64,000 nucleotides of DNA. Origin: Aphrocallistes beatrix (lineage: Eukaryota; Porifera; Hexactinellida; Sceptrulophora; Aphrocallistidae). A program made the position numbers and the translations under genes. The stretch spans positions 248,001-312,000 of the forward strand of contig OY725492.1 in assembly GCA_963281255.1 (NCBI GenBank), given 5' to 3'. The notes under the pieces were generated by a model, which had not been told where the DNA came from, did no database searches, and was given only the letters and a program-made list of their open reading frames with translations. Shown piece after piece: positions 1-64,000 of this stretch. How positions within the stretch are numbered: position 1 is the first letter of the stretch; every line of letters begins with the position of its first letter.

Positions 1-3000
1 AGTTGTTATGTTTTGGGGTGGTTGGTTTCTCAGGCGCTTCGAAAACTGGAACCTGACTTGTTTCTTCACACTTAGGCGTTTCATCCATGGTTGCGTATTC
101 TTCCTCTGCACTTGAATTGAAAATCAGAGATGGAATGGTGATTAGTTTCGAAGCGCATGAGAAATGGGCGCTCTCATCCAGAACTTCGATTTGTTTAAGT
201 TGCACTGGTGTTTTAAGTTCTTCCTCGCGAACCTTAATTAATAGTTAGTAGTGATAACAAATTGTGATGAACTGAAAAATTAACCAAATATTTGATTATT
301 TTAGCCAACTTGGTCAAAAGATCTTAATAAATCAACTAATAATTCTCTTCGAAATTCGAATAAAAAAGTGGACAAAAGAATGATTTAGGGATTTTCGTTA
401 CGAAATGTTCCCTTTTAAATGATGAAATAATATTAGCATTATTCTTACCTGATTCTCAAACGCGAGGAGCTGTCCCATAAAGTTGAGATTGGGTGCCACA
501 CAAGGCCGCCTGGCCTTTATAAAGTTGTAGGCCTGATATAATCCCATCTTATAGTACTTAATCATGTATGCTATGGTAATTGAGACAGAACGTGAAATGC
601 CAGCATGGCAGTGTATAAATACCACGGATCCATCTGTTCGAGCTTTCTCTGTTGAGTATAAATAAAGTTAGATCATTGATTTTCTCTTTGTTCATTCGAA
701 AAAAATTAACTCACCAATAAAGTCGAATGCTTTGTTGAAATGTATCGACAGGTTCGCTCCTGTGTTATCTTTCGACGGCACTCGTAAATACTGGAAATCC
801 TTTTCAAATTTGAAAGGAATGTGCTCCGACACATTAATTATATGACCAATCTTCAGATTCTGGAGAGTAGTTTTATTCTCTGAATCATATACGTTACCTA
901 GTACCTAGCAAATTACCAAATTAATAAATTTGATATATTAGAATCTCATTCTTTGCACCATCATATCTCCACATCTAAGCTTCATTTCCTCTCAAATCAT
1001 TTTTTACGCGTACTCACCAAATGTGGAAGGATTTTTGCAGGAGGTGCTTTTTCCCATTCCGCTGTTGAGATGACATTGGAATACATCCGAATGAGCTTTT
1101 CATTACTGTCTTTGTCTCCATTAGAATCTTGAGCTGCATCAGTACATAAATCCTGGTACAAAGTACTGAATTCTTGGAATCCACCTAAAGGAATAATTAT
1201 TTTAATTAATTAATCGATTTCTAAGACAAAGTACAGCCCTCCGAGAAGCGGAAACCCCTGTAGAATGGACAAACCTCGTGGCTTTTTTTTTCTTTTAAAA
1301 ATGATCTTTAAGAATTACTCAGGGTTTAAGTGCATCTTTAATCTGTTGTTAGATCTGCAATTTTTTGGTAATTCAACTCCATGAACCCCCATATCTGTGA
1401 GTTTAATACATGTACATATTTATAAACTTGTCTAAGATCTAATTTCTTTTGAACTCTTGTTAGCTAGGGGCGTAGGCTCAGGAGAGGTTGGCAAGGCATT
1501 CTTCGATTAAAATGGAATTACTTATTTAAAACCTTGGGATGCATTGGGGTACATCCTATTTATAGTAACTACTAGTTTTTATCTGGCTTCCCTACTAAGA
1601 ATAGCTTAAACCGGAAATGGCGTTACAACATTCCTACGCAACGAAGGGTTTTAATCGTGCTGCGGAAAATTTAAATTTGAGAACTAGTCACGATTGAACC
1701 TACCTATAATGCGCAACAAGAAAATATTTATAAATTGTAATTGTAACTAATAAAAGCTCAGTTTCAATTTTGAAAGCTCACACGAGAACTTCATTATACA
1801 TTTTTAGCGATTTTCTACTGGTACGAGAAGATCAGAGCAATCCTAGTTAGCTAGAGATCAGCATCATCATCCTTCTTAGAGCAAAAGCTTAGATCACATT
1901 TCGCAATAAAATTAGGAAACAACTATGACGGTTGAAATGTCAGTTTTCACTCGAATTTAGCCAAAATTACATTCGATTATTAATTAATTAATTATTTAAT
2001 AAGATAACTAATCATTTCTATTTATAGTAATGACCCCAAATTTCTATGGCTTCCCCGCCCAAAATGACTTAAACCGGAAATGAGTAAGCATAATTCTTTT
2101 TCCTTGGTTAACATACAGTTAGCATGACTTCATTGCATTTGCATCTGATAAGAAGTCTAACCTAAGTTCAATGATTTTGCTTTTTTAATTACCTAATTTA
2201 CTTTATGATACAACAGTTATCTAATCGTGAAATAATGTATATCAATTTTCGATTTCGAGAAATCTAAAAATAGCAGCGTAGGATGTATGTAGCAAAGTAT
2301 CACCATTGGAATGTTAATTAATTATTCGTAATAGCATCTCGTCTTACCTTCCATCGCTTTGACGTTCAAATTTTTCTTTGTAATCAAATTCTGAAGAATA
2401 TCCTTCATGCTACCTTGTATACTTGAGCCGTCATAAAAAATGGATAAATTGTTCTCCATTTTCTTCACGATTTCATTTGCATTTTGTGATACTAGCAGAA
2501 GGTCAGATAGTTGTTTCGTTCCTCTTAGAAATCTCTTTACCATCATCGGATTATTGTTCAATAGAACCGCCTGTTTAACGTGACTCTGTGAAAATTCATT
2601 ATCGTTTCTGCAATCGAGTAGTATAATTCCTTCTTCTAAATTAGAAACACAAGATTTAATAGGTTGCCAAAAAAAACATGATTTAACAATTGGATAATAA
2701 AATCTTTCCCTTGTAACTGAAACGAAATATTAATATTAGGCCACCTAAGTGTATCTACTCCGAGCAAAAAAAGTAAAATGAACCTTTCAAAATGCTCCTT
2801 TACAAAACTCCCTCATCAGACAAATAATGAACCGTAGGAGGTCACGTGTAGATATTCTATTTCATATTAGTTATTTAATTACGCCAACAAACAATACCTG
2901 GGTTACGTAATACAGAGAATTTAATTAAGTTCGGTACAAGGGTCAAAAGCCAGGTCAAAATAAGCTAAATGGAATTTTTAGATATCAGTTGTGAACCGAT

Positions 3001-3216
3001 TCAAATCATCGCCGTTCTTAAGAGCTAAAATGTATCGAGGGAAACTTCTTTCGATGAATATAATATACAATTGTGTGAATTCTCAGATACGGATCTGATT
3101 AATAACAGACCTGAATTGATTTTTTCAACCACTTCTTTCATCGAAATAGTCGGTGAATTCTGGTTATTCGTGTTTGTTCCTGTTATGTCATTTCTTTTTG
3201 GTGCGTTCAGTGTCAT
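1..3216 (-). CDS. MAP-kinase phosphatase (dual-specificity), 3' end off window
   Basis: Rhodanese-type MAPK-binding domain plus dual-specificity phosphatase domain; the family removes phosphate from Thr and Tyr of MAP kinases. Exons inferred from splice sites with matching phases: 3216-3069 (first exon, tentative), 2716-2348, 1184-1018, 904-715, 648-449, 232-1. Exon 2 carries the rhodanese start (ILLDCRNDNEF). Exon 4 carries the start of the catalytic domain (GHIINVSEHIPF). Exon 5 carries the signature HCHAGISRS, i.e. HC-x5-R with catalytic Cys, followed by PNLNFMGQLLAFE, typical of MKPs and close to DUSP10. The last exon is still open at base 1, so a C-terminal tail continues, as in DUSP8/16. 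The 1184-2347 intron holds two copies of a dispersed repeat. The family is certain, the subtype is not. The first exon rests only on a phase-1 donor near 3068 and the phrase MKEVVEKINSG. Confidence 0.82.
1556..1622 (-). repeat. 70-bp dispersed repeat, copy 1
   Basis: Most diverged copy of the CGGAAATG...TTTATAG block, inside an intron of the phosphatase gene. It keeps TATTTATAGTAA and AGCTTAAACCGGAAATGG. Confidence 0.6.
2013..2082 (-). repeat. 70-bp dispersed repeat, copy 2
   Basis: Copy with GGCTTCCCCGCCCAAAATGA and TTAAACCGGAAATGAG, inside the same phosphatase intron as copy 1 and in the same orientation. Confidence 0.7.
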
Positions 3217-4341
3217 TCTAGCAATAACCGGGGTCAGGCCAATAGATCAATAAGTCCAAATCTCGATTGTTTTTCGTCTCCGTATCTTCTTGAAAGATTC
3301 TCTCCTGTCTTTTCGTTGTTGTCAATGCAATATTTTCCATAAACTTATCCAATTAGAATCAACAAGAATGATGTTGCCTTCTTGATGTCGGCTTCTTATC
3401 CTTTACAAAACTCTTTAAAATTTATGAAATAGTGTGATAAAATTATGAAATATTGTGATATCTAGACATTGAGGGGTCAAATAAAATACGATTCCGTCAT
3501 CGAAAATGTCTATAATCACCTTTTTGAGTTTAGAAAAAGATATATGTAATGTTCCACAATATTATGATTGAGAAAACTTTATTTCTAATGCTAATTCAAA
3601 ACTTTGAATTCTAAAGGAAGAGAAGTAACTTGAAATACGTTAAACTTACGTTCAAATTCAATCTGTTAGTCTCGGACAACGTCTAGGAGATCAATCTTTG
3701 CGATCGTTTAATTCGATTTTTATTTGTTCCCTTGTTTCGATGTAGTGGACAAGCTTTTTATAGGTTAGCTCAAGATTTGAATACTACCTTGTACAATAGC
3801 GATTCCAAAAGGCATAGTATGGTCAATTCAATAGCTTCTTTATTTCTAATTACCTCATTTGCTGCTAAATTTAGCTTCTATAGACAGTACGAAGCCCTGG
3901 ATTAGTTGGTGAATTGATATTACTTACAGGATGAATTGATATCTTCCAGCACGTTTAGACTCACACTTAGACTCCCTATTTGTGATATTGACACGAATTT
4001 TAGTAATCAGCATAAATCTATTACTTTCTCGCCAAAATATCTACTTTAAATCGATGTTGTAACATGAAATATGCCGATTATTTACTGATAATTTCAGATT
4101 AAAATTTTTTTAGCATATTTTGTGTTGCTAGTGTTGTTTAAACAAAAATTCATTGATCATATATTTTTCTTTCAAATTTACATGTATTTATTTTAATCAA
4201 GACTTTAAGAATATTGGCACAAAACAGCAAAAAATATACAGCAGTAAGTTTATAAGAAAAGTTCTATCAAAATCAATATTAATTTAGGAATTATCTTGGT
4301 TAACTTGTTTCAATTTCTTTCTTGAATTGGAACAGAATCAT
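3217..4341. other. AT-rich intergenic spacer
   Basis: Lies between the starts of the phosphatase gene and the end of the SAM-domain gene. I see no conserved coding exon, RNA gene or clear repeat. It presumably holds the phosphatase promoter and the 3' end of the SAM-domain transcript. Confidence 0.5.
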
Positions 4342-7206
4342 TTATACTTGTACATCCTTGCCTGATTTTTCAATTGGACTCTGTATCGTCAGTCTACCTT
4401 CATTCTTCCCTCTTTCGAGTTGCAATTCTTGCACAAAATTGTAGATGCCTTGTGAATCTGTCAAGTAGAATTCATACTTCATTTCAGGCTCTTCATCTTC
4501 AATATCTTTATTGAATTGAAGCGAAATTTCAATTTTTGAGTTGAGTTTTGTCCTAATTTGCAACTTGCAAATCGAAATTAACTCGTTATGGGGCGGTCGT
4601 AGAAGTCGATCTTCCTGGCAAGAAACGCAGCACCAAATTTCCTTCCTATACCCCTTGGTATTCCTCGCCCATAATAGCGCATAAAGTGTCCGTAAACTCA
4701 TGATCTCATCCGCGACATAGTTTGATACCCTTGAAGGATAACCTTCCACACCTAATATGACGTAATTTCCATTCCTTGGTACAGAGATGTTGCCTATGTG
4801 TGCTTCAATGTTGAAATTTTGTTCGATCTTTTCTGTGATATCCTCCCCTACTTCTCCATTATGGTATACAACACGAATCATTTGTTTTTCGCTAATATTA
4901 TTCGGGAGAGGAAATTTTATTCGGTACGTACCGTTGTCCAGTTCACTTGACAGTTCGAGTGTGGCTAGATGGAGAATACCAGGTACAATGGTAATTTGGG
5001 ACGTTGGTGAATTCACTATGGTGTACCTGAATGATATATCGATATCCGTTTCACAAGGTGGGCATATTATTTCGCACTTTTCGAATGTGAGCGAATCCGC
5101 TATTTGACTAGCTTTTCTTGTTAATTTGTGTATAAGCGGAGTTGTCTTTGTATTTACTTCGCAGCTGGGTTCCTCTATGGCGGTATTAAGAGATGGTTCT
5201 GACCGAGATTTGGTCATTGGAGAAGGTATTGCCAATAGGTTCGATAGTTCTGGTGTCAATACGGGAGAATTTCCGGTTGCTGGGCTGCTGACTTCTAGGA
5301 GTTGAAGCTTCATGTTTTTCTTTTTTGCCTCAGGAAATGATTTTGATCTCGTAATTTTATGCTGCTCTTGGTAACCTCGCAGAATCGATTCAGCTTTTCC
5401 AGCAAATTGCATTATATTGTTCAAAGTGTTGATATTCATTGTAGAGCATTTCTTTTTGATGTCAGTTCCAGCATTTATCAAAGCGATCAGGCATCTTTGT
5501 TGTAAAAAATCGAGTTCTCTCTCCCGGTAAATATGAGTTCCAATCATCAACCAGCATAGCACCAATAACTGAGGTCTTTGGAAGTCTGGTAAGAGCAGTA
5601 GTTGTGTTGCGAGCCAGTAAGAATGTTCGTAATCATCGTTATTGTAGGAGTGATAAAGTGATTCGAGTAATATTTGCATGCATTTTTTACGCTTTCCATT
5701 GCCCATTCTTGTATTTGAAAGCTTATACAGTTCATTTTTCGTTTCTACATCAATGGAGTCTTCCGTCTCGCACTTAACATGGATTGAATTACTTTGGATG
5801 TTCCAAGTATTGTTCCTCCCATCTCCGGAAAGTGAACACACGACCAATTCGAAATTGATGTAATCCCACGCTGACTCTATTTGCAATTCTATTTCTTGCT
5901 CCCATTTGTCTCCATCAAATTCGATGTTGCTTTGCTTGCTAGATAGTACATGAAATCCTTTTGTAACTGGATACAACACCTTTAGGTTACCAGGCATGGA
6001 AAGATTGTATGTACGAAGTGAAAATCCTATATTCTTAGCGGTCGTATTCTCTATTTTTATTTTAAACAACTTATTTATGTTCGTAATCGTTTTTGGCTCT
6101 TCCCCTTGCGAGTTCACTTCGAACTTTATCATTAAGTTATTGTCAAAGTCGAAGATCAGTTTATTCTTCTCATTGATTTGATCCATGGTGTGGTCAACTA
6201 CGATATGGTTACCTTCAACAAAAATGATATCTTGATTCCGATAACCTGATCTTTCACTGTCCGCACCGGTTTCTTCAAAAGCCGCATCTTCATTAATTGG
6301 GTCTAAGGATTGTTTTCCCCTCGAACTGATACTTATACGTGGACTTCCAATACCGCTATCAGCATCACTAAGTTCCGATTCCTTGCGTTTGTGAGATATT
6401 TTGGGTTTTATATATGGTGAAGTGAAGTTAATAGGATACGATATTGATCTCGGAATTTTTGGGGTGTGAGGTATAGCTGGAATTTGACTAAAAACTGAGT
6501 CATTTTTAAGCGTATTCTGTTGCCCCAGGTACAAAATATGTTCTAACATCAGCTCAGCCAAAGCCGGATAACTGTGCATGTAAAATTTCTGAACAAAAAA
6601 TCCCACAGCATCATCGATAGAGAGACGCAGTTTCACGTGACCGAATTCAAAGTGTTGAGTAATAGTTTCGCAGGGTGAAAAACTATACAGTTTGCTGAAG
6701 GTGCTCGCCATTCGTGAGATGATGCATTCGATCGGTACAGAATGTGCGTTTTCCGTACTTGAACTTTTTATAGAAGAGAGGGCTTCAATCAACAACTCTT
6801 TAGGATATGGCTTCTCATCCTGATAATCGACTCTCGAAAATAATTTTCCACAATCGATATTAATCTCATCTAAATGCTTCTCGAATATGTTCCATAAAGC
6901 TATGGAATGTTTGCTTTTTGTTCGAATTTTCTGGCGTGGTTGGGTGTATGGGAGTGGTTCCAACGATGGAGGGTTGAGTCTCCTTTCTAAATCTTCATGC
7001 AATTTTTCAGCATCGGCTTCTGAATAGAATTTATGGAATTCGTGATATTGGTGGTATACTTTGAGAGTTTTTCCTTTGAGTTTGATTTTCGTGTACAAAT
7101 ATGGGTCCTCAAGTTGATAGTTGTTAAGACACCATTTCAGCCAATCTTTTGTATGCTCGATAGACCATTCATCAATGTTTGTAGATTCAAATGAAGTTTC
7201 TGACAT
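4342..7206 (-). CDS. SAM-domain protein, 954 aa, function unknown
   Basis: Single uninterrupted exon. Residues about 10-75 look like a SAM/pointed helical bundle (WSIEHTKDWLKWCLNNYQL, then LKGKTLKVYHQYHEF), a protein-interaction module. Residues about 105-235 form a helical region of unknown family. Residues about 265-330 are Ser/Pro-rich and probably disordered. Two beta-rich segments follow (about 350-480 and 730-940) with alternating hydrophobic strands and little similarity to anything I recognise; a helical stretch (about 500-620) separates them. The C-terminal part has paired Cys (EIWCCVSCQED). There is no signal peptide or membrane segment, so it is probably cytosolic. It could be a scaffold or adaptor; this is inference. 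The start is the first ATG, and no in-frame ATG is seen upstream before a stop. Confidence 0.75.
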   Translation of the reverse strand: MSETSFESTNIDEWSIEHTKDWLKWCLNNYQLEDPYLYTKIKLKGKTLKVYHQYHEFHKFYSEADAEKLHEDLERRLNPPSLEPLPYTQPRQKIRTKSKHSIALWNIFEKHLDEINIDCGKLFSRVDYQDEKPYPKELLIEALSSIKSSSTENAHSVPIECIISRMASTFSKLYSFSPCETITQHFEFGHVKLRLSIDDAVGFFVQKFYMHSYPALAELMLEHILYLGQQNTLKNDSVFSQIPAIPHTPKIPRSISYPINFTSPYIKPKISHKRKESELSDADSGIGSPRISISSRGKQSLDPINEDAAFEETGADSERSGYRNQDIIFVEGNHIVVDHTMDQINEKNKLIFDFDNNLMIKFEVNSQGEEPKTITNINKLFKIKIENTTAKNIGFSLRTYNLSMPGNLKVLYPVTKGFHVLSSKQSNIEFDGDKWEQEIELQIESAWDYINFELVVCSLSGDGRNNTWNIQSNSIHVKCETEDSIDVETKNELYKLSNTRMGNGKRKKCMQILLESLYHSYNNDDYEHSYWLATQLLLLPDFQRPQLLVLCWLMIGTHIYRERELDFLQQRCLIALINAGTDIKKKCSTMNINTLNNIMQFAGKAESILRGYQEQHKITRSKSFPEAKKKNMKLQLLEVSSPATGNSPVLTPELSNLLAIPSPMTKSRSEPSLNTAIEEPSCEVNTKTTPLIHKLTRKASQIADSLTFEKCEIICPPCETDIDISFRYTIVNSPTSQITIVPGILHLATLELSSELDNGTYRIKFPLPNNISEKQMIRVVYHNGEVGEDITEKIEQNFNIEAHIGNISVPRNGNYVILGVEGYPSRVSNYVADEIMSLRTLYALLWARNTKGYRKEIWCCVSCQEDRLLRPPHNELISICKLQIRTKLNSKIEISLQFNKDIEDEEPEMKYEFYLTDSQGIYNFVQELQLERGKNEGRLTIQSPIEKSGKDVQV

Positions 7207-8972
7207 TTTTAAGATTTAGAAGTTTTATTTTAACTTCAAGAGCCACCTTTTATACTAATTAACTTGTACTTCTAGACAAATCCCTTTTTATGTGTATACC
7301 CCACAACTAGGCTAGTTATTACAATCGGGGACACGAGTAAATTATTGTAATCACTTGCATAGGATCACATTTCAAATATCTATGAGTAATCCAGAATATT
7401 ATAATTTTCTTAGAAAGAAATGCACAGCTTGTTTGTTTAGGCTTTTTTTCTGTCAATCGTTATCATTTTCGACTTGCGATTTATTCATGATAAATATTAT
7501 CTCCTTCTGTTCCCAGCCGTTATTCTGTTTTCGGACGAATTCTATACTTTTTGATATCATTTCTTTTATTTTGCAACCACAGCATTTAATTATCTAATTA
7601 TCCGATTGAGGTAATAGAACCTACCGTTTGAAAAGTGATAAGTATATGATGCCACCCACCACCGATTTCCACAGAATCGAGGCATTCCAGACAAGATTGC
7701 GATAGAGCAGTCAACAGTGACGTAAGGCAATTATTATTGACTCCAAAAGTGACAGGAAATACTAAACATAGATATTTTCAAATAATTTGAATCAAATCAA
7801 AATCCAACAGGAGTCGAATGTTCTATGCCAATCTGGACAAGATAATTAAGCTAATAAAATTTCTTCGCATTTTATTTAATATTAGACTTAACAGCATATT
7901 TACCGATAATTATAATTTGAAATTAATTAATGAATTCACTATTATCCTCAGATGTTCTTTTGATGTCAGAAATCAGAATAGTTATCGTGTTTAAGAGTAA
8001 GTAACTGTAAAAGAGCCATTATCGCCAGGTGTTAAAACTACATTTTCAGACATAAACTTAAACACTCATTTTAACATGTCTTTTTCCCTAAACTGGAGTT
8101 TTAAACATTTTTATAGATAAACTCTGGGAAGTAATTTAGATAACTTTAAAATACATTACATCTGTAGAGTTAGAAACATTGCTGTTATCAAATTGCTAAC
8201 AGCAGCAGCTGTTAAAAGCAAATCTATATTGATAGCGTTTTGATCTAAAAATTTCTTAATATTAGCATCCTGTGGGTATAATCTTTTTCTTACTAAATCA
8301 ATACAATTGTATATGTTATCGTGGTTATAAAGATAGAAAAATGTAATTTTACCTTTAGGAAAGTGAGAAACTGAGAATCAAATATTTACCTTGCTCTTCT
8401 CAGAATAAAGAGGTTGTAGATATAACTTGATTGGAGCAGTAAAAAACGAATGATCAAATTGACAATTCCAAATAGAATTATTAATGTGAAGTATTCTATT
8501 GGATCGTATCTTATCGGAGTATCTGTTCTAACTTCTAATGGTTTACTAGACACTCTAATTTTAGTTTTAATTAATTCTAAATTTAGTACAGAACTATTGT
8601 ATGATGTCCCATATAAATATAATCCAGATAGATGTGTACATATTCATTCGAATTCACTTTCTCTCCAACACTCTATACATACATACTCAGTTAGGCATTT
8701 TATTTAGTAGGCAAAATTATGCCATTTTACTATACAACTCCCATCGTTGCGTAGCATAAGAAGAATGAGGGGGGAAGTTAGGTATATTTTTGTTCAAGAC
8801 TCGAATAGTAAGTGTACAGAGTGAGATATGTAGGGTTTCAGGAATATTTCTTTGTATAACCAGTTGGGCAGCCCATAATGATTACAATAGGCAAGAATTA
8901 GGCTTGCTCCGATATAGTCGATCTGATCTAACTTACATCCCACATAGCACTAATTACGAAAAAGGTAGACTT
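7207..8972. other. intergenic spacer between divergent genes
   Basis: AT-rich spacer separating the SAM-domain gene (-) from ribosomal protein P0 (+); it must hold both promoters. Short ORFs at 7355-7597 and 8450-8707 have low-complexity AT-driven composition and no family signature, so I treat them as chance. No tRNA or clear repeat seen. Confidence 0.5.
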
Positions 8973-10145
8973 ATGGGAGGCGGTCATAAGGTCGACAAGA
9001 CAGCCAGGAAAGCAGATTATTTCGTCAAAATGGCGGAGTTTCTCGCTGAATACAATCAGATCATGCTTGTGAACGCGGACAACGTTGGCTCTTCACAGAT
9101 GCAGCAGATTCGGAAGGCATTGAGAGGGGATGCGATCATTTTCATGGGTAAGAACACACTCATGAAGAAGGCGATCCGCGGCTACCTCGAGCACAATCCA
9201 GACCTGGAACGTCTCTTGCCTCACATAAAGAACAACGTTGGTATGGTGTTCACGCACCTTGAATTGAAATATATCCGCGACAAGCTGTTAGAGAATAAGA
9301 AAGCTGCACCCGCCAAAACTGGAGCCATTGCCCCCATGGATGTCTATCTCCCCAAAGGCAGTTGCGGTCTCGGACCAGAGAAGACCACCTTTTTCCAAAA
9401 CCTGACCATCCCCACGAAAATCTCTCGTGGGCAGATTGAACTGTTGACCGAGGTTCATCTGATCAAGAAAGATCTAAGAGTGGGTGCCAGTGAGGCTACT
9501 CTCCTCAACATGTTGAACATCAGTCCTTTCTCGTATGGACTAAAGGTCGTGACGGTCTATGATAAGGGATCAATCTACAAGGCCGAAATGCTGGATCTAA
9601 CTGATGCCGATGTGATGAAGATTTTCAGCCAGGGTGTCTCGAACGTGAACGCAACTGCGTTAGGTAACTATTCCCCTTATTTGAATGGCAGGGGAGAGTC
9701 AATTTTTTATTATTTTTTCGATTAGAGAGCAAATTCTATTGATTCCTAAGGGACATTTTGAGAAAACTGTTATTTACTCGAGATTTTCAATTTGGCCCAT
9801 CTTCGACGAAAAAAATGAGCTGATTTTCGAGTGTATATTTCATAATTTTGAAATTCACCCTTAGGAATGGGCTATCCAATCCCTGGGAGCGTGACACACA
9901 GTCTGACGTACGGATTCCGAAACCTGCTCTCCATCGCTATGGCGACAGAGATCAGCTTCAAGCAGGCAGACGAAATCAAAGCGATCCTCTCTGACCCTGA
10001 AGCTATGGCCAAGCTACAGCCCGCAGCCCCAGAGACCGGAGATAAAGCTGAAGCAGAAGAAGTAGCCGCGCCTGCACAAGAAGCTGATAAAGAGGATACC
10101 AATAGCGATGACAGCGAGGGAGGATTAGGGGGACTGTTTGATTAG
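8973..10145 (+). CDS. RPLP0: 60S acidic ribosomal protein P0
   Basis: Ribosomal stalk base protein that binds 28S rRNA and carries the P1/P2 dimers that recruit elongation factors. Two exons, 8973-9663 and 9865-10145 (phase 1), give 323 aa, close to the usual 317. Residues 1-10 start MGGGHKVDKT; the L10-like rRNA-binding domain includes MGKNTLMKKAIRGYL and the insertion domain has ISRGQIELLTEVHLI. The C-terminal part is Ala/Glu-rich and ends in GGLGGLFD, the acidic tail contacted by translation GTPases. The tail is somewhat altered compared with the usual ESDEDMGFGLFD. The reading frame stays open upstream to about 8790 but that part is not conserved; the ATG at 8973 is the family start. An AG seven bases before the start codon could be the 3' end of a 5'-UTR intron. 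Codon use is more GC-rich than in neighbours, as expected for a highly expressed gene. Confidence 0.97.
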
Positions 10146-11268
10146 AGAAATTGTAGTGGATTAGGTTATACATTGGTTTTGTAGGAGTAATTTAGGCTAT
10201 GGCTTTATGTATCTGCTGTCTTGATAATGAATACTGCCAGTTTCCAGTTCAAATTAATCAAACACATACATGCCAACCGTCCCGTTTTTGGCGGGACGTC
10301 CCACTTTTTTCACTCTTCTATTGAGCTAATCTTGACGAGTGTCCCGTGTTTACATACATTTCCCCATTATGTCCCGCTTTTTGAAGTCCATTCATTATAC
10401 TTTTCTATTGCGCCCCGCGATGTCCCGCTTTTATCCTGGTTCAGTTGGCATTTATGCAAAAAGGAAGTTTGGTTATAAGTATAGCTTTGGAAAACTTACC
10501 GTTTAGTTCTGTCTTGTGGAAACTTGCTATGTTATCTTGTGCATGAATGGCCTCATTGTCTAAAGCCACACCATTTATTGTTAAATGGAAGAAATATCCG
10601 ATAGGTTTAGACTCCGCTATAAAAGCTGGAAGTAAAATTAAATTCCGTTATTTCATTCAAACATTCATTCTTACACAGACTTATCGATGCACCCCGTGGA
10701 GATTTACATCTCAACAATTATTTGATTACGCGTAATTTTAATTAATTACCTGGTGATCCACACAGTAAATGTCTTTACGATGATATAATTGCCTCATGTT
10801 TTAGTACAAGTCGACCTGTTATGATTCTATATACGCAAATTAATACTATCAAATTCGGGTTCATGACTTTTTCTTTGGATAAATTGCTGTTCTTTCAGAG
10901 AGCGTTAGCATTGTATCATTGATCAAAGAATTTATCAGCACTAAAGGGGGCTTTCTTTCACTTCAATTTTTTGCAATTTCTGAGCTTGAACTTTTACAAA
11001 TTATCCTTAGGAACTCCCATAATTAGTAATCTAGTTTTACACATCACCAAATGTATTAATGCCTGACTTGAACTCTTAGATATCTGATCTACTTAAACCC
11101 ATGTGCAAGTGATAAATCCCTCTTCGATAATACGTAGATAATTTGGTAGTCTCAACTCATTTGGGAATTTGATTAAACTAAATTTAGACCTCAATTTAAA
11201 GTAACCTGCACATTGAAAGAATTCACTCATCACATCATCTTATATGCACACACCTCTCTTCACTTAGC
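10146..11268. other. spacer with a MITE-type repeat
   Basis: Spacer between RPLP0 and CPVL. It holds one copy of the GTCCCG-rich repeat (see 10265-10457). The rest is AT-rich with no convincing exon. Confidence 0.5.
10265..10457. repeat. MITE-like repeat, TACATGCCAAC family, copy 1
   Basis: Bounded by inverted ends TACATGCCAAC and GTTGGCATTTATG, with internal GTCCCG motifs. Related copies are at 48120-48320 (reverse orientation) and 60940-61112. Shared ends and interior indicate a non-autonomous DNA transposon family; the superfamily is not determined. Confidence 0.7.
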
Positions 11269-14200
11269 ATGTATCGTATTATTCCATTACTCATATTTCT
11301 CTCTTTTTTGCGTGTCGACTCTTTGGAATTTGCAAAGATATCGAAACAACATTCCTTCAAGGATGATAGCCCATTAATCCTCACAGACTTATCACCTACG
11401 AAGGCACAAGCTCGGAGCAAGGTCTCCCTCCCTGGGATGGAAGGTTTGGAGAGCTACGCCGGGTTTCTCCGTGTCAACAAATCTTCTGACGGATGTCTGT
11501 TCATGTGGTTCTTTCCCGCTCTGAATAAGAACACTTCTGCTCCAGTCCTCTTGTGGTTACAAGGCGGCCCAGGGGCGCCGTCTGTGTACGCAATTTTCAA
11601 TGAGAATGGACCTGTTGTGATTGACGCTGAAGGAAATCCAAATTCTCGCCCTATTAACTGGGCACAGAAGTTCAATGTAAGTCTTCTACATCGGTGAAAC
11701 TAACCTTTGTTCATTAATAATCTCGATTGAAAGGGACTTTTGTTTTGAAAATTTTAATTTCTTAGTTATCAACAAAACACAGGTACAGATATTTCTATAT
11801 GTAACCAAATTCTCCTGTCTTAAATGTCCGATATTTTCTTAAAATAGGTTCTCTACATTGACAATCCAGTCGGGACAGGGTTCAGTTTCGTTCGAGACAA
11901 GTCGGGCCTCTCTATCAATGAGAATCAAGTGGGAGACAACCTCTACACTGCCATGCTACAATTTTTCAAACTATTTGGTTATAAAGATAATGAATTCTAC
12001 ATAACGGGTAAGGCGGACTGTTTTTCTGTTAGAGTTTTGTCAAGTATGAGTTCATTATACTGTCTCCAGGTGAATCTTATGCTGGTAAGTACATCCCAGC
12101 TCTTGCCTACAAGATTCACACCTCCAATCCTACCGCCACATCCAAGATTAATTTCAAAGGTGTGGCTATTGGCAATGGTTTAGTGGATCCGGAGAATCAG
12201 ATCATCCATTATGGAGATCTCCTCTACGCTTTTGGGATAGTGGATGAGAATCAGAAAGCTGTCATTGACGGGAAAACAGAGAAGGGAGCTGAACTCATAA
12301 AACAAAGGATGTTTTACGAAGCATTCCTGGTATTCGATGCTCTGCTGAATGGCGACAAATTCCCTTACCCTACCTACTTCAAGAATGTGACTGGGTGTGA
12401 CTTCTATTACAACATTGAATAGTACGTAAGAAAAACAAATTTGAATTTAACTCTTATATGGCGCTAGATTTTTGCTAACTCATTTCCGGTTAAGTCATTT
12501 TGGGCGGGGAAACCTTAGAAGTGTGGGGTCTGAGCTATAAATAGAAATGATCCCAGGTAATTTAAGGGTTTTAACTTCTGTTCAAAAGAATTTACATTTA
12601 ACTTCTGTTCTCCTACCTGATAGTTGCCAGCAGCCACCTGAGATGGGATACTACTCCAAGTACCTTGGCAATGCTAAGGTGCGTGAGGCTATTCATGTTG
12701 GAAACGAGCCATTCAAGCAAGGGCTTGAGGTGGAAGAAGCTCTCATCAATGACGTCATGCAGTCAATAGCGTACAACCTCTCTGTTATAATGGATAATTA
12801 TAAAGTACTGCTGTTCAATGGAAATTTGGATATTATTGTTGGTAAGTACTATTTCAATGCTAGTAAAAAGTTGAATTTCTCCATGTACAGTTAACTCTTA
12901 ATCGGGACAACCGCTTAATTGGGACAAGTCTCCAGGAACGAAATGGTTCCCATACATAGAAGCTAATACTAAATTTCATCGGTTAATTGGGGACTCCGCT
13001 TAATCGGGACCAAAGTGTCCCGATTAAGCGGAGTCACCTGTCACTTCACTTCTGCTATGCCAAATCGTAGACATGTTGATTTACGGGTTCAATAATACGA
13101 AAGTTGTCAAATAGTATATGGTGATTAATACAGTTAAATTTTTTACGAATATATACGTTTATACAGTGGATATCCACTATAATTATTCAATAAAGTTTCA
13201 AGACAACCATTCTTGTATGCTGCTCTATCGCAACCTTGATGCACTCTATCATCTCAATAACTGTGCAGTTAATCCATAGTCCAGCGTCAATTTTGAATAT
13301 ATCTTTCGAGTGGATACTTATTAGGCCATTGCTTTGCATGTATGCCTGATGGCCTTCAACCGTCATCACACTTGATAAATCGAACTCCTCTTCCTCTATT
13401 AGGATTTCTGGGTCTGTGCAGAGTAGAATTTGATATTCTCTGAGGTTTTCTTTCATTAAATGTATTAGAATGTTATTCTCAGAATTTTGACTGTCAGATT
13501 CAGCTATTTTCACTACGAAATACTCAAATTTGAATTTATCATTCATTCTATTCAGATACTTTGAGAATTTGTTAATAGAATGGAGTGATGTGTTTTGTGT
13601 TGTGATAAGGACAATCGCGATTTTCACAACTTTTCCGGTAGAATTTACAGGCGTTATGGAGCGAATCATCCCTTTCGCACTTCTTAACTGCTCTTTCCAT
13701 ATTTGGACAAATATGTAATTTGGAAATTTATCCTCAACGAAACTTGTGATGAAATAATTCCGCGATTCAAATGAATGATGTATAACAATTTCTTTCAGAT
13801 AAAATTTAGTAAAATTTTCATAACCAATTCCATATTTGTGTTCAGTATATATGTTTTCTGCTAATTTGTGAAGTTCCTTCTGATACTCTTTATCTACATC
13901 TTGCGGTTTTTCACTGTTGCTAGAGGCTAGCATCCCATCATTGATGTACAGCCAGATATCTCTATACAAATTTGAGTCTTTGTATTCACTATTTTTCACT
14001 TTTTCATTTTGTTCCATCTCCCTATTCATCATTTGTGGACACTTTTCTTCCGTTTTTTCTAACTTTTCAATCTCATTTTTAAGTTGAAAATATTCTTCTT
14101 GATAATTCGCTGTATCGATCAAGTAGAATATGTCATTAGGTGAAGGAGTATTGAGAAGTATCATCTCATCCATAATAGCATTTGTATGCAGTGGATTTCT

Positions 14201-15489
14201 CCATAGCAAATTGTTCATGTGTGATATTTCGGTTGAGAAGACACTCTTTAACGTTTCACTATCGCAGTAGATACCCAGTACAAGCAAACACTCTTTAAGT
14301 GTATTGAATTCTCGCATACAAGCTGAGATAACTCGTACGAAATAATCTGAAATTATAACTCCGTGTTCTAAACCGCACAAACTCTGATTCGGTGATGAGC
14401 TAATGCCTAACATTATAATTTGGTTTGGGTCCATTCTTTGTATTGCAGCGACAAGTTTGTCAAAACGCACATAGACAGATGTACTTCTCAATAGAAAGAA
14501 CCAAGGATATTGATCCCATATCTTCAAATCTTCTATGTATTGGAAAAGTAATGAATAGAAGCTGACAGGGTCCCTCTCCTCAATTACATGGTACTTCTCC
14601 ATTATTTCAGTTTCAATTTGTTCTCTCGCGCTTAGAATAAACAGTATATCTCCTCGGCTCACTCGACTTCCCCAGGTATCTAGAATAACTTCGATCTCTT
14701 TAACTGAAATCCATTCATCCAGTATGAGAATTACCATCACATCTCTTCCTTCTGTTAGCTCACAATATTGGCAGTTACGCTTTTGGTTAATAAACGCCTC
14801 AATATTCCCTTTGATAGTTGGTCCAGTGTGATCAGTCTTATGGATATTAGTATGCGAAGTCGTTATAATGTAAATAAATAAAAATACAAAAACCACAGCT
14901 AATTTTCCTTTGTGATGTGTGAATCCTGTACAAATTTTCTTAAACACTCTTATGCCAAGACATAAGGTAATGCCTTGGGGTACTTTTGGAGGATTCTCGT
15001 TGCAAGAATTATTGTGCATTATTGTTTTTGCCTCAAAATGCGAGACTTAATCGAACTTGTCTGTACTTATGAATATCGATATCGAATAAGTATTCCAAGA
15101 AATCCTAGCAATTAATTCTTGAAGCCAATTTATTAATATATTTAAGATACCTTAGTTTACATCAATGGCAACATCACAATACATATTGTTTGACATGGAA
15201 GCTATTCACGATGGATTCTTCTAAAAATATTTGAATTCAATCTTCCCTAGGTACCATTCTTACAGAAGGATATCTCAAAGTATTGAAATGGTCAAAAGCT
15301 GACCAATACAAAACCGCAAAAAGGATGCCATGGAAGGTGGAAAGTTCCGACACAGAGGTAGCTGGGTACGTGAGACAGGTCGGAGATTTCTATCAGGTCT
15401 CAGTAAGGAAATCCGGACATATGGTGCCTTATGACCAGCCTAGGTCGGCAATGGACATGCTAACTCGATTCATTTATAATCAATTCTAG
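11269..15489 (+). CDS. CPVL: probable serine carboxypeptidase (CPVL)
   Basis: Lysosomal/secretory serine carboxypeptidase of the S10 family, which removes C-terminal residues from peptides. Five exons with consistent phases: 11269-11676, 11848-12007, 12070-12421, 12624-12841, 15251-15489; 458 aa against about 476 in human CPVL. A signal peptide is evident ([18 protein letters not shown]). Substrate-site motif [11 protein letters not shown] replaces the usual WLNGGPG-S. The catalytic triad is visible: Ser in GESYAG (start of exon 3), Asp in FNGNLDIIV (exon 4), His in [10 protein letters not shown] (exon 5). [15 protein letters not shown] is highly characteristic of CPVL. Intron 3 contains a copy of the 70-bp dispersed repeat. 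Intron 4 (2.4 kb) contains a pogo-like MITE and a complete gene on the other strand. Confidence 0.95.
12477..12550 (+). repeat. 70-bp dispersed repeat, copy 3
   Basis: About 70 bp from CATTTCCGG through TCATTTTGGGCGGGGAA to CTATAAATAGAAA. Similar blocks occur at 1556-1622 and 2013-2082 (inverted) and 47327-47395 (same orientation). It lies inside CPVL intron 3. No coding potential. Confidence 0.75.
12888..13040. repeat. pogo-like MITE in CPVL intron 4
   Basis: Contains CCGCTTAATCGGGACC and its inverted form GTCCCGATTAAGCGGAG, plus ACATAGAAGCTAATA, which is also in the element at 62925-63112. A TA precedes the left end; the right-hand TA is mutated. Non-autonomous. Confidence 0.8.
13187..15019 (-). 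CDS. chondroitin-synthase-like glycosyltransferase, nested in CPVL intron
   Basis: Single exon, 610 aa. Type II Golgi membrane topology: short cytosolic N-terminus, one membrane segment at about residues 39-55 ([14 protein letters not shown]). Residues about 90-300 resemble the GT31 half of CHSY/CHPF proteins: [10 protein letters not shown], then [19 protein letters not shown] where catalytic relatives have FMRADDDVY, then [19 protein letters not shown] where relatives have [25 protein letters not shown] lies between the halves. The C-terminal half (about 450-600) resembles the GT7-like half, with [10 protein letters not shown] where DVD is usual and [13 protein letters not shown] later. Both metal-binding DxD motifs look degraded, so a non-catalytic, CHPF-like partner role is possible (inference). 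The whole gene lies antisense in a CPVL intron. Confidence 0.68.
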   Translation of the reverse strand: MHNNSCNENPPKVPQGITLCLGIRVFKKICTGFTHHKGKLAVVFVFLFIYIITTSHTNIHKTDHTGPTIKGNIEAFINQKRNCQYCELTEGRDVMVILILDEWISVKEIEVILDTWGSRVSRGDILFILSAREQIETEIMEKYHVIEERDPVSFYSLLFQYIEDLKIWDQYPWFFLLRSTSVYVRFDKLVAAIQRMDPNQIIMLGISSSPNQSLCGLEHGVIISDYFVRVISACMREFNTLKECLLVLGIYCDSETLKSVFSTEISHMNNLLWRNPLHTNAIMDEMILLNTPSPNDIFYLIDTANYQEEYFQLKNEIEKLEKTEEKCPQMMNREMEQNEKVKNSEYKDSNLYRDIWLYINDGMLASSNSEKPQDVDKEYQKELHKLAENIYTEHKYGIGYENFTKFYLKEIVIHHSFESRNYFITSFVEDKFPNYIFVQIWKEQLRSAKGMIRSITPVNSTGKVVKIAIVLITTQNTSLHSINKFSKYLNRMNDKFKFEYFVVKIAESDSQNSENNILIHLMKENLREYQILLCTDPEILIEEEEFDLSSVMTVEGHQAYMQSNGLISIHSKDIFKIDAGLWINCTVIEMIECIKVAIEQHTRMVVLKLY

Positions 15490-15721
15490 ATTTTGTAAAG
15501 TATGTAGTACATATAGTAGTATGTGGTAACGTAACTGTATAGCATAGTTTGTTAAGTTGTAATTCTAAGGTTAGCTATAGCAATTATATATGTATATTGA
15601 TACAATACTTTGTTATAACGAAATACAATTTATATTTTTTGTTGCTTCTAACGGCTTTTGATAGTAATTAGTTGTTCTTATTATCCTGAATTCTGTTACG
15701 AATTAGAGAAATGAGCGAAAC

Positions 15722-17113
15722 ATGAGTGAACACCAGCCGGAATCAGTCAGCCCTCACCGCAAACAACCACAGGCAGACAAATCCTACCATAAACAGCTGA
15801 TCTACATATTCATATCTCTCGTAATCGACCTGTTAGCCTTCACCCTAATTCTCCCCCTCTTCCCCACTCTACTGGAGTACTATGGCTACACGCTCAATGA
15901 TCCCTACTACAAGTATTGCGAGCAATACCTTGATTCGACTTTGAAACTTTTCGGTGCGCCAACTGGTCGGAATTCAAACTTAGTTTTCTTCGGGGGACTT
16001 TTAGGTTCTCTTTTCTCCTTATTGCAATTTGTTAGCACCCCTTTCATCGGCACCTTCTCCGATATTTACGGGCGAAAACCTTTGATGCTGTTTTCATTAA
16101 TGGGTATTGGGTTTGCCTACCTCCTTTGGATGTTCTCCTACACGTTTCCTCTGTTCGTATTATCGCGTATTTTGGGAGGCATCACTAAGTGTAATATTAG
16201 TATCGCGATTTCCATCGTGACTGATATCACTCCTGTTGAAAAGCGCAGTAGAGGCATGGCAGCTGTAGGGATCGCGTTCTCAATTGGTTTCCTATTCGGT
16301 CCCATTATTGGTGTCTTTTTCTCGCGAATGGCCACAGTTTCCAGCGCAACTTTTGGTACATTTCAATACCCTGCGATTTTCGCACTTTCCCTAACTGTTA
16401 TAAATATTTTATTTGTATATTATTTCCTCGATGAAAGCTTACCAGTATCGGAACGTGCGAAATCTCTCGGGCATGGTTTTAAAAGCGCGATTTATCTCTC
16501 CAATCCCTTCTCACTTCTAAGATTTGATGCTGTTGTCAAATTCACGAAAGAAGAACTGAGCTCGATGCGTCTTCTCGGGTTTTCTTATCTCAGCTTTATG
16601 ATACTTTTCGCGGGAATGGAATATGCGCTTTCCTTCCTGGTACATGATCGGTTAGATTTTTCGAGGAACGATCAAGGCAGGATGTACTGTTTTGTCGGTG
16701 TCGTGATGATTCTGTTACAAGGTGGTGTTGTGCGTAGGATGAAACCCGGTAGGGAGAAACTTCTTGGGATAAGTGGGATTCTTGCTTTGCTGCCTTGTTC
16801 GTTATGTTTCGCGTTTCTCAACACAACAGCGACACTCTACGTCGGCTTAGTATTGTATTCATACACAAGTGCGACAGTTGTCACTGCTTTAACTGTGCTC
16901 GCATCTCTACCGGGAACCGAAAGTGAGAAAGGAAAAATTATTGGTATCATGCGCTCGATCGGAGCATTAGCCAGGGGTGTTGGACCTTTCTTTGTCTGTT
17001 CGTTGTATTGGAGCATTGGATCGTTTAGATGTTACCTCTTAGGAGGGGTGCTTTTAGTTGTACCCATCATGCTCCTGTACTGGTACAAGCAGCCCAGAGA
17101 GAAAAAGGATTAA
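15722..17113 (+). CDS. MFSD10: MFSD10-type major facilitator transporter
   Basis: Single exon, 463 aa, multi-pass membrane transporter of the major facilitator superfamily (MFSD10/TETRAN, organic anion transport in the plasma or organelle membrane). About 12 hydrophobic helices. The MFS A-motif is clear after helix 2: GTFSDIYGRKPLMLFS. GGLLGSLFSLLQFVSTPFIG is almost diagnostic of MFSD10, as is KCNISIAISIVTDITP in helices 4-5. The gene begins 230 bp after CPVL ends, on the same strand. The start is the first ATG in the frame, in good context. Confidence 0.92.
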   Translation: MSEHQPESVSPHRKQPQADKSYHKQLIYIFISLVIDLLAFTLILPLFPTLLEYYGYTLNDPYYKYCEQYLDSTLKLFGAPTGRNSNLVFFGGLLGSLFSLLQFVSTPFIGTFSDIYGRKPLMLFSLMGIGFAYLLWMFSYTFPLFVLSRILGGITKCNISIAISIVTDITPVEKRSRGMAAVGIAFSIGFLFGPIIGVFFSRMATVSSATFGTFQYPAIFALSLTVINILFVYYFLDESLPVSERAKSLGHGFKSAIYLSNPFSLLRFDAVVKFTKEELSSMRLLGFSYLSFMILFAGMEYALSFLVHDRLDFSRNDQGRMYCFVGVVMILLQGGVVRRMKPGREKLLGISGILALLPCSLCFAFLNTTATLYVGLVLYSYTSATVVTALTVLASLPGTESEKGKIIGIMRSIGALARGVGPFFVCSLYWSIGSFRCYLLGGVLLVVPIMLLYWYKQPREKKD

Positions 17114-17286
17114 TTCGTTTTGGCAGATTTTGGTTCTCTCTATACAGTATACATATAGGTGTGTTGTAGTTTATTTTATGAACCTTTCCTTTGATTTTAA
17201 TTTGATCAGATCTATATTAAATGTTCTCCACTAGTTCTAATTATTTTTAAAGAATTTTTTTCCAAGAGTAAGATATTAGTTTGCAG

Positions 17287-18363
17287 ATGGCCCAAGCTCC
17301 AACACCGTTTATAGATCAGACTTTTTCACCGACATCTGAGAATCTTCATCAAGATGTTATAGCATTTGTAGTAAAATTTATTAAACCTGATTGGAAGGAA
17401 AAAGCTATTTATATAAAACTTTTTTCCGACGGAATATCAAACAAACTCATTGGTTGTTATTCTGGAGAAATGATTTCAAATAAAACTGGGGTCCTAGTTA
17501 GGATTAACGGCGTCGGAACCGAAAAAATAATCGACAGGGAAAATGAAATTAAAACATATAATATGCTCTCAACCATTAAGGATATGAATAGTTCACAATT
17601 GCACGCTACTTTTCATAATGGGATATGCTACGAGTTTCTGGATGGTGCAACTCTGGATGTGAATAGTGTACGCGACCCTCACATATCAAAATTAATTGCA
17701 CAGCAAATAGCAAAGATGCATATACGTTGTCAGGGAACTCCCATAGCCCCCCAAACATCCATTTTAGAAACTTTTACTATGAAATTTTTCGCGAATTTTC
17801 CAACTCATTTTGAAGATCCCAAACGACAAAAAACCTTCGAATCGCTTCCCAAACTATCTGAACTACGGTTGGAAGTGAAAAAGATTATATCAACTCTAAC
17901 TGAGCTCAACTTCCCAATGGTATTTTGTCACAACGACCTTCTTCTTACTAACATGCTACACGACGCGTCGAATGATCAGATCAAATTCATCGATTTCGAG
18001 TATTCAGGTGTTAACTTCAACTGTTTTGATATCGGCAACCATTTTGCAGAATACGCTGGTTTGAATGAAGTTGATTATACTCGCTACCCGAGTAAAGACT
18101 ACCAGATGGTGTGGTTACGTCATTACCTGGAACATCTATACTTCTTGCAAGGGAAAAACCCAAGCAGTGTTACTGAGGAGGAATTGAATAGGTTGTACAT
18201 CGGTGTGAATATATCCGCACTTGCTGCCCATTTAATTTGGGGCTTGTGGGGTCTATACCAAGCTTCTAATTCAGTCATTGAGTTTGACTATATCGATTAT
18301 GCTAAGCTGCGTTTTGATGAGTTTTATGCGAAGAAAGTTCAGTTCTATTCCTTACTAGATTGA
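17287..18363 (+). CDS. ETNK1: ethanolamine kinase
   Basis: Cytosolic kinase making phosphoethanolamine, the first step of the CDP-ethanolamine route to phosphatidylethanolamine. Single exon, 358 aa. The Brenner motif is FCHNDLLLTNML (catalytic Asp in HND), followed by IKFIDFEYSGVNFNCFDIGNHFAEYAG with the metal-binding Asp; this ending is typical of ETNK rather than choline kinase. N-terminal phosphate-loop equivalent: LFSDGISNKLIGCY. A frame-open TTG lies just upstream, but ATG at 17287 is the natural start. Assignment to ETNK1 versus ETNK2 is not resolvable. Confidence 0.93.
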   Translation: MAQAPTPFIDQTFSPTSENLHQDVIAFVVKFIKPDWKEKAIYIKLFSDGISNKLIGCYSGEMISNKTGVLVRINGVGTEKIIDRENEIKTYNMLSTIKDMNSSQLHATFHNGICYEFLDGATLDVNSVRDPHISKLIAQQIAKMHIRCQGTPIAPQTSILETFTMKFFANFPTHFEDPKRQKTFESLPKLSELRLEVKKIISTLTELNFPMVFCHNDLLLTNMLHDASNDQIKFIDFEYSGVNFNCFDIGNHFAEYAGLNEVDYTRYPSKDYQMVWLRHYLEHLYFLQGKNPSSVTEEELNRLYIGVNISALAAHLIWGLWGLYQASNSVIEFDYIDYAKLRFDEFYAKKVQFYSLLD

Positions 18364-18534
18364 ATAGGAATGTAGTTATAGTTAGTATCCTTATATATTC
18401 TATATACATATATCTATTCTATTTATCATTCTGTTAGTGTGGATTTCAATTATTTTATTTGTTGTTTTAAAATAAATATATACTTTTATTCAATTCTCAT
18501 AATATATATCTTTAAAATCGCTTCAATAGCCAAT

Positions 18535-20556
18535 ATGCATTCAGAACGAATACCTATCATGCATCATTTCGGAATTGTATCGAGAAAAATTGCAGAGAAT
18601 TTGATAGAAGAGCACGCACAGGAAGAAAGGGAGCCTGAACATCGTGGTCCCACTCCTTCGCCCGTGATGCCGTCTTCGCCGAGGATAAAATCTCCCGCAC
18701 ACGAATTCCCCGTTCAGGCACCTGACAGATATGATGGAATCATATCTTCAAATTTCATACAAGACTACAATAAATCGATAGAGGATATTGAGAAAAGTCC
18801 ACCAAAGAATAAACTGCATCGAAAACTGGAGAGTTTACTACAGTTAACAGAACGTAAACTGAACGTTACGGCTAATTTAGCCAGCGAGACGGTGTCACAC
18901 AATATCGGCGAGCTATGGAAAGATATTTTAGTTATGTATCAATGCCAAGGACCTTTACAGATCAAATGCTTGACTATTCTCTATACTTCCCTCACTGCAA
19001 CACCTTTGTTGAACTCTCCAGACCATCTATTCGCTGTCCTTCACATGGTGCCTCTAGAGTTAAAAGATCTCTTTCCAATGGACAGTCATTCTGAACTGAA
19101 GTTATCGTCTCCCAATAATTATAAGCAGTCCAACGATCTGTTAAAGTCACTCTACCTCAGCCAAATCGTACAGAAGGGTTATGCGAGGTTGTATCTACAT
19201 TACCTACTTGGTAACCTAGAGAAGTTCAAGAATTTAGGAACGGTGCTTAAAGTTTTACAAAGTAGTTTAAGTGCTCATCTATTTTCTCTCGCGAAATCTC
19301 CTTTCGTTTGTATGTGTTTAAAACATGCTATGTCAATATTAACATTTCTAATCAATACTATCGAATTCCAATTAGTCGATCTAACGAACCCTCCTATAAA
19401 AGCAATTCAAAGTAGCCCGAAAAGTGGTTTCACGACAGAGAAAATATGCCTGCTAGATTCTCTAAGTCCAGAGATAATTCATTCACTCGAGATCTGGCAT
19501 CAAATATGTTTTTGTCACTCACAAGATGTTGAAAAATCGATTATTATTTTTATCCAATCCTATGTTTCGAATCAGAACGTACAGAATTTAATGGATTTCA
19601 CCCTCATGTTGGATATTCTCTCACTGCTGTCTCTGACAAATGGACATATCGCGGAAATATTAATTCTCTTACCGATTTTTCACACATATGCCACCACAAT
19701 CGATCGTACATTCCAATCACTTCTTCAATCCATTGCAAATTTGAAAGAAATAATGAAAAACTGGACATCCTACAATAAAATGGTTGAAGATTTGCTTTCT
19801 TTTTACCAGAATTCGGTTCCACATCCTTTTACTTTCAAAAGCTGGCAATTAGAACACATTTCTTACTACATCCATTCATTATCAAAAGTGTGTTTACAAA
19901 CTAAAATTAGTTACATTCGTAAATTAGTTCTAACTGGAAAAATATCGCATAGCAAATCAATTATTCATATTCCAACAAGTTTAATTGATTTTACAGCGTA
20001 TAAAGATTATGGAAACATCGAACTAAGTCCAAAAATACGCTATTTAGCAGTGAAAGGGGTTAAAGATGTCTTATCCACATGCACAGCTCAATTTTCTACT
20101 GAAAATCAATCTCTTGCGCCTCTTGGGATTCGGGAAATTACTCTTCAAACTCTAAAATATTGCTTTGATTGCGAATCAAATCAACAGGTCACGTTTCTAC
20201 TCAATCATTACAGACCTTCGACCAGTATTTTACTGGCATCATCAAAGGACTTTTTTCAGAATACACTTTTGCTAATTTATAATCGTTTTTTCAAACTGCA
20301 AACAGCTGGAGATGGAAACTCGTCGGTTTCATCACTTAGTAACATTTCAAAAACGCCTAAAAAGAATGAAAAATCTGTTCTAGCTTATCATTTGGCTAAC
20401 CGGATTCCGTCTAAAGAGGTGAAAGAGAAAGTTCAAGTTGATGTTATTAGGAATTTCCCTCATTTTGACCAGAGCACTGTTCGAAATGAATTGAAAATGC
20501 GGAATTTATCGTTCAAAATGTGGAAGAAAAACTCTGAAGAAAATTGCAGTGATTAG
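18535..20556 (+). CDS. TMEM232-like helical protein
   Basis: Single exon, 673 aa from the ATG at 18535. Start MHSERIPIMHHFGIVSRKI, then a Pro/Ser-rich patch (residues about 35-65) and an all-helical body. Features compatible with the TMEM232 family are IGELWKDILVMYQCQG with CLTILYTSL, SLEIWHQICFC, CLQTKISYIRKLVLTG and KIRYLAVKGVKDVL, in the family's order. I recall this family only approximately, so the call is moderate. TMEM232 is linked to cilia and sperm flagella in mammals. Despite the name, no strong membrane helix stands out here; the repeats look more like HEAT-type helices. The frame is open upstream with AT-rich junk and a possible acceptor AG, so a 5' exon cannot be excluded. Confidence 0.6.
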   Translation: MHSERIPIMHHFGIVSRKIAENLIEEHAQEEREPEHRGPTPSPVMPSSPRIKSPAHEFPVQAPDRYDGIISSNFIQDYNKSIEDIEKSPPKNKLHRKLESLLQLTERKLNVTANLASETVSHNIGELWKDILVMYQCQGPLQIKCLTILYTSLTATPLLNSPDHLFAVLHMVPLELKDLFPMDSHSELKLSSPNNYKQSNDLLKSLYLSQIVQKGYARLYLHYLLGNLEKFKNLGTVLKVLQSSLSAHLFSLAKSPFVCMCLKHAMSILTFLINTIEFQLVDLTNPPIKAIQSSPKSGFTTEKICLLDSLSPEIIHSLEIWHQICFCHSQDVEKSIIIFIQSYVSNQNVQNLMDFTLMLDILSLLSLTNGHIAEILILLPIFHTYATTIDRTFQSLLQSIANLKEIMKNWTSYNKMVEDLLSFYQNSVPHPFTFKSWQLEHISYYIHSLSKVCLQTKISYIRKLVLTGKISHSKSIIHIPTSLIDFTAYKDYGNIELSPKIRYLAVKGVKDVLSTCTAQFSTENQSLAPLGIREITLQTLKYCFDCESNQQVTFLLNHYRPSTSILLASSKDFFQNTLLLIYNRFFKLQTAGDGNSSVSSLSNISKTPKKNEKSVLAYHLANRIPSKEVKEKVQVDVIRNFPHFDQSTVRNELKMRNLSFKMWKKNSEENCSD

Positions 20557-21053
20557 TATTCAGTTGATTGGCAACCAGGTCCCACTTTTTACAAGCATCA
20601 GCTTTATTTGTACCTTCATAATCGAAACAATTTGTTTATTGAACTTATAACAATAACACATTGTAACAAGTGTCGTATGTTAGTTGAACTGGTAAAATAA
20701 TCCTAGAACTCGTAAGGTCTTTTTTTTACTTACCGGATTTTTTTTGTAATTTTTGTGGTTTGGTCAAAAATATCCTAATACACTAAGTCCTCTCTAATTG
20801 TCCACCATTGGGTAATGGGATCCTAAGTGGACAATTTGAGAACCCTGGACAATTAGAGAATTCGAAGTGTGTGTGCACATAGTACTCCTATTCTGGTAAG
20901 TGGACAAATAGAGAACCTGGACAATTACAGAAGTGGACAATTAGAGAGGACTGACTGTACTAGGAACAATGGACCGTGTGATAAACTGACATAATTTTGA
21001 TTCGTGTCGTTATTTTTTAACATTTGAATTTTTAGCTTTTAATTACAAAAAAT
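20557..21053. other. spacer with MITE, upstream of RPAP2
   Basis: 3' end of the TMEM232-like gene and promoter of RPAP2. It is largely occupied by the MITE at 20781-20957. Confidence 0.5.
20781..20957. repeat. TA-flanked MITE with AATTGTCC repeats
   Basis: Ends CACTAAGTCCTCTCTAATTG and CAATTAGAGAGGACTGACTG are inverted and flanked by TA on both sides. The interior repeats TGGACAATT several times. 177 bp, non-coding. The related element at 38134-38330 shares GTTCTCTC/GAGAGGAC ends. Confidence 0.85.
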
Positions 21054-22445
21054 ATGGATAAGCAAAAGAAAAAGGCGATCAAAAAGTTGAAAAAAGACAT
21101 CGAGTCCAAAGTGAGGGTAGAAAGAGAAGCCTTTAGCAAAGTAATGGAGTTGATAGATGAAGAATCGATTAGCGAAGAGAAACTTATCGCTACAACTCCT
21201 TGGCTAAATCCAGTCAACTATTCGGATATAGTTGAAGAGAGATTTTCCATGAAGTTATGCGGATACATTCTATGTCCCAATAAGCTTATAAACATCCCCA
21301 AGCATAAGTACCATATTAGTGTGGCCACCAGACAGGTTTTCGATCTTAGTGAGAGAAAAAAATTCTGTTCCAATCAGTGTTTTAAAGAGTCTGAGTATTT
21401 CGCTGGCCAACTTAGCAAAGAACCAATTTGGGAGCGAAATATATCAGATGTACCGACTATTCAATTTCTAACAAAGACGGATAGAAAGGTTGATGTCGGT
21501 AAAAATAGGAGTCACGATGATAGTGTAAGTGTTGAGGATATTGAAAAGAGGGCAGTGAGAATTTCTGAGAAAGAGAGTGGGACAATTAATGTGGGTATTG
21601 AACACAGTACGGAAAATAAAAGTGAAGATATTTCAGGGATAATTGAACTTCCCCCATCAGCAGATAATCTAAATATTTCCCACCCATCAATACCGCCACT
21701 GCAAGAGTGTTGCAAAGTTGTTAGCACATGGCTAACAAACCGCACACTTAACTTTCTCATCAAAAGTGTTGATAGCCGCGATTTTTTCGATGGGATTCCG
21801 GTTTTCCCGACACTTACAGAGCAATTGAAAGAGAAATTGGCGAATAGATTGTCTGATCAACCATCAGATAGTGATGATTTCTCGAGTGATGACACACTAT
21901 CCGATAACGATGAGTTAGCCACAGGTAAATATGTGTCCAAATCTACTCTAGACAAAATGCAGAGTATTTTCGTTAAACACGTGAAAAGTCCCATGAGCCC
22001 TAAAGGAAAATTACCAGCATTAGGTTCATTGGATACTGAACACATCGGTGACATTCAGGAAAGTGAAGGAATGAGTAAGCCAGACTTTGTGCTACCAATG
22101 GTTGATTCAGTTTCTCAAACTCAAATGCGATGTAATATTGTCCTCGCGAAACTTAGCAGTGTTACGTGTGTCGTGACGCAAAGTCTACAACTCATTGCAG
22201 GGGACTTTTGGCAAGATATAACTGAACTAGTTAAAACGTTTCGACTCACCCAGTACAATATTTCATTCAATAAGTCTCAATGGGAGTTCATCTTGATCAT
22301 GTTAACTTATCTTATTTCTCTCATAAACGCGAAAGTTAAATCTTGTATAGATGACGAGCAGAAGCACACAGAATTGATCACCCCACTCATTGAACATTGG
22401 GAAGATCCAACTCTATTGAAAGAAGTTGCTCTCCTATATTCTTAA
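21054..22445 (+). CDS. RPAP2: RPAP2/RTR1 RNA polymerase II CTD phosphatase
   Basis: RPAP2 helps import and assemble RNA polymerase II and acts on phospho-Ser5 of the CTD. Single exon, 463 aa. The N-terminal RTR1 zinc-binding region is visible at residues about 62-122: MKLCGYILCPNKL, then KKFCSNQCFKES, giving the C-x4-C and C-x3-C ligand pairs. A basic, helical start (KQKKKAIKKLKKD) precedes it. The middle is acidic and Ser-rich (DSDDFSSDDTLSDNDE, residues about 275-290). A conserved-looking helical C-terminal part begins near residue 355. Shorter than vertebrate RPAP2 (about 600). Start at the first ATG. Confidence 0.88.
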   Translation: MDKQKKKAIKKLKKDIESKVRVEREAFSKVMELIDEESISEEKLIATTPWLNPVNYSDIVEERFSMKLCGYILCPNKLINIPKHKYHISVATRQVFDLSERKKFCSNQCFKESEYFAGQLSKEPIWERNISDVPTIQFLTKTDRKVDVGKNRSHDDSVSVEDIEKRAVRISEKESGTINVGIEHSTENKSEDISGIIELPPSADNLNISHPSIPPLQECCKVVSTWLTNRTLNFLIKSVDSRDFFDGIPVFPTLTEQLKEKLANRLSDQPSDSDDFSSDDTLSDNDELATGKYVSKSTLDKMQSIFVKHVKSPMSPKGKLPALGSLDTEHIGDIQESEGMSKPDFVLPMVDSVSQTQMRCNIVLAKLSSVTCVVTQSLQLIAGDFWQDITELVKTFRLTQYNISFNKSQWEFILIMLTYLISLINAKVKSCIDDEQKHTELITPLIEHWEDPTLLKEVALLYS

Positions 22446-23674
22446 TTATTATATTGAAATATGATTGCCTCATCTCAGAATATTATTTTCAATGTACTCT
22501 ACACTTTCAATTGTTTCTTACTACCCTGATAGCTTCTATAGCTCACCTGCTTTTTCAATTCATAGGAATCTTAAAACTTGTGATATTCAACATGCAGGTT
22601 AATATTAAAGCATTTTGCACGACATCTCTGAAAGTATTTTGATACACGGAATGGCAATGTACCCTAAAGCTGGTCATTTTTCTACAACCTGTTTCGTTGA
22701 ATGATTTCATTGTTATTTCACAATCTGTTACATTTACTGAGAATTATATATTGTACAATTCATGTTACAATCGATTTTGTCATAAATTAGCCATACAAAT
22801 TTTAGTCAGATGAGTTAAAATTATCTGCATATCCTATCTCCGCTGCTCAATTGAAATCTCCAAATCTCAATACTTCATAGGAGGAATAGTGGGAAATTAT
22901 TTCACGAGTTAAATCGTGGTATTTCAATGCCTGCCATTTACTTCTCCAACAAAACCAAATGCTAAAGCAAAGCCTTTTATGGTATTTGCATTTTACCATC
23001 ACTTTGTTATATATAATATTGCGTATATACCCTGATTGCAAATATAATGTATAAAAGAACGAACATTTCCATCAAGAAAGTACTTTCCTTTCGAAATTCA
23101 ATAGTAAAAGCGTAATATTAAAGTTTAGTTATCTAATTTTGATTTACTTATGACGGTAGGAATTCTCTAGTGTAATGTTTTAGCTCATAAATCGTTGCAG
23201 TAATTCAATAAGAGCAATTTCTATACCGATTTAAATACTCTAAGTTGATAAAGAGAATTAATTATTCGCGAATGTAATTGCTTAATGCTTCGACTATGCA
23301 TTAGGTCACGAATAGTTCTAGGTTTTTAGGCCGAATACAATAGCAACATGTTAATGTTAATTTTCCAATGACATTTCCATTGCCACATCAAGTGAACTAA
23401 TGAATAATGTTAGACACTTTTACGTAAAATGAATCGAGTTTTCAGATGATTGAATTCTATTTAGTTAAATCATCTGAGTATCCTTTATGAAATGATTTTT
23501 GCTCACCCCGTGGTCATAACTACGTACATTCTATTCCTTTCATTCCGATTACGCGAATCTCTTATTAAAAGAGATGATTTTTATACAATACATCAAATCA
23601 GGTTTACTATACTACATGGTATAAATACTGCGGAATATTTAAATTTATAAACCTAAATTTGAATATATCAGACT
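22446..23674. other. intergenic spacer before Vav
   Basis: About 1.2 kb of AT-rich sequence; presumably the RPAP2 3' UTR and the Vav promoter. The small ORFs here are AT-driven and without signatures. No repeat recognised. Confidence 0.5.
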
Positions 23675-26600
23675 ATGATTCCAAGCGATATAATCTTGCC
23701 TACAAAAAAAAATTTAGCGCATCTCAAAATGTCCAACCTAGTGCGCAAGGACTCTCTCAACCCTACAGGGACAGAAGAATGGAAACGGGCATTGGACTGG
23801 CTTTTAGAAATCGGTATAATCCCCAGTAACAACCCTCTCGCAGCTCCAGACTGCGACGTCATCAAGTTTGCTCAAGCGATCTCTGACGGAGTGATACTCT
23901 GCGAACTCGTCAATTTACTGCGTCCTAATACCATCGAAACAATCACATATAACACTTGTTTGAATAACGCCTGTCTGAGTAACGTCTCTGCCTTTCTAGA
24001 GGCTTTGTCTGACTATTTTGATATCTCAGAAGATGTTGCCTTTGATCCACACGATCTCGTTGGCTTCGAAAACTTTGGATATTTCTTGAGAGTAAGTTTA
24101 CATAATATTTACATGATTGAGCAGTTTAGGTTTTGAGATTAAATCTGAACCAATAAAATTAATATTTTGATGTCGACTATTTCATTCTAGACTATCGCAC
24201 AGCTCTCTCACCACAAACTCGCTATTACTCGAGGCGCAAAACCATTTGACGTGGATCAGAATCCTAGAATTTCTGGTTACGATTCGGATGGGGAAGTTCC
24301 TGAAGACATTTATACAAATCTCCAGCAATGCGTTGGCTTCCGTAACCACAGTTTTATCGAGCTTGAAAACGATAAAACCAGCTGGAAACAGACGGACATC
24401 TACCAGAATCAGGAGACAATGAGCGATGAACCCTGCCCGAGACAGCGATACGCCTCCGCAACATGCAGCATCAATTCTCTAAATTCCCTACCGATCTCAT
24501 TCCCTGATTCTAACATCAGCCAAGATTCCAGCAGTACCACAACACTGTCTCAAGCTGACTCAGGCTACGGGAGTAGATCTCACATGGAGCCTGTAGACTA
24601 CGAGCCTATATACGCCTATGTGGAGGAAGATCCTTATGGGGAGGAGTCCCTCTATCAGGCTGTTGTGGAGATAAGACGGAAGCAGTCAGATATACCATCC
24701 CCCACTGGTATGTATGCCATTTAGTATGATAGCACCAGTCGCATATTTACTAGAATCACATGCCAATAAGACACGCACCTTATAGGATCATAAATTTATC
24801 CATTACACAATTGGATAGAGCTAATTGAGTCCACATAAATGAGGTTTCTTTCTTATTAACTCAATTTCAGCGTCACTGAGTCCATTGACAAGCCAGACAA
24901 TCTATTACTTTACACAAATGAACTTTTCTAGTTAACAAGATTCACTACATTCTGTCTGAGCTGTGCGAGACAGAGGGGAACTACCTCAACACACTAGAGA
25001 TCATCAACAAGAATTTCCGTGCCAGTCTAGAACTAAGTCTGCCCAAAGAGACCATCAAGACCATCTTCATCAATGTACAGCAGCTGTATTCATTCCATAA
25101 GAAGCTCCTAGACAGCCTCAACGGACTTCTGAGTCAGAAGAAGTACGAAGTTTCGCAGTCATTTTCCATCTACATGGACAAATTCGTTCTCTACTGCGAA
25201 TACGCGAGCAAGGTTAGTCTATTTTTGTAGATTACAAGTCCATGGTTCGATTTCTAATTACGTTTACACAATTTTGTGATGGCTAGAGATTATTCATTGG
25301 CGATTTTTCGCGAAGAATGTCTTAATTATCAACACCTTAAAAACCCCTGATTTTTAAGTGCTGTAATTCCTGGGGGGGTTTTTTATTTTTTAAAATTTCC
25401 TATTATTTTTAATTAATTTCCTATAATTTTTAATAAAAAAAGTTCATTATTTTCACTTCACTATTTAATCATCTGTCGAAACAGGTACCAGAAGCCATTG
25501 CGAAAGTGAAAGAACTCAACGGCAATCCTAAAATATCTAAAGTATTAGAAAACTGTCAAGAATCAACCAAACAGAGATTTCCTCTAAAAGATCTCCTCAC
25601 CATGCCGATACAACGAGTCTTGAAGTACCCTCTTCTCATCAGAGAATTGATTAAGAACAGTTCGGAAGAGGAATCCAAACTTTTAGAGAACACTCTCGTA
25701 TCTTTAGAAGATATAGCTAAGCATATTAACACCTCCAAGAATGATTATGAGAAGAGGAAATTTGTAACTGAGATATTTGAGAGCGTGGAGAACTTACCAC
25801 CTGTGAAGTTAAACGTTGGGCAGCTGATGCTAGATGGTGAAATGAAGGTCAGTAAGAATTGACAAACTTTATTCTAAGGCAGGGCTTCTTAAACTAGGGG
25901 GCGTAAGGATATTGTAAGGGGGCTTAATACCGGATGAAAATGTGAAGAAACTTGTTGAAAAGAAACAGTTACATCCTTCACATTGATAGATTTGTTTGAT
26001 TTAAATAGATATTCTTAATTATATTAGAAAGTAGGTGTGTTCTACGAGTTTGGTAGTCTGAAAAAGTGTAGGTGTAGCCGCGTAGGGGGCGTGATAATTC
26101 ACAGATTGGCCAAGGGGGGCATGGGGTCAAAAAGTTTAAGAACCCCTGTTCTAAGGGGTAGTCAGCAGCATTTTTTAATTCTTTTACATTTAGGTTAAAG
26201 TTGGCTCAAATGGCAGTGATCCAAAGGCAGTGGCAGAGAAACGAGCTGTGTTTCTCTTCCCAAGAGCCATCCTGGTTTGTGAGAAGAAAAAACGCACCAC
26301 TGGCAAGACCAATTTTAAATATACTTTCAGAGAGTTCATCCATCTCGAAGAATACCACACAGAAGCGCTGTACAGTAACATGCCGCGAATGAAGTCTGAA
26401 GAGCAGTACCAGTCTGGATTTATGGCAATACCGAATAACCCATTGAATTCCCGTGGCACTATCTTGTTCTATTGTAGGTGAGTTTGGTAGAAAATATCTT
26501 TGATTTATTTGCTTAGAATCCGACTGATTTATTAAAATTCTTTCTATGCTAGGACTCCATTACTAGCCAACAATTGGAATGTAGCGTTAGTGAACGCTCA

Positions 26601-27897
26601 ACTTTTTATCTCACCAAAAGAGGGCTCAGAAAAGAACCACACGTTCGAGGTACGTACCTGGAACCAGACTACCCGCTGCACCATTTGCGACAAGATTCTC
26701 TGGGGCCTGTTCGACCAGGGCTACCATTGTCAAGTTTGCCAAGAATCCTGTCACCGAAGCTGTATTTCGCGCGCAAACTTCTGTACTCGAGGGTGTCGTG
26801 CGCACACGCACGATGGATCTCTATCCACTTCACAAGGTCATTCCAAACCGACCGTGATGAAACGAAACCCAGCTAAGAACTCGTACGGAGAAGGAGGCAC
26901 CTGTAAGCCCACCTATACGGCGTGGTGTGATTATAATGCAGACCCACATCCGGGCGGTTCAGCACCCATTCTCCTGTTTAAAAAGGGAGACGATATCTCC
27001 ATAGTGTCAGCTAATGACAGGGACTGGTGGGAAGGAAAGAATAACCGCACTGGGCAGATGGGTCTTTTCCCATCGAGAGCAGTTAAGATCAAATCGAACG
27101 CCGGGGGGAGTTATATGGATGTGATGATCGGTCAATTTCAGCCACCAAACAGGGATCAAGACTCGTACAATGAAAGTATGGATGATCCGTTGGTCTCTTT
27201 TAGAAAGGGGGTAGCTGACAGTTTAACAGAGCAGCCCTGGTACCTGGGTAAGATGTCACGCCATGAGGCGGAACAGATCCTTGACAAGTGCGAAAATGGA
27301 GTGTTCCTGATGAGAGAGAGCGACCAACGACCCGGAGAATACGCCCTAGCTATCCGTTATGAAGATGCCCCCAAGCACATTAAGATCTCATACAACCCTA
27401 GATCTAAGGTCTTTTTCATGGTAGAAGCGCAACCTTTCAAAAGCCTTATCCCCCTCGTTGAGTATTATAGTGTGAATAGTCTGAACGTATGCTTCCAGGG
27501 TATTAATACGAAGCTACTCACTCCATATTGGTCCTATGCACCCTCCCCACAGCAACAAATTCCTCCTACTCCTTACATGCCCCAGTTTACAATGCAACAA
27601 CCGCTCCCTCCATTTCCAGTTCAATCTCGTCCCACCCATAAACTGTCCAGTAACGCCCCTCCTAGGCCGCCTCCTCCACCCAGACACCACGTCCGCATGA
27701 GGCAATCGATCGCCTACTGTCAAGCCCTCTACAATTACGAGCCCACGGGCCCTTCCGAGTTAGCTCTCGTGACCGGTCAGAATATTAAACTCATGAACAA
27801 AGAAACTGAACATGCCGGCTGGTGGCTAGGAGAGGTTGAGGGACGTATTGGCTTATTCCCTGCAAATTACGTCCGTCTGAATGAGTTCATTGTGTAA
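23675..27897 (+). CDS. VAV: Vav Rho-family guanine nucleotide exchange factor
   Basis: Tyrosine-phosphorylation-controlled GEF for Rac/Rho downstream of receptor and Src-type kinases. Six exons: 23675-24091, 24191-24707, 24932-25212, 25485-25847, 26194-26477, 26553-27897; all phases match; about 1068 aa, longer than the usual 850. Domains in order: CH (about 20-140, EEWKRALDWLLEIGI), acidic region with tyrosines (EDIYTNL, EPIYAYVEEDPYG, SLYQAV), DH (LCETEGNYLNTLEIINKNF; LLTMPIQRVLKYPLLIREL), PH, C1 zinc finger (CTICDKILWGLFDQGYHCQ, all Cys/His present), SH3, SH2 (WYLGKMSRHEAEQIL, GVFLMRESDQRPGEYALAI with the phosphotyrosine Arg), Pro-rich linker, SH3 (ending LFPANYVRLNEF). The extra length is mostly in exon 2, a Ser-rich acidic stretch. 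An internal ATG 18 codons in (MSNLVRK) could be the true start. Intron 5 holds a hAT-type MITE. Confidence 0.96.
25880..26148. repeat. hAT-type MITE with perfect 8-bp target duplication
   Basis: Inverted ends CAGGGCTTCTTAAACT and AGTTTAAGAACCCCTG, flanked on both sides by TTCTAAGG (25872-25879 and 26149-26156). An 8-bp duplication and CAGGG-type ends are hallmarks of hAT elements. 269 bp, no transposase; inserted in Vav intron 5. The interior has runs of GGGGGC. Confidence 0.93.
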
Positions 27898-28407
27898 AAT
27901 ATTCCTAAATCGCACCTAATCCTTTTTGCGGATGCTTTTAAAGACCTTATTTATGTTGTATATGTCGGTTGGAATAAAAAATATTTTATTATTAGTTTTT
28001 AATAACAAATTAGTTGTATGTACACATTTTGTTAGTACTGGATTTGTTTGTAATGTACTCAAAACTCTACTTTCTCTTTTGATTTATTATATATAAATTG
28101 AGCCGTATATTATGTTCCTCATGTATATTGATGACTTGTTTCTATGCAAACCAAAAATCTAAAAGACTTTATGGCATTTTTGAGTCAGTGGAGTTCTCAA
28201 AACCGAAGAGTTACGATCATATCGAATCACCTTTTTTCGGAAAAATTACTACAAATTCCCGTTAAAACGGGTTTAATTTACTCCTAAATCTTGAAAATTT
28301 TCCGGCTGTCTTCGTTAATCACTTTTAAAAGCGTTAATTTCGAATCTACTGTTGTATATACTGTGAAATTGAATATAATTAGAAATTCAGATATTTTCCT
28401 AAAGCAA
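27898..28407. other. spacer Vav to F-box/WD40 gene
   Basis: AT-rich; contains AATAAAA near 27973, a likely Vav polyadenylation signal, and a short promoter for the next gene. The frame of the next gene is open back to 28291, but that part lacks conserved features. Confidence 0.5.
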
Positions 28408-29844
28408 ATGGCAGAGGAAATAAGCTTGATTGATTGCCCAATCCTCTACCTCCCATTGGACATAGTGATCAGTATATGTGAATTCTTAGAGGACAAAGAC
28501 ATCCTTCGACTTGGACAAACGTGTACAACTTTCTATGAAGTTACTCACCACAGTATTATATGGCGGTTCTTAAGCTTAAATCGTTGGGGTTTCTGTAACC
28601 TAAAAGCGACTCCATCTTGTCAGCATCGTTGGAAAACGTATTATTCCCACCGTAGAGGTGTTGAAGTAAAAATGGACGCTGGGAAAAGTGGGAATTATCA
28701 AGTTCGGACACTCCGAGGCCATGATGACGTCATATCTGACTCAATGTATGTCAGTTTAGGTGGTGAAGTTGAAATTGATGAATTCAAACCATCGAATGTT
28801 GTGTCAGCTAGTTTGGATGGTTCAGTTAGGTTGTGGGATGTTGAAAGCAAGAAATGTATTAGCTTATACAAGGATGCTCCTCCCATTAAATCTATTGCAG
28901 CATTTCCCAATAGTGCCGTTCTAATCGCAGGTGATGGGGAGGGACGTTTGATTCAATTCAAAATGCCATCATTAGAAATTGTGAAATGCCTTGAAACGAA
29001 TAACCCTATCATTTCAGTACAGTATTTCAAGAGTTGTTATAAAGGAGGTGTTGATTGGTTTATTTCGAGCCATCAAGATGGATCAATGCTGTTTTGGAAA
29101 GATTTTGAGAATTCAGAAAATGTAGATCCATTTCGAACTCTCCATACGGGAGGATACTACCCTAACGCTGTGAATAAAGAGATTAAACTTAGCGTGTTAG
29201 GTGACCAGTCCAAAGCTGTGCTGCTAGCACATAATAAAGACGACATGGATGTGTTAGATTTCGCGAAGTTAGGTAGTGACTGTTCAGATGCTGACTGTTT
29301 AATAACACGCCTGCAATTCACTGATCGTTTAATCGATGCTGGATGGGTGAAGGGGTCAAAAACGCCGTTTTTTGTTTGTGTCGAGTACAGTCAAATTTGT
29401 TTATTCGAGGTAGATAATAGCAAATCACCTTTAACCCAGTGGATAAACCCAACCGATACGTTTCAAGTTTTGGGTTCAAGCTGCCTATCAATGGGACCTG
29501 GCCTTAATTTTGTTGTCGGTCTTCAATCTGGTGAGGTACATCATTATACGATTGATGCTAAGAGCACGATTCAGCTTGTGATTAAGTTCTATAATCATAC
29601 ACATGTCGTTCATGCGGTTTTCGCTACGGGTTATCGTGTCATGTCGTGTTCCAGCGACTTTTCTATTCGTGTTTATGTCTGGGGGAAAGAAGGGGGCAAG
29701 CGTGTTTTAGAGAGTAAGTACACCTTATTGGGCGGGTCACTCGCACTCAATCCAAACCCTCTGTTCACACGTGTGGTGCATGATGATGTGAGCTGTGTGG
29801 GAACAAATGGGAAACTGTTAAAAGTGTATGTGTTTCAACAATGA
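28408..29844 (+). CDS. F-box/WD40 protein
   Basis: Substrate receptor of an SCF (SKP1-CUL1) ubiquitin ligase, by family. Single exon, 478 aa from ATG 28408. F-box at residues about 10-55 (LPLDIVISICEFLEDKDILRLGQTC). One clear WD repeat at about 98-150 (RTLRGHDDVISD ... VVSASLDGSVRLWDVESKKC); the remaining repeats are diverged (DWFISSHQDGSMLFWKD; RVMSCSSDFSIRVYVWG) but spaced for a propeller. It is closest in layout to the FBXW2/9/12 group; I cannot name the orthologue. Upstream in-frame sequence from 28291 starts without ATG and is not counted. Confidence 0.85.
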   Translation: MAEEISLIDCPILYLPLDIVISICEFLEDKDILRLGQTCTTFYEVTHHSIIWRFLSLNRWGFCNLKATPSCQHRWKTYYSHRRGVEVKMDAGKSGNYQVRTLRGHDDVISDSMYVSLGGEVEIDEFKPSNVVSASLDGSVRLWDVESKKCISLYKDAPPIKSIAAFPNSAVLIAGDGEGRLIQFKMPSLEIVKCLETNNPIISVQYFKSCYKGGVDWFISSHQDGSMLFWKDFENSENVDPFRTLHTGGYYPNAVNKEIKLSVLGDQSKAVLLAHNKDDMDVLDFAKLGSDCSDADCLITRLQFTDRLIDAGWVKGSKTPFFVCVEYSQICLFEVDNSKSPLTQWINPTDTFQVLGSSCLSMGPGLNFVVGLQSGEVHHYTIDAKSTIQLVIKFYNHTHVVHAVFATGYRVMSCSSDFSIRVYVWGKEGGKRVLESKYTLLGGSLALNPNPLFTRVVHDDVSCVGTNGKLLKVYVFQQ

Positions 29845-30052
29845 TATTTATTTGTGGATATTCTATGCTTAGTTAGTGATATGTTCATGTGAATGCTAGA
29901 TTTAGTTTGGAACTTATAGAAATATTATAACCTATGTTTATAGTTTTTTAAAACCCATACATGTTGACATTTCTTAGCAAAGAGAACTATACACACCAAC
30001 ACAGTTGATTTTGTCAATATCGTAGTTTGTATTTTACCAGAGTGAAGAGTGA

Positions 30053-30673
30053 ATGAAATGCTTAATCGGCACATTTCATCATAACAAAACTTTACAGATG
30101 TCCGGGTTACGCAACAAGACCAATCTTAACGAGGTCTTTACATCGTTTCGGAGATTCAGTAGCTTTTCCCATCAGGCGAAAGAGAATCCCTATGAAACTC
30201 TAGGTGTTCCACCAACTGCAACACAGGATGAGATTAAGAAAGCGTATCATAAGCTATCATTCATACAGCATCCAGACAGGAACAACGGGAGTAAAGAGTC
30301 GCACAGAAAGTTCACGAAATTGACCGCCGCTTATAAGCTACTCAGCGATGTAGACGAACGTCGTCGATTCGATAAGAATGAAACAATGGCGAGAGAATTT
30401 TCGCGCGGTTTCACACCTCATGTCCGAACGAATACAAATAGACGAGTTTATGTCAAAAGTTCTAGAAAAATCTATGATTTTGAAAGATTCAATGCTGGGC
30501 ATTACCCAAGATCTTTCTATGAGGAGAAAAAAGCACACACATCTCCTATCTTCCCGGATGAAATTGATGCCAGAGGTGCTAGTAGAATGTCGATGTTAGG
30601 AAACGTACTTATATTGTGGGGTGCTACAGCTACTCTTGTTTTATATTTATTCATAAAACAAAAGAAAATTTAA
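30053..30673 (+). CDS. DNAJC30: DNAJC30-like mitochondrial J-domain protein
   Basis: J-domain co-chaperone of the mitochondrial inner membrane; in vertebrates DNAJC30 aids complex I subunit turnover and ATP synthase function. Single exon, 206 aa (human 226). The basic, acid-poor N-terminus (about 45 residues) looks like a mitochondrial presequence. J domain at about 47-110: NPYETLGVPPTATQDEIKKA, then the HPD motif in IQHPDRNNG. One membrane helix near the C-terminus (NVLILWGATATLVLYLFI) followed by KQKK, as in DNAJC30. Other single-pass mitochondrial J proteins remain possible. Confidence 0.8.
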   Translation: MKCLIGTFHHNKTLQMSGLRNKTNLNEVFTSFRRFSSFSHQAKENPYETLGVPPTATQDEIKKAYHKLSFIQHPDRNNGSKESHRKFTKLTAAYKLLSDVDERRRFDKNETMAREFSRGFTPHVRTNTNRRVYVKSSRKIYDFERFNAGHYPRSFYEEKKAHTSPIFPDEIDARGASRMSMLGNVLILWGATATLVLYLFIKQKKI

Positions 30674-31027
30674 TCATACAATGTATTGCTAGTTTATATT
30701 TCACGATAAACAGTTCAGCATCAGTAAACCCATGATTTCCCACCTGCTTTATTCACATGAACTGGAAACCTTGTTACATAGACTATTACCTTATTTCTAT
30801 CCGGATTTGCTGGTGATGATATCCTGGAAACTCTTTCTCATATATCCAAAACACTATGGCTTTTATGCCCTTATGAATGCAAGCGTGTTTGTCGATCGAT
30901 TGACCTTGTTAATTTATTCCTCGTAATTCGGCGTGACACTTAGTATTAGGCTTTCCCTATAATTTCGTATATAAAATAGGAACAAACCATCCAAATTATT
31001 AGAGATCACTGCAATGCTGAATTCACG
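30674..31027. other. short spacer before TRIM-NHL gene
   Basis: 3' end of the DNAJC30-like gene and promoter of the TRIM-NHL gene. The small ORF at 30732-30926 has no signature and is not called. Confidence 0.45.
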
Positions 31028-33175
31028 ATGAACGAACTCTTATTGGAATCTTTCGTTAAATGCACATTGTGTAAAACCAACTATACAAAACCGAAATTTC
31101 TCCACTGCCTGCACACATTCTGTTGCGATTGCATTAAAGGTGAGGGCGAGCAGAATTATCCATGTCCCACATGCAGTTCCATAACAGTACTACCCAAAGC
31201 GGGTCCAAGCCAGCTGCTAACAAACGAACTCTCAGACATCCTCGCTAAAATTAGTACCATCAAAGATAGTACTAAATCGCACACACTAAAATCGCCTAAT
31301 AAAAGTGTTGAGAACGATTCAGGCCCTCCTAATGATGCTCCACCACTCCCCCCTCCCCTGTGCCAGGATTGCCTACTGGATGAGCCAGACATTGCGACGC
31401 AGTACTGCACACAGTGTAGCATGGCGATGTGCAAACTGGATGCCAAAGCGCACCTGCGACACTTCAATTCTCACAAACTAATTGCTACTGAAGAGGTAGA
31501 GTTGCGAAATTTGGTTTATAAAAACAGTGGAAAAAATATTATAATTTTCCACATAGATTCACTCAATTCAATTCAAAGTTTTTTCCCAGACATGATAGAC
31601 CTTAAAAATGTTTATTTTCCGTTGGAAATTTGGTTACTGTATCCCCCACTATAGATAACAGACATGGACCTCAAATCTCTGCTCTCACTCAGCTCCACCC
31701 CAGTCTGCTCGTTCCACGCCAGAGAGCGAGCTACCAGCTACTGCAATTCCTGCCAAACTGTATTGTGTGAGGCATGTGTCCCCCCACACCAGAGATGTGA
31801 GAGTATACGTAATATCAATGAAGCATTAGGAGAAGCACAAAACACTCTTTCTACTTTCCAAGAAAAGGCAGATGTCAAGTCGAAACAGCTGGAGAAAATC
31901 CTACAAGATTTACCAATAAAACGAGAAACAATTGAAAATGTTCGTAATGCCAAGAAATTCCATATAGAGAACATGCTGAATGAACTAATCCTTGTGCTGG
32001 AAAAACGAAAACAAACTCTAGTCATGAGAATCGATTCATTTTACGAGGGTGAACTGGAGCAATTGAACAATGTGGAAGGAGAACTCAAGTTAAATTTAAC
32101 ATCTTTAGAGAACCTCGGCAAAACCTGCCAAGTGTACAGTAACAGTCAGCTGAGTTCATCCATGACTTCACTGCTACCATATTTGGAAGGTAGACTGGAA
32201 CAAATAACGCGTTTCGCTTCAAAAAATGAAATGGAAATCGAAGAAAAGTCTGAGTTAGAAGCTATAGTCGACTCACACACTTCATACCTACTCGAACACG
32301 TTGGTAGAATTGTGTTGAAGAAGAATCCGCACCCTGAAGTGACAATAAACGCTGAATCCCTCGGTATAAACAAGTTTAAACCGAGCAGTATGGCTGTCTC
32401 GAAAGAGAATAACAATATATTCGTGTACGATGGGTATAATCGTAGTGTTAGGAGGTTAGGAGCTAGAGGGGATTTGGTCAAAACATTTAACATTCGTCGA
32501 GGAGGAGAGGAAGTGTTGGTTGTCCATGGAATGGCTGTCAGTAACTCGTTCATCTATCTTCTGGTTCAGAATAAGAACACGATTCGTGTGTTTAGCCCGA
32601 GTGGTCAACATTTTCAAGATTTAGGCGAAGAAGGTAGTAAAGATAGACAGTTTAACTTCGGGGGATTTGGAGGCCTAGCTACCTCCAAGAGTGGACACCT
32701 CTTCGTAGCGGATTATAATAACCACCGAGTACATTTGTTCAGTGATGATCTGTGTTTCAGACAGATGATTGGTGCTGACTCGGAGAAAGTTGGTTCACTG
32801 AAATTTCCAATCGATGTAGCAGTGTGTAGCGAGGATAGAATAATCGTGTTGCATAGAGGAAATCCTTGTATCAATATCTACGATATGAAAGGAAATTTTC
32901 TTTCAACTTTTGCCAGTTTTACGGAAGATCAAGAATTATTTTCGCCATTAAAGATCTCAATCGCTCATACGGGAGAGATTATACTGAATAATACGGACTC
33001 AATCGCGGTTTTTAGCAAAGATAAGGTGTGTTTGACTAAGATAGTTTTGAATTGCAAAGATCTCGGAAATTTCAACCAACCTTCGGATATTGTCACACGA
33101 AACGACAGGATCTTGATGGTATGTGACAAGTTCAACTCTCTTATTCAAGTTTATCAACTAAATACCCTCCTCTAG
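31028..33175 (+). CDS. TRIM-NHL E3 ubiquitin ligase
   Basis: Two exons, 31028-31495 and 31655-33175 (phase 0), 662 aa. RING at about 15-55 (CTLCKTNYTKPKFLHCLHTF, then CPTCSS). Pro-rich linker, then two B-boxes: CQDCLLDEPDIATQYCTQC...CKLDAKAHLRHFNSHKL and CSFHARERATSYCNSCQ...CVPPH. Coiled coil at about 210-330. No filamin domain is evident. C-terminal NHL beta-propeller at about 400-660, e.g. GGLATSKSGHLFVADYNNHRVH and PSDIVTRNDRILMVCDKFN. TRIM2/3/32/71-type proteins ubiquitinate proteins or bind RNA through NHL; the exact orthologue is uncertain. The 159-base intron splits the two B-boxes. Confidence 0.92.
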
Positions 33176-33879
33176 TTTTCACTTTCTTATTTTCAAATAT
33201 TTAAATGCCTCCTACACTTAATTGTTCATCAGATCACTTTCTAACAAACTTATTTCACTTTTATACAAATAATTTATTCAGATCCAAATTCAGTAGATTC
33301 CTGCAATGAGTGTCTTTTATTTTTAAATTAATTCGTAACCTACTTTATAATAAGGGAACGCATGTATTTGTCCGAAGAATCAATTTTTATAAGTTCTGCA
33401 TTTGTCAGAATCAATATTCAGATCATTTTAAGAATTCTTGTTAAATCGTACTTTGATAACAATAGTGTGCTGTATAAGAGTATGTAGATGTAAAACGGAT
33501 ATAAATCAATTGGTAAATAACATTTGTGTTGTTTCTAAGATTGGTGTTTATTGAAAGACACATATTTGATTCATTAATAATTAAGATGACTTCAGGAATT
33601 CTATTCGGATAAATGCAGAACTTTTTCTCCATTGCTATGGAAATGCATTCTTTCAATTGGGGTTATATCTTGAAAACCGCTCGGGCTAGACTTTTCATCC
33701 TATTTGTTTAGACAATGCTCTCCTTCCTATTAAGTGATAATACCACTTGAACTGTGTGACAATTATGTTAATTGACCATATTTTGTAAATTGTCCCTTTA
33801 ATTTAGAAACCAAATTTGAAAGTCTAACTCGAGCTTTTTTCAAGATATAGCCTTAATTAGACGAAATTTCGAGCAAAAT
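33176..33879. other. spacer with inverted repeats before RNF170 copies
   Basis: Contains an imperfect pair AAGTTCTGCATTTGTC (about 33390) and its inverse GATAAATGCAGAACTT (about 33610), and the palindromic element at 33657-33852 directly upstream of the short RNF170-like ORF. No gene seen. Confidence 0.55.
33657..33852. repeat. palindromic element, about 38-bp inverted ends
   Basis: GGTTATATCTTGAAAA then GCTCGGGCTAGACTTTT on the left matches, inverted, AAAGTCTAACTCGAGC then TTTTCAAGATATAGCC on the right. A loop of about 115 bases separates the arms. Probably a MITE; it sits about 30 bp before the ATG of the RING-less RNF170 copy. Confidence 0.75.
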
Positions 33880-34212
33880 ATGACTGGAATTAGACTGTAC
33901 GATATTTTGGATTCAACTCTTAATGTATATTATAGTGATTTTAGAATGTGTTCTTCATGCATTTGCTTACGCTATATCTGCTGGATCCTAGGAACGTTTT
34001 ACACAAGATACAACAAAACCAGTGGCATTTTAAAAGTTTTATGCAATACCATCATCTTAATTCTCTACCTCATTTCACCTATTGACATTCTTCCCGAAGC
34101 AATTCTGGGTCCAATCGGGCTAATTGATGATGTAGCCGCAATTGGTATATATATACTACAATTGTTGGCCACCTTTGTCAATTATTTAGCAACGCAACAG
34201 GGACAAAGGTGA
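33880..34212 (+). CDS. RING-less RNF170 paralogue
   Basis: 110 aa. Residues about 20-45 (MCSSCICLRYICWILGTFYTRY) match the membrane-proximal N-terminus of the neighbouring RNF170-like protein (LCSPCICICLVYLYGIQETLY). The segment from about 52 on is the DUF1232 membrane module, almost identical to the neighbour (LILYLISPIDILPEAILGP, IGLIDD). The whole RING segment is absent with no intron at the join. The 3' flanks of the two copies are also alike (both end with TTTTGGTCTATGAGAAAATGA or close to it), so this is a tandem duplicate. The frame is intact; it may encode a membrane protein that competes with the ligase, or be on the way to a pseudogene. Confidence 0.7.
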   Translation: MTGIRLYDILDSTLNVYYSDFRMCSSCICLRYICWILGTFYTRYNKTSGILKVLCNTIILILYLISPIDILPEAILGPIGLIDDVAAIGIYILQLLATFVNYLATQQGQR

Positions 34213-34646
34213 ATTAATTAGATCTCAGATTTTATATTGATAATGTAGTTAAAAACTTTTTATAGTATCTGAATGCTTGTTTTGAATTGTTTATTTTTGT
34301 TGGTTATATAAATTTTGTTATAAATGATTCAATCATATGTTTTGGTCTATGAGAAAATGACACATACTTGTCATGGAATTGCTATTTTATGGGGGGCGAC
34401 TAAATTGATCAGAATTTATGTAGAATTTTGAAACTCTTCATTCGTTCGAATTTGCTTGTGTCAAATACAGTAAGTGCAGACGGGATGCAAGTACATAGCC
34501 AGAGTACATTTGGAAAAGTCCATTCTTATTGAATCAAAAAATGTGATTGGATTAACCCCAGACATACTAATTGAGAGTTAAATCTTATTTAATATTGATA
34601 TTAGAATGCACAACTGATCATTAAACCATTAATATTCTAAATTGAA
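34213..34646. other. spacer between RNF170 copies, with RhoGEF fragment
   Basis: Shared 3' flank of the first copy (to about 34360), then the RhoGEF-derived fragment at 34425-34535, then the promoter of the second copy. Confidence 0.6.
34425..34535 (-). pseudogene. fragment of the DH-domain RhoGEF gene
   Basis: About 110 bases match 39632-39740 in the RhoGEF coding region in the same orientation, e.g. CTTCATTCGTTCGAATTTGC and CATAGCCAGAGTACATTTGG are shared exactly. Several substitutions and small indels break the reading frame. It covers part of the DH domain only. A relic of segmental duplication or a template-switch insertion. Confidence 0.85.
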
Positions 34647-35366
34647 ATGGGAGCTGTACTCTGTATATCAAGCTGCATCGCTCTTTCTCTATGCTCTCCA
34701 TGCATTTGCATTTGCTTAGTCTACCTCTACGGCATTCAAGAAACGTTATATAGGGCATACGACAACATCACCAACGTTTTCAATACACAACCAGTACCGA
34801 ATCAACCAGAAAATGCTGCTGAGCCGTTAAACACAGAATGTCCTATCTGCCAATCCACCCCCACACAGCCAATACAAACCAACTGTAACCACAAATTCTG
34901 TAGTAACTGCTTCATTCAATGGTGGCGCACAAGGGGCACAGGGGCACCAGCACCCTGTCCATTTTGTAGGTGTGAAGTAACGTTTTTGCTGATTGGATAT
35001 AACCAAACTGGTTTAGATGCAGATGCGAGAGGCATTCTGAGTAAAGTCCATGATTACAATAGAAAGTTTTCACGTCGAACTTTCACACACAGTTGGACTA
35101 GATTCTATACACAAGATGCTGTCGTGATATTCAATTATATATGGCACTCATACAACCTGCTACCACATGATGTGAAGATGGCAGTGCTAGGTTATACCGT
35201 CATCTTAATCCTCTACCTCATTTCACCTATTGACATCCTTCCAGAAGCAATTCTGGGTCCAATCGGCCTAATTGATGATGGAGCGGCGATTGCTGTATTT
35301 CTGCGACAAGTATTAGTTAGGTTTGTCAATTCTTTAGCAACGCAAGCTGGGACGAATGTGAATTAA
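34647..35366 (+). CDS. RNF170: RNF170-like RING E3 ligase
   Basis: ER-membrane ubiquitin ligase; mammalian RNF170 ubiquitinates activated IP3 receptors and TLR3. Single exon, 239 aa (human 258). N-terminal Cys-rich hydrophobic segment (about 5-30) probably spans the membrane. RING at about 71-117: CPICQSTPTQPIQTNCNHKF, CSNCF, then CPFCRCE; all zinc ligands are present. C-terminal DUF1232 module (about 187-225, YLISPIDILPEAILGPIG) forms further membrane helices, the RNF170 arrangement. The upstream neighbour is a RING-less duplicate. Confidence 0.93.
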   Translation: MGAVLCISSCIALSLCSPCICICLVYLYGIQETLYRAYDNITNVFNTQPVPNQPENAAEPLNTECPICQSTPTQPIQTNCNHKFCSNCFIQWWRTRGTGAPAPCPFCRCEVTFLLIGYNQTGLDADARGILSKVHDYNRKFSRRTFTHSWTRFYTQDAVVIFNYIWHSYNLLPHDVKMAVLGYTVILILYLISPIDILPEAILGPIGLIDDGAAIAVFLRQVLVRFVNSLATQAGTNVN

Positions 35367-35945
35367 TGATACCTCCGATTTTAACGGTTTTATTGAGAAA
35401 TGTTGTTAAAAGCTTTTTGTAGCATCTGATTGCTAATTGTTTTGAATCGCATAGTTGTGTTGGATTATATAATTTTTGCTATTAATCAATCAAATTATTT
35501 GGTCTATGAGAAAATGATACCTGCTTTGGCGCCATAGAGTTGCTATGTTATATCATAATGCATATGGGGACTATTTCATCATGTCGACATGATATGAAAC
35601 TCACACAGGAAGGTTATAAAGTTTCGGGTTCAAAGGTGAATAGCGTGATCAAAGTTGACAGCAAGATAGTATAGATATCGTTTTAACATGAAGGAATTTT
35701 GGACTCAACATTTTAGCATGAAAAATCATCGAATTTTACTTCCCAAAATGTCGTTGTATAAACGGACAATTTGTACCTCTGAAATGACCATCGATCGATT
35801 GAATACAAAAAATTCATACACTCTTAACATTATTATTATGTGATACAAATTGTACAGTAAAAGCAGAATGATGTTGAAAATTGTCAGATCACAATATCGT
35901 CCAGTTATTATCGATAAAGTGCTTGATACTTGTTAGCTTTAAATC
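35367..35945. other. convergent 3' spacer
   Basis: Lies between RNF170 (+) and the SAMHD1-like gene (-), both ending here. No exon or repeat recognised beyond the duplicated 3' flank of RNF170. Confidence 0.5.
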
Positions 35946-37514
35946 TCATTCATCTTTTCCATTCTTGAAATTGCCATTTTCTTTGAATAAATGAAAGCAT
36001 TTTTTCCCAATTTCAATTGAATCTTTATCCATTTTCTGGCAATAAACACTGAAGATGTATTCTCCAAAGTTGGTTGGTAGCATGGAACTCAGATCTGTTT
36101 TGGAGATTTTAAACGCTTTATTGATATCCGTCTTGGAAAAGAAGTATAAATTAGTGAGAGGATTATTTTGTTTCATTCCGAAATGAACCATCGCTAAGTC
36201 AATCTTCAGATCATCTGCCGAGAGCGGTGTTTCAGTTTCGTTTCCAATTTCTGTTTGAAAAGAGCATATTTTCGCTGCTAACTCTTCTTTACTCATTTCA
36301 ATCTTATCTTTCATACAGACCCTCCCTAAAAGCGGGTACAATTTACGCTCCATAATCTTGTTTAATAATTCCTTCGCCCCGTCTAACTTTGGTTCTGCTG
36401 CAGTTCTTATAGTATGGATAACCGAATCGTTCACGTAGCTATACGCGTGAAAATCTCTCGACGCTTCCGATAATGTTACAAACTCTCCTTTCACAGCTGT
36501 CGGGTATTTAATATATGGATCTGCAATTTTTAACACATCCGTAAACATATGGTCGATTGCCTGCACCGTTTTGTGGAAGTAAGCACTTCTGAAAAGCTTC
36601 GCACGTGTAGCAAACATCTCGTACACAGTATTCAGCTCCTTGTCTCGAATACATATCTGTTTTCTTCCCTCAACTTCAATCACTCTCAGAAATTTCATTA
36701 GGCGATTTGAATCGAAATTATTCGGAATACCAAGATGATGTGCATCTCTTTGTATATAGTCCCATTTATCTACATCTAACCCGCTAATCTTATTCGCAAC
36801 TATGTCGTAGAGGAAAGATTTATCCTTCCCGCGGCCAATGTAAGCCCAATCCTGCCTCGTATCACCCAATGGCTTGTTGGAAATCATTTCTTTCACGAAA
36901 GCTACATCGTTTTCATCAAAACCATACTCGTTGAGTAACGGCATAAGGTTGTTAACCTGGATTAGATAGTCTAACATATCGGTTGACATATCTTCATGTC
37001 TCCAACTCTTTTCACTTGTCACTGGCAGGAAATATTGGTAAAAGTGTGAAAAACACCCATGACCCAAATCATGGCACAGCCCAGCAATCGCACAACATAA
37101 GATATCTTTATCAGTTATGCCCAAATATGGTTGTTTCTGCGAAATCGACACTAAGAGTTGCTTGGCCAAATGACTCACACCAATCGAGTGCTCGAAACGA
37201 GAATGCGTTGCGCTTGGGTATACCAGGTACGCGAATCCTAACTGTTTGATATAGCGTAGCCGTTGGAATTGAGGTGTGTCGATGATGGCGACGAGTACAG
37301 GATGTAGTTCTATGTGTCCGTGGATGGGGTCATTGATGATCAAGTCTGAGCAGTATTTGTCGGACATGTCCGAGTCTGTATTTGAATCCTGTGAATCGTC
37401 GCTCTCTACGTGCAGGGCCGTGATAATATTGTTGCTTTTGTAGCGTTTACCAAATTCAGAGATCTCTTGTGAGTCGTCTGGTACTCGTTTCCGCTTTATA
37501 ACTCGTCCTTCCAT
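35946..37514 (-). CDS. SAMHD1: SAMHD1-like dNTP triphosphohydrolase, no SAM domain
   Basis: HD-domain dNTPase that cuts dNTPs to nucleoside and triphosphate, keeping the pool low; nuclear/cytosolic. Single exon, 522 aa. After about 55 mostly polar residues (basic RKRVPDD at the start, possible nuclear signal) comes the catalytic core: DPIHGHIELHPV, DTPQFQRLRYIKQLGFAY with the allosteric D/Q/R set, SRFEHSIGV, LCHDLGHG (HD motif), KWDYIQRDAHHLGI with the last metal-binding Asp. The C-terminal part follows SAMHD1 closely (MVHFGMKQNNPLTNLYFF). Human SAMHD1 is 626 aa and has an N-terminal SAM domain, which is missing here. The first ATG starts the frame. Confidence 0.94.
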   Translation of the reverse strand: MEGRVIKRKRVPDDSQEISEFGKRYKSNNIITALHVESDDSQDSNTDSDMSDKYCSDLIINDPIHGHIELHPVLVAIIDTPQFQRLRYIKQLGFAYLVYPSATHSRFEHSIGVSHLAKQLLVSISQKQPYLGITDKDILCCAIAGLCHDLGHGCFSHFYQYFLPVTSEKSWRHEDMSTDMLDYLIQVNNLMPLLNEYGFDENDVAFVKEMISNKPLGDTRQDWAYIGRGKDKSFLYDIVANKISGLDVDKWDYIQRDAHHLGIPNNFDSNRLMKFLRVIEVEGRKQICIRDKELNTVYEMFATRAKLFRSAYFHKTVQAIDHMFTDVLKIADPYIKYPTAVKGEFVTLSEASRDFHAYSYVNDSVIHTIRTAAEPKLDGAKELLNKIMERKLYPLLGRVCMKDKIEMSKEELAAKICSFQTEIGNETETPLSADDLKIDLAMVHFGMKQNNPLTNLYFFSKTDINKAFKISKTDLSSMLPTNFGEYIFSVYCQKMDKDSIEIGKKCFHLFKENGNFKNGKDE

Positions 37515-38694
37515 CTTTTCGTGAGTAATAATTTCGAGAATATATTTTAAAATAATTCATTTGATTTTAATAGAGATCTTATTTATATATAAGCTTTGCA
37601 GCTTTCTTTTGACGCCTAATAGCAGTATTCGTCTTCTCTTCATTTCCTTTTCGAGTTAGTTACTGTACATATCCCCGAATGATTAGTTCTTGTTAGACAA
37701 TTAGACGCGTGTGGTAATCGAATATTATATTGTATTACGTAGATCGTATGTACTTAGTAATAGCATAAGATGTCACTGTCGTAATTATCAAGTTCAAAGT
37801 TCAGGGTAAATTGCAAACGTAGGATCATATCTATAGAAATTTGCCAACGCGATCAAGTGTTTAATTAATTGAGCTGCATAATCATATGGAATTATCAGAG
37901 CTGTTTAGAATTGATTTGTAGAAATGAATCCTACATGCCTGAGTTAGATTTCAATTTAAGAGATTGTTAGTATTTCTGACTCTTATGAAACGTTGGTGAA
38001 TTTTTGTCTTTAGTGCTAAACTGTAAATCTAGTTTTTGTCGCTAAAACCATGATTCGTATGTATTTAAAACTCTTTGTTAACTATCCTCAACTTAGTTAA
38101 CTAGGACTTTGTCATGAAACATAGTTTCTTGTACAGTAAAGTTCTCTCTACATAATTATCAAGTTCAATACATAATTGCCCATGTTCTGTATAACCTATC
38201 TTAATAACCCCTCAATTAATGGACTAGAGAAAATTGTATAAACAAACCTATATAATTGTCCAACGTTCTCTAGTAATCCAACTGGGGTCACTACCCTATG
38301 GATGGAAAAAAATCAGAGAGGACAAACTGTACTGAGTAATGTCAGAAATTTTTTGTTACTACTAATTGTTTATACAAACATTCTGCTATTATAGCCCATC
38401 AAATAATTCGGAATAAGTTGACAGTTTAATCGAGCAATCAGTACTGATATATTGGAAAGATAGATCAATTTAATTTGGATATAGAATCAAATACGACAAT
38501 CAAAATAATTGAGTACATACGTGGGTAGAAAATAAATGAAATGAATAGAATAGATATTATAACCAGCTCGAAATCATGACTGTACACTTGATTAATAAAT
38601 CCTTCTCTTCCGTCCAACTCAATCCAGGAATCGAATGTTGCGAAAATAAAATATAAATCAAATTGATATCCGGATTAGTTATCCAACAACAAAA
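37515..38694. other. spacer with a TA-flanked MITE
   Basis: Promoter side of SAMHD1 and 3' side of the RhoGEF. Contains the MITE at 38134-38330; otherwise AT-rich with no exon. Confidence 0.55.
38134..38330. repeat. TA-flanked MITE, related to 20781-20957
   Basis: Begins CAGTAAAGTTCTCTCTACAT and ends CAGAGAGGACAAACTG with TA on both sides; the interior has AATTGTCC-like repeats. 197 bp, non-coding. Confidence 0.8.
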
Positions 38695-40665
38695 CTACTT
38701 TGATTTGAAAAGCTTGAATAAACGTAAAATACGATCGGCGGAACGCCTTCTAAAATGTTTTTTCTCTCTCCCTCCTTTGGCTCTGCTCTCAGGCGGACTG
38801 GATACACCGATTTCTGTCACCTTTCGATCCGGAGAACGTAGGATCATATCAATGCCAGTGTCATTTTCCGCGAAATTATTCGCTTCAGAAGTGCATCGGG
38901 TTGCATTCTCAATCAGGATATATCCTGGGTGTTCTGGTATGGGGGTGTGCAGTTGGAACGCAGGGATATCTTCTTGGTTCAGGTCTGGGTCGTCTTCGTA
39001 GATGCCTGAGTCGGTGTGTGATTTGTTGGATGTGAGTGCGGGAGGTGAAACGACTTCCGGAAGCCGGTTTTTATCCTCAAGCGAGGTTGGTTCAAGTGTT
39101 AGATTCCGCGTTTTACGCTCTAACGCCTGTAACTCTTCAGTGTCCTTCTGTGTCTCGAGCTTCAACACACGCTTACTCTTGTTGTAGATGATGGGCGACT
39201 GGACATGTAGTGTGTTGAAGAACGAAGGAGGGCAACTCTCCACATTGATTGTACTCGAATTCGATTCCAGGTCAGAGCTCGAAATGGTTCGGAGGATGCC
39301 AGAGGAGCGTTTAGTCGAAGACTTTTTCGATTTCCGCACGCTTCTAGAGCGGGAGTTACTTTTCGCGCGCGTATCTAACTGCCAAGCAGTTGATTTCGAA
39401 GCGATGTCTAGCACGAGATGGATGGAGTCGTTCAGTAGGATGAGACAAGCTTTGAACTTGTCATGAGCTAAGTTCGCGAAATACGAATCAGGGTGTGAAA
39501 AATCGGTGTATTTCATGAGCTCCTTGAGAAGTAGGAGGTATCGGGGTAGGCGCTGGATGGGGGTGAGTAGGAACGCACACAAATCTAACCCGCCACAACT
39601 AGGACTGTCCATACACGCGCGAATAAAACCGCGAAACTCTTCATTCGTTCGAATTTGCTTGTCAAAAACCGCGAGTGCAGACGGGAATGCGAGCACATAG
39701 CCAGAGTACATTTGGAAAAAGTCCATTCCAATTGAGCCGGAGCATAGATTCGCGAAAATGTCCCCGACCATTCCATGCCATTTCGTGTTCGAGAGTCGAT
39801 CGCGTAATTTCTCTAACAATTCAGTATGACAGCTCAAGAGAGAGTTTAGCTGGGGGGGAAAAAGTAATTTTATTTCGTGGGGCGACAGCATCTTAGACTT
39901 GAAAAGTGGTCGATAAAAAAATGAAGTGAGTGTACGAAGGTTTTGCACGTAGGTTTCCTCTGTTTTGAGAATTTCCTTGGCGACACGGTACCTTTGGTCT
40001 TCTGTCTGGCTGATAATACCGCTACGATGGGCCATCGGCGTAAGCGAACCTCTGGGGGAGGAATGGAAGGGTTGTATGGCGGCCTTGTGTCGTTTTAGTG
40101 TCGACTGGGGTCGCCCTATTCCCATAGTTGAGTAGTGTGTGTATGGATCTGTTATCTGTACTGTGTGGGCTGGGCGTTTGGGTGTCACATTTCGAGGGGT
40201 GCGAGTGAGAAGCTTTATCTCCGGCTGTCCAACTGAGTACTTGTTCGCGTTGGGGTATATTGAGTCATAGTATTTGGTTGTTGGTAGAGTAGAGAGACTG
40301 CCACTTTTACGCACTGCGCTATCATTAGCGTTTGGTCGCGTTGTGTGCATTCTGTCAAGAGTGTTGGACTTTGGGGTGTGCTGTGTTGGGGGGGGAGAAA
40401 TAGATTTTTTTGGGTTGGCTGGTTTGGAAGGAAGGATACATTCTAGGGATTGGTGGTACTTAGGGGGGACAGCAGGCAGTTTTCTGAGTGGGGTGGGGAT
40501 TGGAGTTATGATATCTTGGTTGGTTGGTTTTATTGGTTGAAATTGGGCGTCAGGTTCAAACTTGTAATTGCGAAATTTGTTGTAGTTGATACCAGAAAGT
40601 GACAGGTCCTGTTGTGTTTTGAGCACGGCTTCCCTCAAAGGAGTAGAATCCATCTGGTTATTCAT
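38695..40665 (-). CDS. DH-domain Rho guanine exchange factor
   Basis: Single exon, 656 aa. A long Pro/Ser/Thr-rich, probably disordered N-terminus (1-220) precedes a DH domain at about 225-400: RVAKEILKTEETYVQNLRTL, then LLTPIQRLPRYLLLLKELM, the conserved helix that contacts Rho GTPases. No PH domain is recognisable after it; instead a basic Ser-rich stretch (SRSRSVRKSKKSSTKRS) and a disordered tail ending in basic KKHFRRRSADRILRLFKLFKSK, which could bind membrane. It is a separate family member from Vav in this window. GC content is higher than in neighbours. A 110-bp piece of this gene is duplicated at 34425-34535. Confidence 0.88.
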   Translation of the reverse strand: MNNQMDSTPLREAVLKTQQDLSLSGINYNKFRNYKFEPDAQFQPIKPTNQDIITPIPTPLRKLPAVPPKYHQSLECILPSKPANPKKSISPPPTQHTPKSNTLDRMHTTRPNANDSAVRKSGSLSTLPTTKYYDSIYPNANKYSVGQPEIKLLTRTPRNVTPKRPAHTVQITDPYTHYSTMGIGRPQSTLKRHKAAIQPFHSSPRGSLTPMAHRSGIISQTEDQRYRVAKEILKTEETYVQNLRTLTSFFYRPLFKSKMLSPHEIKLLFPPQLNSLLSCHTELLEKLRDRLSNTKWHGMVGDIFANLCSGSIGMDFFQMYSGYVLAFPSALAVFDKQIRTNEEFRGFIRACMDSPSCGGLDLCAFLLTPIQRLPRYLLLLKELMKYTDFSHPDSYFANLAHDKFKACLILLNDSIHLVLDIASKSTAWQLDTRAKSNSRSRSVRKSKKSSTKRSSGILRTISSSDLESNSSTINVESCPPSFFNTLHVQSPIIYNKSKRVLKLETQKDTEELQALERKTRNLTLEPTSLEDKNRLPEVVSPPALTSNKSHTDSGIYEDDPDLNQEDIPAFQLHTPIPEHPGYILIENATRCTSEANNFAENDTGIDMILRSPDRKVTEIGVSSPPESRAKGGREKKHFRRRSADRILRLFKLFKSK

Positions 40666-41425
40666 TGTGAGAGATGACGTAATTATTCTTTGTGTGTGGT
40701 TCTATTCTCATACGCCCGCTATACTCACGGAATTGTAATAGTTTCAATGTGATCAGGAAATAGCTTGCAATAGTTCAATCGTATACTTTACTATGTCTAC
40801 AGGCCACCATTAGCTTATAATAGGAAAGCACGGGGAACAGTTTTGAGCCTATACTGTGGATTGTTTTGAATTCGCATTTATGATAGCGTAGTGAAGTCTA
40901 GTCAATATGACGTCAATTAGGACGGAACGGAAAATGACTTGTCCAAGCCTCATAATATTTTGGTGCGTTATAGCAGGGCTTCGCGTTACAATAACAAAGA
41001 ATGCGGGTGCTACAATTTCATGATACATCATGAATATTCAAATTAGGATTCCGAGATCACTTTCAGCTGGTGGAATGTAATCTAATACTATAGTACGTAA
41101 TGTTTATTTCAGTTTCAGGTTAGTCGTGCATCATCGCGCATATTTTCATTTTGAACACTATTTGGATAAGAAATAGTTTAGTGATGGAATTTCAACTATT
41201 TTCAGGTCATCATCATGCATCATCTCGGGAGCCAATTGTAATCTCGTCAACATTTCAGAGATGAAGTCTCAAATCGCGAAAAATAACAACGAAAATATGT
41301 TCCCCACGAAAATTGAAAGTATCAACAGCATGGTTAATTATTAATCACTAGCAATAATTAGATGTTTTGTTTACAATTTAAAATAAACACTCAGTTTGAA
41401 ACAACAGACTAATTGTGTATCAATT
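40666..41425. other. intergenic spacer
   Basis: RhoGEF promoter side and TM9SF1 3' side. No exon or repeat recognised. Confidence 0.45.
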
Positions 41426-43379
41426 CTACTCAATTTTCAGACGAGAATACATGTAATAAACCAGACTAAATGAACTCAGGAATGCCACAGTTCCTAGCAT
41501 GAGAAACAGGATATAACTAGCTATGAGCATGTACCCGAAATACTGCAGCCCTTGTAAGAATCCGTGCATTTCAGAGTTGGTATAGTAGAAGTAGATTCCA
41601 TAGCCTAAAACGAACAGACTCAGAGCACCAACTGAGTTAATTGAACGCCACCACCAATGATAATCTTCCAGACAAAGTTGGAAATAGGTTAGAGTGATTG
41701 AAATGCAAGCTGACACAAGGAGTAGGATGACGAAAAGAATCAGCAGGATACTGTACAGCGCGAAATATTGTCTCCCCCACAGTGTAAGATAGATGTAATA
41801 GATTTCGATGGAGATAGCACTGAAAGGCAAAAATCCACCCACCACCATATACAACCAAGTCCGATTGTACCAAGGTTGTACAGGGATTTCGCGAGGAAAC
41901 ATTTTGGTCCGGCAAGGAGCGCTTAATTGATTTGTCATGTTTTTACCGAAAATGCCACCTAAAATGGTCAACGGCAATCCAACAATGAACCAGAGCAGGA
42001 AAAGTAGAATTATAGTTGAGATAGGGAGAGCCTGTGTCGAATTGAAAACCCAAGCGAAAGAGTTAATCAATGACCATATAAGGAAGAAAGGCACAAAGAA
42101 TATCGCGAATGTCAACACTATATTCCAATACCACAATTCACCGCCGAGCTTTTTATAACAGGCACTTGATATAAACCCAGAAAAGCAGGACATGAATGCG
42201 TATAAGAGAATTGTCATTGCGTTGGCAGAGCCGTGGTGATTCTGTGAGAGAAATCCAGCTGCTTCCAATGAGAGAAGGGTGAGCGCGAGAAGTATAAATT
42301 GTGATCCGCTGCCCACGATGGAGCAGAGTAGCATCTTGTTTTGAGGCACTCGGAATACGTCTCCGTTGATCAGTTTCCACCCATAGTCTTCTAAGATATC
42401 ATCCTCTGAGTTTACGTTGTAACTATTGGGAAAATTGGCCAGTAAATCTAACTAAAAGAATTTCTTAATTAATATGATGTATATTGATTGCATTCATTTG
42501 CAAGTGTATCAATGTATTTCTAAATTCGTAGTAAACTCGTCTATGTCCCTGAAAAGTCAAAGTTGGGGGTTTTCTCTGTGGCAACAGTTTCGAATTCGAA
42601 GTATGTATGTCATAAATAAACTTATTCTACGTGTACCTTGAAATATCTTGTCTGAGATTCTTATGCAATGTTGTCATCATCAGTCCCACCAGCAAGATAC
42701 ACAGAATACTCGAGTTAATGACAGACATCCAATGAATCTGTTTTGCTTTCGGAAAGAAATCCAGCAGTTGATTGCCTCTCCCTTCATATGTTGCTTCAGT
42801 GGGTTCCCATCTCACTGAGTAGTAGAAATCCATATGGAATGGTGCATCCACGTCGTTTAGATTAATCGGGTCTTCTGTGCTCGCTACAACGCGTGCTGAC
42901 ACAATATGCCGTCCGTTATACCTGAAAATGAAATGTAAATTATTCCAGAGGTAGATGTTATGCTGGTGCGGGAGGATTGGTCCCTCTTCGAAATGTCCTA
43001 CAAATCCTTGGAACATTAAATCATCCACAACGAATTCGAAATAGTACAGATCTTCAACAGCACGCTTCAACTTGCTCAGGTCCTTCTCATTTATGAAATT
43101 CGTACACAATTTCGTCTTTTTCTTATCCACTCCAAATTGAATGTCGTAAATCGAATGGGCCATGCGATCACCATCTAGAATCTCCCCTAGGGTCATGGGT
43201 TTATGCTCAATCTTATCGGGCGTACACACTGGCAGTGTGTAGTAGTGATACGTCTCCTGTGGGTTGTAGTAGGGACCGACTTTATTGACATAAATAAGCA
43301 CATCGTCACCCGCTTTGTATTCCGCACACTCCAAGAAGTTGAGAGTTAGGATGAGCGCCAGGAGAACAATGAAGCGCAT
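41426..43379 (-). CDS. TM9SF1: transmembrane 9 superfamily protein 1
   Basis: Nonaspanin of the endosome/Golgi membranes. Two exons, 43379-42637 and 42422-41426 (phase 2), 579 aa (human 606). Signal peptide MRFIVLLALILTLNFLECAE. The lumenal domain starts KVGPYYNPQETYHYYTLPVC and includes LGEILDGDRMAHSIYDI and FEFVVDDL, which separate TM9SF1 from TM9SF2-4. Then nine membrane helices; conserved stretches STQALPISTIILL, GGIFGKN, REIPVQPWYNRTW, GGFLPFSAISIEIYYIY, FFMLGT-like LFLMLGTVAF. The C-terminus YYMYSRLKIE matches the family's K-x-D/E type retrieval tail. The intron is 214 bases. Confidence 0.97.
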
Positions 43380-43611
43380 TTTAATTCCGAAATCTAAATT
43401 GTAAATCGAGACGAAGGATAATATCTCTGCAGATTCTATAATCTGAAAGGGAGATAAATGGATCCCAAAAATATAATTCGGATGGGGATATCGCTGTATT
43501 ACGAGTTTCCCACAGAGTGAGTCACTTAATTTGAATACTGCTTAAAAATAATAGAATACAAAATAAATTCAGTTTAATCACCGATCAATACTTTTACATT
43601 TCACAGTTAAG

Positions 43612-44952
43612 TCATAGCTCATCCACAACTTCTGCTTGTGCAGCATCAGCACCATCATCGCCTCCTTTATTACCCGCTGGCATATAGTCGTCTTCTCCCC
43701 CTTCATGTGGATACTCGTTTATCACAGAATGCAGATCACTCCTCGCGTCTACCATCTCTCCCTCCTCCATTCCGTACCCCACAAACCAATGCACATAAGC
43801 TCGCCTTCTGAAAACATTATCAAAAGTATTCGCCTCCCTAATTAGAATATTCCTCATGCCTGTGTTATTAGATAGACTGCCTAACTCAAACTTGTCAAAG
43901 GCTGACATTCCAAGAGGAGTAGACCGAGGATCAATATGGACATTTTCAAAAGCACTCTTCTCTAGCTTGGCTTCGTCCAATTGTTGCTGAATAAGCAAGG
44001 AAGGTGTAAGCCCCTTCGTATAGAATGCATTTGCTAAAACTTCCTTATAAGGACAACTAGCTAAGACAGCCTCTCCTCCTTTAACGCGAGGGAAAGCTTC
44101 CTCAAACTCAATCACCTCACCGTCAACACCTGCTAGCCGTGCATAAGAAGGAATAACATAGTTCAAGTGCTGCTCGACAATCAGCTTACTCAAATCAGTT
44201 AATCCATTGGACTCATTCAATCGGTTAGCGCCTGTTACTAAACTCATCACACGTGCCACCTCCAAGTTAACATGATCAAATCCCAAGTCTAATACGTTGG
44301 CATGCTTTGCGCTGGACCCGTAGAGAGCCTCGTTATCAAACACAACACGCAGTGTTGGGGGAAAGCAGTAGATCAGACTTTGTGAGATAACAAAATTGTA
44401 AGTATCAATGATCGACTTTGCAAGGTTTGGGGAGGGAATTAGACCAAAGTTGATGTGCGTACTCTTGCTGAACTCGTCCTGTAAAAGTTGTAAAAAGCGG
44501 CAATACACACCTGAACATCCTCCACTGTAAGATACTGTACTCAAGAAGCATGGCGTTTTATCGCAGGATTCAACCATTTTGCGAAATTTAGGTCCAAAAC
44601 CTTCGGCCATCGATTTAGTATAGAAACCGGCAGCAAAGTTACCCATTGCATCCTCGTTATCTGTTATAAAATTGGTTTCTGGATCTGTTACACCTTTGAT
44701 GGGACCTTTTTTCAAATGAGAAATGTCCTGTCCATCCGGATCGATGAAGAGTGCTCGAGCGCGATTGAAACCGTTTTCATTTTGATAGAATAAAGCCTGG
44801 AAACGTCGAAACAAATTTGCCCCCTCTCCATTCTTGAATTTAAAGTTATGCTCGTGACTCGCTAGTTCCCAGAATTTCTCACCAAAAGCACTCCCTGTAC
44901 GACCGAAATGTAAAGCCAAATAGTCTGTCCCGTCATTTGAATTGGTGGCCAT
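43612..44952 (-). CDS. highly divergent tubulin
   Basis: Single exon, 446 aa, the usual tubulin length. It aligns along the whole fold: LALHFGRTGSAFGEKFWELA for the first nucleotide-loop region (normally G-QAG-QIGN), FAAGFYTKS for NYARGHYT, SYSGGCSGVYCRF where the glycine-rich loop GGGTGSG belongs, VFDNEALYG for VDNEAIYDI, and FRRRAYVHWFVGYGMEEGEM for helix 11-12. The tail is acidic (EGGEDDYMPAGNK ... VVDEL). The nucleotide loops are changed so much that GTP binding is doubtful. The alpha-type pattern (helix 11-12 and tail length) is the closest. The intronless form could reflect an old retrocopy, but the frame is intact, so it is probably expressed in a special cell type. Confidence 0.85.
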   Translation of the reverse strand: MATNSNDGTDYLALHFGRTGSAFGEKFWELASHEHNFKFKNGEGANLFRRFQALFYQNENGFNRARALFIDPDGQDISHLKKGPIKGVTDPETNFITDNEDAMGNFAAGFYTKSMAEGFGPKFRKMVESCDKTPCFLSTVSYSGGCSGVYCRFLQLLQDEFSKSTHINFGLIPSPNLAKSIIDTYNFVISQSLIYCFPPTLRVVFDNEALYGSSAKHANVLDLGFDHVNLEVARVMSLVTGANRLNESNGLTDLSKLIVEQHLNYVIPSYARLAGVDGEVIEFEEAFPRVKGGEAVLASCPYKEVLANAFYTKGLTPSLLIQQQLDEAKLEKSAFENVHIDPRSTPLGMSAFDKFELGSLSNNTGMRNILIREANTFDNVFRRRAYVHWFVGYGMEEGEMVDARSDLHSVINEYPHEGGEDDYMPAGNKGGDDGADAAQAEVVDEL

Positions 44953-45144
44953 TTGTATACTGATTTGAAGGCTTATTTATATATGTAAAAGTTTGAAAAA
45001 GTCTACAAAATGAAATTTTTTTTGGGGATAAAAGGTTATCATATATAGATGTACTTACAAATTCCACAAAATAAATATTATGTTTACATATAAAAATAAA
45101 GAAACAAGTTCCTCTTTGTTTACAGAAAAGTAGTCAAAGGCCAT

Positions 45145-48062
45145 TTAGTCTTGAAAACTCCTTTGGATGGTGATGTGTGTGTACGACTTCCTCAACTCTG
45201 CTACAACACTTTCAGAGAAATGTGAACAGAATGACAGATCCACTAGACACAGTTTCGGGCATCTTTTGAATAAATTTTCAATGCACTCAACCGTCAAACT
45301 CGAGCTTCCCAGCAAATCCAACTGTTCCAGATCTGGTAAGCTAGTAGCGATCGAGGTGATAAGTTCTGGATTTGAATCCCGGCAAGTTGTTAGGAATAAC
45401 TTTTTCAGTTTTTTACAGGATTTAACAAACATACCAAGTGTCGAGATATTTCTTAGAGAAGGAGTCCATCCTAAGTCAATATCTATCAGCTCAGTACACC
45501 CAGACAGCAGTGATAGACCGCCTGCTGAGATGTTACTCCGCCATAAATCAAGAGCTTTTAAAGAGGGGCAACTGGCGGCCAATTGATCCGCTATATTATC
45601 CATGGTTAGATTCTGGATAGCTCCTAAATTCAGGTATTCCATATCCACACAAGCTTTTAGGATGTCAATCAGAATATCGTCTGTGATTTGACAGCGATAC
45701 AGATTCAGATTTCTAAGCTTGGTGAGGTGTTTGATGGGTGTGAATGCATCCGGTTTAAGGTGTATACACGCTTGGAGGTCGAGCTCAAGTAGGCTTTGAC
45801 AAGTTTTAGAAATGCGTTCGATACTCTCGTCGTTTATAAACCGACAACAACCGAGTCTTAACACTTCAATCGTTTCTCCGCATTTTGTGATAAAATCATG
45901 GAAGACTTCAGCTGTTATCTGTCCGCCAGCTCCTACATAATATCAGAACATAAAAACAACAATCTACTTAAGTATTTTACCAAGATTAACCAAGGATGAC
46001 TGCATTTTGAAATTTTTTGTATAAAAATCGGATTCTTGAAGCCATTACAACTCCAAAAGTTTTGATCATTTTCTCCCGAAATTTTGTGTGAGAAATAAGA
46101 AAAATTATAAAAGTTACCTAGTTTGTAAAGGAATTCGATAAAACTTCAATACCCTATGCCCCTTTTAATCAATTATTTTCACAAATGGTTAACTACCAAC
46201 CAGTCCAGCTGAAGCTGACTTCCTGTAAGCATTGGGCCCTCAGCTGAATGGCTTGAATTCCAATATCATCTAGAGATATCCAGAAAGGCTGTAGATCCAA
46301 TTCCCTATAGTTGATCGGATCATAAGCTATGTACAGCAGCCGACTAGATGTACACGCTATGCTGCACAAGTCTCGGACATTCAAATAATTGAGAATTTTA
46401 AGAATAGTTTCATTGGGGAGAATTGAGAAGTATTCCATATCTTCATTCGTAGCTGAAAATTTCAAGTGTTTTTCGTCCTTCTTAGCGGATTCAGACGAAA
46501 CCTAAAAGTAGTAATGAAAAACTATTGTAATACACCAAGGATACAAACAAATACAGTCAGGGTCGCTTATTATGAACCCGCTTAATATGAGCATTCGTTC
46601 ATTATGAACTAACCCCCTGGTCCCAATGCCATTTTTAGATAGGATTTGTATTCAATCAAGTTCGCTTAATATGAAGTACCGTAAACTGGGGCGACTTTGG
46701 ACCTAAGAGGTGACTTTGTCCCACAATAGCAATTTTAATAAAATATACTCAAACTTAGAAATACTGCTAATAAGTTTGAGTATATTTTATTAAAATGCTA
46801 TTGTGACAAAGTCACCTCTCTTAGGGCCAAAGTCGCTCCAGTTTACGGTATCTCTATTATGAACAGATTATTTCGTCCCCTGGTGGTTCACAATAAGCGA
46901 CTCTGACTGTACGTATATTCCGAAATTTTACCTTTTCCAATAACTTGGCTGTGTTCTCAATCTTGAATCCAACGGATCTATCTTTCAGATTTTGCTTCCC
47001 AGACGCTTCATTACCAATCAACCCGATTCCATCCAATTCAGTATAATAATCCGCCTCTGTGCAATCGAACTCGATACGCAAGAGGTTGGTAGGGAAGTCA
47101 ATCTTGTTCAAGGGAGGGGAAAAACACCTGGAAGTTTTTTCAGTCGTCTTCGAAGTCGCCGCACCTTGCCACAGCAAAGCCCATTTTATCTCACCTGTCT
47201 TGAAGTCACCTTGCAGGTTTCTATTACACGCGTAAATCCGTACCACACAACCTACATTTCACTCAGAAATAATTAAAATGCACAGGAGAACTTCGTTAAC
47301 CTCCGTTGCCCCTGGAATGTGTCGCATCATTTCCGGTTTAAGCCATTTTGGGCGGGGAAGCCATAAAAATCCGGTGTATTTACTATAAATAGAAAAAAAG
47401 CCAAGCCATCCGGGGGTTTTAATAACGAACACCACACGGTCTTTTCATATTAACCGGAGTGATTTAGATGTAACCAAGAGATTGCCTAAGAGCGCGAGAC
47501 GCTCCTTAGGTTTATGATTTTAATCCCGCAAGTGTTTAGGAGCGTGAAAAATAGGAATATTACTAAATTTACCCTACACATTATAATGTTATTTATCGAT
47601 TTAGAAGTTAAAATTAATTGTTTTGGTGACTAGGAGCATATCTCTGTAGGGCTGTATAATACCCTGATGTAACGTATCAGGATTTTTGTAGTGTTCGTAT
47701 GAGGTTCTCGTTGCAAACTAACCTGGGTTGAAAGTTTCATAAATCTGTACTTCTGTGGGGTATAATTGTGTCTCAAATAGCACTTCTATGAAATCCTGGC
47801 TTGTAAACCCATCAACCGGTTGTCCTATGGGCTTATTAGTCATTGGCGCCTTTGCCCACCATGATCCATAAGTTCTTAACACCAGGGATGTCACGAAATC
47901 TCCATACTTGGGAAAGCTTTGGGGATCACCGACTATATTCTCAACTGTGTATGACTTGAGTCGTATGCCATATTCGCTTGAATAGTTAAGGACTTTCGTA
48001 ACGAAGTATATATTCTGGCTCTTATCTATCTGTGCGTGGAACTTTTCGAACAGTGAAGCCAT
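45145..48062 (-). CDS. FBXL4: F-box and leucine-rich repeat protein 4
   Basis: Mitochondrial outer-membrane SCF subunit; human FBXL4 restrains mitophagy by degrading BNIP3/NIX and is mutated in mtDNA-depletion disease. Four exons with matching phases: 48062-47723, 47251-46932, 46501-46201, 45932-45145; 582 aa (human 621). N-terminal discoidin-like region: VLRTYGSWWAKAP, YPTEVQIYETFNPG, FPTNLLRIEF, YYTELDGIGL. F-box (LPNETILKILNYLNVRDLC). Then LRRs (LDLWRSNISAGGL; LLDLG-type IDIDLGWTPSL; LCLVDLSFCSHFSESVV) ending in IQRSFQD as in human KKSFTQ. A cleavable mitochondrial presequence is not obvious. Introns 1 and 2 contain a dispersed repeat and nested MITEs. Confidence 0.95.
46554..46909. repeat. 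TA-flanked MITE interrupted by a second MITE
   Basis: Outer element: CAGTCAGGGTCGCTTATTAT at the left and GTTCACAATAAGCGACTCTG at the right, inverted, flanked by TA. Inside it sits a near-perfect palindrome (46679-46848) with TACCGTAAACTGG / CCAGTTTACGGTA ends. It lies in FBXL4 intron 2. Confidence 0.9.
46679..46848. repeat. inner palindromic MITE
   Basis: Arms of about 80 bases are nearly perfect inverse copies (e.g. TGACTTTGTC.CACAATAGCA against TGCTATTGTGACAAAGTCA), flanked by TA duplicated from the host element. The RNA would form a long hairpin. Confidence 0.9.
47327..47395 (+). repeat. 70-bp dispersed repeat, copy 4
   Basis: CATTTCCGGTTTAAGCC, then TTTTGGGCGGGGAAGCC and CTATAAATAGAAA, within the first intron of FBXL4. 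Confidence 0.7.
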
Positions 48063-48405
48063 AGTTTAATTTTAATTTACACCTAAGCGTTTTTAAAATA
48101 ACATCCATTGATTTGTTGAGATAAAGCGAGATACTATAAGGACGCGGTGTTGAATTTCGCGGGACATGATGGGACAATAGAAAAGTATTATACACGTATA
48201 TGCATCCCAATAAGCGGGACATAATGGGGAAATTTCATGTAAAAATGGGACCCTAGTGAAAATTAGCTCAATGGAGGATTGAAAAAAGGGACATCCCACC
48301 AAAAAAAGGTTGGCATGTATGATATAGGTCTGGAGGTATAAACCCTTTTAAGTTAAGGATAAATACTTAAATACCTTGTTATTACTAATAAATAGTTATT
48401 AGTCC
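48063..48405. other. divergent promoter region FBXL4/DCAF15, with MITE
   Basis: The two genes start 343 bp apart in opposite directions. Much of the gap is copy 2 of the TACATGCCAAC repeat (48120-48320). Confidence 0.6.
48120..48320. repeat. MITE-like repeat, TACATGCCAAC family, copy 2
   Basis: Inverse orientation: ends GGTTGGCATGTAT; the interior has GCGGGACAT and GGGACATCCCACC. The left end is degraded. It lies between two divergent gene starts. Confidence 0.6.
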
Positions 48406-49818
48406 ATGGAGAGGAAGTATAAAGGCAATTTGTTGGAATATCTTAAAAAGAGGAAGTTCGGACTCGTAAGAGTCGATGTCCAACCCAAAGCAAAACGTAG
48501 ACTAGTCTCAGTCCAGGATTTCTACCCGTCCAAGCAAGCAGCACGCATCGACTTGAAAGGAGAAGTTCTCCTGGGATTTCTTCCTGACGGAATACACTTG
48601 GTGTCATACCGAACGTTTAACAGTAATCAGAATGACACTACGCATGTCTGTAGACTAACCATATGGGAGACAGATTTTAGGAGGATTTTCAGACGTGTGA
48701 ATTCCTTTGAGCTATTCGAATTAGAAGATATAAACGTTGATTGGGGCATGAGTATCGTATCATATCCATATATGGACAGAATGGTAGTTTTTGGGTTCAA
48801 TATTTTCTCAAGTATTAGTACCAATCATCACCTAGTCCAATGTGCAATCATATTCAACCCAACCAATTCAGCTGATGAAGATTCAAACTGCATTACATTT
48901 CAATTCGAATCCTTCCAGCCTTACCCTCCTGTGGAGCAGCCGTGTGCATTGAGAGATAGGGACCATATTATCATCAACACGGGAGTAAGTATTGTCAGTC
49001 TCAACCTGAAATCTATAGCTAGTGATGGTCAAGAAGGTAACTTGACACTTACCATAAAAGGTATAAGTTGTTTGGGGAATGTTTTAAAATGATGAATCAC
49101 TGCTATGCACTTTTATTTTGTAGGATTGTGTGAGAGAGAAAAGAAAATTATCCGCAAACTCGACCTCAACACCTCTTCTCTGTCAAAGGAAAGTCTTAAA
49201 ATCAACTGTTCATCTCAATCACCAGCAGACACACAATACCTGACAGATTTCAGATTAAAGAGAAGTATCAATCATTTACTACCAACGTGTGAAAAGCCGG
49301 AAAATGTTCCAAATCACTATTCAATATTACAAATTCAATCAATGGAGCTTGAAATTTTACTCAATTCCTTGTTAGAAAAAGAGATTGAGCATTTCAAAGC
49401 TGTTACAGACTATGATGTACAGATCCTAGATACATATCCTCGAATCTCGACAGTCTACCTGCTACTAGCTGTCAAAATACTCCGATGTGACCCCAAAAGC
49501 CCACCCAATGGACTATTCAACAAGTATTTTACATACACACAATGTTTCATGTGTAAAATATTATGGAGAATCCCAACAGAAGATGTGTACCTCATCGGTG
49601 AATTACTCAAATTCAATGATATTGAATATATAAACGAAAAACCGTTTTGGAATCCAGGACCGAAATTATTACAAGAGCATTCTCCCCAGAAAAGAGGTTA
49701 CTTCTCAACTTTTCACAATCAAGAAGAGCTCTTTTATTTGTCGAATAGATCTGTTTTAAGTGGAAAATCTCTCCCAGGATTGAGAAACCCTTGTTTACCA
49801 ATATATCTTACATTATAA
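48406..49818 (+). CDS. DCAF15: DCAF15-like CUL4 substrate receptor
   Basis: DDB1- and CUL4-associated factor, the receptor arm of a CRL4 ubiquitin ligase. Two exons, 48406-49060 and 49124-49818 (phase 1), 449 aa (human 600). The N-terminal part follows DCAF15: GEVLLGFLPDGIHLVSYRT, LTIWETDFRR, LFELEDINVDWG, DRMVVFGFNIFS, FESFQPYPPVEQ, HIIINTGVSIVSLNL. The C-terminal half is less similar; PFWNPGPKL and the short end match loosely. The Ser/Pro-rich middle of vertebrate DCAF15 is mostly absent, which explains the smaller size. Confidence 0.85.
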
Positions 49819-50131
49819 CATAAAATCAACTTATAAGCAGTGATGATGATTTATTGTGATTATAAATACTATAATGAAACTGGAATATTAGATGTCGTGC
49901 TTAGGTAATCCCTTAACAGCAAATCAATTTTTAAAAATTGATATTCGCTAATTCAACGATTGCATATTTTAAAAGCTTTAATAGTATGTTTTAAGTCACT
50001 ATAGTCCTTTTACCCTCCAAAACAATGCCACATATCTATAAGGAATGTCCTCTCAGTTAATAAGTTTTAAGTACATAAAGTGATATATAAAATAGATAAG
50101 CGATAAAATACAGTTCATCTGTGATTGGCTA
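49819..50131. other. convergent 3' spacer
   Basis: Between DCAF15 (+) and the small unknown gene (-). AT-rich, nothing recognised. Confidence 0.4.
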
Positions 50132-50743
50132 TTATTGAGTGGAGTAGCGGGATGTCCATGGTAGATTATTACGGGAGCCGTTAAAAGCTTTTTTATATGT
50201 TGACTTCATCGTGGGTTCAATATCAAACTCGTGCGGAGCTTTATATACTTTCTGTGATTCTGAACCGAATGCGTCTTGATATGCACTTTTCAGGGAGAAT
50301 TTAGATGTGGGGAATATTTCGTTATCTTTATGAACGCATAGCGGGTCTCTAGTGTGAAAATGTGGTAGATGCTGTGAACCCTGGTAGAATTTGTAATTTG
50401 AATCAGCATGCTTCCAGTTCAGTAGACCAGGCTGTGCGGAATAACTTCTGCCGTTCACTTTACGTTTGCCTATTAAAGTGTCTTTACCGAAATAGTTACC
50501 GTCGTTTTGGAAATAATGGCGATTCTCATGCGCAGAGAATGGATGTTGGGATGAATGGACAGTTAGACGGTTTTCAAATTGTGTTGGAGGAGGCGGTTTG
50601 GCCGATTTCCTGAATCGGTTATCAAAGTCAAGTCTAGTCCGACTCATGAAGAGTCCATAATACCCAGATGGATGCCAGAGTCCTTTGTTGTCGGAGAAGC
50701 TAGAGTTTCCGTTGCCTTCTCTACTCATTAGGCTAATTAGCAT
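50132..50743 (-). CDS. small basic protein, possibly ciliary; function unknown
   Basis: 203 aa, intact single exon, rich in Asn, Ser, Phe, Tyr and His; no membrane segment or known domain. Motifs such as GYYGLFMSRTRLDFDN, KSAYQDAFG and KSTYKKAFNG (two S-x-Y-x-x-A-F repeats) recall short microtubule-associated sperm/cilium proteins, but I cannot assign a family. The first ATG is used; a second, MSREGNGN, lies five codons on and may be the real start. A chance ORF of this length in AT-rich DNA is unlikely, given its lower AT content and balanced composition. Confidence 0.6.
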   Translation of the reverse strand: MLISLMSREGNGNSSFSDNKGLWHPSGYYGLFMSRTRLDFDNRFRKSAKPPPPTQFENRLTVHSSQHPFSAHENRHYFQNDGNYFGKDTLIGKRKVNGRSYSAQPGLLNWKHADSNYKFYQGSQHLPHFHTRDPLCVHKDNEIFPTSKFSLKSAYQDAFGSESQKVYKAPHEFDIEPTMKSTYKKAFNGSRNNLPWTSRYSTQ

Positions 50744-51421
50744 TTATAATACATCAATTCAAATTGTCCTGGGTATTACATTATAGTTTGATGCCTACTG
50801 GTATAATGTGTTAGTAAATTTATTTAAAAAACTTGATAGAATAAATACTAATCCAATGCTATTGATCCTATTTGAAACAGTCGATATTTAATATTAACTC
50901 AATGGTGAGCTGTAATAAATAAAGCTTAAAATATTATATTTTTTACAAATATGCTAGGTTGAGCAAATATCGCGTAGCATGATAGAATATTTCATTAATG
51001 GATGCATCCATTTAATCCCATATTTAATCGTAGAATGCACACTGGGGACAGTGTCCCCGATATCGCGGATGTCTCCCAGCCATTTTCTATACAAGTGAAG
51101 TCATATAAATGCTGGGCATCTACAGTTAATCTCCGTTTAATATCTAAGAGTAATCAGTTGCGCAATCACTTGTGTTAAAGCTAAGTATGGTCTTAAGCAG
51201 AACTATGTCGGGAGGATAAAATACCTTGGAAATGACTACTCAATAATAGATGACGGTTAGAAGTTCAGAATATTGTGCCATGAAGTAGCATAAATATGAA
51301 CCTTGTGTCTGGTTGAAGTTTACCTCAGGAAAGATGATATCATACTTCTCAGAACACCAAACCGAGTCAAAATTTCCAATCAAAATTTCTAATTCTAATA
51401 AAATATTTAAAATAAATTTTA
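50744..51421. other. intergenic spacer
   Basis: Promoter side of the small basic protein and 3' side of FMC1. Nothing recognised. Confidence 0.4.
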
Positions 51422-51694
51422 TTAATTATCTAAAGGTAATTTAAGCCCTACGATGCTAGCTGTCTCCTTGATGCTTCTCTCCCCTTTTGCATATTTTCCA
51501 ACCAAATCGACTAGTCTTCTATTGCTGAGAATATAATGCGTGTAAGCACTGAGAAACACTTCATCTGAAATATTGTGATTATCCAATCGAGAAAATCGTG
51601 AATTCATGAATTTTATTACTTGGTTCCCTGAGTTACTTTCTATTTTGGAAAGTTCTTTAGAAAGCACAGTTAGTAGGGGAAGCAAACGGCTCAT
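51422..51694 (-). CDS. FMC1: FMC1-type mitochondrial protein
   Basis: Small LYR-like matrix protein that helps assemble or stabilise the F1 part of ATP synthase. Single exon, 90 aa (human 113). The C-terminal signature KYAKGERSIKETASIVGLKLP matches the FMC1 pattern GKGERSVEESAGLVGLKLP almost position by position; the N-terminus (LLPLLTVLSKELSKIE) is the usual short helix, and SNRRLVDLVGKY precedes the signature. No separate presequence, as in relatives. Confidence 0.9.
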   Translation of the reverse strand: MSRLLPLLTVLSKELSKIESNSGNQVIKFMNSRFSRLDNHNISDEVFLSAYTHYILSNRRLVDLVGKYAKGERSIKETASIVGLKLPLDN

Positions 51695-52438
51695 TAGAAA
51701 ATCGCTACGTAGATTACAAAATATAAACTAATTTAGTAACAGAGGATAATTAACAAAACAGCAATAGCTAATGAATTAAAATATGAATTAGGAGAATAGG
51801 GATTTTTTTTCTGATTCGCTTTGGGACTAGCTCTTTAGAAATTTCAGTTTCACAAACCTAAATTATGCCACGGGTATGATTAACGAGCTTGTAGCAAATT
51901 AACTTGAAATTATCCGCGATATTATATTCATGAGGAACCTCTATAAAAATGGGGGAATAGGAGACGGCGAAAATGTACCTACTTCCTCATTCCTCGCATA
52001 ATTATGATTTTAAGCTTCAATCAATCTATAATTGCAACTTCAGGTAATTGTGGGTTATATCGATAGCTCATTTTCTGACTAGCTGGAATGAAATTATGTA
52101 AACCCAGATCATCTTGAAGTTTTTATTTCAAGTCAGATTAGTTTAAGATCTGACCTTTTGGAAGCTACAATTGTGTTCCGAGAGCTTCCTTCTTCCCATT
52201 CCCACTGCCCAAATATAGGAGCGAACTTGGATATTTAAATAATTTCGAAAATCTCATGTCCCTATTCCCCACTGCCCGCTTATGAATGAGGTACATTTGT
52301 ATGGAAATGAGCAAAGACGACTTTTAAAAAAGTTTTTTAAAATTTATAGACTCTACTCAAGTTCTACGGTATTGGGTAACCATCTGAAGACCTGTCGAGA
52401 CAACGATTACATACCTAGAGGCTATACAACTCTAATTA

Positions 52439-52683
52439 CAGTTTTTCCCTGAATAAGCGCCGGGAGGTTAGATAAAATGCGAACTTTTTAAGGTAGGTTA
52501 ACCATTTGTTATGTCTAGTTATATTTATGAATACTCTTAGTGATTAGTGATGAGATTGGAAATAGTCTATCTCTTCCAAATGCGACTGTTTTTCAACCGA
52601 TACGGCGCTTCAAATTTTGTGCTCCGGGGGTTTAGAGTGCACGAAAAATAAGCACTGGGACGTTTATTCAGGGAAAGACGGTG
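52439..52683. repeat. TA-associated MITE, TTTCCCTGAATAA ends
   Basis: Left end CAGTTTTTCCCTGAATAAGC and right end GTTTATTCAGGGAAAGACG are inverted. Flanked by TA on the left. About 245 bp, non-coding. Confidence 0.75.
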
Positions 52684-52699
52684 TTATTAATATCTAGAA

Positions 52700-53040
52700 C
52701 AGTGTTTCTCAAACTAATTTAGCACACCGCCCCCTAATCAGGATTTTACTGTCGACACCGCCCCCTCCCCTTACTCATGATCCGTAAGCCATCAACAGTG
52801 TAATTATTATATTAATTAGTCACAGAAAACGATTGACAGTGTGATTATTGTACTTTCTAGCTCTTACAACTACAGTGAATGTTGAAATTTGTTTCAAAGA
52901 TTGACCATCAATATTCTGGAATACATATTTTTTTTGAGGTTCAAATATCGTAGATGTATTGCTAACAAAACACATTAGCGCCCCCCAACAACCTTTCAGC
53001 GCCCCCTGGGGGGCTCTACGGCCCACTTTGAGAATCACTG
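52700..53040. repeat. hAT-type MITE with perfect 8-bp target duplication
   Basis: Ends CAGTGTTTCTCAAACT and CTTTGAGAATCACTG, flanked on both sides by ATCTAGAA (52692-52699 and 53041-53048). The interior repeats CGCCCCC. 341 bp, no transposase. Confidence 0.94.
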
Positions 53041-53688
53041 ATCTAGAATAACAAGATATTGTCGATCAAGATGTAGACAGCACTACCTGCTAGCAAACTT
53101 AATTATGGGTAATTTGGGGAAATAATGTATGATACAAGATGGATGGTAGAATCAAAGCAAATTGTAGGGACCAATACAATATAACATATCAAATCGAAAA
53201 TTTCAATTTGTAAATATTTATTTAAATTTCCTATTTATATCAGTTTTTAAAATTTAAATAAAGGTTTTTAACTCGCTGTAAGTCTTGCAGTTTCTATTCA
53301 GATATCTCCACCATCTAATTTGTTTCTCTATTAATTCATTTTTTGTAAAACAATTCTCAAAAGGATGACACAACAGAGGTGAATATCTCTGAGATTTGCT
53401 ACCTTAAACTCAGTCCATAAATAAATTTTTAAATGAGATATTACAAAACATCATTTTGAAAGGTAATTCCCTTTCCTGGGGCACAGTTGTATTTAAGATA
53501 AAAATTGTGCTAATACTGATTAATTAAAATACACTTTCATTTTGTCAGACACAAACGTGGAATTTCCAGATATTATCTATACATAGATTCATACATGTGC
53601 TGACCTAAGTTAAGTTCCATTACAAGTATAAATAGAACCCTCAAATAGAATATTTATTAAACTAAAATTAAATACAGAGTTACAAGTT

Positions 53689-54696
53689 ATGATCTCAGAC
53701 ACTTCACTAAAACTCGCTCATGAGATTGAAAAAATCACAAGGGTTTTTCCTGTCATTTTCATCTCTATTTTGTTGATAGTTTCGGGGATATTACTCACAA
53801 TTTTTATCTTCCAAATGCTGAAGAACTGTTTCCAATATTCTGAGCTGACCAATTTAAAACGCAAAGTTAATAAAAAAGAAGCACAAGAAAATTTTGCCAA
53901 ATTCTTCTATTTATCCCTAATATTATTTTTCGCGGCATGTGCCACTCTACTATATGGCCTTCAACAAATCCAGCCCAATAATCCGAACAAAAACTGTACT
54001 ACTGATGATGTTGATTTTATTGGGTTCAATTACGTTTATTTCGGATTATCGCATATATGCATCGATACGATGATATCTTCAATATCCCTTTTCACAATAT
54101 TTTTACAAAAAACTTATTCAAAACAGAAGGATTTCAACATGTTGAAAGCTCTATTGCCAGCTCTGCTTTTCATCAAATTACCTTTCCTCGTGCTAATGGG
54201 AGCTATTCAATATCCATTTATGTGGCTAGATGGGATCGTGATACTTCTCATCTATCTGGATTTCACTTTTTTAATAAAGAGTGAGATGTGTCTTTACAAA
54301 TTGATTAATGAAAATCTGAAACAATCAAAAGATTTGACTCCAACAAAATTATGGAAAGAGAAGAAATCAAAGAATCTAAAAATTTTCCTTTTATTTTTCG
54401 CCGGGATTCCATTTCTATTTTTGATATTACCACTCAACTGGATGGAGACGTATCTGGAAATAGTTGAAAAAGATTGCATTGGACAGTACTTGCTTTTTTG
54501 GATCTACGCTCCACAGTCAACTTTAAAATACAGTATTAAAGTTCTAAGTATAGCTGCCAATCTGCTTTTCATACCACTTTTGATTCTAATCTTCTCCTAC
54601 CTCGTAATCACTCTACAATTCTTGTGGAAGAGTCTATTTGGATATTGCCAAGAAAGAAGAGGAGCAGACGAGTTAGAAGAAAAACTTCTCAATTAA
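53689..54696 (+). CDS. multi-pass membrane protein of unknown family
   Basis: 335 aa, single exon. About seven hydrophobic helices: residues about 18-44, 70-93, 112-140, 150-172, 176-198, 228-248 and 280-310. A short N-terminus lies before helix 1, and a basic loop (KLWKEKKSKNLK) sits before helix 6. The loop QPNNPNKNCTTDDVD between helices 2 and 3, and CIGQYLL later, hold Cys that might form a disulphide. The tail QERRGADELEEKLLN ends in an acidic di-leucine-like sorting signal (EEKLL). Seven helices suggest a receptor, but no GPCR family motif (DRY, NPxxY) is seen, so I leave it unassigned. Confidence 0.65.
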   Translation: MISDTSLKLAHEIEKITRVFPVIFISILLIVSGILLTIFIFQMLKNCFQYSELTNLKRKVNKKEAQENFAKFFYLSLILFFAACATLLYGLQQIQPNNPNKNCTTDDVDFIGFNYVYFGLSHICIDTMISSISLFTIFLQKTYSKQKDFNMLKALLPALLFIKLPFLVLMGAIQYPFMWLDGIVILLIYLDFTFLIKSEMCLYKLINENLKQSKDLTPTKLWKEKKSKNLKIFLLFFAGIPFLFLILPLNWMETYLEIVEKDCIGQYLLFWIYAPQSTLKYSIKVLSIAANLLFIPLLILIFSYLVITLQFLWKSLFGYCQERRGADELEEKLLN

Positions 54697-54878
54697 ACTT
54701 CTAATCATTAATTGTACTTAAGATAATTCCTAGAGAATAAGCTCATGTTTTGTTGTATTACTCACACAATAAGTTATAATACATATACAATATAAGTGTT
54801 CTAATTTTAGGATCTAAGCTAAACCACAAAATATTGCTTTTACTAACTAGTATAGGACATAATAGTACATTTGGGTTT

Positions 54879-57392
54879 CTATGATATACCGAGGTGAGAA
54901 AATGCAACCTGTTTTTCTTCCTCCAATTCTTTCGTAGTTAGTTCAATCTTTCCCCTCGCGAAATCTGACAAGGTCAGCCCGGATACAAACTCCCAACTAC
55001 CATTCTTAACAACCACAGGGAAAGAGAAAATAAGTCCCTCCGGAATGCCATATGGATTGCCATCAGAACACACGCCCATTGATACCCAATCTCCATCCTT
55101 GGTGCCAAACCACCAATCATGCATATGATCACATATGGCCTGAGCAGCTGACATCGCAGAAGACAGTTTCCTCGCCTTGATAACAGCTGCTCCACGGGTC
55201 TGTACAGTGGTAATGAAATCTCCGTGGACCCAAGCATCGTCACTCAAAGCTGCTACTGTACTTTTATTGTACCCAGCTATAGTAACTTCACTATGGGCCA
55301 GGTCAGGGAATTGAGTATTGGAATGGTTGCCCCATATGGTAACCTTCCTTACGGCTGACGGTAGCACGCATAGTTTCATCGAGGCCTGTGCTTTGGCCCT
55401 GTTGTGATCGAGCCGGGTTAGACAGCTGAAGTTCTTCTTTGGAATTGAACTGGCTAGTTGGCTGGCTATAAGACAGTTTGTGTTGGCAGGGTTACCGACT
55501 ACTAACACTTTCACTTCCTTCTTTGCAACCTCATTAATGACGGCTCCGTGCTCTTTGAAAATACCGGCGTTTCTCTGTAAGAGCTCAGCTCGCTCCATTC
55601 CCTCTTTGCGAGGGAATGCTCCTACCATCACTACTACGTCCACCCCAGCGAAACCTTCCTACAAATGTAAATTGATAGAACTACTATTCGTAGGTAAATT
55701 TGTGTAATGTGGGGAAATTCCAGTTCATTTGGATTTATTTTTCTGGGGTTTTACAAAATAAATTTTGTGCAATTTTGCACTAATATAATGACATAATCAT
55801 TTACCTAATTTGAAAATAAATTTTCTTTTAAGAAAAGTAATACTTATGATTACATAAAAATTATGTAAAATTTGCTTGTTTATACTTAGGTCCAACTCTT
55901 AATTAGGAATTCCTGGTTTACACATAAACAATAAAATTGAAAGTGTCCAGTAGTAAGATTCAAAATAAATCCATTCTAAAAGCATTACTCAATCTAGCAT
56001 TAGTTAGATCTTATTAGTTATCTTTTTAGGTAATGTACAGGGTGTATCATAAGTGTTGTCGGGTAATATAATTGAATGTAAAAACCCAGAATGTATATCA
56101 TGTATATATTTTCACTTATTTATGTAATCTCCTCGACTATTTATTACTGATTTAATACGATCAGGCATACTGGCGACTAGATTTTCCAAGATATTCGGGT
56201 CAATGCTTGCCCAGGCCTTTTTTACTTGAAAAATCAGGTCTTCGATTTTAGTGACATTCTCCATTTGACTGACACTATCCTTCAAAATCGACCATAGATT
56301 CTCGATAGGATTGAGATCGGGTGAGTTGCCTGGCCACTCCCCTTTACGCCAAAACCCTGGGAAATGCTCTGCACACCAGACTTGAGTCAAATTTGCTGTG
56401 TGTGCTGGGGCACCATCCTGCATGAAAATAAAATTCGACATGTTTGAGAGCATTGACTTCTCCATTATTGAACCATAATCCGACCTACGTTCAATGGCAT
56501 CTTTACAGGTCTTTTCCAGAATATAGTTTCGGTAGTAACAACCATTTATCGTCTGTTTTTGCGGAACAATATGCAACTCAGATACTGCACGATGTGACAT
56601 CATGCCCCAGACGTTAATTTTTCCAGGAAATTTGACTTGAACACAAGGCTCAACCTCAGCTGAATTCCGAGCCCAAACACGATCATTTTGTCTATTTGGG
56701 GTATTGAACAATTGAAAGGGTGCTTCGTCAGACCACAAAACGCGTTTCCAATCCTCAACAGTCCATTCTTTGCGAAATTCAGCAAATTTTAGACGGTTTT
56801 CCTTCATTTTCGCAGTCAATCGCGGGATTTTTGGCCTTTTAAAGGATCTCACTCCTAAGCTATTCATATGAATAGTATTCAACCAAGGGATTACTTAGCG
56901 GAATGAGACACTTGTGTACAAGCATTAGAAAGATACGTAGTTGTAGACAGCCCTAATAATATCAGTGGTTCTTTAACTAGGGTACTAGAGGTACACCAGT
57001 GTAACGTAGGGTATTTGGGGTACAGAATTAACCGCTACGTATTCACTTAAAACAAATAATAAACAAAAATAAAACGCCTCTGTCCTTAGTTTTATAGAAA
57101 AAAGATGGATGATCAACAGGTACCTAGTCTACATGGCCTTAATTCAATTGCTTACAGTTGGATTGGAAGTTGGGAAAGCTGACTTTAGCAAAGTGAGGCC
57201 ACAGTCTTCCAACTCAAACACAACCCCTTTCACTGCCTCCATCACGGGTTGAACGTCCAGGAGAGTGAGATTCAGAGGCTGGTTTTCACCGAACATTTTT
57301 CCATCACATATCATGTAGAGGAGTGAGTAAGCAATCTGTCCGCCTGCTCCAGTTATGCATACCTTCAGAGGGGATTTTTCTGCAGACGCCAT
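54879..57392 (-). CDS. MDH1: cytosolic malate dehydrogenase
   Basis: NAD-dependent malate/oxaloacetate interconversion; cytosolic arm of the malate-aspartate shuttle. Two exons, 57392-57156 and 55658-54879 (phase 0), 338 aa (human 334). NAD-binding loop [14 protein letters not shown], cofactor Asp in [20 protein letters not shown] with the mobile-loop Arg, [14 protein letters not shown], catalytic Asp/Arg region [10 protein letters not shown], active-site His in [13 protein letters not shown]-terminal [15 protein letters not shown]. Residue counts across the splice match the family exactly. ATG 57392 is used because the family starts there; a frame-open TTG lies five codons upstream. The 1.5-kb intron contains a transposase relic. 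Confidence 0.97.
56112..56882 (-). mobile_element. 5'-truncated Tc1/mariner transposase, DD37E type
   Basis: 256 aa of the DDE catalytic part: first Asp in [10 protein letters not shown], second in [11 protein letters not shown], Glu in LNPIENLW, with 37 residues between the last two, so a DD37E-type member of the IS630-Tc1-mariner superfamily. The N-terminal helix-turn-helix DNA-binding domain (about 90-100 aa) is absent before residue 1, although the frame has no stop. No matching pair of terminal inverted repeats was found, so the copy is probably dead. It lies inside the MDH1 intron on the same strand as MDH1. Confidence 0.92.
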
Positions 57393-57764
57393 GGTTCTAG
57401 CTAGCAAAAGTGTTGGAAATATTTCACTAAGGACTGTATGTTGTTTCGGTATTAAAGTATTTGCATATACGTATAAGACATTCGATCATTCCTCAATGCT
57501 CTATATCGATATTGTGATATCTTGGAAATTGATGATATTTGTCACAACTGACAAATAAATAGTGGCAGATATATTATTTTGGCAATTAATTAAATTGTTT
57601 TTTTGGCTAACATTATTTTGGCAACTAATGGAATTAATAGAATTTATTTGCCAAAATAATGCCATTTCAGTTTTTTTGCCAAAATAACACAATTTAGTCG
57701 CCAAAATTATGGTACATCCAAATAGCAACGTGTATGTCTAAAATACACCTCGTCATCTATTTGT

Positions 57765-57868
57765 CAGTTGCGTGGTATTTTGAGATCTAGTATTAACTAT
57801 GGATTAATTAATATCGTGGTATTAATTAATCCATGGTTAGTTAATACTAGGATCTCAAAATACCACGC
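57765..57868. repeat. near-perfect hairpin palindrome
   Basis: GTTGCGTGGTATTTTGAGAT on the left equals the inverse of ATCTCAAAATACCACGCAAC on the right; arms of about 50 bases meet near a TTAATTAAT centre. Probably a foldback element, or an inverted-repeat MITE. Confidence 0.88.
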
Positions 57869-57883
57869 AACAGGACTTCTAGT

Positions 57884-57962
57884 AGAACCTCGTTAATACG
57901 AACAACAGGGGACTGTCAAAATTTGTTTGTAATATCCGAAATCGTATTAACGAGGGTCTACT
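57884..57962. repeat. short pogo-like MITE
   Basis: GTAGAACCTCGTTAATACGA and TCGTATTAACGAGGGTCTAC are inverted ends of a MITE of about 80 bp. Confidence 0.8.
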
Positions 57963-58466
57963 GTGTATATATGTACGTATGTTATGCTCATTTTGAAAAT
58001 CTTGTCAAAATCGAAAGAACCTTTAAAAGCAATATATATGTGAAATATTTTACCCCCCAAGTTGGAAATAATGGTGACAATAATACAAACATAAAATTCG
58101 TACCATTCCTACTCTTCAGAAAAATGCATTATATCAGTAGAGAATTTTACATATACATCCACAATAAGAAAGGCGCAATCTATAAAATCTAATCATTTAA
58201 TACATGTAAAAAATCAAGACAAAGATATATATCATAACGGCTAACAAGTAGCAAATGTGTACAAAAGATAACTGGGACACAAAATATACAAATAATTGGT
58301 TGGAGATTTGGCGGATACAAACGTATCATGAAATCTCTCCGTTAGTTGGAAAAACTGCCCTTAAAGTGCTTAAAATGGGAGTAAAGTCTACAAGAAAGAG
58401 AATATGAACTATCATCATCATCATGAGTTTAAACACAATCTTACATTCCGATGTCAGGTGTGCTGA

Positions 58467-61400
58467 TCAGCTGTTGAGTGAGAACTCTATAGTATTATTC
58501 GGAAGTTTGATGAAGAGTAGAAGCGTATGGGAGGAGGAAGGGAGAGTGAAGGTGCATGAAGGGGTGAGGGGGTTCTCCACCTCACAGTCATTGGTAGGGA
58601 TCATCTTCCATGCAGACATGAAAGAAATTGCCTATGGAGAGTGTTAAAATTTTATGGTAAACGTTGATTAGGGCTATATAGGAGTACCAAAGGTGCGGAA
58701 TTTCCTCTGAGATTCTGGAGACATAGGAGGGAAATGGGAAATTGCCTTGGCGGTTGTGTTAACAGAAAGGATTTGGGACAGGTTAGGTGTAGGATCAGAT
58801 TTTTAAAATATATAAGCACGAAGTATTGAAAAATCCAGAGCACATATACATATGCCCAGGACTTTAAGGCAAGTGCTCTGGACTTTTTAATATATGATAA
58901 GCACATAATAGCGGAAAAATTTTGCGAAAAATTTAACCAAATAGGCCCTTTAACCATTTTTTGCATTTGAATATTACCTTCTGCTCTAATTCTGGATGCT
59001 TATCCACTTGAAGATTGACTTTAAGAGAAGGGGGGTGTGGAAGGAATCTGAGCTGGTAGTGACAAGGTTGTGATATAATAGCTCTCAAGTGTCTCTTGTG
59101 CATTTCTTCCTTAAATATCTAGGTACCCAATATAAATATAATTACACAAATCTATACAGTGTTCCGTCCATGCCGGGAACATTTCATATCAGGTGTACCT
59201 TGATATCATCAGGGGTGTCATTACACATTCCAATCTGTATCTTGTCCAGTTTGAAAAGCATTCTTAATCCGAAGAATACCACTTTCTTTACACAGATATG
59301 TTTCACATGCTTTTCTTGATATTTACCTTTGATGCAGTAATAACCAAATGAAGTTGTGGAGATTTCGACTCGGTCATCAAACAATTTATAAGGAACTACA
59401 AAAAGAAAAATTCTCAGAATGCGATTCAACTTACAAAATACACGTCACATTCGCAACCATTACGTTTATCTTTCCGCTCCGAGTGATACAAGTTATCAAT
59501 ATCTTTATGGAGTAGTTGGTAGTGCCAGCCTTCTAGCTGTCCGCAGATAGGAATGGTGAGCACCATCGTGCCCAGGTTAGGTGGTGGAGACACGTTACAG
59601 CTGATGCTGACGATGGGGCTTAGGTTGATGTACTTCTCTCTTTCACGGTGCAGGAATCTCTTAGACGGGTCTAGCTTGGTTTCCCAGTAACTTTAAGAAA
59701 ACAGATCATTATGTGAAGGCCAGTTATGATATTACCGAAGTATACAATGGTTGAATATCTTAGGGGCTATTTCCTAACAATAATTACCCAAAAATCCTGT
59801 AAAAAAAATTACCCAAAAATCATTAAAATATTCGCCTAAAAATTGCCAGTACTCGAAGGGCATGCCTAATTTCCGGGACGGGACGAGTCAAGATGCCTAA
59901 TCTCCGGGACGGGACAGAAAAAGTACCTAATTTCCGGGACGGGACGGGTTAAGATACCTAATTTCCGGGACGGGATGCCGTCCCGTCCCGGAAATTAGGC
60001 ATGCCCTTAAAGGCCCGTACTCGAAGGCTAAATTTCAAAATTTCAACGAAAAAAGAATTGTTTTACCGCGATCGATTTTCCACAAAAATTCCTGTGTGAT
60101 TGCTAAAGTCAGAACTATCGCAATGGTTGAGAGTCTCACCGTAATTTCTTACCTGTAGTTCGTAAATATGTCTATTGAAATCTCGATTGTTTCCTGTCCA
60201 CCCATCTTCTTAGCCACTGCTATGGCATCATCACACGCTGGGATCCCAAGAGAAACTCCAGAATTTGGCGCCTGAACAACAGCATACTCATCTTCCAGCA
60301 GTATGGTCTTGGAGTAACTCAGGTGTAGAGTATCGCGATCTAACGAAGGAGTGGATACTAACTTCTTAGCTCCGCTGCTATCATCAGGTCTAGAAGAGTT
60401 AAATTTACTCAAAGTTTATACTACAAGCTAGACACCTGTATTTATTGCGGGGTTTCTCTAACTCACGTCATCGCTCCATCTGAATCAAAGCTTGACATGT
60501 TCTAAAACAGGAATTTTGTAACACATTTTACACTATTAAGAAACTAAAAAAAAAAATTTTAAACCTTTGGCTCGCTGTGCTTGAGTTTCTTCACCTTAGC
60601 TTGATGTCTGTTCAGCGTCTGACTGTCAGTGAACACGAGTGAGGAGCTAATGGGAAAGGGATCAATCTTAGATTCGCTTTGACTTCTTGTTATCGGGTCT
60701 CCGTTTTCATCTACTCTACAAGGCGTGGTGTTAGGGCTTGTATTCGGGAGCTCAGGAATTTCCTTATAAGGAGGTAGGATGGGTTGGGAGGGGAAGGTAC
60801 CTCTGCTATTCGGCCTGGTTCATAGAGAGAGAGAGAGAGAGAGAGAGAGGATAAAATTATGAAACAGTTTACTCAACCAGGGATATTTGGTTTAACTGCC
60901 GCATATGTAATTGTGATCCATAAAACTAAATCCCTGTGATACATGTCAACCGTCTTGTTTTAGGCGGGAAATCCAGCTATTTTTTCTCTTCGTATGAGAT
61001 AAGTGTCCTGATTTTAAATGAAATTTCTCCATTTTGTCTCGATTTTTGTGAGCCAATGTATAAAATTTTTATATCGCGTCCCGCTTTTATCATGGCTCAA
61101 GTTGGCATGTATGCATATGGTGAATTCTTCAAGGTGTATTTATCTATGACATGTGAAGAATTAATCTGTGACTTTTCGCATTACCTGCAAGCAGGGAGTG
61201 GAGACATAGGCAAACTATCCTCAAAGGAACAACTCTCCACGGAGGTCGTCGTTGAAGTGGAAGAGAATTGAGAAAAGGCAGAGAATGAAGCTCTGAATGA
61301 GACCTTTTGGACCATGCTCCCGTAGCGAGATAGAGCGATCACTGTCTCGTCTTCGGGCGTGTCTCGCAATGATGGTCTGTAGATATGGAATTTAAAATTT

Positions 61401-63951
61401 AGAGATTGTGTAGGCTCGTTACAAATCGCCATTCAACACCTTATTCAGTCAAATTAGCGCGAAAACTCACACTAATCTCAAAAGTAATTTACCTGAATTT
61501 ATGCCATCGCTTATTGGTCTCTCTGAGCATGGAAGCGGTCTTGGGAGGGATAGGGGGTGGTTGTTTTCGAGCTTTCGTATCCACAGTACTCTGGTACTGT
61601 TCAAAGTCCCAACCTTCATTGCAGTGACTAGTCACGTTCAGTGCAGACAGTAGCTTAGCCACTTCCATATTTGGGACATAGCTGGACTCATCGTTGAAGA
61701 ATAGAGGTGCCCAACTCACTCTAAAAACGTCGAAAAGTGTCAATTTAAACGAAAGAGAAAAATAAATTTTAGTATACTATGGGGCATGCCTAATTTCCGG
61801 GACGGGACGGGATGGGATCCGTCCCTGGAATTAGGTATCTTAACCCGTCCCGTCCCGGAAATTAGGTACCTTTTCTGTCCCGTCCCGGAGATTAGGCATC
61901 TTGACTCGTCCCGTCCCAGAAATTAGGCATCTTAACCCGTCCCGTCTCGGAAATTAGGCATGTCCATACTATTCCAGTTATTTAGTTTTAGTGTTACCTG
62001 AATGGAATCCTGAGCTCTATAGGGGCGATATAATCATATTCAACTTCCACGTTCTCTCTGTATGTGTTTCTTAGTATGGAGGTGCTGTCAATGTAGTTTG
62101 TATATAAGGATGAATTTCGACTATAAAATTTAATTAAATAAAGAGTTATTGGACATATGAACTATATTTTGAGGTTATACCTTGGTTGTTGTAGGATAGA
62201 TTTCCTTCTTTTCGACATGTTGAATGACGATTTCGTAGAGAATCTATTCTCCATAGGACTGGGGGTAGGGTCCGGACTGTCTACAAGTTTTGAATCAGCA
62301 TACTCGTGAAAGGAATGTATGAACAGCTCATCTCTATTGAATCTTCCAGGCTTTAAACGGCTCTTAAGACTCGGATCATCCTCCTCTGCAGTAGAAATTA
62401 ACTTTTTAAAAGTGGTATACAAATTGCAAATCTTTTTTTAGCTGAGTATATGGAATTCATTCAGGATACCTCGATATAAATAACCATTTAGTACTTTTTT
62501 AGGTCATTTTATGACAAAATTCTGATTAAAAAAAAGTCAAAATTAGTGGTAATATCAAGAGTTTGGAGTATATAGAATAGTATTTTCTTACGAATATATT
62601 CTGGATCATCAAATGATCTGGTAGGAGAGATATGTAAGTAGGAATCAGGATTCAGAGGTTTGTTTGGAGTCGGGTTTCCGGAAGGTTTGGAACGGGGGCT
62701 GGGTTTAGGAGCTTGAGGGTCCCTAGGGGACGGCTGGGGGATCTTATTAGGTCGAGTGGGTCCAGATTTATGTGCTGTACTTTTAATTCCTTGTTTAGTG
62801 TTGACATAGTTGACTTGTATGTACTTATCGTTCTTCTGGCGTTGTAAGACCTATAAAAGGAGAATTTCATCAGATTGTAAAAATGATTTTGAATAATGGA
62901 TATTTAGTTGATATAAACTAAGTACAGTCGACTCCGCTTAATAGGGCCACTGTTTAATCGGGTCAGCCGCTTAATCGGGCCACTTTTGGCAGGACCGGAA
63001 TAGCTCTCACACATAGAAGCTAATACAAAATATTTTCGGTTAATAGGGTCCTCCGCTTAATCGGGGCAAAATGTCTTCTGACCGATGTGGCCCTATTAAG
63101 CGGAGTCGACTGTATTATACTTTCAAACTTTACACATAATTTAGGTGGAAACAATAACCCAAGTGACCGGTCCAGAGGTTTGGTGTTTTTTGGTTGGGTT
63201 CGTTAGAAATTTGGGATGATTTGAGGATTTCGCTGTGGAAAGGAATTTAAAAGTTAGAATTGTAAAAAGTAAAAAGTACAGTCGAAACCGGTTTTTCTTA
63301 CTATTTTTTACAGGTTCAAACAATAAGAAAAAACCGATGGAAATTAATATAGATTTGGATTTTTTTACACAAGAAATATTCTGAAATAGGGTATAGTGAA
63401 AATAGTTCGTAAAAAAACGGAAATAGTTCGACTTTCCAAAAAAGGAAATAGTTCGCAAAAAAACACACCATTAATCCTAATGATAAAAAGTCGAACTATT
63501 TCCTAAATCCGCAATTCGAACTACGTATTTCCTTTTCGAAAAGTCGAACCATTTCCGCATTACCCTGAAATAGTAAGAAAAAACCGATAAGTAAGGATAA
63601 ACCGGAGTGAGAAAAAACCGGTTTCGACTGTATTTAGAAATTGAAGGTGCCTGTGTTAGTATTGCATAGAGACAGCATCAAAGGGATTGTCACGAGGTAG
63701 TGTTTATGACGTCCACTATTCGATCATTATCCTACCTCTCCAGTGGTGACGTAACCGTCCAAATCAAGACTCCGGCTCCTCACTACAGCAGACATGGCAG
63801 CATCGTAAGTGACGTAATCGGAATCGATTGGATTATAGAGCAGCTTGGCGTTACTCGTAGCTTTCTTGGAGTATCTGCTGATGCGTTTCAGAATGTTGTC
63901 ATAGGTTGTGTAGTCTGATGTTTCAATTGAGGCAGGTAGTGATGTCTCCAT
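58467..63951 (-). CDS. ZU5-UPA domain protein (UNC5-like), may extend past right edge
   Basis: About 12 exons inferred from in-phase GT-AG sites: 63951-63736, 62850-62592, 62385-62181, 62120-61998, 61720-61493, 61376-61185, 60814-60565, 60501-60467, 60389-60153, 59690-59435, 59395-59199, 59094-58978 (weak acceptor), 58631-58467 (stop). The N-terminal 60% is Pro/Ser-rich with tyrosine motifs (DYTTYDNI, SDYVTYDA, KQPPPIPPK), probably disordered. ZU5: VVQAPNSGVSLGIPAC, YINLSPIVSISC, MVLTIPICGQ. UPA: VEISTTSFGYYCIKG, NDTPDDIK, CHYQLRF, ISFMSAWKMI. No death domain follows, unlike UNC5. No membrane segment or netrin-receptor ectodomain is inside the window. ATG 63951 may be an internal Met, since an acceptor-like TTTAG lies just before it. 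The junction 59435/59395 is one base out of frame (see findings). Confidence 0.72.
59858..60006. repeat. GC-rich tandem array 1 (ZU5-UPA gene intron)
   Basis: Four to five units of CCTAATTTCCGGGACGGGAC, about 33-bp period, with GGGTTAAGATA or GAGTCAAGAT between units, ending in an inverse copy. Bounded by GGGCATGCC inverted ends. Lies in intron 59691-60152. Confidence 0.92.
60827..60849. repeat. (GA)n microsatellite
   Basis: Pure AG repeat of about 12 units in an intron, 13 bases upstream of the 60814 exon start on the minus strand (pyrimidine (CT)n there, so it acts as part of the polypyrimidine tract of the acceptor). Confidence 0.9.
60940..61112. repeat. MITE-like repeat, TACATGCCAAC family, copy 3
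   Basis: Starts TACATGTCAACCGTC and ends CAAGTTGGCATGTAT, with CGTCCCGC inside. Same family as 10265-10457; in an intron of the ZU5-UPA gene. Confidence 0.75.
61781..61966. repeat. GC-rich tandem array 2, opposite orientation
   Basis: Same unit mostly read as GTCCCGTCCCGGAAATTAGG, five copies, with one unit at the left in the other sense. Bounded by GGGGCATGCC and GGCATGTCC. Lies in intron 61721-61997 of the same gene. Confidence 0.92.
62925..63112. repeat. TA-flanked pogo-like MITE
   Basis: CAGTCGACTCCGCTTAATAG at the left and CTATTAAGCGGAGTCGACTG at the right, flanked by TA on both sides; 188 bp. Shares interior blocks with 12888-13040. Ends of this type are known for Tigger/pogo elements. 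Confidence 0.93.
63279..63630. repeat. TA-flanked MITE with nested MITE
   Basis: CAGTCGAAACCGGTTTTTCT and inverse AAAAAACCGGTTTCGACTG at the ends, TA on both sides; 352 bp. Interrupted by another element at 63390-63564. Confidence 0.92.
63390..63564. repeat. inner MITE with 9-bp target duplication
   Basis: Ends GGTATAGTGAAAATAGTTCG and CGAACCATTTCCGCATTACC are inverted with mismatches; CTGAAATAG is repeated on both sides (63381-63389, 63565-63573). A 9-bp duplication fits a Mutator-like element. Interior repeats of GGAAATAGTTCG. Confidence 0.82.
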
Positions 63952-64000
63952 CAAAAAACTAAATATAATTTAATTAAAAAAATTGATATTTTCAAGTTAT

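Follow-up and report, generated by a model that had tools for sequence, protein, structure and literature searches.

A divergent, probably alpha-side tubulin with a shortened GTP loop in the glass sponge Aphrocallistes beatrix

Tubulins are characterized by a glycine-rich T4 loop with the signature [SAG]GGTG[SA]G. In ordinary alpha-tubulin the bound GTP is structural and is not hydrolysed, while the T7-H8 loop reaches the nucleotide of the neighbouring subunit and carries the catalytic residue E254; alpha-tubulins also possess an 8-residue insert between S9 and S10. GTP binding links tubulin folding, dimer formation and microtubule dynamics. A tubulin maintained by selection without the canonical phosphate loop would, if real, offer a natural experiment as to which steps need the nucleotide, here in animals with syncytial tissues, and would constitute a tubulin counterpart to the septin pseudoGTPases.

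The latter, according to the sections of PMC10731463 consulted, resemble the protein described below in that they are paralogues of cytoskeletal GTPases with a changed or lost nucleotide pocket and a retained fold; septins belong, however, to an unrelated GTPase class, and where repeated loss of GTPase activity is concerned the abstract sets them against tubulins. The plasmodial tubulins of Physarum (PMC9294176, in part) offer another likeness, namely divergent isotypes in a multinucleate body, although the organism is distant and the portions of that paper considered here do not mention a lost GTP loop. In the demosponge Halisarca all alpha-tubulins are reported to keep their nucleotide sites, and one divergent gamma-tubulin is regarded as a likely pseudogene (PMC11082956, in part); in the part of PMC3820024 considered, GGGTGSG is kept in all isotypes found in Fasciola, five alpha and six beta. 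Among the open-licence matches listed, judged by titles and the openings of abstracts, none concerned hexactinellid tubulins or an animal tubulin without the T4 signature, and the word tubulin does not occur in the main text of the glass sponge genome papers PMC10280926 and PMC10282587.

The gene and its nucleotide pocket

The window analysed here, a 64-kb stretch of A. beatrix DNA, contains on its minus strand a gene (Table 1) that runs from ATG to stop and encodes 446 amino acids with no internal stop, whereas the longest stop-free frame among 20 mononucleotide-shuffled versions of the window had 174 codons. A genome search returned one DNA copy only. TATA-like and poly(A)-like sites occur at the gene, and equally in 28-29% of shuffles; no Rfam family and no tRNA was found within the window. 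The protein matches the Pfam tubulin GTPase domain (PF00091, E 1.8e-21, 77.7 bits, cut-off 33). A PDB sequence search yielded 170 distinct sequences at E 0.001 or better, the best 60 of which were listed, with the alpha-tubulin 4ffb_A on top (E 1.3e-37) and the first beta-tubulin among the matches listed at 4.9e-31. The homology extends along the full length, and the sequence-only reading of an intact yet strongly changed tubulin with the usual length and order of parts is borne out. Its further statement that much of the body is unalignable went too far: each of the 23 other tubulin models in the comparison can be aligned with the protein along its length, identities being 16-27% (24-27% with the conserved alphas).

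Table 1. Features of the tubulin gene and its neighbours, in window positions
Feature	Position	Strand	Basis
Single-exon gene for a divergent, likely alpha-side tubulin of 446 aa	43612..44952	minus	ORF, Pfam, PDB
T1 loop GRTGSAFGE (residues 17-25); in alpha numbering, R for Q11 and T for A12	44878..44904	minus	alignment
T4 glycine-rich GTP loop, with SGGC-SG in place of GGGTGSG (one residue missing)	44509..44526	minus	DNA and alignments
T7-H8 region, 4 residues fewer than in alpha-tubulin; site of the longitudinal contact and of alpha E254	44167..44214	minus	alignments
AYVHWFVGYGMEEGEMVDARSDL..., a segment preceding and entering H12 whose sequence is alpha-like	43711..43800	minus	ORF, PDB match, alignment
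C-terminal tail, acidic (11 D/E and 1 K/R in the final 38 residues) and not ending in Tyr	43615..43710	minus	composition
Downstream neighbour: EMP70/TM9SF gene, first part (second part 41426-42349), separate from the tubulin gene	42627..43379	minus	Pfam
Upstream neighbour: leucine-rich-repeat protein, probably F-box/LRR, separate from the tubulin gene	45145..45864	minus	ORF, Pfam

The F-box assignment of the upstream neighbour rests on an ORF at 46193-46465.

The first loop is present exactly as had been read, and so is the GTP-loop string SYSGGCSGVYCRF, with SGGCSG (residues 143-148) in the place of GGGTGSG, which departs from the T4 signature. We place the one-residue gap inside the loop because the next helix, FLQLLQDEF, matches the paralogues gap-free; an ungapped alternative (SGGCSGV) was dropped, as this helix fits better with the gap. 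The pocket was tabulated for 14 rows (the window protein, a reference and 12 other paralogues) at 29 nucleotide-contact or adjacent positions, a list that we take to represent alpha-tubulin structures. The T4 deletion is confined to the window protein among these rows, and with 12 of 29 positions kept it retains the fewest, the 12 other paralogues (reference aside) keeping 16-26. Both T1 and T3 are altered. The changes comprise Q11 to R, A12 to T, A100 to M, N101 to G, G142 to S, T145 to C and the deletion of G146, and further Y224 to F and E71 and E183 to D; D69, D98, A99, S140, G143, G144, S147, G148, N206 and N228 are unchanged, the base side thus keeping both asparagines and an aromatic residue at 224. 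Non-conservative changes strike otherwise conserved nucleotide motifs, a sequence mark of pseudoGTPases. Since two T4 glycines, the following S and G, D69, N206 and N228 remain, a nucleotide may still bind.

We considered and rejected the idea that the nucleotide site is specially degraded. Where nine conserved alphas and betas are all identical, the protein keeps 10 of 19 positions in the site versus 38 of 85 in the rest, with no significant difference (p 0.61). Nine other paralogues keep 13-17 of the 19, and in eight of the nine the site is kept above the rest (the exception is L017, 15/19 vs 73/85), significantly so in L020, L028 and L034 only. The nucleotide site is thus least protected in the window protein, but it is degraded no more than the remainder of that protein. 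Special conservation of the C-terminal helices, which the sequence-only reading called textbook, was rejected likewise: the string YVHWFVGYGMEEGEM is present, but H11-H12 retain 8 of 14 invariant positions vs 40 of 90 elsewhere (p 0.40). Change is greatest in the middle domain, where identity to the conserved alpha L021 is 3/32 at 263-297 and 7/54 at 298-358, vs 19/39 at 398-436.

Compared with alpha-tubulin, the protein shares length, order, fold, best sequence and profile scores, the alpha-like H12 segment and an acidic tail, but it differs in the short T4 and T7-H8 regions (in the latter, E254 is replaced by an aligned K, or by D if another gap is placed by eye), in the absence of the alpha-specific S9-S10 insert and of the terminal tyrosine, and in a gap at the position of K40. 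Folding as a tubulin is established at the level of homology, with a structural model in support. AlphaFold2, run with seven alignment rows, gave a mean pLDDT of 59.7 and pTM of 0.70, with ten-residue blocks at 49-87 for residues 11-240 and at 25-35 for 271-360; the 50 Foldseek rows listed were all chains from tubulin-holding entries (TMq 0.67-0.72, rmsd mostly about 7). A control fold of a divergent Polyangia tubulin from the same seven rows reached a mean pLDDT of 73.1, and 38-67 over 271-360, a stretch in which it too is weak, though to a lesser degree. The model of the window protein hence backs the predicted tubulin fold, but neither the pocket, for which a structure prediction had been proposed as a check, nor details of the middle domain.

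Placement and relatives in the genome

Profile scores favour alpha (168 bits) over beta (117.5), with epsilon at 67.4 and gamma at 27.8, the last two profiles being built from single sequences. The main tree comprised 19 of the 24 assembled models, leaving out the near copies L022, L010 and L018 and the partial or very distant L059 and L060; the near copies C7_1543k, L014 and L019, plus L011, were outside the tree set from the start. In this tree the window gene pairs with L020 (90/93), and a branch with 98/99 puts this pair on the alpha side. No other of the 19 rows has an end branch as long as theirs (2.89 for the window gene, 2.23 for L020), and the tree program warned that their union, as a join of two long branches, may be false. 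Without L020, alpha placement falls to 59/34, and constraints to beta (AU p 0.156) or to gamma/epsilon (p 0.222) are not rejected; of 33 fixed alpha/beta differences, the window protein has 6 alpha-like and 9 beta-like, and L020 7 and 10. We therefore regard the alpha side as likely rather than proven.

The link between the window gene and L020 appears to be more than an effect of branch length, because the pair exclusively shares 14 residues with respect to the 18 other rows, against 1-8 in 26 of the 27 other long-branch pairs and 23 in the remaining one, L028-L035. A looser count, which requires absence from the 12 conserved rows alone, gives 19 for the pair, 29 for L028-L035 and 5-17 for the remaining 26. 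L020, located at C1:7976762-7978011 (L020:1492-2756), is 27% identical to the window protein, has the IDPD.QD motif in common with it, and retains SGGTGSG and a nearly full T7-H8; it is the likely sister of the window gene. Its frame is interrupted by a single frameshift after NEGV, the halves being otherwise open, which is either a recent lesion or an assembly error.

The window gene is not alone, as the genome holds, besides the likely sister, several other divergent tubulins. A search of the assembly (100.5 Mb, 28 contigs) found tubulin matches at no fewer than 39 places, many of them exons. Gene models give, as lower bounds, two conserved intronless alphas, five multi-exon alphas and three divergent alpha-side genes (L024, L028 and L035), together with twelve betas, of which three are conserved and intronless and L017, L025 and L034 are divergent. 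By their motifs we take L061 for gamma, L023 for epsilon, and L059 and L060 for delta/zeta-like tubulins. L028 (C3:6396 kb) and L035 (C14:4064 kb) are divergent intronless alpha-side sisters (100/99) with changed T3 loops. In the beta cluster on C8, L017:1294-2661 has GGGFGSS as its T4, a T7 two residues short and an open frame with one intron; its pairwise dN/dS is about 0.23-0.31 against four neighbours (NG86 or YN00) and 0.10-0.20 among those neighbours, so that the changed T4 loop is compatible with a constrained, if somewhat relaxed, gene.

The lack of introns, weighed as a hint of a new role or a retrogene, is no clue, since single-exon genes are common among the conserved tubulins of this genome (the alphas L021 and L022 and the betas L010-L012 are also single open frames) and in another glass sponge, A. 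vastus, for which 19,578 genes and 12,409 single-exon transcripts are reported in the part of PMC10282587 consulted.

Selection and competing explanations

In simulations of neutral point mutation that took a conserved alpha gene down to 26% identity, none of 200 runs remained stop-free (mean 15.2 stops), and the first stop appeared at a median of 94.7% identity; the simulation is lenient, because indels were absent from it. The window protein keeps 48 of 99 family-invariant vs 52 of 318 variable positions (p 7e-10), and L020 50 of 101 vs 60 of 309 (p 1e-8). The simulations and the retention of invariant positions together indicate selection over most of the history of the gene, the present day aside, and the decaying copy named as an alternative in the sequence-only reading is very unlikely if decay is taken as purely neutral.

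The explanation that we favour, and consider somewhat more probable than not, is a lineage-specific alpha-side paralogue in the glass sponge, selected to fold as a tubulin, with GTP binding weakened or lost and probably not serving as an ordinary lattice subunit. Very fast evolution under selection for the tubulin fold would have produced a shortened and substituted T4 and altered T1 and T3, by which the structural GTP would be held weakly or not at all, and a shortened T7-H8, which could not serve the GTP of the neighbouring subunit normally. Because both longitudinal faces are changed, we infer weak or lost binding of structural GTP, rather than lost turnover, and abnormal protofilament contacts. 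The protein might then act as an accessory tubulin (an end cap, an adaptor or part of a specialised oligomer) and not as an ordinary protofilament subunit, although the accessory, capping or specialised role is a guess. More speculative, and in our view improbable, is the extension to glass sponges with a GTP-independent tubulin, in which the window gene and L020 would both have kept the fold, and the former, having lost the phosphate and neighbour-sensing loops, would build or cap a stable, non-dynamic structure of the syncytium.

The observations also fit in part an ordinary fast-evolving alpha isotype, used e.g. in sperm or in one flagellum, that still holds GTP by way of a reshaped loop and co-assembles into polymers with a divergent beta that matches it, which we see as a possible but lesser prospect. 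The divergent betas L025, L034 and L017 and the alphas L024, L028 and L035 could provide such matches, the base-side nucleotide residues are retained, and ten alpha-tubulins are reported in a demosponge, but the same report describes intact nucleotide-binding sites in every one of them (PMC11082956, in part), and in the window protein T4 and T7-H8 are both shortened, the T4 deletion having no equal in the other rows of the pocket table.

A recently silenced gene, long selected and now decaying with its frame still unhit, is doubtful: the frameshift in the likely sister makes a loss within the pair possible, but there are no disabling lesions across the 446 codons of the window gene, and since the first stop comes so early in simulated decay, such decay could only be recent and could not account for the divergence. 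Hardly probable at all is a separate old family of non-alpha tubulins drawn to alpha by long branches. The AU tests without L020, the mixed fixed differences and the missing S9-S10 insert speak for it, but the alpha profile leads beta by 50 bits (by 83 in L020), and with L020 included the pair falls on the alpha side in the main tree (98/99).

Other observations in the window and elsewhere

Elsewhere in the window, a DDE_3 transposase-like frame (56112-56894) lies on the minus strand, at 54879-57485, between two pieces (54879-55658 and 57144-57485) that we take to be malate-dehydrogenase-like, and is perhaps a transposon within an intron.

Searches of public viral contigs with the window protein, a conserved alpha or the alignment A1 returned no relatives. 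In public genome contigs A1 found seven loci, six of which were aligned with the window protein at 21-28% identity. Two metagenomic bins contain adjacent same-strand tubulin genes, beta-like followed by alpha-like, namely a Polyangia MAG (L068:968-2311 and 2497-3264, on a 413 kb contig) and a Myxococcales MAG (L067:3-965 and 995-2317, beside an ORF that we presume to be DnaJ-like). If the bins are right, these Myxococcota pairs would be BtubA/BtubB-like genes outside Prosthecobacter.

A homeobox search of the sponge genome found 19 places, 18 of which were read; we take these to be of the NK/Msx/Bar-like, POU, LIM, paired-like, Six and TALE types, with no Hox. Frizzled has three matches in the genome; Wnt and Wntless have no match there, nor in the control genomes, so that true absence is not implied. 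Oopsacas minuta is described in the part of PMC10280926 consulted as being without wnt, wntless, dishevelled and frizzled A and as keeping frizzled B; the Prd class is likewise reported missing there, whereas the present genome has two paired-like homeodomains, which agree less well with Oopsacas. With Frizzled present and no Wnt or Wntless match, the gene content resembles that of a glass sponge, and Trichoplax was discarded as the source after searches for Bcl-2, homeobox and Wnt genes. For two glass sponge genomes, sizes of 61 and 80 Mb are given in the consulted part of PMC10282587, and the assembly used here is larger.
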